Source of the DNA: Acidobacteriota bacterium
GTDB taxonomy: Bacteria; Acidobacteriota; CAIWXX01
DNA length: 35,358 nucleotides
Assembly (NCBI GenBank): GCA_016191015.1
Contig: JACPPM010000171.1
Coordinates: 1 to 35,358, forward strand
Direction: 5' to 3'
Shown one piece after another: positions 1 to 35,358 of this stretch. The notes under the pieces are model-generated. The model ran no database searches. It worked only from the letters and a program-made list of their open reading frames with translations, and was not told the origin of the DNA. The translations under genes and the position numbers were made by a program. How positions within the stretch are numbered: the first letter of the stretch is position 1; every line of letters begins with the position of its first letter.

Positions 1-40
1 CGCCCTCCCCCCCAACATCGGGCTCGCCGGCTCGTGGCCA

Positions 41-289
41 TTAGTGTCTAAGAAGTTGAGTGTTGACACGAAATGGCAAAACGTTCGAGTGGGTGAGATC
101 CTCCGAACCCCTCTCAGGAAAGCAGGAAGGGAGGAATGCAGTAACGGAGCAGTCATCTCCGGAGCTCAGGGTGGCATCGAACAGATCCCTTCCTGCCTTC
201 CTAACTTCCTGCTTTCCAGAGAGGTGCTCGGAAGGGTCTTGCAGCGTGCCTGGGACTTGCCTGTTTGGTTGCGGCTCCGCCGCGTTAGG
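41..289 (+). repeat. Interspersed repeat copy R1, constant ends
   Basis: This 249-base non-coding unit opens with TTAGTGTC and closes with the palindromic module GGTTGCGGCTCCGCCGCG followed by TTAGG (267-289). The first 39 bases match the reverse complement of 2988-3026 with two mismatches. Bases 41-187 are homologous to 7652-7800, including the shared stretch CTCTCAGGAAAGCAGGAA. Inside, 110-135 and 190-225 are near-inverted copies of an AGGAAAGCAGGAA module and could fold together. Open frames across it are short and unlike any protein. It fills the gap downstream of cysQ, and bases 1-40 before it show nothing recognisable. The family identity is unknown; it behaves like a small non-autonomous element. 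Confidence 0.75.
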
Positions 290-300
290 AACCTTTGCCG

Positions 301-366
301 TTTACCACGGAGACACGGAGAGCACGGAGATGCACGGAGATTCGCTTTGCGCTCGACGCTTCACGC
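301..366. repeat. Short degenerate repeat modules after R1
   Basis: Directly after R1 lies a run of imperfect CACGGAGA units (ACCACGGAGACACGGAGAGC at 304-323), then a run of GCTC-AAC/GCTTCAC words just before the cysQ stop. The first resembles the CACCGCAGAGACGCAGAG arms at 2911-2980 and 12140-12215. The second resembles the CACGCTCCACGCTCCAGG modules at 7798-7815 and near the window end. It carries no gene. Confidence 0.5.
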
Positions 367-1170
367 TCAACGTTCCACGGGTAACGGGAGCTTCAGCACT
401 CCAGCCAGCTCGGCCACGACTCCCTCGGGGACCGCGATGAAACCGTCGAAGAGAGTGTTCTCGCGGTTGAACCGCGGCTCGCCGCCGTCGAGGGTGAAGA
501 CCGCACCACCGGCGGCCTTCACGAGGGCGGCTCCTGCGGCCACGTCCCACTCATTCTTCGGAATGAGCGTCCATGTGGCATCGGCGAGACCCGCCGCGAC
601 AAGGCTCATCTTGTAAGCCACCGATCCCATCGGGACGACTTCGAAGGAGGCGCCCCGCAGGTTGTCCCATTGCCCCTTCTTCACCTCGGTGCGACTCGCC
701 AGCACGCGGATTCCATCAAGTGACTTCAGCGCCCGGACTCGTGCCGGCGCACCGTTCAACGTGACGCCCGTCTCGAGCGATCCCAGCACCCGTTGGCCCG
801 TCGCGGGATTGTGGATTCCCCCTGCGACCGCGCGACCGTTTTCGACCAGACCGATCGACACGCACCACTCAGGCAGCCCATCCACGAACTCGCGCGTGCC
901 GTCCAGGGGATCCACCACCCAGACGCGGCTCTTCTGAAGCCGCGACTTCTCGTCGGCAGTCTCTTCCGATAACCAGCCGTCGCCGTCCGCCAACAGGCAT
1001 TCCTTCAGGACGGTGTCAACCCGGCGATCCGCCTCGGTGACGGGTGAGCCCCCCGCCTTGATCTCTTCCTTGATCGCCCCCGACGTGAAGTCGGCAAAAA
1101 CCTTCACCGCTTCGTCGAGCGCTCGCGCTATGCGCGCCAGATCTTCATGCCTCGAGCTCTTCTGTTTCAT
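367..1170 (-). CDS. cysQ: CysQ-type 3'(2'),5'-bisphosphate nucleotidase / inositol monophosphatase family
   Basis: This 267-residue cytoplasmic phosphatase probably hydrolyses PAP (3'-phosphoadenosine 5'-phosphate, the by-product of sulfotransferases) to AMP, and possibly PAPS to APS. It has the full Mg2+/Li+-phosphatase signature: SEE at 68-70, DPLDGT at 87-92 and WDVAAG at 208-213, all in the expected order and spacing. Length is normal for the family. It starts 15 bases after the stop of the sulfotransferase gene, so the two are almost certainly one transcript, pairing the enzyme that makes PAP with the one that removes it. An inositol-phosphate substrate cannot be excluded from sequence alone, but the neighbours favour PAP. 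Confidence 0.9.
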   Translation of the reverse strand: MKQKSSRHEDLARIARALDEAVKVFADFTSGAIKEEIKAGGSPVTEADRRVDTVLKECLLADGDGWLSEETADEKSRLQKSRVWVVDPLDGTREFVDGLPEWCVSIGLVENGRAVAGGIHNPATGQRVLGSLETGVTLNGAPARVRALKSLDGIRVLASRTEVKKGQWDNLRGASFEVVPMGSVAYKMSLVAAGLADATWTLIPKNEWDVAAGAALVKAAGGAVFTLDGGEPRFNRENTLFDGFIAVPEGVVAELAGVLKLPLPVER

Positions 1171-1185
1171 CGGATGCAGCCTTTC

Positions 1186-1794
1186 TCAGCTTCGGTTGCG
1201 GTAGAGGCTCGGATCCACGGCGGCGACCATCTTCTCGACATCAATGTCGAGCCCGAGGAATTCGCGGATCCGCGTAGCCTGCGTGCGCGGGTCCTGAATG
1301 ACCATCTGGTACTCGATGTCCAGCGCCTCGATGTTAGAACTGTGCTTGAACATCCAGTTCACCTTCCAGAGGTGATCCTTGTAAATCTCGATCATCCGCT
1401 CGTCATTGGTCTCGGACTTCTCACCGCGCCGGTCGAGCATCTTCTTCTGCGACGCCAGCACTTCATTGAGATTCCGCCGCATGAAGACGACCTTATAGAA
1501 GTTGTCCCTGGGCAGATCCTTGAGGAGGTACGAAATGACCTTGATCGCTTTGCCTCTGGCGTCTCTGATCCAGGTCTTGTCCTCGGTCTTGTGGAGGTCC
1601 TTGACCCGCTCGTCCTCGAAGTAGCCCTTGGGGTTGTCCTCGTCGGCAACTCGCTGCCCGTCCGTGACCGTACCCAGGCCGACGGCCTCGAGCATCTTCA
1701 TCGTCATCGACGTGCCCGAACGCGGCAGCCCCGAGACCACGATGACCGGGCTGCCGTAGCGGATTCTCGCGTACAACTTATTCAGGATCGACAT
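1186..1794 (-). CDS. PAPS-dependent sulfotransferase family protein
   Basis: The 202-residue product has the sulfotransferase P-loop-like 5'-phosphosulfate binding segment GLPRSGTSM at 22-30 and a plausible 3'-phosphate binding segment around RRNLNEVLASQKK (106-118). It should transfer sulfate from PAPS to an unknown acceptor (glycan, lipid or protein). It has no signal peptide and is on the short side for the family. The ATG at 1794 is chosen because GAGGTG lies six bases upstream. The much longer open frame reaching 2880 is only antisense to cysC and the RHH gene. It is followed closely by cysQ, and cysC lies on the other side of a shared divergent promoter region. The acceptor cannot be deduced. 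Confidence 0.88.
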   Translation of the reverse strand: MSILNKLYARIRYGSPVIVVSGLPRSGTSMTMKMLEAVGLGTVTDGQRVADEDNPKGYFEDERVKDLHKTEDKTWIRDARGKAIKVISYLLKDLPRDNFYKVVFMRRNLNEVLASQKKMLDRRGEKSETNDERMIEIYKDHLWKVNWMFKHSSNIEALDIEYQMVIQDPRTQATRIREFLGLDIDVEKMVAAVDPSLYRNRS

Positions 1795-1816
1795 ATGATG
1801 CACCTCGCAATTCGTA

Positions 1817-1845
1817 TTGACTCCACACTCCTGGCGGAGTATATT
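1817..1845 (+). promoter_or_regulatory. Sigma-70 promoter for RHH1 and possibly cysC
   Basis: The -35 box TTGACT (1817-1822) is separated by exactly 17 bases from the -10 box TATATT (1840-1845), each five of six to consensus. The expected start site is near 1852. The spacer contains the inverted repeat ACTCC-TGGC-GGAGT (1827-1840). Downstream TTGGA-A-TCCAA (1845-1855) is a palindrome placed where a repressor could act. Confidence 0.75.
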
Positions 1846-1866
1846 TGGAATCCAATCGGAGTGCAA
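1838..1866 (-). promoter_or_regulatory. Sigma-70 promoter for sulfotransferase-cysQ
   Basis: Read on the minus strand, TTGCAC (1866-1861), a 17-base spacer and TATACT (1843-1838) make a second good promoter. Its -10 shares the TATA bases 1840-1843 with the -10 of the opposite promoter, so the two cannot be occupied at once. Confidence 0.65.
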
Positions 1867-1878
1867 TAGGGGTGCAAG

Positions 1879-2124
1879 ATGCCGTGGAAGCGTGAGAGCA
1901 AGGTTACGATCAAGATACCCAGACCCCTCTATAGGCGGCTCCAGCAGATCATCGAAGGCTCGGGTTTCGATTCGGTAACCGACTTCGTGGTGTACGTGCT
2001 TCGCGACCTCGCATCCGGGCGAGAGGTGGTTCCGAAGCCCGGAGCCGGTCAGGACGCTGAGACATTCACGGCCCAGGAGCTGGAGAAGGTTCGAAAGCGC
2101 CTGAAGGGGCTCGGCTACTTGTGA
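1879..2124 (+). CDS. Small ribbon-helix-helix-like protein with RLKGLGY tail (RHH1)
   Basis: This 81-residue protein begins with a basic beta-strand SKVTIKIPRPLYRRL followed by two helices (QQIIEGSGFDSVTDFVVYVL), the pattern of a MetJ/Arc-type ribbon-helix-helix DNA-binding fold. A linker leads to a second helix ending KVRKRLKGLGYL. The same last residues close the small protein at 7463-7654, and the motif resembles the LERLQSLGYV that ends the catalytic domain of the sulfatase-fold protein at 13964. AGGGG lies seven bases before the ATG. It sits first after the divergent promoter and just before cysC, so it could autoregulate, but it may instead bind protein. No enzymatic residues are seen. 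Confidence 0.75.
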   Translation: MPWKRESKVTIKIPRPLYRRLQQIIEGSGFDSVTDFVVYVLRDLASGREVVPKPGAGQDAETFTAQELEKVRKRLKGLGYL

Positions 2125-2211
2125 ATTGGGGTTCTGGCAGGAGCCCGACCCCGGGCCTGAATATTCGGACAGGCGATATCTTGCGTCAACGCAAACATGA
2201 TGGAGGATCTT

Positions 2212-2832
2212 ATGACGGTTATCAAAGCGACTAACATCACGTGGCATCAGAGCCACGTGGAGCGGGCGCAGCGGGAGAACCTGCTCAACCAATGCGGCTG
2301 CACACTCTGGTTCACGGGGCTTCCTTCTTCGGGCAAGAGCACGGCCGCTTTCACACTCGAGCACGAGCTCGTCAAGCGCGGATACATGGCCTACGTCCTC
2401 GACGGCGACAACATTCGCCATGGTCTGAACAAGAACCTGGGTTTCTCTGCAGAAGACAGGGATGAGAACATTCGTCGCATCGGTGAGGTGGCCAAGCTCT
2501 TCGCCGATGCAGGCGTGATCGCGATGACGAGCTTCATATCTCCCTACCGAAAGGACCGCGACCGCGCTCGGCAGGTCCACGTCGACGCCGGAATCGGTTT
2601 CATGGAGATTCACGTCGATACGCCGGTAGACGTCTGCGAAGAGCGGGATCCCAAGGGCCTCTACAAGAAAGCGCGCCTTGGTCAGATCAAGGGCTTCACG
2701 GGGGTGGACGACCCGTACGAGGCACCGCTCCATCCGGAGCTCGTCGTGAAGACAGCCGAGCAGACTCCGCAAGAGATCGCCGCGGACATCCTCTTGTATC
2801 TGCAGGAAAACGGATACCTGAAGCACAGGTAG
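2212..2832 (+). CDS. cysC: Adenylylsulfate kinase (APS kinase)
   Basis: The 206-residue enzyme phosphorylates APS with ATP to give PAPS. It shows Walker A GLPSSGKST at 36-44, the APS-binding segment DGDNIRHGLNKNLGF at 64-78, the active-site region FISPYRKDR at 108-116 and the FTGVDDPYEAP motif near the C-terminus. Length matches stand-alone CysC. The ATG at 2212 is preferred over the ATG at 2197 because GGAGG (2202-2206) lies five bases before it and overlaps the alternative start. It follows RHH1 by 87 bases and probably shares its promoter. With sat, the sulfotransferase and cysQ it completes a PAPS synthesis and use cycle. Confidence 0.96.
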   Translation: MTVIKATNITWHQSHVERAQRENLLNQCGCTLWFTGLPSSGKSTAAFTLEHELVKRGYMAYVLDGDNIRHGLNKNLGFSAEDRDENIRRIGEVAKLFADAGVIAMTSFISPYRKDRDRARQVHVDAGIGFMEIHVDTPVDVCEERDPKGLYKKARLGQIKGFTGVDDPYEAPLHPELVVKTAEQTPQEIAADILLYLQENGYLKHR

Positions 2833-2859
2833 GACAGGGGCGCAATGGGCCGTTCCGTA

Positions 2860-3026
2860 CCTAACGCGGCATAGCCGCAACCATCAGCCGCGGGTTCATG
2901 GGTATGCCATTTCACCGCAGAGGCGCGGAGAGCGCAGAGCGGGAATCTTTCTCCGCGACCTCTGCGTCTCTGCGGTGAACAGGTTTCTTGCCATTTCGTG
3001 TCAACACTCAACTTCCAAGACACTAA
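2860..3026 (-). repeat. Interspersed repeat copy R2, inverted
   Basis: On the minus strand this 167-base unit runs from TTAGTGTC (3026-3019) to the palindromic GTTGCGGCTATGCCGCGTTAG module (2882-2860), the same ends as R1. Its interior differs: it contains an inverted repeat with arms around CACCGCAGAGGCGCGGAG (2913-2930) and its complement (2951-2978), which would form a long hairpin. The rest of the cysC to 3310 gap holds CGCAGAT-rich words at 3035-3065, a promoter candidate near 3172 and a leader of about 100 bases. Confidence 0.72.
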
Positions 3027-3171
3027 CCGCAGCTTGCGCAGATCTCCGCGCAGATTTCGCAGATTCGTCCGGGGGTCAGCCGACGCGGTGCATCCTTCCC
3101 ACCCTCGGGTCGGCGCGAAGTCACGTGCTGTTCCGGGACGTTGCCGCAGCGCTATTTGATCGGACGGACCA

Positions 3172-3200
3172 TTGACATTCACGAAGTCGAAGGATACCCT
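3172..3200 (+). promoter_or_regulatory. Promoter candidate for the tandem phosphatase genes
   Basis: A perfect TTGACA (3172-3177) is followed after 17 bases by TACCCT (3195-3200), which keeps the TA and final T of a -10 box. The predicted leader to the ATG at 3310 is about 105 bases and can form short GC hairpins near 3240-3290, but no known riboswitch is recognised. Confidence 0.45.
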
Positions 3201-3309
3201 TCCCGGTTCGTGAGGTATCGGGATCGACGGCTATCGAGAGTGGCACGATCGCGCCACCGGGGATGTCCCTGGCTGGCCATCGGCGAAGATACCCCCAGTT
3301 GGGACTGTG

Positions 3310-5436
3310 ATGGAAAAAAATAGACTTCGTTTTTCACTGGCGCTTCTCGTCGCCCTCGCTCTCCTCCCGAGCCCGGCGATGGCTTACATCGGACCCGGGG
3401 CGGGCTTCGCCTTCGTCTCTTCCTTCTTCACCCTGTTCCTTGTCCTGCTGCTTGCCGTCTTTTCTTTGCTGGCGTGGCCATTCCGGCTTCTGCTTCGAAC
3501 CCTCAAGAGGAGCAAGACCCGAGGCAAGAGCGCGGTGGACAAGATCTTCATTGTTGGGCTCGATGGCATGGAGCCGAGCCTGGCGGACAGGTACTCGGCT
3601 GAAGGCAAGCTGCCTAACCTGACACGCCTCCGCGAAAACGGAAGCTATTCGAAGCTGGCAACGACGATTCCCTCCATATCCCCCGTGGCCTGGTCTTCAT
3701 TCATGACCGGTGCGCATCCTGGCAAGCACAACATCTTCGATTTTCTGAGCCGCGATACACGCACGTACCTCCCCGATCTGTCATCCGCCCGCATCGGCAC
3801 CCCGAAGCGAGTGCTCCCACTTGGCAAGTACCGCATCCCACTCTCGAAACCGGAAATAACCGGATTGCGCAAGAGCGTCCCGTTCTGGAAAATCCTCGGA
3901 GATCATCACATCTTCTCGACGATCCTCAGGGTCCCGCTCACGTTCCCGCCTGAGAAGTTCAACGGGCATCTCCTCTCCGGAATGTGTGCGCCCGATCTGA
4001 AGGGGAGCCAGGGCACCTTCTTCTTCTACACGACCGATCTGGAGAAGGTGAAACAGCGCGAAGGCGGCGTGATGATACCGGTCGAAATCAAAGATGGGGT
4101 GGTCGAGACACACATCTCCGGACCCGAGAACACGATGCTGAAGAAGGTCGAGGAGATCCGGCTTCCCCTCAAGATACGCGTGGACAAGGAAAGGGACGAA
4201 GCGCATATCGACGTGGCCGGGCAGAAATTCACACTCAAGAAGGGCACGTTCTCCGAGTGGAAGAAGTTGACCTTTCCCGCCGGTCTTGGAATCGGCATCG
4301 GCTCGATCGCCCGCTTCCACGTCTCCCAGATTCATCCCCACTTCGAGATGTACATGACCCCTCTCAACATCGATCCGGAGAAGCCGGCGCTTCCGCTGTC
4401 GAATCCGCTGATCTATTCCGTCTACCTGTCGAAGCTGCTGGGCTCCTACATCACGCTCGGGCTGGCCAACGACACGTGGGCGCTGAATGAGGGCGCGCTG
4501 AGCGAAGAGGCATTCCTCGAGCTGACCTATTCCAATCATAAGGACTGGGAGAGGATGTTTTTCAACGCGATCGACAAGACGCAGCAGGGCGTGGCGGCCT
4601 GTGTCTTCGAGACAACAGATAGCATCCAGCATATGTTCTTCCGCTACCTGGATCCGACTCATCCGGCGAACAAGAACGGCCAGCACGCCATGAGTGCGAA
4701 GGTCATCGAGGATCTGTATACGAAGATGGACGATCTGGTTGGGCGCGTCATGCAGAAGGCCGACGACAAGACCGTCATCATAGTGATGTCGGATCACGGG
4801 TTCCGCTCATTCCGGCGTGGCGTCAATCTCAACTCGTGGCTCTACCTGAACGGATACCTGTCATTGAAGGATGGCAAGGACGTAAGTAACGAGTGGTTCC
4901 AGGACGTTGATTGGGACAAGACCAAGGCGTACGCCCTCGGACTGGGCGGGCTTTACCTCAATCAGCGCGGGCGGGAGGCCAGAGGCATTGTGGAAGCAGG
5001 CGAGGAGTCGCGAGCACTCAAGAAAGAACTGATCGAGAAGATGACGAGCCTGCGAGATGAGGAGCATGACGGCGCGGTCGCCATCACAAATATCTACGAC
5101 AGAGACGATCTTCCAGCCGGCCCCTATCTGGGCAACGCCCCCGACCTCGTCATCGGCTACAACGAAGGTTACAGGGCCTCGTGGGACGGAGTGAAGGGCA
5201 AGGTCAACCGCGTCGTCATCGACGACAACGCGAAGGCGTGGAGCGGTGACCACTGCATCGATCCGGTGCAGGTGCCGGGGGTCTTCTTCTCGAACCGGAA
5301 GATCAACTCGACAACCCCTCACATCATTGACATTGCCCCGACAGTTCTCACTCTCTTCGGAATCACACCGCCGCCCCACATGGACGGACGTCCTTTGATG
5401 GAGACGAGGGTTGGGTCGAACGGGGGGAAGGGGTAG
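3310..5436 (+). CDS. Membrane-anchored alkaline phosphatase superfamily protein (type I phosphodiesterase-like, AP1)
   Basis: The 708-residue protein has a signal-like segment (about 6-25), the motif AYIGPGAGF, and a strong transmembrane helix (about 35-62) followed by basic residues. From residue 80 it is an alkaline-phosphatase-fold hydrolase or transferase. GLDGMEP supplies a metal Asp (D85), SPVAWSSFMTG (124-134) carries the probable nucleophile Ser129 after Trp, and DSIQHMF, MSDHGF and WSGDHC supply the remaining metal ligands. A two-metal phosphodiesterase or phosphatase is expected, but the substrate is unknown. It ends four bases before the start of a clear paralogue. Start choice is ATG 3310; a GTG at 3307 is equally possible because no strong Shine-Dalgarno is seen. 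Confidence 0.85.
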   Translation: MEKNRLRFSLALLVALALLPSPAMAYIGPGAGFAFVSSFFTLFLVLLLAVFSLLAWPFRLLLRTLKRSKTRGKSAVDKIFIVGLDGMEPSLADRYSAEGKLPNLTRLRENGSYSKLATTIPSISPVAWSSFMTGAHPGKHNIFDFLSRDTRTYLPDLSSARIGTPKRVLPLGKYRIPLSKPEITGLRKSVPFWKILGDHHIFSTILRVPLTFPPEKFNGHLLSGMCAPDLKGSQGTFFFYTTDLEKVKQREGGVMIPVEIKDGVVETHISGPENTMLKKVEEIRLPLKIRVDKERDEAHIDVAGQKFTLKKGTFSEWKKLTFPAGLGIGIGSIARFHVSQIHPHFEMYMTPLNIDPEKPALPLSNPLIYSVYLSKLLGSYITLGLANDTWALNEGALSEEAFLELTYSNHKDWERMFFNAIDKTQQGVAACVFETTDSIQHMFFRYLDPTHPANKNGQHAMSAKVIEDLYTKMDDLVGRVMQKADDKTVIIVMSDHGFRSFRRGVNLNSWLYLNGYLSLKDGKDVSNEWFQDVDWDKTKAYALGLGGLYLNQRGREARGIVEAGEESRALKKELIEKMTSLRDEEHDGAVAITNIYDRDDLPAGPYLGNAPDLVIGYNEGYRASWDGVKGKVNRVVIDDNAKAWSGDHCIDPVQVPGVFFSNRKINSTTPHIIDIAPTVLTLFGITPPPHMDGRPLMETRVGSNGGKG

Positions 5437-5440
5437 CTCG

Positions 5441-7435
5441 ATGAAGAGGATTGATAGACGGGAATTCGTACGCTGGGGCGTGACGGCCGGTTCCATGCTC
5501 GCTTTCGGCGGCGCGCCCGCCGCGTTGGTGCGGGCTTCCGGGAAAAGAGAAACCAAGAAGAAGGTTATCGTTCTCGGCATTGACGGGCTAGATCCCGATC
5601 TCACCGAGTTATATCTGTCGCAGGGGAAGCTCCCGACCTTCGCAAAGCTCGCGAGCGAAGGCGGCTTTCGGCGTCTGAAGACGAGTCTGCCGCCTCAAAG
5701 CCCCGTGGCGTGGTCCAATTTTATTACTGGTATGGATCCTGGCGGGCACGGTATCTTCGACTTCATTCATCGAAACCCGAAGGACTACAATCCCTATCTG
5801 TCGACCTCATCGGTAGCCGGCGGAGGCAAGACAATCGAGATCGGGAACTACGTCATCCCGATATCCTCGGGTGAGGTGAAGCTGCTCAGGCATGGCGACG
5901 CGTTCTGGCAGATCCTCGAGCGGCACGACATTCCAGCCACCGTCTACAAGATTCCCGCCAATTTCCCACCCGCCCCGACCAAGCAAAGGACGCTGTCGGG
6001 TATGGGGACGCCGGACCTGCTTGGAACCTACGGCATCTTCAACTACTACACGACGGAGCACGCCGAGCTGAAGCCGGATATCGGTGGCGGAGAGATTCAC
6101 GACGTCAAGGTGATCGGAGGCAAGGTCGACGCAAGGTTGCGCGGGCCAGGCAACGCGTTCAAGAAGGGTAATCCCGATACCTACGTCGATTTCACGGTCT
6201 TCGTCGATCCGGTCAATCCGGTGGTGAAAGTCCGGATCATGGATCAGGAATTCATCCTCAAGCAGGGGGAATGGAGCGGCTGGATCCGGGTCGCGTTCCC
6301 GATGATCCCGACACAGAGCGTCCCTGGGACTTGCAAGTTCTATCTGAAGCAGGCTCATCCCCATTTCAAACTCTACGTGTCCGCGGTGAATATCGATCCG
6401 GCCAGCCCGGCGCTCCCGATCTCGACACCGGAGAGCTACGCGCAGGAGTTGGAATCGAAGTTCGGCCCGTATTACACCAAAGGCTTGCCGGCCGACACGC
6501 AGGCGCTCGATCACGGCGTCTTCGACGAGGGAGATTTCCTGTCGCTGGACGAGGACATTTTCCGCGAGGACCGGGCGATCCTCGACTATGAGCTCAGCCG
6601 GTTCGACTCGGGTCTTCTCTTCTACTACATCTCGAATGCCGACCAGCGGCAACACATGTTCTACCGGTTCATCGACAAGGAACATCCGGGCTACGACCCC
6701 ATCCTGGCGCAGAAATACGGAAATGTCATCGAAGACACATATATCGCGATGGACAGGATCCTGGCCAAGGTGTTGGATAAGGCCGGCAAGGACACGCTAG
6801 TCCTGGTCATGTCGGACCACGGGTTCACGTACTACCGCCGATCCTTCAACCTCACCACCTGGCTCGAAGAGAACGGATACCTGCGGCTCGTGAATCGGCG
6901 CCAGCGCGACGCGGCGTTCCCAGGGAACACCGATTGGTCGCGAACACGAGCGTATACGCTGGGCCTCAACGGGCTCTACATCAACCGAAAGGACCGGGAG
7001 GGCAAGGGAATCGTGGCGCCTGGGGCCGAACGGGAATCGCTCGTGAGGGAGCTGGCGGAGAAGCTCGAAGCGATCACGGACCCGGCAACGGGACAGAAGA
7101 TCATTAGCAAGGCCTACATCGCCTCGGAGGCCTACCACGGTTCTTATGTCGACGAGGCTCCTGATATCCTCGTCGGCTACGCGCGCGGGGTGCGATGCTC
7201 CTGGGCCACCCCGCTCGGGAAGGCGCCCCTGGAGCTGTTCGAAAACAACATGGAACATTGGAGCGGCGATCACTGCATGGACCCCGACGTCACGCCGGGG
7301 ATCCTCTTCACGAACGGGAAGATCACATCGGACCACCCGTCGCTCTGCGACCTTTCCCCGACCATGCTGCATGCGTTCGGAATCGAGAAGCAGGCAGGGA
7401 TGGTGGGATCGAATGTCGTGGAATTCCACGGATAG
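5441..7435 (+). CDS. Tat-exported alkaline phosphatase superfamily protein (AP2)
   Basis: This 664-residue protein is a paralogue of the preceding gene but has a twin-arginine signal (DRREFVRW, residues 5-12, then a hydrophobic stretch to about 31) instead of a membrane anchor, so it should be exported folded. Conserved sites are GIDGLDP (D48), PVAWSNFITG with probable nucleophile Ser92, the DQRQHMF segment, MSDHGF and WSGDHC. The paralogues align along most of their length, for example in GIFDF/NIFDF, LSGM..PDL and INIDP-type blocks. The ATG at 5441 has a G-rich Shine-Dalgarno and lies four bases after the upstream stop, which suggests coupled translation. Substrate is unknown; a sulfated or phosphorylated envelope glycan or lipid is only a guess from context. 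Confidence 0.87.
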   Translation: MKRIDRREFVRWGVTAGSMLAFGGAPAALVRASGKRETKKKVIVLGIDGLDPDLTELYLSQGKLPTFAKLASEGGFRRLKTSLPPQSPVAWSNFITGMDPGGHGIFDFIHRNPKDYNPYLSTSSVAGGGKTIEIGNYVIPISSGEVKLLRHGDAFWQILERHDIPATVYKIPANFPPAPTKQRTLSGMGTPDLLGTYGIFNYYTTEHAELKPDIGGGEIHDVKVIGGKVDARLRGPGNAFKKGNPDTYVDFTVFVDPVNPVVKVRIMDQEFILKQGEWSGWIRVAFPMIPTQSVPGTCKFYLKQAHPHFKLYVSAVNIDPASPALPISTPESYAQELESKFGPYYTKGLPADTQALDHGVFDEGDFLSLDEDIFREDRAILDYELSRFDSGLLFYYISNADQRQHMFYRFIDKEHPGYDPILAQKYGNVIEDTYIAMDRILAKVLDKAGKDTLVLVMSDHGFTYYRRSFNLTTWLEENGYLRLVNRRQRDAAFPGNTDWSRTRAYTLGLNGLYINRKDREGKGIVAPGAERESLVRELAEKLEAITDPATGQKIISKAYIASEAYHGSYVDEAPDILVGYARGVRCSWATPLGKAPLELFENNMEHWSGDHCMDPDVTPGILFTNGKITSDHPSLCDLSPTMLHAFGIEKQAGMVGSNVVEFHG

Positions 7436-7462
7436 ACGCGAGTATTAGCTAAGGAGTCATTC

Positions 7463-7654
7463 ATGAGCACGGTCAAAGTGAAGCTCGACAAAGAGCTCGT
7501 TGAGAAGGTGAAAAAGTACGCAACGATCGCCGGGTATTCTTCGCCCGAGGAATTCATCACGCACTGCCTCGAGAAGGAAGTTTCCAAGCTCGACGATGCC
7601 AAGAGTGAAGACGAAATCAAAAAGAGGCTGAAGGGACTCGGCTACATCTCCTAG
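7463..7654 (+). CDS. Small ribbon-helix-helix-like protein with RLKGLGY tail (RHH2)
   Basis: A 63-residue protein with a short strand (STVKVKLDKELVEKV) and two helices (KKYATIAGYSSPEEFITHCL), again resembling a ribbon-helix-helix unit, followed by a charged helix ending IKKRLKGLGYIS. It is a shorter relative of RHH1 at 1879-2124 in both plan and tail. AAGGAG (7451-7456) lies six bases before the ATG. It follows AP2 by 27 bases and likely shares its transcript. Its stop codon TAG is also the first three bases of repeat copy R3, so the natural C-terminus may have been set or trimmed by that insertion. Function is unknown. Confidence 0.78.
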   Translation: MSTVKVKLDKELVEKVKKYATIAGYSSPEEFITHCLEKEVSKLDDAKSEDEIKKRLKGLGYIS

Positions 7655-7863
7655 TGTCCAGGATGATGATTGCTTGTGTGAAATGGCCAAGAGTTTGAGA
7701 CGGCGAAATCTTCCGGACTCCTCTCAGGAAAGCAGGAACGGAGGAATGCAGGAAGGAACCATTCATCTCGGGCGATCAGTGTTGCACGGAACACTATCAC
7801 GCTCCACGCTCCAGGCGCGCGAAGCGCGCCGGACGCACTCACGAGCGGCGAAGCCGCGCTAGG
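7652..7863 (+). repeat. Interspersed repeat copy R3
   Basis: This 212-base unit begins TAGTGTC inside the stop codon of RHH2 and ends GCGGCGAAGCCGCGCTAGG, a variant of the R1 end. Bases 7652-7800 are homologous to 41-187, including CTCTCAGGAAAGCAGGAA. Its second half carries CACGCTCCACGCTCCAGG (7798-7815) and the palindrome GGCGCGCGAAGCGCGCC (7814-7830). These match, in reverse orientation, modules at 35274-35310. The unit fills the gap before the membrane protein gene. Confidence 0.72.
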
Positions 7864-7873
7864 CGGGTGTAGG

Positions 7874-8698
7874 ATGGCGTCGGTTATTAATCTTCTGTTC
7901 GGCAAGACGTTCGATCTTCTCCTTTACCCTTTTCAGAGCCTGAACCCGTGGGTTGGGATGACTGTCGTATCCCTCGTAGCCGGTTTGCTCGTGCTTGCGA
8001 TCTACGGCCACATCTCCGATCAGGAGGGGATCAAAGCGGTCAAAGACAAGATCAAAGCCCACCTGCTCGAGCTGCGCCTGTACAAGGACAATTTCCGCGC
8101 CACCACGCGCGCTCAGAGAGATGTTCTTCGCTACAATGCGAAGTATCTCTACTGCAACCTGAAGCCGATGTTCGTGATGATTGTGCCCTTCATCCTCATC
8201 ATCATCCAGCTCGATCTCTGGTTCGGCTACCGTCCGTTGAGTCCGGGGGAGTCTGTGATGGTGAAGGTGAAGATGGATCAGGACCCGACGCAGTCCGATC
8301 TCACTCTGCAGGCCTCGCCTGGCCTCGAAATCGAGACTCCGCCTCTCCGAATCGAGTCAGAGAAGGAGATTGACTGGCGAGTGAAGGGACTCGAGGCCGG
8401 CGTCCAGACCCTGACTGTCAGTGTTGCCGGTCAGTCATTCACGAAGCAGCTCGTCGTCTCCGGCAAACCGCTCACGAAGATCTCACAGGCGAGAGTCGCG
8501 GATCGTTTCCTGGACCGGCTGATGAGCCCCGCAGAACCGCCTATCCCTCCGAATGTGCCCGTGAACAAGGTCGAGATCCTCTATGCCGGACAGGAGATGA
8601 GCCTTCTCGGGTATCGCATGCACTGGATCATCGCCTTCTTCATCCTCTCGCTCGTCTTCGGTTTCGGTCTGAAGGGGTTCTTCGGCGTCGAGGTATAG
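7874..8698 (+). CDS. Three-helix membrane protein, Oxa1/EMC3-like core with extracytoplasmic beta domain
   Basis: The 274-residue protein has a transmembrane helix (about 25-47), a charged coiled-coil-like segment (50-92, many Lys, Arg and Glu), a second helix in NLKPMFVMIVPFILIIIQL (about 94-113), a soluble beta-rich region (about 118-240) and a third helix (about 250-270). The order helix, cytoplasmic coiled coil, NLKPM-helix resembles the DUF106/EMC3/YidC insertase core, with an extra domain inserted before the last helix. That assignment is inference from pattern, not a confident family match. It follows the phosphatase cluster on the same strand, with repeat R3 between, and ends 31 bases from a convergent gene. 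Confidence 0.7.
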   Translation: MASVINLLFGKTFDLLLYPFQSLNPWVGMTVVSLVAGLLVLAIYGHISDQEGIKAVKDKIKAHLLELRLYKDNFRATTRAQRDVLRYNAKYLYCNLKPMFVMIVPFILIIIQLDLWFGYRPLSPGESVMVKVKMDQDPTQSDLTLQASPGLEIETPPLRIESEKEIDWRVKGLEAGVQTLTVSVAGQSFTKQLVVSGKPLTKISQARVADRFLDRLMSPAEPPIPPNVPVNKVEILYAGQEMSLLGYRMHWIIAFFILSLVFGFGLKGFFGVEV

Positions 8699-8729
8699 GA
8701 ACGGGTCTGAGATGCGACCCCGGCCGGCA

Positions 8730-10151
8730 TCAGAGACGGGCTCTGAACCCGGCCTTGGTCAGTTCCTCGGCCAGCTTCTGAGCTGAGGTTCTGGATGGGT
8801 CGAAACTGATTGTCGCCGTTTTCGCCCTGTAGTCCACGACCGCATTCAGCACGGCAGGATTCGTCGCCGCGATTCGTTTGCAGTCGGCAGCCGTGACGTC
8901 GCACTCCACGCCTTCCACGTGGAAGGTGATCGTGCGGACCTCGCCCGCCTGCCCGTTGTGCGGAGAATTCTGTGTGGGAACCGCAATGTCACCGCCGAGG
9001 AATCGGGTGGCGTACTGCGGAAAGGCGCCGAGGAGGATCACCAGGGCGCCGCCGATCCACAGGGCTGGTCTGGTCCTCTTCCTGATCCGGATTGCTGTGT
9101 CGTCGGCGAGGCACGCGCCGGCACCTGAGCTTCCGGCATACGCGAAATAGAAACCGAGAGCGAGCATGGCGGCCGCGGCGGTCAGGAAATAGGGACGATG
9201 CGCCGCGAACCATGCGCCCGCGGCGAAACCACCCAGGCCGAGCGAGGCGAACACGAGGGGGCCGATCGTGCAGAGGCTCGACGTGAAGGCCGCGAACAGG
9301 GAGCCGGCCAGCGCCAGGCTCTGCGGTATCGTCCGGCGCAGTCGTCCCACCTCCATCTGCGGTCTCCTCGCCGTGATCACCACCGAGATGGCACCGTACT
9401 GCCTCGCCACCTCCCTCGTGGAGGGACTTGAACTGTAACCGAAGTAGTCGAGTCGCCTGATGATTCCCACGTCCTCGAAGCCGGCGGCGCGGATCAGTCG
9501 CATGTACAGCGATTCCGGCACGGCCCCAACCACGCACTCGGCCCAGAGCTGCGGGTCCTTTCTCGCACTCGCGGACGGCTCAGTCCGCAACACAATGTCG
9601 GCAATCTGTAAGCGGCCGCCCGGCTTCAGAACCCGGTAGATTTCTCGGAACGCGCCGGCTTTTTCGGGAACCAAATTGATCACCCCGTTGCTCGTGACGG
9701 CGTCGAGCGAGCCGTCCTGCAGCGGGATCGATTCTGCGTTCCCCTCCAGGATCTGGGCGTTGTGCACCCCCGCCTCCTCGAGGACCGCCCCCGCCTTCCC
9801 CCGCATGGCCGGCGTGACATCGATCCCGATCACACGCCCCGCCGGGCCCACCTTGCGTGCGCAGATAAGCAGGTCTGTGCCGGACCCACAGCCGATGTCA
9901 AGCACCGTCTGCCCCGGTCCGATCGCGCCCGCAATGAACGGGCAGCCGGTCCCCGCATAAGATTCCACGGCCCTCGAAGGAACCCCATCGAGGTCGTCCG
10001 AGGAATACCCGGTGATTTCGCAGCCCGCCCTGCCGGTCGGGAAATGAAACTGACTGGAGGGAGCCTCGGCGACCTCCGTGTACATGTCCTGTACGGCTTC
10101 AAAAATCCTCCGGCGCAATTCCTGAGGATCCGAGGTTGGTGAAACAACCAT
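8730..10151 (-). CDS. arsM: ArsM-like methyltransferase fused to MerT-like transporter and HMA domain
   Basis: A 473-residue three-part protein. Residues 1-265 are a SAM methyltransferase of the arsenite methyltransferase type: SAM loop VLDIGCGSGTD (83-93), IGIDVTP, SNGVINL (154-160), YRVLKPGGR and the conserved Cys206 in LWAECVVGAV. Residues 278-386 have three hydrophobic helices resembling MerT (SLCTIGPLVFASLGLGG, then RPALWIGGALVILLGAFPQY), with single rather than paired cysteines. Residues 405-473 are a MerP/HMA-like metal-binding fold with an atypical GVECDVTAADC (Cys-x6-Cys). The ATG at 10151 has GGAGG six bases upstream. It is third after the ECF sigma and anti-sigma genes. It may combine uptake or efflux of a thiophilic metalloid with its methylation; the actual element is not known. 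Confidence 0.88.
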   Translation of the reverse strand: MVVSPTSDPQELRRRIFEAVQDMYTEVAEAPSSQFHFPTGRAGCEITGYSSDDLDGVPSRAVESYAGTGCPFIAGAIGPGQTVLDIGCGSGTDLLICARKVGPAGRVIGIDVTPAMRGKAGAVLEEAGVHNAQILEGNAESIPLQDGSLDAVTSNGVINLVPEKAGAFREIYRVLKPGGRLQIADIVLRTEPSASARKDPQLWAECVVGAVPESLYMRLIRAAGFEDVGIIRRLDYFGYSSSPSTREVARQYGAISVVITARRPQMEVGRLRRTIPQSLALAGSLFAAFTSSLCTIGPLVFASLGLGGFAAGAWFAAHRPYFLTAAAAMLALGFYFAYAGSSGAGACLADDTAIRIRKRTRPALWIGGALVILLGAFPQYATRFLGGDIAVPTQNSPHNGQAGEVRTITFHVEGVECDVTAADCKRIAATNPAVLNAVVDYRAKTATISFDPSRTSAQKLAEELTKAGFRARL

Positions 10152-10231
10152 TGCTTGCCTCCGCCCCTCTTCGTGTCCTTCCTGTCCGATTCGACGCCTG
10201 CGCTGCCCGACAGTTCCCGCCTCCCGTGGCT

Positions 10232-10477
10232 TCACCCCCCTTCGATCAGCGATTGCACCCTCGCCCGAAGCTCTCCCGAAGCCGGGTTCGCCTTCAGCCT
10301 GGCCATTCTCGCCTTCAGGAGGCGCTCGAATTCTGCGCGGTCGAAACAATGCCGGCACGTCGCCAGGTGCGTCCGCATCTCGACAAGCGAGACTCCTTCC
10401 AGCGCACCATCGACGAAATCAAACACTTTCCGCAACGCTTCCTGACAGTTGAGCTGTTTCGCTTTGCTTCCCGTCAT
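10232..10477 (-). CDS. Zinc-binding anti-sigma factor (ZAS type)
   Basis: The 81-residue soluble protein has the zinc-dependent anti-sigma motif with Cys11 and H37-x3-C41-x2-C44. This is the thiol-zinc centre known from RsrA-like regulators that release their sigma factor when the cysteines are oxidised or bound by reactive metals. Its ATG overlaps the TGA of the ECF sigma gene (ATGA at 10477-10474), so the two should be made in step. No transmembrane segment is present, so it is a cytoplasmic sensor. Given the downstream methyltransferase, arsenic, mercury or selenium compounds are plausible inducers, but this is inferred. The longer open frame upstream (to 10546) is just the sigma gene in another frame. 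Confidence 0.85.
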   Translation of the reverse strand: MTGSKAKQLNCQEALRKVFDFVDGALEGVSLVEMRTHLATCRHCFDRAEFERLLKARMARLKANPASGELRARVQSLIEGG

Positions 10478-11094
10478 TCTTTCAACGCCTCCTGGCGCGA
10501 ACGCCTCCTGCTGACTCCGAAGCCCATCTCTTGAGCGCATCGCCACAGCTTCCGCTGAAGCATGCTTCTCGCGCGCGCCAGCCGGCTCCGAACAGTGCCG
10601 ATCGGGATGTCCAGAGACTCGGAGATCTCTGCATAGGACAGTCCTTCCACATCACTGAGAAGTATCACGACCCGATGATCCTCACAGAGCTCCGCGAGCG
10701 CACGGCGAATATCCTCATCCATGAGCTTGTTGGTGAACTCTCGCTCGGGGTTTCCCCACCAGAGCAGAAAGGGGTGGGAAAGCTGTTGAAACAGTGAGAA
10801 GCTCCCTGCGTCGTCCTCGCCCTGCACCTCCTCGTAGCTGACCTCCTGACGCGTCTTCTGTTTACGACAGGAGCTGAAGAAGGCGTTGGTCAAGATCCGG
10901 AAGAGCCACGGCTTCACCTTTGACCTGTCGCGGAGCTCCCGGAAATTCTCACACGCCCTCATCACCGTTTCCGCCACCAGGTCTTCCGCAACACTGTGGT
11001 TCCTGCACAGGTGCACCGCCAAGGCATGCATCTCGTCCAATAGGGGCAACACCACGTCGCTGAATTCCCGACGTTCCTCGTCCGTCAATGACAT
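10474..11094 (-). CDS. ECF RNA polymerase sigma factor
   Basis: The 206-residue protein has sigma region 2 (about 12-80, including SVAEDLVAETVMRACENF and KPWLFRILTNAFFSSCRKQ) and region 4 (about 130-185, with LSYAEISESLDIPIGTVRSRLARAR as the helix-turn-helix), and lacks regions 1 and 3, as expected for extracytoplasmic-function sigma factors. It is the first gene of the set sigma, anti-sigma, ArsM-MerT-HMA. A matching ECF promoter lies just upstream, suggesting autoregulation. The C-terminal basic tail (SRRRSRQEALKE) overlaps the anti-sigma start. Confidence 0.94.
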   Translation of the reverse strand: MSLTDEERREFSDVVLPLLDEMHALAVHLCRNHSVAEDLVAETVMRACENFRELRDRSKVKPWLFRILTNAFFSSCRKQKTRQEVSYEEVQGEDDAGSFSLFQQLSHPFLLWWGNPEREFTNKLMDEDIRRALAELCEDHRVVILLSDVEGLSYAEISESLDIPIGTVRSRLARARSMLQRKLWRCAQEMGFGVSRRRSRQEALKE

Positions 11095-11113
11095 CGCCTA
11101 CAAGCCCACCGTG

Positions 11114-11143
11114 ATTATGACGCATGAAACGCAAAATGGTTCC
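11114..11143 (-). promoter_or_regulatory. ECF-type promoter upstream of sigma gene
   Basis: On the minus strand GGAACC (11143-11138) is followed after exactly 16 bases by GTCATAAT (11121-11114), the usual -35 GGAA and -10 GTC layout for ECF sigma factors. A start near 11107 would give a very short leader to the ATG at 11094. A second GGGGAAC lies just upstream in tandem (11157-11151), possibly an alternative -35 or a binding site. Confidence 0.65.
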
Positions 11144-11247
11144 CCCGTCCGTTCCCCAATCCCACGATACGGTCGTCAGAGGGAACTTTTTCTTCCTGCT
11201 CGCATCTTGTCATGTGACCGAGGGCAGTCAGAAGAAATGGGGAGAAC

Positions 11248-12042
11248 ATGAGCTCAACTATAGTCACCATTCCGGAGGTTGATCTGGAAGGGTTGCGGTG
11301 CGCGATCCGAGAGGAGTATGCGGAAGTGGCCCGCCGTCCGGAGAAAGGCTTTCACTTCCACACGGGCCGGTCTCTGGCCGAGCGGCTCGAATACGATTCA
11401 TCTTGGATCGATGCGGTTCCCGCGACGGCCGTCGAGTCGTTTGCCGGGACGGGCAACCCGTTCCGATCGGTGCAGATCAAACAAGGAGATCGGGTCGTGG
11501 ATGTCGGATCCGGAGCCGGGATGGACAGCCTCATCGCCGGCGGATTGGTCGGACCGGGAGGCCACGTGATCGGTGTGGATATGACGGGTGAGATGCTGGA
11601 GAAGGCCAGAGACGCCGCTCTCCGATCGGGAATCGGCCATGTCGAGTTCCGCGAGGCGTGCGCGGAAGCCTTGCCGGTCGCGGATGGCTGGGCGGATGTC
11701 GTGATCTCGAATGGCGTCGTCAACCTCTGCCCCGACAAGCTCGCCGTGCTCCGCGAGATGTACCGGGTCCTCAAGACAGGAGGAAGACTAAGCGTCGGCG
11801 ATATCCTGGTCCAGAAGCCCGTCTCCGAGAAGACGAGGACCAGAATCGATCTGTGGACCGGCTGAATCGCCGGCGCTCTGCTGGAAGCAGAGCTCACAGC
11901 CGTGGCCGCCGCCGCGGGGTTCGAAGGCTTCGAGATAACTCGGCGGGTGGATGTGTTCAGCGGAGCTCCGCAACAATCACACGCCGCCGCGTTCGGAACG
12001 CTGGGGATCAACTACCGAGCCCGTAAACCGGATCGTTCCTGA
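11248..12042 (+). CDS. arsM: Candidate selenocysteine-containing ArsM-like methyltransferase (TGA at 11863-11865 = Sec206)
   Basis: Read through one in-frame TGA, this is a 264-residue SAM methyltransferase. It aligns without gaps to the ArsM part of the fusion at 8730-10151 over the first 206 residues: HTG at 38-40, AVESFAGTGNPF at 61-72, VVDVGSGAGMD at 83-93, SNGVVNL at 154-160. The TGA falls at residue 206, where the paralogue has Cys206 (LWAEC against LWTG-TGA). This Cys matches a catalytic cysteine followed by xxGA in ArsM enzymes. Beyond it, IAGAL and AAAAGFEGFEITRRVDVF continue the homology to a TGA at 12040. A SECIS-like hairpin follows at the right distance. GGGGAG (11239-11244) precedes the ATG. 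It is divergent from the ECF operon. A recent nonsense mutation is the alternative. Proof needs selA, selB and tRNA-Sec elsewhere in the genome. Confidence 0.82.
11871..11902 (+). promoter_or_regulatory. Bacterial SECIS-like stem-loop after in-frame TGA
   Basis: Eight perfect base pairs form between GCTCTGCT (11875-11882) and AGCAGAGC (11886-11893), leaving a GGA loop that begins 17 bases after the TGA. A lower stem CGGC (11871-11874) with GCCG (11899-11902) extends it past a five-base bulge. Loop size, a G among the first two loop bases and the distance from the UGA all fit the accepted bacterial SECIS consensus. It lies inside the continuing reading frame. Confidence 0.78.
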
Positions 12043-12139
12043 ACGCCCTCATGGACGCTAAGTGGGCCGTTCGCCAAGTACGATGACGTACACTCCCTTG
12101 TGGACTATCGAGGTAGTGTGCGCCAAGGGTCAATCGTCT

Positions 12140-12215
12140 CACCGCAGAGACGCAGAGGACGCCAAGATATCCTTGGATGCGTCTCCCCCTCTGCGTTCTC
12201 TGCGTCTCTGCGGTG
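12140..12215. repeat. Long inverted repeat, CACCGCAGAGACGCAGAG arms
   Basis: The left arm CACCGCAGAGACGCAGAG (12140-12157) and right arm (12198-12215) are perfect 18-base complements, with a partly pairing interior (AAGATATCCTT). The same arms, slightly changed, are inside R2 at 2911-2980, but here the constant repeat ends are missing. It sits in the 274-base gap between the methyltransferase and globin genes and could act as a terminator-like hairpin, although no T-tract follows. No promoter stands out in the rest of the gap. Confidence 0.7.
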
Positions 12216-12316
12216 GGTCTCGTCGGTGTAGCTCCCGAGCAGTTCCCATACGTCACTGAATTTTCCGGCTGAACTACTAAGCGTCAACAAAGCAAGAACA
12301 ACAAGGAGGAGAAACC

Positions 12317-12820
12317 ATGAAAAGGAGATCTGTCTTCGCATTCGTTATGGCCGCCTCTCTGGGGATGGGCCTCACACCGCTCGAAGGTATCCACAGTGCA
12401 CAAGCTCAAGAACGTCCCAACCCCCAACAATCTACTGCCACCACCCTTTATCAGCGCCTGGGCGGGGTCTACGCCATCGCCACGGTGGTGGATGACTTCA
12501 TTGAGCGGCTGCTGGTGAACGATATCCTGAATTCAAACCCGGCCATCAAGGAGGCGCGAGCGCGTGTTCCGAAGGCGGGGCTGAAATTCCAGGTGACGGC
12601 GCTCGTCTGTCAGACCACCGGCGGACCTTATGCCTATGCCGGCCGCACCATGAAGGATGCGCACAGGAAGTTGAACATCACCGAGAAGGAATGGCGGGCG
12701 ATGCTCGACGATTTCAAGAAGACGCTGGACAGGTTCACCGTCCCTGCCCAGGAGCAGAAAGAGCTGTTCGCCATCGTGGAATCCACCAAGGGGGACATCG
12801 TTGTGGCGTCTGCACATTGA
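12317..12820 (+). CDS. Exported group 1 truncated hemoglobin-like protein
   Basis: The 167-residue protein starts with a Sec signal peptide (MKRRSVFAFVMAASLGMGL, cleavage likely after SAQA at about 30). It continues as a truncated globin: LYQRLGGVYAIATVVDDF (44-61), then YAGRTMKDAHRKLNI, where His116 fits the proximal heme ligand, then WRAMLDDFKKTL. Truncated globins bind O2 or NO and are usually cytoplasmic; a periplasmic one may serve in NO or peroxide handling or electron transfer. AAGGAGGAG lies just before the ATG. It follows the methyltransferase in the same direction but with a repeat between, so co-transcription is uncertain. Confidence 0.85.
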   Translation: MKRRSVFAFVMAASLGMGLTPLEGIHSAQAQERPNPQQSTATTLYQRLGGVYAIATVVDDFIERLLVNDILNSNPAIKEARARVPKAGLKFQVTALVCQTTGGPYAYAGRTMKDAHRKLNITEKEWRAMLDDFKKTLDRFTVPAQEQKELFAIVESTKGDIVVASAH

Positions 12821-12905
12821 CCGCGTCCGCCAGTAGAAGTGGGGCGCTCTTCCAAGCCGCGCGACGGGGAACATCAATACCCGCTGCCGCCTCGTCACCA
12901 CATGG

Positions 12906-13528
12906 TCAGTCACCATAGACGATATTGTCGATCCTCACTTCCATGATTCCAAGACTGTTCTTGGAAGCTGAGGCGTCCACGCTGATGACCACGGTGTCGC
13001 CGGACTGCTTGGGTCCAGCCAGTCTGGTATTTCCTGAATCTCGGGGTGGGTTTGGTTATGACCAAAGAGTTGCCATCACCGGATTGACTGAGGCTGATCA
13101 CGTAGTCCTGTGGGGCAGCGATCTTGAGGCTCTTCAGGATCTTTCCGGGCGGCAAGGCGATTGCACGAATCGCGCTCGCCAGTGGCTGATATAGATTCCA
13201 TTGTGGATAGTAGTACGGTGGGAAATCCAAGTAGAGGTGCTTGTTGGAACCAGGCGTCGCCGGGCTGGAAGGTCACAGCGGAAACCCTGGTCAGTGTTTT
13301 CCATGGCCTCTCCTGGGATGTGCCCGGGTTCTGCTCGTCTCCGGTCGAAGAACTGACGAAGTAGGTGATTCCTGCGCCGTGTGCCGTCAGGGCCGTGAGG
13401 AGAACGAAGACCGTAGAGAGCAGGAAGTGACCGGCTTCGGCCAGTGATCCGCTCACCGCAGGGGCACACCCGTCTTTCGGCCAAGCCGTGAGTATCGATT
13501 CGTGAGGGGCCCGTCTGGTGATGTTCAT
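12906..13528 (-). pseudogene. Frameshifted remnant of a secreted beta-helix-type protein
   Basis: A good start exists at 13528 (AGGAGG seven bases before ATG). The first frame encodes a hydrophobic signal-like region and then YFVSSSTGD, NPGTSQERPWKTL and FQPGD, the typical opening of secreted right-handed beta-helix proteins such as the one at 31097. Near 13245 sense moves to a second frame (LDFPPYYYPQWNLYQPLAS through SLVITKP). Near 13045 it moves to a third (SGDTVVISVDASASKNSLG, ending RIDNIVYGD and a stop at 12908-12906). At least two frameshifts and a large internal loss are implied, so no working protein is expected. Assembly error could explain single shifts but not the shortness. Confidence 0.6.
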
Positions 13529-13861
13529 GTCATTTCCTCCTGGGGTACACGACCCTAGCCTTTGCCAAGTGTGTGCCAGCGGCCGCGATCGCGTGGTCAT
13601 CGGAATCACCACCCCACAGCTACATACAGGTCGGACCGTTGAGCCGAGAGAGCTCCGCCCATGACGCGGGTGTTCGAAAGTCGGTGAAGCACCATCCGGT
13701 TCCCGGACCGAGCGTCCACGGCGTGGTGCATCGGCGCCACAGCGGGGTTTCGATGTCGGCTCGACCGCTCCATCACGCTCGCGGCTCGGATTGACTCCGG
13801 GATCGTGTGAACAGAGCCGCGAGGGTGACCGAGCGGATTGAGGCTGAGCTCCCGATTTGCG

Positions 13862-13915
13862 CTCGGTCCAGAGATGCGGGTCCTTGCTCGCTTTCGCGGA
13901 CGGCCCCGTTGGCAA
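13862..13915 (-). pseudogene. Short ArsM gene remnant
   Basis: This 54-base stretch matches the fusion gene around residues 188-205 at about 83 percent by hand count; both would read L-x-T-x-PSA followed by KDP and LW. The match stops right where the catalytic Cys206 codon would be. The rest of the 13529-13963 gap has no gene I recognise. It is probably debris of a third methyltransferase copy. Confidence 0.45.
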
Positions 13916-13963
13916 CACGCCGCGGCGATCCGTGAGCGGGCCGGCGCCGAAGCGTGCCCGACC

Positions 13964-15787
13964 CTACGGCGCTCTCAGCGGCGCAACTTTCTCCATGCCC
14001 GCGCTGGCCGCGTCGTTGCCCGGGTCGTCCGTGAGAATATTCTGGAACGCGGCGCGCGCACGATCCGGCTGGCCCGCCTTCTCGTATGCCTGCGCGAGGT
14101 ACATCTGAGCGTCGATGTTGTCGTCGCTTTCGCGAACTGCCTGCTCCAGCACCTCGATCGCCCGCTTGGTGTCTCCTGACTCGATGAAGCAGAGCCCGAG
14201 CTTCGTGAGCATCCCCGGGATCCCGTGCCCATCTTTCAGCGCGCCCTCGAGGATCTCGACACCCTTTTTCGGTTGTCCCATCCGCCGGTAGACCACGGCA
14301 AGGTGCCCGTAGGCGATGCTCATGCTCGGGCGCTCCGCGATGATATCTGAGAAGAGCTGGCGTGCCCGCTCCAGGTCGCCGGCTCTGGCCGCCGCCACGC
14401 CGTCTTCCAACATCGTCTCGAGGTTGATGATATTCTTCGGATCGTCATCCGCGGTGTAGCTGACGGACTGTCCCGCGTCCTCATCGCCTCCGGCGACGTA
14501 TCCCAGGCTCTGCAGCCGTTCGAGCTCCTCCGGGCTCTGCCCTCCGGCAGCCGCGGCAGCCCCCGCCGCTTCGGATATCGCGGAGAGGCGCGTTTTGAGA
14601 TCGGCGACAACATCGGGCTGCTTGTCGGAGAGATTCTGTTTCTCGCCGGGGTCCTTGTCGATGTCGTAGAGCTCAGGAATCGGCACCTCGATGTACTTGT
14701 AGCTGCCCCTGAGGATGCCGGTGAGGGGTGCCCCGCGCCGGTCCTGGCTTGCCGTCATGGCCTCGAAATAAAGATCACGCGGCTCCTTCTCGCTCTCGGC
14801 CTTCCCATAGAGCAGCGGCTTGAGGCTCATCCCCTTGAGGTTGCCTGGCACGGTTCCGCCCGCCAGATCGATCATCGTCGGCAGCAGGTCGATGTGCTGG
14901 ACTGGGGCTTCGACGGATTTCGGAGCTATGCCGGGACCGCTGACGATGAGGGGAACTCGGAGGGTAGATTCGTAAGCGAAGATTCCGTGCGTGGGCTCGC
15001 CGTGATCCCCAAGTCCCTCCCCGTGGTCCGATGTCACGATGACAGACGTGGATTCGCTCCAACCCCTCTGCTTGAGATGCCCGAGAATCCGCCCCACTTG
15101 GGCGTCAACCGACGCGATTTCTCCGTCATAGGGTCGGGATGCGAATTTCGAACCGTACGGCTCGACCGGCGCGTACGGTGCGTGCGGATCGTTGAAGTGA
15201 ATCCAAGCGAACCACTTCGCGCCGGGCTGTCTGGCGTCGACCCACTTCAGGAATGGGGTCGTAACTCCTTCGGCGCGTCGCTCAACAAGTTGAAACTCTT
15301 GCACCCGCGTCACATCGCCGTGATTATCGTCATACACATCGAAGCCGGGCGTGAGACCGTAGCGGGAGTCCAGGGTGGAGGAGCCGACGAACGCGGCAGT
15401 GGCGAACCCCTGCGCCTTCAGGAGCGTGGCAGCAGTCTCGACGTTTCCCGGGAATCTGAATCCCGAGTTGTCGAGGACGCCGTGGGCGCTGGGATAGAGC
15501 CCGCTCAGAATGCTCGCGTGTGACGGGAGGGTTTGGACGCTGTTCGCGTGCGATCGGACGAAACGAGTGCCTGTTGCCGCCATTCCGTCGATCGCGGGGG
15601 TCGAAGCCGAAGAGCCGCCGTAGCACCCCACATGATCGGCTCGAAGTGAGTCGACCGTGATCAGGAGGATGGAATCAACCGGCTTGGGTGCTCCACCACC
15701 GCACCCCGTCAGGACCAGCAGGACGACGGCCAAAGTGAGCGCTATGTTCTTGTAAACAATTGCCTTCTTCATCATACGCCGGATCAT
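13964..15787 (-). CDS. Sulfatase/alkaline-phosphatase-fold lipoprotein with C-terminal TPR repeats
   Basis: The 607-residue protein has a lipoprotein signal (lipobox LTG-C29). A sulfatase-fold domain (about 38-400) follows, with TVDSLRADHVG (metal Asp46), NSVQTLPSHASILSG, HFNDPHAPY and TSDHGEGLGDHG, ending in the characteristic ELERLQSLGYV. TPR repeats (about 440-600, for example AYGHLAVVYRRMGQPKKGVEIL and AQMYLAQAYEKAGQPDRA) close the protein. The nucleophile position is Thr86 (T-L-P-S-H) where true sulfatases have Cys or Ser in CxPxR, so formylglycine chemistry is unlikely and a phosphoesterase or transferase is more probable. It is divergent from sat. The start could instead be the Met at residue 5 or 6; no clear Shine-Dalgarno decides. 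Confidence 0.85.
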   Translation of the reverse strand: MIRRMMKKAIVYKNIALTLAVVLLVLTGCGGGAPKPVDSILLITVDSLRADHVGCYGGSSASTPAIDGMAATGTRFVRSHANSVQTLPSHASILSGLYPSAHGVLDNSGFRFPGNVETAATLLKAQGFATAAFVGSSTLDSRYGLTPGFDVYDDNHGDVTRVQEFQLVERRAEGVTTPFLKWVDARQPGAKWFAWIHFNDPHAPYAPVEPYGSKFASRPYDGEIASVDAQVGRILGHLKQRGWSESTSVIVTSDHGEGLGDHGEPTHGIFAYESTLRVPLIVSGPGIAPKSVEAPVQHIDLLPTMIDLAGGTVPGNLKGMSLKPLLYGKAESEKEPRDLYFEAMTASQDRRGAPLTGILRGSYKYIEVPIPELYDIDKDPGEKQNLSDKQPDVVADLKTRLSAISEAAGAAAAAGGQSPEELERLQSLGYVAGGDEDAGQSVSYTADDDPKNIINLETMLEDGVAAARAGDLERARQLFSDIIAERPSMSIAYGHLAVVYRRMGQPKKGVEILEGALKDGHGIPGMLTKLGLCFIESGDTKRAIEVLEQAVRESDDNIDAQMYLAQAYEKAGQPDRARAAFQNILTDDPGNDAASAGMEKVAPLRAP

Positions 15788-15837
15788 AGCACACGGCCCT
15801 GCGCGCGATCAATCGACTAACCGAATCGACTTTTCGC

Positions 15838-15866
15838 TTGACAACCATGCCGTCGCATGAGATTGT
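15838..15866 (+). promoter_or_regulatory. Promoter candidate for sat
   Basis: TTGACA (15838-15843) is perfect and is followed after 17 bases by GATTGT (15861-15866), a weak -10. The leader to the TTG start is about 55 bases. Confidence 0.4.
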
Positions 15867-15928
15867 CTTCCGGTTTTGGATGAACGTGAAGCCGGCCCTC
15901 GGGCAGGCTTGACGAAGGAGGAATCGTT

Positions 15929-17155
15929 TTGGCACTTATACAACCGCACGGTTCGAAAGATCTTAAGCCACTTCTGCTTCAAGGCAAGGAACGGGAAGAC
16001 GAGCTGAAAAAGGCTATGTCCCTCCCGAAGGTTCTGATGACGTCGCGCGAGACGTCCGACCTCATCATGATGGCGATCGGTGCTTTCACGCCTCTCACCG
16101 GTTTCATGGGGTCCGAGGACTGGAAAGGCGTCTGCGCTGGCTACAAGATGAAGGACGGGTTGTTCTGGCCCATCCCGATCACGCTTTCGGCCAGGAAAGA
16201 CGTGGCAGAGGGCATCAAGCTCGGTGACGAAGTCGCCTTGGTCGACGAAGAGACGAACGAGATCATGGCGACCATGAAGGTAACCGAGAAATACGGGATC
16301 GACCGGGAGTACGAGTGCAAACAGGTGTTCCGGACGAATGACCCCGAGCACCCCGGCGTGAAGAAGGTCATGGAGCAGGCGGAAATAAACCTTGCAGGGC
16401 CCGTCAAGTGTCTCTCCGAGAGCTACTACCCCGAGATGTTCAAGGATGTCTATATGCGGCCGGGCGAGAGCCGCAAGCTTTTCGAGCAGAAGGGCTGGAA
16501 GACGGTCGCGGCATTGCAGCTGCGCAATCCCATGCACCGCTCGCACGAGTACCTCGCCAAGATCGCGATCGAGGTCTGCGACGGACTGTTCATCCACCAG
16601 CTCGTCGGCAAGCTCAAGGAAGGCGACATCCCGGCCGAAGTGCGAGTCCGAGCCATCAACGTGCTCGTCGACCAATACTTCGTGAAGGACACCAGTATCC
16701 AGGGCGGCTACCCCATGGAGATGCGCTATGCCGGACCGCGCGAAGCGCTGCTGCACGGCGTGTTTCGCCAGAACTTCGGCTGCACGCACTTGATCGTCGG
16801 CCGTGACCACGCCGGAGTCGGGAACTACTACGGGCCGTTCGACGCCCAGAAGATCTTCGATGAGATTCCGCGGGACGCGCTGCTCCTGAAACCGATCAAG
16901 ATTGACTGGACCTGGTACTGCCGCAAGTGTCGCGGCATGGCGTCAGCGCGCACCTGCCCGCACCCGAAGGAAGACCGGCTGACCGTGTCAGGCACGATGG
17001 TGCGCAAGACCCTGTCGGAGGGTGGTGATCTTGACCCGGACTTCAGCCGCCCTGAGGTGCTGGCGGTTCTCAAGCAGTATTACCAGGAGCTCGACAAGAA
17101 GGTCGAGATCAAGCTCCACGACTACGCGACCGGGGCGGCGTCGGCCCGGAAGTAG
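15929..17155 (+). CDS. sat: Sulfate adenylyltransferase (ATP sulfurylase)
   Basis: The 408-residue homomeric-type ATP sulfurylase makes APS from sulfate and ATP, feeding APS kinase. It has [11 protein letters not shown] (197-207) with the HxxH-like nucleotide site, GRDHAGVG (291-298), a probable zinc knuckle (Cys331, Cys334, Cys343) and SGTMVRKTL (354-362). The start is TTG at 15929: AAGGAGG (15915-15921) lies seven bases before it and MALIQPHG is a normal N-terminus for the family. Sat can also run in reverse in sulfur oxidisers, but cysC, the sulfotransferase and cysQ in the same window argue for PAPS supply. Confidence 0.96.
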
Positions 17156-17170
17156 TAGTCCGAGCGCGCC

Positions 17171-17194
17171 GGCGCGCGTGCGCGCACGCGCGCC
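17171..17194. terminator. Perfect 24-base GC palindrome between convergent genes
   Basis: Bases 17171-17194 equal their own reverse complement and consist only of G and C plus one T and one A. It lies 16 bases after the sat stop and 10 bases before the end of the convergent GHL10 gene. It could form a strong hairpin in both transcripts, but no T-tract follows, so its use as a terminator is inferred from position. Confidence 0.45.
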
Positions 17195-17203
17195 TCGTGG
17201 CCG

Positions 17204-19681
17204 TCACTCGTCAGCGCTGGTCCCCGGCTTCCTCGCCGCTCCGCTTGACCCCTTTCCGGCCCCGGCGTAGGTCGTGCCCCGCGCCAGCCAGGGCAGGATG
17301 TCCTTGAGGGATTCGTCGTAGTTGAAGATCGTGAAGCCGCCGGTCATTCCTCTGCGCGTCTCGAGGATCTGGACGATCACCTGATCGACGGCGAGCGGCT
17401 CACTCGATGCGCCGATCCCAGGGTAGACCGGCACGCGACCCCCGACTTGCCGCATCTGTCGCTCGACTGTGTCGGCGAAACTGTCAGCATCCGACGTGTA
17501 GTCCATCGGCATGACGAAGTCCAGCAGCCCACTCTGAATCCAGGCAAGCCAGTCCTGTCCGATCGATTCCCTGCACTCGGGATAGTCCGGGAATACCGCG
17601 GCCGAGATCCGGATCGCCGGCTTGATCGCTTTGGCCGCGTCATGAACCTCGCGCACGAGCTGAGTGATCTGCTGAGCGCGCCAATCGCGATACTCTTTTC
17701 TGAGTGCGCCGTCGTAGCAGTCGTCAGGCCAGACCAGAACGGGTGCTCCACGATCCGCCTCGAATCGCCGGCGGCACCCGGCACAGTAGCAGGTCGTCTC
17801 GTCCGGATATCGGATGTAGTCGAAATGGATTCCGTTCACGTCGTAGCGGCGGACGACTTCCATGAGGGAATCGCGTTCGAGCGCCCGGTTCAGCGGATTC
17901 GACGGACAAAGCCAGTCGATATCCCTGCCGCCGACATCGACCTGGGTCCTCTTGGCGTCCCTCATCTGCCTGACGAACCAGGCCGGCGCCGATGAGAGAT
18001 TCCAGTTCACTTTCCAGACGTGAGTCTCGAGGCCGAGCGGCCTGCAGGCGGCAACGCACTGGGCGATCTGGTCACCGTAGAGGCGGTACTCGTCGGAGCG
18101 GGGCAACAGGGCGGAGGGGTAGTGCGCCAGCCCACCCCAGAGCATGTTCGGGAATACAGCGCCAAAACCGCTCGCCTTGATCTGCGCAGCCGAACGCGGC
18201 CAGTCACCGGGCCAGAGCCCGGTGCCGCTGTGGTTCCACAGTGCCCGAATCTCTCCAGAAAGCGGCTGCTGGGCGAGAGCGTAGGCTTCGATGAGTGCCT
18301 GACGCGCCGCGAACGCCGGCGACAGTACTGCCGGGTATCGCTCCGCACTGAACGCGATCTGCGCCTTGTCCCACGCCCTCCTGGCCTTGGCGAGAGCGGC
18401 GGCCACCTCCTCTGGGTTCAGGCTGAGTGGGCCGAGCGCTGCGATTTGCGCATATGCCTGGTCGAAGTTGCGATAGAGCGCGACCTCGCCGGCGCGATCC
18501 AGCGCGCCTTTGGCCGCGTCGCGCGCGCGCTCAGGGACATCGCGCACGAGGAGCGCCAGGAGCATCTGTTGCTTGGCGATCGGATCGTCGATCAGCAGGA
18601 CGTGCGACAAATACGACCCGTTCGCGCCGTTCAGGAGGGCCGGGAGCTCAAGCTGCTCCCCTTCGCACGTCTCCCACATCGCGAGGGTCAGTGTCGACGC
18701 ATTTGCCGGCTTGACCTCCATGAAATTCCAGGAAACCTGATTGACGCGCCGCGGCAGTCCCGGCAACTTTCCGGTCACATGCAGAGCACAGACATCCGTG
18801 TCGTTCCACCCCGTCACCTCGATCCCGAGGAGATCGGTGATCCTTTCATCCAGATCATAGAAGCCCCACAACTTTCCACCCTGCTCGACGAACTCCGAAA
18901 TCCGGGTGCATTCAGCATCCGACATGACCGGGTTGTAGGGGAGAATCGCCAGGCGTGAGCCGGTGAGGCTCCCGCTCTCAACGTCCTCATCCGTGACCTG
19001 CGCCACCGTCATTCCGAATTGAGTGAGCCACTCCACGAAAGGCCTGATGTACGCGTCGATCTCGGCGCCCGGGTTGGCGTCGACCGTTTTTGTGCCCCTC
19101 ACCACGCACACATCCGGGCTGTAGGTGTACAGGCGGTCCAGATAGAGCACGGTATCCTGGCGCGATGCCCGCCATGGGGAGAAGCGGATCGCATCGATGC
19201 GATCCCACCCCGCAGGATCCCCCTCCGTCCCAAACTCCGATTTCTGAAACACAAGCAGATTCCAGCCGGGCTGCGCGAGGTCGAGACTCTGCGCGTACCA
19301 CCCATCCTGGCTGTGGAAGTAAAGGGTCACCTCGCTGATCGGGTCCGGGTTCGAGCAGTAGAGGCGCACGGCGACGCACTGCAGCCGAGTCAGGTCGAGA
19401 GCTATCGAGCGGTCCCAGTAGCATCTCTCTCGACCGGCCGCAGAGAAATCGCATCGAAACTCGCCGAGGCGCTCGGATCCCCATGCGCCGTTCTCGGCGA
19501 CGCCCGCAAGGGGTGAACCTCCGCCTGCCCGCCATGCGGCTCGTATGGCCGCGGCGGATGTGTAATCGAAGCTGTCGATCTCGAGAGCGAAGGATGAATG
19601 GGATCCCATGAAGACACCAAACAGGAGGAGGATCCCACGCAGCCGAAGGGATGTTGAGTGCACGCGGTCAACCGCGGTCAT
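17204..19681 (-). CDS. Secreted GHL10/YngK-like glycoside hydrolase with N-terminal accessory domain
   Basis: The 825-residue protein starts with a signal peptide (LRGILLLFGVFMGSHSSFA). An N-terminal carbohydrate-binding-like beta domain (about 33-190) has aromatic-rich segments. A middle region (about 200-360) looks like a glutamine-amidotransferase-type Rossmann domain (LAILPYNPVMSDAECTRISEF). The C-terminal part (about 470-800) is a TIM barrel of the DUF187/GHL10 type: NGIHFDYIRYPD, ISAAVFPDYPE and DFVMPMDYTSD are its signature blocks, with acidic residues suited to glycosidase action. The ATG at 19681 has GGAG eight bases upstream. It follows the GT2 gene in the same direction. The substrate polysaccharide is unknown. 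Confidence 0.82.
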   Translation of the reverse strand: MTAVDRVHSTSLRLRGILLLFGVFMGSHSSFALEIDSFDYTSAAAIRAAWRAGGGSPLAGVAENGAWGSERLGEFRCDFSAAGRERCYWDRSIALDLTRLQCVAVRLYCSNPDPISEVTLYFHSQDGWYAQSLDLAQPGWNLLVFQKSEFGTEGDPAGWDRIDAIRFSPWRASRQDTVLYLDRLYTYSPDVCVVRGTKTVDANPGAEIDAYIRPFVEWLTQFGMTVAQVTDEDVESGSLTGSRLAILPYNPVMSDAECTRISEFVEQGGKLWGFYDLDERITDLLGIEVTGWNDTDVCALHVTGKLPGLPRRVNQVSWNFMEVKPANASTLTLAMWETCEGEQLELPALLNGANGSYLSHVLLIDDPIAKQQMLLALLVRDVPERARDAAKGALDRAGEVALYRNFDQAYAQIAALGPLSLNPEEVAAALAKARRAWDKAQIAFSAERYPAVLSPAFAARQALIEAYALAQQPLSGEIRALWNHSGTGLWPGDWPRSAAQIKASGFGAVFPNMLWGGLAHYPSALLPRSDEYRLYGDQIAQCVAACRPLGLETHVWKVNWNLSSAPAWFVRQMRDAKRTQVDVGGRDIDWLCPSNPLNRALERDSLMEVVRRYDVNGIHFDYIRYPDETTCYCAGCRRRFEADRGAPVLVWPDDCYDGALRKEYRDWRAQQITQLVREVHDAAKAIKPAIRISAAVFPDYPECRESIGQDWLAWIQSGLLDFVMPMDYTSDADSFADTVERQMRQVGGRVPVYPGIGASSEPLAVDQVIVQILETRRGMTGGFTIFNYDESLKDILPWLARGTTYAGAGKGSSGAARKPGTSADE

Positions 19682-19792
19682 GAGAGGAGCTCCATTTGAA
19701 ACCGATTACCTCACCTTTCCGGGTGGATCCCACCTGCGGGCGTTTCGTGCATGTCAGATCTGTCACCATAGTCGACGACGCCCGCCTCGATG

Positions 19793-20737
19793 TCAAGCAC
19801 ACAGAGCGAGCCACTCCAGCCACTCGCGCTCGCCACGATTCTTAAGATCGGCAGGCCTCTTGCGCCAGAGCGAGAGAATCTCCTTCACGACGTCCACTCT
19901 GGCTTTCACCAGGGTGCGTGCCTTCACATTCCTTCGAACCATGCTGAGGTAGCGCAGTTCATCCAATCCAATCAAAAACGGATGCCTGAGTGCCGCGCCG
20001 AGCGGGAGATTCTTGATCAGAGTTCTGAGCCGGTTCCGTTCGCCGAGATACCAGAGGAGCTCCCCGCCGCCGGCGCGACTCGTCGCGTGGACGCGATGAC
20101 TCGAAACTGCCTGCGGAACCATTTTGGAATGCCACCCCTTCAGGCGCGCTCTCCACCCTGCGTCCAGATCTTCATAGTAAATGAAATACGAAGCGTCGAA
20201 GTAGCCGATTTCGGCGAGCATCTGCTTCCGGTACAAGGCGGCGCCCGAGGAAGCAGCGAAAATCGGGATCGGCTCGCCCGAGATCGGGGCATCGCTTCGG
20301 TTGTGGTAGAGCCGTCGTGCCGCGCCGCAGGGCCTCAGCCCGATGCCGCATCCGTCGATGACCCCTGATTCACCCAGTTTGAGATTCCGGCCCTGGACCG
20401 AGAAGCAGGCCGCATCGCTCTCGATGGCGCGCACCAGATGTCGCAGCCAATCCGGATCCAGAACCATGTCGTTGTTGACCGTTGCGATCCACTCACCCCG
20501 TGCTTTCTCGAACGCCAGATTGTTTGGTCCGCCGTACCCCCTGTTTTCCGGCATCTCGATCACCTGCACCTCCGGAAAGCCGCGCAGATACTCCAGGCTC
20601 CCATCGCTCGATCCGTTGTCGGCGACAATCACTTCAAAGCTGGGATAGGTCTGCTCCATGATCGAGGGGATGCTCTGCTCGAGCAGATGTTTCCCATTCC
20701 AGTTGACGACGACAAACGTCACGATCGCGGACGACAC
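19793..20737 (-). CDS. Family 2 glycosyltransferase
   Basis: The roughly 314-residue GT-A enzyme has FVVVNWNGKHLLEQS at the nucleotide-sugar binding strand, VIVADNGSSDGS, NNDMVLDPDW (metal-binding acidic motif) and YFIYYEDLDAGWRARLKGW (the rhamnosyltransferase-like ED segment). It probably adds a sugar to a surface polysaccharide or lipid carrier. No strong Shine-Dalgarno singles out a start; GTG 20737 gives MSSAIVTFVVVNWNG, a typical N-terminus, but GTG 20752 and 20722 are possible. The longer frame to 20926 overlaps the kinase gene and is rejected. It begins about 30 bases after the kinase stop. Confidence 0.87.
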   Translation of the reverse strand: MSSAIVTFVVVNWNGKHLLEQSIPSIMEQTYPSFEVIVADNGSSDGSLEYLRGFPEVQVIEMPENRGYGGPNNLAFEKARGEWIATVNNDMVLDPDWLRHLVRAIESDAACFSVQGRNLKLGESGVIDGCGIGLRPCGAARRLYHNRSDAPISGEPIPIFAASSGAALYRKQMLAEIGYFDASYFIYYEDLDAGWRARLKGWHSKMVPQAVSSHRVHATSRAGGGELLWYLGERNRLRTLIKNLPLGAALRHPFLIGLDELRYLSMVRRNVKARTLVKARVDVVKEILSLWRKRPADLKNRGEREWLEWLALCA

Positions 20738-20766
20738 GCCTCCAGTAGCCACCGTTTTTGCAGATT

Positions 20767-23490
20767 TCAGCGGGGTCGCTGCGGTGGCGTGATTTCCGGC
20801 AGCTCCTCCGCTGTCATCAGGCCGAAGAGCTGCTCCCAGCCCGCCACCGCCAGACGGGTCCCGTCCGGAGAGATGCCGAACGATTCGGTGGCGAGCCCGG
20901 GCTCGAACCCGCCCAGCGGCCGACACGTGGCGCTCGTCTCTCTACCCGGAACAAAATCCTGGACGAAGATGCCCTCCAGCCCCTTGTCGTTCTGGCCCAC
21001 AAAAGCGATCGCATGCCCGTCCGGCATCCAGCGGGCGCGACCGATCGTGAACATCGGAACGTTCCGCCGGCGCCGGTAGCCCACCTTGATCTCGAACGGT
21101 ACAGAGCTACCGTCCCCCGTGCGCGCCACCCGCAGCGTGGTCCTCTCGGTCCAGTAATCGACAAGATACAGAATATAGGCCCCGTCCGGGGAAACCTCCG
21201 GAAGCAACGTTCGTCCGGCGACAATCCTTGTGGCATCCTCGCCGTTCGCACGAATCTTCCAGATGCCGTTCCGCTTCGGATTGTTCGAGTTGTAGAAGAC
21301 CCAGAGCCCATCGGGTGTTGCGGTCGGATTTTCTGCGTTGGCTCCGTCGCGCGTGAGCTGGCGGGCGTTGCTGCCGTCGGGCGATGCAATCCAGATCTCG
21401 AAGTGCCCGCCACGATTGGAGCTCCAGATGATGCTCTTGCCATCCCGGGTGAATGCCGGGTCCCAATCCTCGGCCTGATCGTCCGTGATCCGGCGGACCG
21501 CGCCCGTTTTCGTCGAGATCGACCACAGGTCCAGGTTTCCACTCCCATTCGAGGAGAACACGATCCACTCTCCGTCGCTTGAGTAGACCGGCTGGCGATC
21601 ACTGCTATTGCCGCGAGTCAACCAGCGCATGACCGGCTGAGGTGCTCCGCGCAGGAGCGTCAGCTGTTGCAGATTCTCACGGCTCGACCTCATGTCGAAA
21701 AGAATCCGGCCGGGAGCGATGATGTCGAGAATGTCACTGTGGTTCGGAGACCAGAGAATCGATCGCCACGCTCCTGTTCGCGGGTTCTGTCGGATCACCC
21801 GTGCGCCGGCTCCGGTGATCGAGGCCACGATCGATTCGGCTTGAGAGTAGATGAGCTCCTCGCCCGATCCGCACCACGCCACGCAGGACAGGCGTCCGGT
21901 TGGATAAGGTGGACGCACAACTCGCTTGTTCTTTCCATCCACATCCACAAGGAAGACGGGTTGGACTGTGCCCCCAGGTTGCGCGGCGCTCACGGCTGCG
22001 ATCGTCCGCCCGTTCGGTGACCATCGAGGATGCTGGAGCGCTTGATCGGCGAATTCTGCGATCAAACGCGCTCCTGAACCGTCAGCAGCCGCGATTCCGA
22101 TGGCGGAGTTCGTCACGCCCTTCTCGATCGTCCGCCTCACGAAAACAACTTGAGCTCCATCGGGGGACCAATCCCCATCGAACACATTCTCGATCAGCCT
22201 CCGCGGCTCGCCCCCGAGCGTAGCAACCCGATACAGCGAAGCCACTCCGCCCTCCGTCCGCGAGAAGAGGATCATCTGGCCATCACGAGAGAAACGCGCG
22301 TAATCGTCGGGGCCGGATGTGAGGGGCACCTCGATGCCCCTCGAAAGCTCTTTCAGCCAGATCCGTGGCTCGCCGTCCCGGTCCGATGTGAATGCGATTG
22401 TGTGGCCATCGGGCGATGCTGCCGGTGCGGAGTCGTGGCCGGAGTTAGTAATGTAGTGGACGCCCGGAACGTCGGCCGCGGGACGCCTGAGCTTCCACAC
22501 CGCGATTCCAGCACCGGCCAGTCCCGCCACCAGGATCAGTCCAGCCGCCAGCAGGTACCGCCCCGTGGGTCGCGGTCGCTCGGGGACACGCACCGCTCCG
22601 ATCGTCTCCTCCTCGCCGTCTTCGGACAGCCGATCCCGCAATGTTCGGAGCGTCAGCGCCAGATCCCGCGTGCATGCAAAACGATCGCGGGGCTCCTTCG
22701 CCAAGCAGCGGTCGACCACCCAGCGGCCTGGAGCGGGGACATGGGGATCCAGTCGCCTGATCGGCACCGGCTCCTCCCGGATGATCGCCGACAAAGTCTC
22801 CGCGGCGCTCGGACGCTCGAACGCGCGCGCTCCCGTGAGCATCTCATAGAGAACCAGGCCCAGCGAAAACTGATCGGACTCGGTGCCGACATGCCGGCCC
22901 GCCGCCTGCTCGGGCGACATATATCCGGCCGACCCCACGATAATGCCTGTCGACGTGGTGCCGTTCGCAGAACCCCACGAGCCTGTTTCCTCGGTCCCAT
23001 GGGGTTGCGGTAGAGTGAGCTTCGCGAGGCCGAAATCGAGGATCTTGACGCGTCCGTCCTGCGTGACGAACAGGTTTTCAGGCTTCAAGTCACGATGGAC
23101 AATCCCCTTCTCGTGGGCCGCCGCCAGCCCGTCCGCGATCTGAGTCGCGTGGTCGATTGCCGCCTTCACCGAGAGAGGGCCGCCCTTCATGCGCACCCGA
23201 AGGGTCTCACCTTCGAGGAGCTCGGAGACGACATAGGGTGCGCCATCATGTGTGCCAACGTCGTAAATCGAGAGTATGTTCGGGTGATTCAACTGTCCGG
23301 CTGCACGCGATTCCAGCTCCAAGCAGCGCAGCCCTTGCGATCCATAAACCCGATCCGAAGGCAGGACCTTGACAGCGACATCGCGTCCCAGCCGGGTGTC
23401 CCGCGCACGATAGACATCTCCCATCCCACCCGACCCAAGAATCCCCACGATCTCGTACGGCCCCAGCCGCGTGCCGCGCGCCAGACTCAC
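20767..23490 (-). CDS. Membrane Ser/Thr protein kinase with extracytoplasmic PD40/TolB-like propeller
   Basis: The protein of about 907 residues has an N-terminal PknB-type kinase domain: GSGGMGDVYRARD (glycine loop), AVKVL (lysine), HRDLKPENLFV (catalytic loop), DFGLAKL and SAGYMSPEQAAG. One transmembrane helix (LLAAGLILVAGLAGAGIAVW, about 314-334) follows. The outside part is a beta-propeller of PD40/WD40-like repeats (SPDGHTIAFTSDRDGEPRIW, SSDGEWIVFSSNGSGNLDLW and so on). It probably senses an outside ligand and phosphorylates cell proteins. Start GTG 23490 has GGAGGGG six bases upstream and overlaps the stop of a small upstream ORF (GTGA); the frame also allows GTG 23505. Confidence 0.93.
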   Translation of the reverse strand: MSLARGTRLGPYEIVGILGSGGMGDVYRARDTRLGRDVAVKVLPSDRVYGSQGLRCLELESRAAGQLNHPNILSIYDVGTHDGAPYVVSELLEGETLRVRMKGGPLSVKAAIDHATQIADGLAAAHEKGIVHRDLKPENLFVTQDGRVKILDFGLAKLTLPQPHGTEETGSWGSANGTTSTGIIVGSAGYMSPEQAAGRHVGTESDQFSLGLVLYEMLTGARAFERPSAAETLSAIIREEPVPIRRLDPHVPAPGRWVVDRCLAKEPRDRFACTRDLALTLRTLRDRLSEDGEEETIGAVRVPERPRPTGRYLLAAGLILVAGLAGAGIAVWKLRRPAADVPGVHYITNSGHDSAPAASPDGHTIAFTSDRDGEPRIWLKELSRGIEVPLTSGPDDYARFSRDGQMILFSRTEGGVASLYRVATLGGEPRRLIENVFDGDWSPDGAQVVFVRRTIEKGVTNSAIGIAAADGSGARLIAEFADQALQHPRWSPNGRTIAAVSAAQPGGTVQPVFLVDVDGKNKRVVRPPYPTGRLSCVAWCGSGEELIYSQAESIVASITGAGARVIRQNPRTGAWRSILWSPNHSDILDIIAPGRILFDMRSSRENLQQLTLLRGAPQPVMRWLTRGNSSDRQPVYSSDGEWIVFSSNGSGNLDLWSISTKTGAVRRITDDQAEDWDPAFTRDGKSIIWSSNRGGHFEIWIASPDGSNARQLTRDGANAENPTATPDGLWVFYNSNNPKRNGIWKIRANGEDATRIVAGRTLLPEVSPDGAYILYLVDYWTERTTLRVARTGDGSSVPFEIKVGYRRRRNVPMFTIGRARWMPDGHAIAFVGQNDKGLEGIFVQDFVPGRETSATCRPLGGFEPGLATESFGISPDGTRLAVAGWEQLFGLMTAEELPEITPPQRPR

Positions 23491-23618
23491 CGGAGTCCCC
23501 TCCACAGCTCAACACAACGCTCGCTCTCGTGCGGGAGCGACACCCAACGCGACGAGAGCGGAGTATCACCCTCGATCATGTCGATCAGGCCAGAGGCCAC
23601 CATCTCATCGAAATCCAT
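23487..23618 (-). CDS. Putative 43-residue coupled small ORF
   Basis: The short frame MDFDEMVASGLIDMIEG... ends with a TGA overlapping the kinase start as GTGA, the usual sign of translational coupling. In-frame codons continue upstream without stop to about 23710 with protein-like composition, so it may be the end of a decayed longer gene. I recognise no family. The rest of the gap to 23850 holds no other gene. Confidence 0.4.
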   Translation of the reverse strand: MDFDEMVASGLIDMIEGDTPLSSRWVSLPHESERCVELWRGLR

Positions 23619-23850
23619 GCCCACACACCTGGGAATTTCATCGCCCTGCCCACGACACCCGTCGGTCTCGGCTTCACTATCCGACGGACCTGTTCGTGAG
23701 CAATCAGTCTACCACAGGAAACGTAAGCGGCGGTTGGTCCGGACTCAGCCAACCGACTGCCCAGCGCACACGGACATCTTGTTTTGCCATGAAGCAGAAT
23801 TGGCCGCGTCCTTATTTGCATAACAGCACAATTGGTCGTATCCTGGTCGC

Positions 23851-25029
23851 ATGGCGGATGAGCTGATCCGTGCTGAATGCGACCTGCTTCGCCGGGATCT
23901 GTCCGAGAAAATGGTCTTCCTCTCCGGCCCGAGGCAGGTCGGCAAGACCACTCTGGCAAAGCAGGTCCTGAAGCGGCTTCCGGGCGCCTATCTGAGCTGG
24001 GACAATCGTGCGGACAGGCGTCGTATCCTCCATGCGGAGTGGCCGGTGCCGCCCGCGCTCGTGGTTCTTGACGAGCTGCACAAGTACCGCCGATGGAAAC
24101 CGTTCATCAAGGGCGAGTATGACAAGCACCGATCGGATCTGGCATTCCTGATCACGGGGAGTGCCCGGCTGGACTTGTACCGCCGGGGAGGGGATTCGCT
24201 CCAGGGGCGATATCACCACTACCGGTTGCATCCCCTGACAGTGTCCGAAGTCGCGGTCGGTCGTGCGAAGCCGCCGATGCCGCTCGATAGGATTAGGATC
24301 GCGAACGGAGAAGGAGGCAGGGAGATAATCGAGCAGCTCCTACGGTTCGGTGGTTTTCCAGAGCCCTTTTTGCGCGCAGATTCGCGTGTGCACAGGAGGT
24401 GGCAGAAGGAACGGTTCGAGCGTGTCATCGAGGGGGATGTTCGGGACGTGAGCAATCTTCCCGACATGACGTCAATAGCCCTGCTCGCGGAGATGCTCCC
24501 GGCACGGGCCGGGTCTTTGCTGTCTCTCAACAGCCTTCGTGAGGACCTTGAAGCCAGTCACCGCGGAGTATCTCATTGGATGAATGTCCTGGAGACTCTG
24601 TACTACGTCTATCGGGTGCCGCCCTTTCACGGAAAGCTCGCACGGTCCATCAAGAAGGAACCGAAGCTCTATCTCTGGGACTGGTCGGCGGTCCCGGATG
24701 ACGGGCCGAGATTCGAGAATCTCGTCGGCTCGCATCTGCTGAAGCTCTGCCACCATCTCCAGGATGCCGAGGGCTACAAAGCCGCGCTCTGGTATCTGCG
24801 AGACAAGGACAAGAGAGAGGTGGACTTTCTCGTCACGATCGACCGCAAGCCGTGGTTCGCGGTAGAGGTCAAGCTGTCGCCATCGAGGGATTCGTACCTC
24901 TCGTATTTCGGGGACCGGATAGGAATCCCGCAGCTATTCTGCGTCACGCTCGCGGATCAGGAATCCCACATCCGGGATGGAGTCATTCACGTGTCCGCCG
25001 CCGGATTCCTCCGGAGCCTCGGTGTGTAG
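23851..25029 (+). CDS. AAA ATPase with DUF4143 domain
   Basis: The 392-residue protein has Walker A GPRQVGKTT (about 26-34), Walker B LVVLDELHKY and a sensor-like ITGSARLDLY, typical of the AAA_14 group. A DUF4143 domain at the C-terminus has the nuclease-like pattern REVDFLV...WFAVEVK (about 324-345). These proteins are common, patchily distributed and of unclear function; a role in defence or DNA handling is often suspected. A possible promoter (TTGCAT, 17 bases, TATCCT at 23839-23844) would start transcription almost at the ATG, giving a leaderless message. It stands alone between opposite and unrelated genes. Confidence 0.9.
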   Translation: MADELIRAECDLLRRDLSEKMVFLSGPRQVGKTTLAKQVLKRLPGAYLSWDNRADRRRILHAEWPVPPALVVLDELHKYRRWKPFIKGEYDKHRSDLAFLITGSARLDLYRRGGDSLQGRYHHYRLHPLTVSEVAVGRAKPPMPLDRIRIANGEGGREIIEQLLRFGGFPEPFLRADSRVHRRWQKERFERVIEGDVRDVSNLPDMTSIALLAEMLPARAGSLLSLNSLREDLEASHRGVSHWMNVLETLYYVYRVPPFHGKLARSIKKEPKLYLWDWSAVPDDGPRFENLVGSHLLKLCHHLQDAEGYKAALWYLRDKDKREVDFLVTIDRKPWFAVEVKLSPSRDSYLSYFGDRIGIPQLFCVTLADQESHIRDGVIHVSAAGFLRSLGV

Positions 25030-25147
25030 CGGCCCGTTCTAGGCTGCGTGCCGTCCACCTCCAACGTCGCGGCGGCGCCCTTATCGCAGGATCTGGGCTG
25101 CCTGTTGGGACTTGCCGGTGCTGATGGAGACTGGTATCTATTGACGC

Positions 25148-26134
25148 ATGCGAGCGATGCTTCTGCACAAACCCCGGACACTCCTGGTCGAGACGGATAT
25201 CCCGATCCCGCGTCCACGGGAGAACCAGGTCCTCATCCGTGTTGCGGCGTGTGCTGTGTGCCGCACGGATCTGCACGTCGTGGATGGTGAGCTGCCCGAC
25301 CCGAAGCTGCCGATTGTTCCGGGGCACGAAATCGTCGGCTGCATCGAGGAGAAGGGTGATCAGGTCCACGGATTGGATGTTGGCGATAGAATCGGCGTCC
25401 CCTGGCTCGGGTCCACCTGCGGCGAGTGCCTGTACTGCCGCGGGGGGCGCGAGAATCTGTGCGACCAAGCGCGGTTCACCGGATACCAGATCGACGGCGG
25501 ATATGCCGAATACGCGCTCGCTGACCAGCGGTATTGCTTCCGGATCCCAGTGCTGTTTTCAGACGTATGCGCAGCACCTCTGCTCTGCGCCGGCCTCATC
25601 GGCTACCGATCGCTCGTGATGGCCGGCGAGGCCCGCAGACTTGGGATCTACGGATTCGGCGCCGCTGCACACATCGTTGCTCAGATCGCCCGCTATCAGG
25701 GCAGGGAGCTCTTCGCGTTCACGCGTCCGGGCGATGCTGCTGCGCAGAAATTCGCGCTCGATCTCGGCGCAGCCTGGGCGGGAGACTCGACCGCCTCTCC
25801 TCCCGAGCCGCTCGACGCAGCCATCATCTTTGCTCCGATCGGCGACCTCGTTCCTCTGGCCCTGCGGGCAGTCGTCAAGGGTGGAATCGTCGTTTGCGGC
25901 GGTATCCACATGAGCGACATTCCGTCGTTCCCCTACGATCTGCTCTGGGGCGAGCGCACGGTCAGGAGTGTCGCGAACCTCACGCGGAGGGATGGAGACG
26001 AGCTCCTGGCGCTCGCCCCGCGCGTTCCGGTGAAGACCGAAACAGAGACATTCCCGCTGGCACAAGCAAATGAGGCGCTCGACCGGCTGCGCACCGGGCG
26101 GCTGCGTGGTGCCGCGGTGCTGGTGATAGCATGA
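25148..26134 (+). CDS. Zinc-dependent alcohol dehydrogenase family protein
   Basis: The 328-residue medium-chain dehydrogenase has catalytic zinc ligands in CAVCRTDLH and GHEIVG, and a full structural-zinc set CGECLYCRGGRENLC (Cys-x2-Cys-x2-Cys-x7-Cys). The NAD(P) Rossmann motif is GIYGFGAAA. It resembles the AdhA group that oxidises primary alcohols or reduces aldehydes. MRAMLLHKP is a usual N-terminus. Its last codon overlaps the first possible start of the next gene (ATGA at 26131-26134). Confidence 0.92.
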   Translation: MRAMLLHKPRTLLVETDIPIPRPRENQVLIRVAACAVCRTDLHVVDGELPDPKLPIVPGHEIVGCIEEKGDQVHGLDVGDRIGVPWLGSTCGECLYCRGGRENLCDQARFTGYQIDGGYAEYALADQRYCFRIPVLFSDVCAAPLLCAGLIGYRSLVMAGEARRLGIYGFGAAAHIVAQIARYQGRELFAFTRPGDAAAQKFALDLGAAWAGDSTASPPEPLDAAIIFAPIGDLVPLALRAVVKGGIVVCGGIHMSDIPSFPYDLLWGERTVRSVANLTRRDGDELLALAPRVPVKTETETFPLAQANEALDRLRTGRLRGAAVLVIA

Positions 26135-26151
26135 GGGATGGGGGGGGGCCG

Positions 26152-26982
26152 ATGAGGTCTGTTACTGTGTTTCCTGCGATTGTGATCCTGTTCCCACAAC
26201 TGCTCCTGGCCGAATGGATCGCAATCCCGACCGAGACGCTTGTTCACGAGAGCGATCTCATCGTCATCGGAACTTTGCACGGCGTGGTGGAGCAGCGGTC
26301 GGCTGATCGAGATGAGGGCACGGACTGCGGCAGGGGGTACCTCCATGTCGACGATGTCCTCTGGGGGGATGCGGCTGCCGGTACGGATCTTCTGCTCACC
26401 TGGGAGAACATGGCGGCGATGGTGTGCCCGCGCGTCGAGCACGGTGGGGAACAGGGCAGGAGGTCACTCTGGCTGCTCACGCGGGGAAAGCCGGGAGAAG
26501 TTCGCGCAGACCACCCAGGACGGACGATCGAGCTCGCGCGAGCGGCCGAGGTGCGCGACCTGCTCACTCGGCGCCCGGTGTGCCTGCGCACTGGCGGGAG
26601 GAGCCACGATGCCTCCCAGCGGTTCGTCGTGACCGTTCTGTTCCGCAACGCCACCGATCGTGACTTGCGATTCCCAGGACTCGAATACCGGGCTGGCCGC
26701 CTGTTTCTGTCCTCCGGAATCAGTCTGGATGTTCAGCACTATGATCCCTCCAAGGATCTACGGAAGAAGCTGAGACCAATTCCAAACGCCATCTCCAGCT
26801 CTGTCGATCTCCCGCCGATCATCGTCCGTCCCCACGAGGAGAAAGCCATCACTCTCCTGCTCTCGCGGCTTTACGACACGAGTGCCTACGGCACGTATTC
26901 GGTTCAGATCCCGATTGAAGGTTACGAACCAGCCAACACCGTGGGCATCTCGTTCTGGGCGCAGGCATCGTCGACTCGCTGA
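26152..26982 (+). CDS. Exported protein of unknown function
   Basis: The 276-residue product starts with a signal peptide (MRSVTVFPAIVILFPQLLLA). The mature part has an N-terminal OB- or Ig-like beta region (ALVHESDLIVIGTL type segments) and a second beta domain starting near RFVVTVLFRNATDRDLRF, which looks like a beta-sandwich. No catalytic motif is recognised. ATG 26152 follows a run of G residues that can serve as Shine-Dalgarno; ATG 26131, overlapping the stop of the dehydrogenase, is the alternative and would lengthen the N-terminus by seven residues. Confidence 0.65.
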   Translation: MRSVTVFPAIVILFPQLLLAEWIAIPTETLVHESDLIVIGTLHGVVEQRSADRDEGTDCGRGYLHVDDVLWGDAAAGTDLLLTWENMAAMVCPRVEHGGEQGRRSLWLLTRGKPGEVRADHPGRTIELARAAEVRDLLTRRPVCLRTGGRSHDASQRFVVTVLFRNATDRDLRFPGLEYRAGRLFLSSGISLDVQHYDPSKDLRKKLRPIPNAISSSVDLPPIIVRPHEEKAITLLLSRLYDTSAYGTYSVQIPIEGYEPANTVGISFWAQASSTR

Positions 26983-27043
26983 ACGCACGCCGGCCGGTCC
27001 CAACCGCGATGTTCCGGGTTTCAGGGACCACCTCAAAACCAGT

Positions 27044-27088
27044 CTCGAGAAAGAGCACCGCCCCGATCGCGGATGCGTCAACGACCAT
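27044..27088 (-). pseudogene. Stub of a VapC/PIN toxin gene
   Basis: Starting with an ATG that overlaps the antitoxin stop by 11 bases, the frame reads MVVDASAIGAVLFLE, the usual beginning of a PIN-domain toxin with its first catalytic Asp. It then loses all likeness, and the end of the exported-protein gene occupies the space where the remaining hundred or so residues should be. The toxin has been deleted. Confidence 0.55.
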
Positions 27089-27326
27089 GTCTGCTATCTC
27101 GTGCACGCCGGACGATGCGGATGGAGTCAGCCGCGGTTCGCAGACCAGACCGCATACCTTGCCTGACGATGTCCTCGACCGTCACGGTCTCACCTGCCCG
27201 GCTCAAGGCATCTTCCAGAATGACCATCAATTCACCCTGAAGAGAGCGGCGCTGTCGCTCCGCCCGTCGCCTCAGCGCGTCGGCCATCCGATCGGGTACG
27301 TTCTTGATCGACAAATTCACCGGCAT
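27078..27326 (-). CDS. FitA-like ribbon-helix-helix antitoxin, probably orphan
   Basis: The 82-residue protein MPVNLSIKNVPDRMADAL... has the Arc-type ribbon-helix-helix at its N-terminus (strand 2-8, helix PDRMADALRRRAERQ, helix SLQGELMVILEDAL) and a C-terminal tail that normally wraps the PIN toxin. ATG 27326 is preferred because GGAGG lies five bases upstream. Only a stub of the toxin follows, so the antitoxin no longer has its partner here. It lies antisense between two plus-strand genes. Confidence 0.78.
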   Translation of the reverse strand: MPVNLSIKNVPDRMADALRRRAERQRRSLQGELMVILEDALSRAGETVTVEDIVRQGMRSGLRTAADSIRIVRRARDSRHGR

Positions 27327-27429
27327 GGACGCCTCCATTGTGGAACTATTTCGGCACCGCACCGGTTTGAGCTCAACACACCGATCAGATCCCCGGGCAT
27401 TCACGATCCGTGGCAGCGACCGCGACGAT

Positions 27430-27458
27430 TTGACACCATGCGTCATTCCGCCTACGAT
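27430..27458 (+). promoter_or_regulatory. Sigma-70 promoter for thiolase-fadJ
   Basis: Perfect TTGACA (27430-27435), a 17-base spacer and TACGAT (27453-27458, four of six) lie about 120 bases before the thiolase start. No regulator site is recognised in the leader. Confidence 0.5.
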
Positions 27459-27576
27459 CCCTCGATGACCGCACGGCGTGCGCGTCCGTGGCGCATGGCG
27501 CCTCACGATCGATGTTCCAACCGAGCATGAACGATCCATGCGCGCAGTCCCGCCCCCTGTGCGAGGAGGAATGAAC

Positions 27577-28782
27577 ATGGCTGATGCATTTATCTTCGAT
27601 GCGGTCCGGACACCGCGTGGGATCGGCAAGGACCGGGGCAGTCTCTACACGGTGAGACCCACCGACCTTCTCGTGACGGTGCTCGAGGCGCTGAGGGAAC
27701 GCACGGCGCTCGACACGAAGCAGGTCGAGGACGTCGTGATCGGTTGTGTGACACAAACGGGCGAGCAGGGCACGTGCATCGCCCGCTTCGCGGCCCTGGA
27801 GGCCGGTTACGACTATGCGGCGCCCGGCTGCACTGTGAATCGCTTTTGCGCATCCGGGCTGCAGGCCGTGAATCAGGCGGCGGCTCAGGTTGCTGCCGGT
27901 TGGGCCGATTTGGTGGTTGCGGGCGGGGTCGAAAGCATGTCTCGGGTGAAGATGGGCTCGGACGTGGGAGCGATGTTCGACCCAGCCACTCAGTGGAAGA
28001 TCGGCTCCGTGCCTCAGGGCATCTCCGCCGATCTGCTTGCGACTCTGCGGGGTATCTCGCGAGAGGATGTCGACACGTACGCGCTCGAGAGCCAGCGCCG
28101 GGCTCTGCGGGCGCGCGATTCCGGGAAATTCGACCGCAGCATCGTGCCGGTGCGGGACATCAACGGCCTGTCGATTCTGGAAAAGGATGAGTACCCGCGC
28201 GCCGATTGCTCGCTGGCGCGACTCGCAGAGCTGAAGCCTTCCTTCGAGATGCTTGGCCGGCAGTTCGGGATGGACACGCTCACGCGCAAGGTCTATCCTC
28301 ACGTCGATCGCATCAATCACGTTCACACGCCGGGCAATTCCTCGGGGCTTGTGGATGCGGCCGCGGTGATGCTCATCGGGAGCAAGAAGAAAGGCCGCGC
28401 GCTGGGACTCAAGCCGCGTGCGCGCATCGTGGCGGCCGTGAGCACCGGGGACGAACCGTTGCTGATGCTCACGGGGCCGCTCCCCGCGACGCGCCTGGCG
28501 CTCAAGAAGGCGCGAATGGAGCTGAAGGACATTGATCTATTCGAAGTCAATGAAGCCTTCGCGGCCGTCGCTCTGACCTATCTCCGGGAGCTCGGCATCG
28601 ACCCCGAGCGTATGAACGCCCACGGTGGTGCCATCGCGCTCGGACATCCCCTCGGCGCAACGGGCGCCATCATTCTCAACACGGCCCTCGACTTGCTCGA
28701 GGAGCGCAACCTTTCGACCGCCCTCACGACGCTCTGCATCGGCGGCGGCATGGGGACGGCGACGATCATTGAGCGGGTGTGA
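27577..28782 (+). CDS. Acetyl-CoA acyltransferase (3-ketoacyl-CoA thiolase)
   Basis: The 401-residue thiolase has the nucleophile Cys in NRFCASGLQA, the GGVESMS block, NEAFAAVAL with catalytic Asn-Glu, GGAIALGHPLGATGA with catalytic His and CIGGGMGTA with the second Cys. It performs the last step of beta-oxidation, or the reverse condensation. GGAGG (27565-27569) is seven bases before ATG 27577, which is preferred over 27571. It ends 12 bases before the fadJ-like gene, forming a classic two-gene beta-oxidation unit. Confidence 0.95.
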   Translation: MADAFIFDAVRTPRGIGKDRGSLYTVRPTDLLVTVLEALRERTALDTKQVEDVVIGCVTQTGEQGTCIARFAALEAGYDYAAPGCTVNRFCASGLQAVNQAAAQVAAGWADLVVAGGVESMSRVKMGSDVGAMFDPATQWKIGSVPQGISADLLATLRGISREDVDTYALESQRRALRARDSGKFDRSIVPVRDINGLSILEKDEYPRADCSLARLAELKPSFEMLGRQFGMDTLTRKVYPHVDRINHVHTPGNSSGLVDAAAVMLIGSKKKGRALGLKPRARIVAAVSTGDEPLLMLTGPLPATRLALKKARMELKDIDLFEVNEAFAAVALTYLRELGIDPERMNAHGGAIALGHPLGATGAIILNTALDLLEERNLSTALTTLCIGGGMGTATIIERV

Positions 28783-28794
28783 GGAGGTGGAATC

Positions 28795-30957
28795 ATGGAC
28801 GAGACGAAAAACGGTGCCGTGAAGTTGAGCTTCGATCAGGACCTGGGCATCGCCACCCTGACTTTCCAGATGTCGGGCAAGGCGAACATGATCAACGACG
28901 AATTTGGCGCCGGTCTGGCAGAAGCGCTTGCGTGGGCCAAGGCGCGGCCCGGTTTGAAGGGCATCATCCTCGCTTCGGGGCACAAGGATTTCTGTGTCGG
29001 CACGGAAATCGACATCTTGTACCAGGCTCGCGATGTGGAGGAGTTGTACCGGAGAGTCCGCGCCGTTCAGGCCGCGTACCGCGAGATCGAGACGATCGGC
29101 GTTCCCGTCGTGGCGGCACTCACGGGCTCCGCGCTCGGGGGCGGCTACGAGCTTGCGCTCGCGTGCCACCGGCGAATCGCGATCGCCGATCCGCGCGCCC
29201 AGTTCGGACTCCCCGAAGTCACGTTGGGAGTCCTCCCGGGCGCGGGCGGGACTCAGCGCCTCACCCGGATGCTCGGATTCCAGGTGGCGGCCGATTTTAT
29301 CCTGCAGGGGAAGGTGGTGCGAGCCGCCGAGGCCAAGGAGGCTTGGCTTGTCGACGAGTTGTGCGGCGACCGCGAGGGCGTGCGTGACGCCGCCATCGCG
29401 TGGATCCGCTCGAACCCGCGCGCCACTCAGCCGTGGGATCGGAAGGGATTCACTTTTCCGCCTCCGGCGCCCGGCACCGCCGATGCGCGTGACATGGTGC
29501 TTGTGGGCTGCGGGTTGCTTTACCAGAAGACCGCCGGCGCTTTCCTCGCGCCGCAGTATGCCTTGAGCGCGATGCAAGAAGGATGCGGCCTCACGTTCGA
29601 TCGCGGGCTCGAGGTCGAGGCCCGCTACTTCACGAAGCTCGCCTGCGGCGGGCAGGCGAAGGACATGATCAGGACTCTCTGGTATCACCGCACGGCGGCT
29701 GAGAAACACGAGGGTCTGCCAAGCATCGAGCAGCTCGGCATCGAGCAAGGCATCAGCACGGTTGGGGTCCTCGGTGCCGGCATGATGGGTGGGGCGATCG
29801 CCTGGATCGCGGCCAAGTCGGGCTATCAGGTGGTCCTGAAAGACATCAGACAGGATGCACTCGACGCGGCCATGAAGCATTGCGAAGGACTGACCTCGAA
29901 ACGAGCTCGACATCTCGATGAAGTCGGCCGGCGGGAGCTGCTCGCGCGCATCAAGCCGACGCTGGCAAACGAGGAGCTGAAAGGGAGCGACCTGCTCATT
30001 GAGGCGGTCTTCGAAGATATGGATCTCAAACATAGAGTCACCCGGGAGACCGAACCTCTCCTGGCTGCCGGCGGGATCTGGGCATCGAACACCTCGGCTC
30101 TCCCGATCACCCCGCTGGCCCGGGCGTCGCAGCACCCGGACCGATTCATCGGAATGCACTTCTTCTCGCCGGTCGAGCAGATGGTGTTGCTGGAGCTGAT
30201 CGTGGGGAGGCAGACGAGTGACCGGACGCTGGCGCGCGCGCTCGCCTTCTGCCGCCAGATCAAGAAGACGCCGATTGTCGTCAACGATGGGTACGGGTTT
30301 TACACGACCCGGGTCTTCTCGGCCTATTTGATGGAGGCGGCCCAGCTCGTGGCCGAGGGACACAACCCGGCGCTGATCGAGTGGGCGGCCCGTTCAGCCG
30401 GCATGGTGATCGGCCCGCTGCAGGTTTTCGACGAGGTGACATTGACCCTCGTGCGCAAGGCTGTCCCCCACGGCGAGAAATACACAGGTCGCAGGCTCGC
30501 CAGCGAAGGCTTCGAGCTGCTCAAGACGATGGTGGATGACCACAAGAGGTACGGCCGCGCCGCTGGCGCAGGTTTCTACGAGTACGTCGACGGAAAACGC
30601 CGGCACATATGGCCCGGCCTCGGTCAGGTGGTGAGAGCGACTCCTGAGAGGAGTGGCATCGACCTGATCATCTCGCGCCTCATGCTCGCTCAGTGCGTGG
30701 AGGCCGCGCGCGCGCTCGACGAAGGCGTCATCCAACGGAAACGAGACGCCGAGGTGGGGGCCGTCTTCGGCATCGGCTTCGCCCCGAATACCGGCGGCCC
30801 ATTGTCATACATCGATCGCAGAGGCATTCGCACGGTCGTCCGCGAGCTGGAGGCGCTGGCCCGAGAGCAGGGCGACCGCTATGCGCCACCGCCGCTGCTC
30901 CTCTCGATGGCGGAGAAGGGCGAACGGTTTTTTGAGGCAGTCGACCAGGCTGGATAG
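28795..30957 (+). CDS. FadJ/FadB-like enoyl-CoA hydratase / 3-hydroxyacyl-CoA dehydrogenase
   Basis: A 720-residue bifunctional enzyme. The crotonase half (1-200) has GSALGGGYELALACH (oxyanion hole) and GLPEVTLGVLPGAGGTQRL with the catalytic Glu. The dehydrogenase half (about 320-720) has the NAD site GVLGAGMMGGAIAW, IEAVFEDMDLKHRV, SNTSALPIT and HFFSPVEQM with the catalytic His. The order and size match FadJ/FadB alpha subunits that pair with a thiolase, here the gene just upstream. GAGGAGG lies before ATG 28795. No acyl-CoA dehydrogenase is in the window. Confidence 0.94.
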   Translation: MDETKNGAVKLSFDQDLGIATLTFQMSGKANMINDEFGAGLAEALAWAKARPGLKGIILASGHKDFCVGTEIDILYQARDVEELYRRVRAVQAAYREIETIGVPVVAALTGSALGGGYELALACHRRIAIADPRAQFGLPEVTLGVLPGAGGTQRLTRMLGFQVAADFILQGKVVRAAEAKEAWLVDELCGDREGVRDAAIAWIRSNPRATQPWDRKGFTFPPPAPGTADARDMVLVGCGLLYQKTAGAFLAPQYALSAMQEGCGLTFDRGLEVEARYFTKLACGGQAKDMIRTLWYHRTAAEKHEGLPSIEQLGIEQGISTVGVLGAGMMGGAIAWIAAKSGYQVVLKDIRQDALDAAMKHCEGLTSKRARHLDEVGRRELLARIKPTLANEELKGSDLLIEAVFEDMDLKHRVTRETEPLLAAGGIWASNTSALPITPLARASQHPDRFIGMHFFSPVEQMVLLELIVGRQTSDRTLARALAFCRQIKKTPIVVNDGYGFYTTRVFSAYLMEAAQLVAEGHNPALIEWAARSAGMVIGPLQVFDEVTLTLVRKAVPHGEKYTGRRLASEGFELLKTMVDDHKRYGRAAGAGFYEYVDGKRRHIWPGLGQVVRATPERSGIDLIISRLMLAQCVEAARALDEGVIQRKRDAEVGAVFGIGFAPNTGGPLSYIDRRGIRTVVRELEALAREQGDRYAPPPLLLSMAEKGERFFEAVDQAG

Positions 30958-31035
30958 CGAGAGCCGCTCAACCGCCGAGGTGGCGGGATGTGCGCCCGCG
31001 CGAGCTCTAGCTCAGATCGTGGCCCGTGTTTTCTC

Positions 31036-31064
31036 TTGTCTTGGTCGTTCGTGTGCGCTATTTT
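31036..31064 (+). promoter_or_regulatory. Promoter candidate for the beta-helix gene
   Basis: TTGTCT (31036-31041), a 17-base spacer and TATTTT (31059-31064) are each four of six to consensus. GAGAGGA (31083-31089) seven bases before the ATG at 31097 is the ribosome site. Confidence 0.45.
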
Positions 31065-31096
31065 CTTGACGAACAGGTCTCCGAGAGGAAAATCAA

Positions 31097-32944
31097 ATGA
31101 TCAGGGAGTGCCGGGTCCCTGCGGTTCTCTGCCTCATCGCCGCTGTTTTCACCATCTGCACCCTGCCTCCCACGCTATCCGCGGGGCAGTGCTCCGACGG
31201 CATAGACAATGACGGCGACGGGCTCATTGACTGGCAGTATGACCAGGGCTGCACCGGCGCCGATGACGGCACCGAGGGCGGCATCGCGTCAGGACAAATC
31301 GATAACGGCTGGACCGTATACGAGCCTGACACCGACACCCGTATCATTTACGTCAGCTCGACGGACGGCAACGATGCTTACGATGGACGTAGTCCGTTAA
31401 CCCCGAAGAAGACCATCAGATCGGCTGTCGCCTTGGCCCGGGGCGGTCATGCTGACTGGGTGCTTCTCAAGCGGGGCGACATCTGGTTCGCCAGCCTTCC
31501 GGTCAAGAGCGGACGGTCCATGTCAGCGCCCTTCCTGGTGTCCAGCTATGGCGCCTCCACAACGCGTCCCTTGCTCAAGACCGGCGCAAAAGGCGGCATC
31601 AGTATGTGCTGCAAGAGCCATCGTTTCATCGCCGTGGTCGGCATCGCCTTCTACGCCCACACGCGCGACTTCAACTCCCCCGAATTCACCGGCCAGGACG
31701 GGGACGCCGGCCTGAACGTCTACGTGGGGGACGGGTATACGGGGAAAGGGGTGCTGATCGAGGACTGCAGCTTCCGTTTCTACAAGAACAACGTGGTCCA
31801 GGGGCCGGGGACGATACGCGACATTATCCTCCGCCGCAACCTCATTCTGGACGCGTACAGCCACGACAGCCATTCCCAAGGGCTCTACGCCGACAATGTG
31901 TCGCTCCTGCTCGAAGAGAACATCTTCGACCACAACGGCTGGTTCAAACAGCAAATCGGTGCAGGCAGCGAGCAGGACGGCGGCCAAGCCACTATGTTCA
32001 ACCACAATACCTACTTCTGCAACACGCGCGGGGTCACCTTCACGGGAAACATGTTCCTACGGCCCTCCAGCATGGGCAACAAGTGGACGGCCAATGAGGG
32101 CGAGGCCAGCGCGCAGGACATTACCATCGACAACAACCTCTACGTGGACGGAGAAATCGGCATCGGCATTGGCGGCAACGAGACGGCCCCGCCCCACCGG
32201 TTCAGGAATGTGGCGATCACTCGTAACGTGGTGCTCGACATCGGCCTTTCCCGGCCCACCAATCGTACCCTGGGATGGTGCCTCGATATCAACGACTGGG
32301 ATATCGGGATGGTGGCCGACAACCTGTTCCTGCACCAGGTCAGCCCAGCGGTCACAGATGTGTTTGCAATAAATCTCGATGGCGAGACTCGTGACGTCAC
32401 CATCAGCGACAACATTGTGTATGCTGTCCGGACCAACGGTGAGCTTCTGATTCTCTCCGATGGCGCGGTCAAGGGAAACATCGCTTTCAATGGCAACGCG
32501 TTGCAGTGTCCGGGCCTGCGCAGTGCGCTCATACGATCGAGCGGGAGCCTGGCCAACTATGTCTTCTCGGGCAATACCTATTTCAGCGCGCGGCCTGCCG
32601 GCCAATGGTTCGCCGTTGCCGGCTCACGAACGGGTCTCGGCGGCTGGGTGCGCGCCTCCGGCGAAACCGGGGCTTCGTCACAGCAGGTGTCGTATCCGGA
32701 CCCTGATCGCCACATTGCCGCGTATCAGGCCCATCTCGGAAGAACCGCGACTATCGATGCTTTCATCCAGGAAGCGAGGCGACAGTCAAAGTACAACTGG
32801 CGCAAGGAATATACGGCTGCCTCGGTGAACACGTGGATACGCGCAGGGTTTGGCATTGCCGGGAGCGATCCAGTCGATCGCTTCGATCCCAGCCACCGGG
32901 CCGCGGACGACATGAGCCTGGTTGGCACAACCAGCGACAGGTGA
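31097..32944 (+). CDS. Secreted right-handed parallel beta-helix protein
   Basis: The 615-residue protein has a signal peptide (VPAVLCLIAAVFTICTLPPTLSA), then a short acidic module CSDGIDNDGDGLIDW...GC that resembles calcium-binding, cysteine-closed repeats of exported proteins. It continues with IIYVSSTDGNDAYDGRSPLTP...TIRSAV and many Asn-rich rungs (IRDIILRRNLIL, VAITRNVVLDIG, DVTISDNIVYA) typical of pectate-lyase-like beta-helices. It may bind or cleave polysaccharide; no clear catalytic set is visible. The same opening is found in the frameshifted pseudogene at 12906-13528. Confidence 0.85.
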   Translation: MIRECRVPAVLCLIAAVFTICTLPPTLSAGQCSDGIDNDGDGLIDWQYDQGCTGADDGTEGGIASGQIDNGWTVYEPDTDTRIIYVSSTDGNDAYDGRSPLTPKKTIRSAVALARGGHADWVLLKRGDIWFASLPVKSGRSMSAPFLVSSYGASTTRPLLKTGAKGGISMCCKSHRFIAVVGIAFYAHTRDFNSPEFTGQDGDAGLNVYVGDGYTGKGVLIEDCSFRFYKNNVVQGPGTIRDIILRRNLILDAYSHDSHSQGLYADNVSLLLEENIFDHNGWFKQQIGAGSEQDGGQATMFNHNTYFCNTRGVTFTGNMFLRPSSMGNKWTANEGEASAQDITIDNNLYVDGEIGIGIGGNETAPPHRFRNVAITRNVVLDIGLSRPTNRTLGWCLDINDWDIGMVADNLFLHQVSPAVTDVFAINLDGETRDVTISDNIVYAVRTNGELLILSDGAVKGNIAFNGNALQCPGLRSALIRSSGSLANYVFSGNTYFSARPAGQWFAVAGSRTGLGGWVRASGETGASSQQVSYPDPDRHIAAYQAHLGRTATIDAFIQEARRQSKYNWRKEYTAASVNTWIRAGFGIAGSDPVDRFDPSHRAADDMSLVGTTSDR

Positions 32945-33009
32945 AGATTCCTATGCTCATTGAATGAGGTGGGCGGCTAGAATGCGATCGACGATGCTGG
33001 GATCAACAA

Positions 33010-33975
33010 ATGCCTAGGGATTTCGTGACCGAGATCGTCGACCGGCTCCACAAGAACGAGCGGGTCCGGAGCTCCCGGTATCTGGGCCGTCTGTGGAGCA
33101 GGCTGAGTTACATGCGCGAGGTGTACTACGGCCGCCGGCTTGCCCCACGGTTCATCGCCATCGAGAACACCACGGAGTGCAATCGAAGGTGCCCCTACTG
33201 CCCGCATTTCTGGTCGCCGCGAGAGAGCCATGTCATGGAGCTGCCGTTGTACCGGAAGATCATCGATGACCTCGCCGAAATTCATTACGAAGGCACAGTC
33301 CTCTTCGCGCCCTGGGATGAACCTCTCCTGGACCCAAGATTGCCCTCCCTCGTGGAGTACGCCAAGCGTCAGTTGCCGCGATGCAGCATCGTCATCCTCA
33401 CCAATGGGGACCTGCTGACTCTCGAGCTCTTTCGAGACCTCCGTCGGGCCGGCGTCTCGGAATGCGATGTCTCCGATCACTTCAAGATCGCCGACGGACG
33501 CTACGTCATCAGCAACCCTGCGGAAGCAGTCCGCACCTACCAGAAGTTGGGGAGGGAGGATAAGAAGAGAATTCATTTCCACGACCTCAACTACAAGAGG
33601 ATCCGCGGCCTCGACAGCTTCCAGAACCGCTCGGGCGTCGTTCCGCTCATCAACTGTGTCAGCATCGAGAAGGCCTGCGGGACATGCAATCTACCCGAAA
33701 TGATCCTCACGATCGCGCACGACGGCCGCGTCGTGCTGTGCGCACGGCAGTGGGAGGAGACGCCGGTGTTCGGGAACGCCGGCTCGGAGCGCCTCTATGA
33801 CATTTGGCGTAAAACGGAGTTCCGCAACGCGAGGCACAATTTGCGTCATGGGGTGTTCGAGCTGGACATCTGCAGGCGATGTGGACTGGGGGATCTGCCG
33901 GAACCGGCTCAGGTGGCCAAGCTTAGGTCAACGGGGCCATGTCTTGAGGGCACCGGTTCTCAACGGTGCACTTGA
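33010..33975 (+). CDS. Radical SAM protein with SPASM-like C-terminal cluster domain
   Basis: The 321-residue protein has the radical SAM cluster motif CNRRCPYC (Cys-x3-Cys-x2-Cys, about 57-64) in a half-barrel beginning at FIAIENTTECN. The C-terminal cysteines (CVSIEKACGTC, VVLCARQW, CRRCG) and the VFGNAGSERLYDIW segment match the SPASM/twitch type that binds extra iron-sulfur clusters. Such enzymes modify peptides, enzymes or small molecules. No precursor peptide or obvious partner is adjacent, so the substrate is unknown. The start lacks a strong Shine-Dalgarno. Confidence 0.88.
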   Translation: MPRDFVTEIVDRLHKNERVRSSRYLGRLWSRLSYMREVYYGRRLAPRFIAIENTTECNRRCPYCPHFWSPRESHVMELPLYRKIIDDLAEIHYEGTVLFAPWDEPLLDPRLPSLVEYAKRQLPRCSIVILTNGDLLTLELFRDLRRAGVSECDVSDHFKIADGRYVISNPAEAVRTYQKLGREDKKRIHFHDLNYKRIRGLDSFQNRSGVVPLINCVSIEKACGTCNLPEMILTIAHDGRVVLCARQWEETPVFGNAGSERLYDIWRKTEFRNARHNLRHGVFELDICRRCGLGDLPEPAQVAKLRSTGPCLEGTGSQRCT

Positions 33976-34034
33976 GATACGGTCCCCCTTCACGGATCTC
34001 GACTCTGGCGGCCGGCGACTTCCCCGTCTAGTTT

Positions 34035-35138
34035 TCAATCCCCGAAGCAGATTCCCAGATCGCGCGCCGTGAGGATGGTGTCGCAGTCCAGGGGGACGCA
34101 CTTCATGCGGCGCGTGGCCTGCTCGAGCGGGACGTAGCGCACGGTCGGCGGGTCGAGGGCCACCATCACGCCTGACATGCCTTCGTCCAACGCGCGCACG
34201 GCGGCGGCGCCGAATCGGAGCGAGATGAGGCGATCAAATGTGGTGGGAGAGCCGCCGCGCAACAGATGGCCGAGCACCACCACGCGGCTCTCCCTTCCCG
34301 TCATCTCCTGTATCTGCCTGGTGACCAGCTCGCCGATCCCGCCGAGCCGTTCCGCTCTCCCGATCTCCTTCGCCGCTACCACCCGTTCGCCGCCCACATG
34401 CTTCGCCCCCTCGGCCACCACCACCATCGAGTGAGTGCGGCCGGCGCGCTCCCGCTCCTTGATCTTCGCTGCGACCTTCCGGATGTCGAATGGGATCTCC
34501 GGAATGAGGATGACATCGGCCGTACCGGAAATGCCTGTGTTCAGAGCGATCCATCCCGCGTACCGCCCCATCACCTCGACGACCATCACACGCTGGTGCG
34601 CTTCGGCCGTCGAGTGCAACCGGTCGAGACACGAGGTCGCGAACGAGAGCGCCGTGTCGAACCCGAATGTGACGACCGTCTTGTCCAGATCGTTGTCGAT
34701 CGTCTTGGGAACGCCGACAACGCGCAGGCCTTTCTTCTCGAGCTCATTCGCGATCGACAGCGAGCCGTCGCCTCCCACGGCAATCAGCGCATCGATCCGG
34801 TGTTTCCGAAACCCGCGCATCACCTCGCTCGAGCGATCCACGATGCGCACTTTGCCGTTCTTTCCGATGATCGGGTACTCGAGCGGATTCCCCTTGTTCG
34901 TCGTGCCGATGATCGTGCCGCCAAGGTGCGTGATGCCACGGACACGCTCGCGCGTGAGTCGCATAAGGCCACCGTCCGGGTAACGCTCCGGGAGGAAGAG
35001 CCCATTGTATCCATCCCGGATGCCATAGCATTCCCATCCGCGGTTGAGCGCCGCAATGACGACCGCGCGGATGACGGCGTTGAGCCCTGGGGCATCACCG
35101 CCGCCGGTGTTGATCGCAATTCGCTTGATCTTGGACAT
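34035..35138 (-). CDS. pfkA: 6-phosphofructokinase, group III type
   Basis: The 367-residue enzyme phosphorylates fructose 6-phosphate. It has NTGGGDAPGLNAV, GGDGSLSIA (Gly at the position that favours ATP rather than pyrophosphate), PKTIDNDL (Lys after Pro as in the pyrophosphate-using and group III enzymes; classic bacterial ATP enzymes have Gly here), the catalytic TIDND Asp, MVVEVMGRYAGW and LGHLLRGGSPT. The Gly-with-Lys mix is typical of ATP-dependent group III kinases. AGGAGG lies nine bases before ATG 35138. It is transcribed alone toward the radical SAM gene. Confidence 0.93.
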   Translation of the reverse strand: MSKIKRIAINTGGGDAPGLNAVIRAVVIAALNRGWECYGIRDGYNGLFLPERYPDGGLMRLTRERVRGITHLGGTIIGTTNKGNPLEYPIIGKNGKVRIVDRSSEVMRGFRKHRIDALIAVGGDGSLSIANELEKKGLRVVGVPKTIDNDLDKTVVTFGFDTALSFATSCLDRLHSTAEAHQRVMVVEVMGRYAGWIALNTGISGTADVILIPEIPFDIRKVAAKIKERERAGRTHSMVVVAEGAKHVGGERVVAAKEIGRAERLGGIGELVTRQIQEMTGRESRVVVLGHLLRGGSPTTFDRLISLRFGAAAVRALDEGMSGVMVALDPPTVRYVPLEQATRRMKCVPLDCDTILTARDLGICFGD

Positions 35139-35174
35139 GGAGATAGCCTCCTGCTTGGAACCGGCGTCTGATCT

Positions 35175-35203
35175 ATCTAAGCCGCTCAGTGCCGATCTGT
35201 CAA
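35175..35203 (-). promoter_or_regulatory. Promoter candidate for phosphofructokinase
   Basis: On the minus strand a perfect TTGACA (35203-35198) is followed after 17 bases by a weak -10 TTAGAT (35180-35175). It lies just inside the edge of repeat copy R5. Confidence 0.4.
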
Positions 35204-35217
35204 AAAGCTGTGTCTTC

Positions 35218-35358
35218 CCTAACGCGGCGGAGCCGCAACCAAAAAGGTTGCGTCTCCACCGCGCGTGAGAGCGTCCGGCCCGCTTCGCGGGCCTGGAGCG
35301 TGGAGCGTGAGAGCGTTCTTCCGAGCCACCCTGATCGTCCGAGGCGACCGCTCCGTTC
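35218..35358 (-). repeat. Interspersed repeat copy R5, inverted, cut by window end
   Basis: It begins with CCTAACGCGGCGGAGCCGC, the complement of the R1 end module at 267-289. It contains the palindrome CCCGCTTCGCGGG (35279-35291) and GGAGCGTGGAGCGTGAGAGC modules shared in reverse with R3 (7785-7815). It ends with a stretch matching the reverse complement of 140-187 (GCCACCCTGA...GCTCCGTT). The far TTAGTGTC end would lie outside the window. Confidence 0.65.

Follow-up and report, generated by a model that had tools for sequence, protein, structure and literature searches.

A probable selenoprotein gene for a standalone ArsM-like methyltransferase in an Acidobacteriota genome

The gene at positions 11248–12042 (+) of the window, by which we mean the whole 35,358-nt stretch of Acidobacteriota DNA that was analysed, was judged to be a genuine selenoprotein gene with selenocysteine (Sec) at UGA codon 206, and we put the probability of this reading at roughly 0.93. 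Its product would be a 264-aa ArsM-like SAM-dependent methyltransferase. The first-pass annotation of this DNA had inferred Sec insertion from the frame alone, and the inference was supported by Sec/Cys exchange among relatives, a covarying SECIS hairpin, purifying selection after the TGA, and the finding that the source genome carries selA, selB and a selD with a UGA of its own. The substrate of the enzyme was a separate matter, on which two readings had to be weighed.

The in-frame TGA and its exchange with cysteine

The open reading frame begins with an ATG at 11248, carries a single in-frame TGA at 11863–11865 (+), which is codon 206, and ends with a terminal TGA at 12040–12042; a Shine-Dalgarno-like GGGGAG, read directly from the sequence, lies upstream of the ATG at 11239–11244 (+). 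Codon 206 falls in the motif W-T-G-U-I-A-G, a UxxG motif, and readthrough yields 58 residues C-terminal of it, which are the residues that a standard gene caller, ending the protein before codon 206, had been said to lose. Both parts of the frame aligned at 42–43% identity with one paralogue (8730–10151, −), placing the same methyltransferase family on both sides of the TGA, and the TGA stood opposite Cys206 of that paralogue. Direct reading and alignment therefore bore out the earlier description of one frame split at 11863, matched on both sides and facing a cysteine. The alignment had also been described as ungapped up to residue 206; this held from about residue 19 to 206, while a 4-residue gap was present within the first 20 residues, and a 3-residue gap followed past residue 206.

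From GTDB genomes a scan retrieved 80 loci, and the rows counted here are the 81 homologues at 46% identity or more, window row included. The first-pass annotation had proposed examining homologues for Cys or TGA at codon 206, and both occurred: TGA in 70 of the 81 rows, TGC or TGT in 11, and any other codon in none. The Sec rows spanned 12 named phyla, with Pseudomonadota, Chloroflexota, Actinomycetota and Acidobacteriota contributing most, and were drawn mainly from metagenome-assembled genomes, but also included named Pseudonocardia, Actinomycetospora and Enhydrobacter strains; Cys forms were present in Glycomyces strains. Among the first 99 genomes, the closest hits beyond the window (G002, G030 and G068, at 61–63% identity) all had TGA at the equivalent codon, as did a partial copy (G079), a broken copy (G076) and a relative at 43% identity (G053). 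The occurrence of TGA at this codon was not attributable to chance, because relatives at 59–70% identity kept it there without any further internal stop. A maximum-likelihood tree needed four changes between Sec and Cys, two of which were forced by well-supported branches.

Cys161 was present together with Sec206 in 52 of the 70 Sec rows and with Cys206 in none of the 11 Cys rows. This association was rejected as an independent signal, as it follows phylogeny and provides only two independent pairs on supported branches. Two Sec gene copies approximately 10 kb apart were observed in one Anaerolineales genome (L111:7-762 and 10001-10762). The copy in G076 (L101:7016-7402) retained its start region, TGA and SECIS while missing the central part of the gene, and was either decayed or misassembled.

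Lesions downstream of the TGA had been named beforehand as a sign of a pseudogene, and none was present after it. In the comparison of the window with L110, dN/dS was approximately 0.15–0.18 on both sides of the TGA, and wherever dS could be estimated, dN/dS was low and similar before and after; both flanks are under purifying selection. The codons of the hairpin described below were frozen, being mostly 0.8–1.0 identical among same-residue codons, compared with about 0.5 elsewhere.

The SECIS hairpin and the selenocysteine machinery

A bSECIS hairpin, GCTCTGC-TGGAA-GCAGAGC, was located at 11875–11893 (+), with 9 nt between the UGA and the hairpin and a UGGAA apical loop beginning 16 nt past the UGA. 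It was evaluated against published constraints and by covariation, with Cys members and slid pairs as controls. The constraints call for a loop of 3–9 nt, a stem of 4–16 bp, a G in the first two loop positions, a loop located 16–37 nt after the UGA, and an energy of at most −7.5 kcal/mol; the window hairpin lay within all of these, at −11.7 kcal/mol and with its loop 16–17 nt after the UGA. It also fits the published bSECIS loop model N1-G-G-N-N2 (PMC13188914).

Taken alone, the window hairpin was insufficient as proof, since a 7-bp stem arose in about 1.6% of recodings of the hairpin stretch with random synonymous codons and a lone-sequence folding test was not significant by itself (z = −1.5), and comparative evidence was therefore used. 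Among TGA members, 96.7% of cells formed the seven stem pairs, versus 45.5% among Cys members, a control that shares the protein-level constraint, and the slid-pair control paired in 29–47% of cells. In 12 diverse TGA members, pairing was 100%, with 11 both-side changes and a covariation of 0.48 versus 0.01–0.08 for slid pairs; the exchanges in their stems were C-G/G-C, U-A/C-G/G-C and G-C/C-G/U-A. A fixed-rule scan found a hairpin at or below −7.5 kcal/mol in 59 of 73 TGA rows and in 3 of 16 Cys rows. A search with Rfam gave no match within the window. Three further TGA-split frames with SECIS-like hairpins, returned by a mechanical scan of the window (26071 +, 33701 + and 17206 −), appeared chance-like and were set aside.

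A search of the genome for selA, selB, selD and tRNA-Sec had been proposed with the original inference, and the first three were found, whereas tRNA-Sec was not found in the draft. The source genome held selA (502 bits), selB (344 bits) and selD (325 bits), all above curated cut-offs. Its selD has an in-frame TGA of its own, in DCAG-U-ASKL (L022, minus strand, about 2439–1393), the usual Sec position of SelD, and this SelD is probably a selenoprotein too. In six other loci (L151, L160, L171, L183, L184 and L185), the methyltransferase gene has selA, selB or selD no more than 6 kb away.

Within the 349-contig draft, tRNA-Sec was not found by two covariance models, for which 150 candidates were scored each, by BLAST with the tRNA-Sec of a same-family genome, or by anticodon-loop and T-arm patterns. 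The candidates examined were rejected as tRNA-Ser, -Leu, -Trp, -Gly, -Arg, -Tyr, -Ala or -Val, as tmRNA, or as a tRNA-Ser(GCT) truncated at the edge of a contig. A search with RF01852 gave tRNA-Sec at 62–76 bits in five relatives, one of them of the same family. The missing tRNA-Sec is a hole in the Sec argument for the source organism. Its most likely cause is presumably an assembly gap, a plausible reading given that the assembly consists of so many contigs and another tRNA gene is cut at a contig end. The severed tRNA-Ser(GCT) was located at the end of contig C187.

Recent loss of selC in this lineage would account for the repeated negative searches in a genome rated complete, and would mean that the UGA now terminates translation of a gene that still looks intact; it is very improbable given that selA, selB and selD are intact, that selD keeps its UGA, that a same-family genome has tRNA-Sec, and that the draft is fragmented to the point of cutting another tRNA gene. 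A pseudogene or sequencing error, with the TGA a stop or a miscalled Cys codon, could draw on the same absence of tRNA-Sec from the draft though it is found in relatives, and is very improbable in view of the same TGA in 69 other rows, the lesion-free downstream frame, the covariation of the SECIS and the selection past the TGA.

Fold, ligand positions and known relatives

The AlphaFold2 model, built from a 40-sequence alignment, had a mean pLDDT of 93, and its best PDB matches were all ArsM/AS3MT, supporting an ArsM fold for the 264-aa protein. Alignment to solved structures placed residue 206 at the Cys of the GEC motif in CmArsM and CrArsM, i.e., Cys224 of CmArsM. The positions of CmArsM C72 and C174 were occupied by T68 and G156, and at the residue 156 motif NG stood in place of NC throughout the clade relatives listed. 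At most two of the four CmArsM cysteines (44, 72, 174 and 224) were kept, the alignment stopping short of position 44, and the selenoprotein falls short of the at least three of four cysteines used as a criterion in a survey of ArsM (PMC5552862). The first-pass annotation had labelled the protein ArsM-like and its residue 206 as a conserved As(III)-binding cysteine position; the fold and the match to Cys224 upheld this in part, and the absence of the other arsenite-ligand cysteines did not. With residues other than Cys at the C72 and C174 ligand positions, the ArsM fold does not by itself imply methylation of arsenite. His36 of the FHFHTG motif was invariant in the 40-sequence alignment.

Selenoproteins of this kind have been catalogued before. 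PMC13188914 lists a Sec-containing arsenite methyltransferase (NF008823, motif UxxG, WP_011987699.1, citing Fomenko et al. 2007), together with the ArsM-type or related fusion selenoproteins NF041537 ArsM_AhpD_UU, NF041536 ArsM_DUF2284_UU and NF047649 methyltransferase/UXPK-star (Haft and Tolstoy 2025). As listed there, the NF008823 selenoprotein is likewise an ArsM-type methyltransferase with Sec in UxxG. Compared by model score and listing, the window protein reached 217.9 bits against the NF008823 cut-off of 263, and the closest clade member tested (L130) reached 257 bits. The N-terminal methyltransferase parts of the three fusions were among the best family matches (231.5, 206.9 and 191 bits, respectively), with UxxG common to all, and the window protein was far below their cut-offs of 510, 575 and 460. 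Going by their names and that listing, these fusions have a second domain with a further Sec, in contrast to the window protein, which is standalone, with one Sec in 264 residues. Other clade members also scored under the curated cut-offs. As the scores fell under every one of these four cut-offs, the clade is unnamed by the curated models, and the window protein is a known kind of selenoprotein methyltransferase belonging to that standalone clade.

The window protein also shares its fold and the Cys224-equivalent position with CmArsM, CrArsM and human AS3MT, all of which have several conserved As(III)-ligand cysteines, whereas the window protein keeps only the Sec position. TtArsM of Thermus thermophilus was reported to be functional with a single catalytic Cys and two His as proposed ligands (PMC8649762). 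It uses Cys, not Sec, and is likened to the window protein by this reported single-Cys mechanism.

Neighbouring genes and candidate substrates

The Cys-containing paralogue (8730–10151, −) encodes 473 aa, in which an ArsM-like methyltransferase (about residues 1–265) is fused to a MerT-like membrane segment plus an HMA domain (284–470); the NF033556 MerTP fusion model scored 83 bits over residues 284–470, under its cut-off of 180, and HMA gave E = 2.4e-8. This union of domains may reflect a common soft-metal substrate. The two methyltransferase genes are separated by a sigma/anti-sigma pair (10232–11094, −), composed of a SigH/SigR-like ECF sigma factor divergent from the selenoprotein gene (10474–11094, −; TIGR02947, E = 6e-38, under cut-off) and an RsrA-like zinc-finger anti-sigma factor with HxxxCxxC (10232–10546, −; zf-HC2, E = 1.7e-8; TIGR03988 RsrA, E = 2.3e-12, under cut-off). 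A gene for a truncated bacterial globin (PF01152), whose N-terminus is signal-like, was observed just downstream of the selenoprotein gene, at 12317–12820 (+).

The same sigma factor and a second methyltransferase were found beside relatives in L138, L146, L152, L162 and L188, and a second divergent methyltransferase with TGA at the equivalent codon was present at L130:11354-12004, L138:1455-2015 and L146:11574-11005. Recurring neighbours of the relatives were ArsR-rhodanese (20 loci), an MFS transporter (11), DsrE (10) and OsmC (9). Arsenic genes were absent among the window genes scanned, and none was prominent among the families recurring beside relatives in the subset of flanking ORFs scanned. 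The SigR/RsrA-like pair and the Cys paralogue fused to a MerTP-like transporter point to thiol, metal or metalloid stress, and the neighbourhood as a whole suggests a response to thiol, chalcogen or metal(loid) stress and not the layout of a classical ars operon.

In the mechanism we propose, SelB would insert Sec at UGA 206, aided by the hairpin immediately downstream, and Sec206, as the equivalent of CmArsM Cys224, would be the catalytic chalcogen ligand of a standalone SAM-dependent methyltransferase. Its selenolate would bind a soft electrophilic acceptor and present it to SAM. With the remaining arsenite-ligand cysteines absent, the selenolate would have to bind the acceptor with help from other ligands, perhaps His36, invariant in the FHFHTG motif, or, in most Sec members, Cys161. 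Expression of the locus is probably turned on by the divergent SigR/RsrA-like pair in response to thiol or metal stress. The substrate class is most likely a soft metal(loid) or chalcogen compound, with arsenite as one candidate.

Two readings of the substrate are both compatible with Sec insertion. That the enzyme is a Sec-dependent methyltransferase for a soft acceptor other than arsenite (mercury, selenium, tellurium or reactive sulfur species), acting within a redox-stress regulon, is a serious possibility that stops short of being probable. The fusion of the adjacent paralogue to a MerTP-like transporter, the adjoining SigR/RsrA-like pair and the neighbours that recur beside relatives all point toward it; this support is indirect and contextual, and the analysis identified no homologue known to act in this way. 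The enzyme could instead be a true arsenite methyltransferase that uses Sec for Cys224 and methylates As(III) for resistance, a reading we consider rather doubtful. ArsM/AS3MT proteins are its closest homologues by both sequence and fold, the key ligand position is invariably Cys or Sec, and, since TtArsM was reported active with one Cys plus two His (PMC8649762) and the clade has the invariant His36, arsenite activity may be within reach of the window protein. Against this stand T68 in place of C72 and G156 in place of C174, the clade-wide NG for NC, the three-cysteine minimum of the survey (PMC5552862), the NF008823 score of 218 versus 263 bits, and the absence of an ars operon among the nearby genes scanned.

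One tentative reading, with less than even odds, is that the selenoprotein represents a widespread, mostly Sec-encoded standalone clade in which an ArsM fold without the arsenite site may carry out selenolate-dependent methylation of another soft acceptor, be it mercury, selenium/tellurium or reactive sulfur species, with a SigR/RsrA-type redox switch and a Cys/Sec paralogue in tandem.

The family is mostly selenoprotein (70 of the 81 sampled, in 12 named phyla), and its members are easily annotated as short fragments, because a standard gene caller truncates the proteins by 58 residues. The absence of the classical arsenite cysteines calls for caution against counting genes of this clade as arsM in surveys of arsenic methylation. 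The natural Sec/Cys pairs, with Cys in Glycomyces and Sec in Pseudonocardia and Actinomycetospora, make the value of selenium in methyl transfer directly testable.
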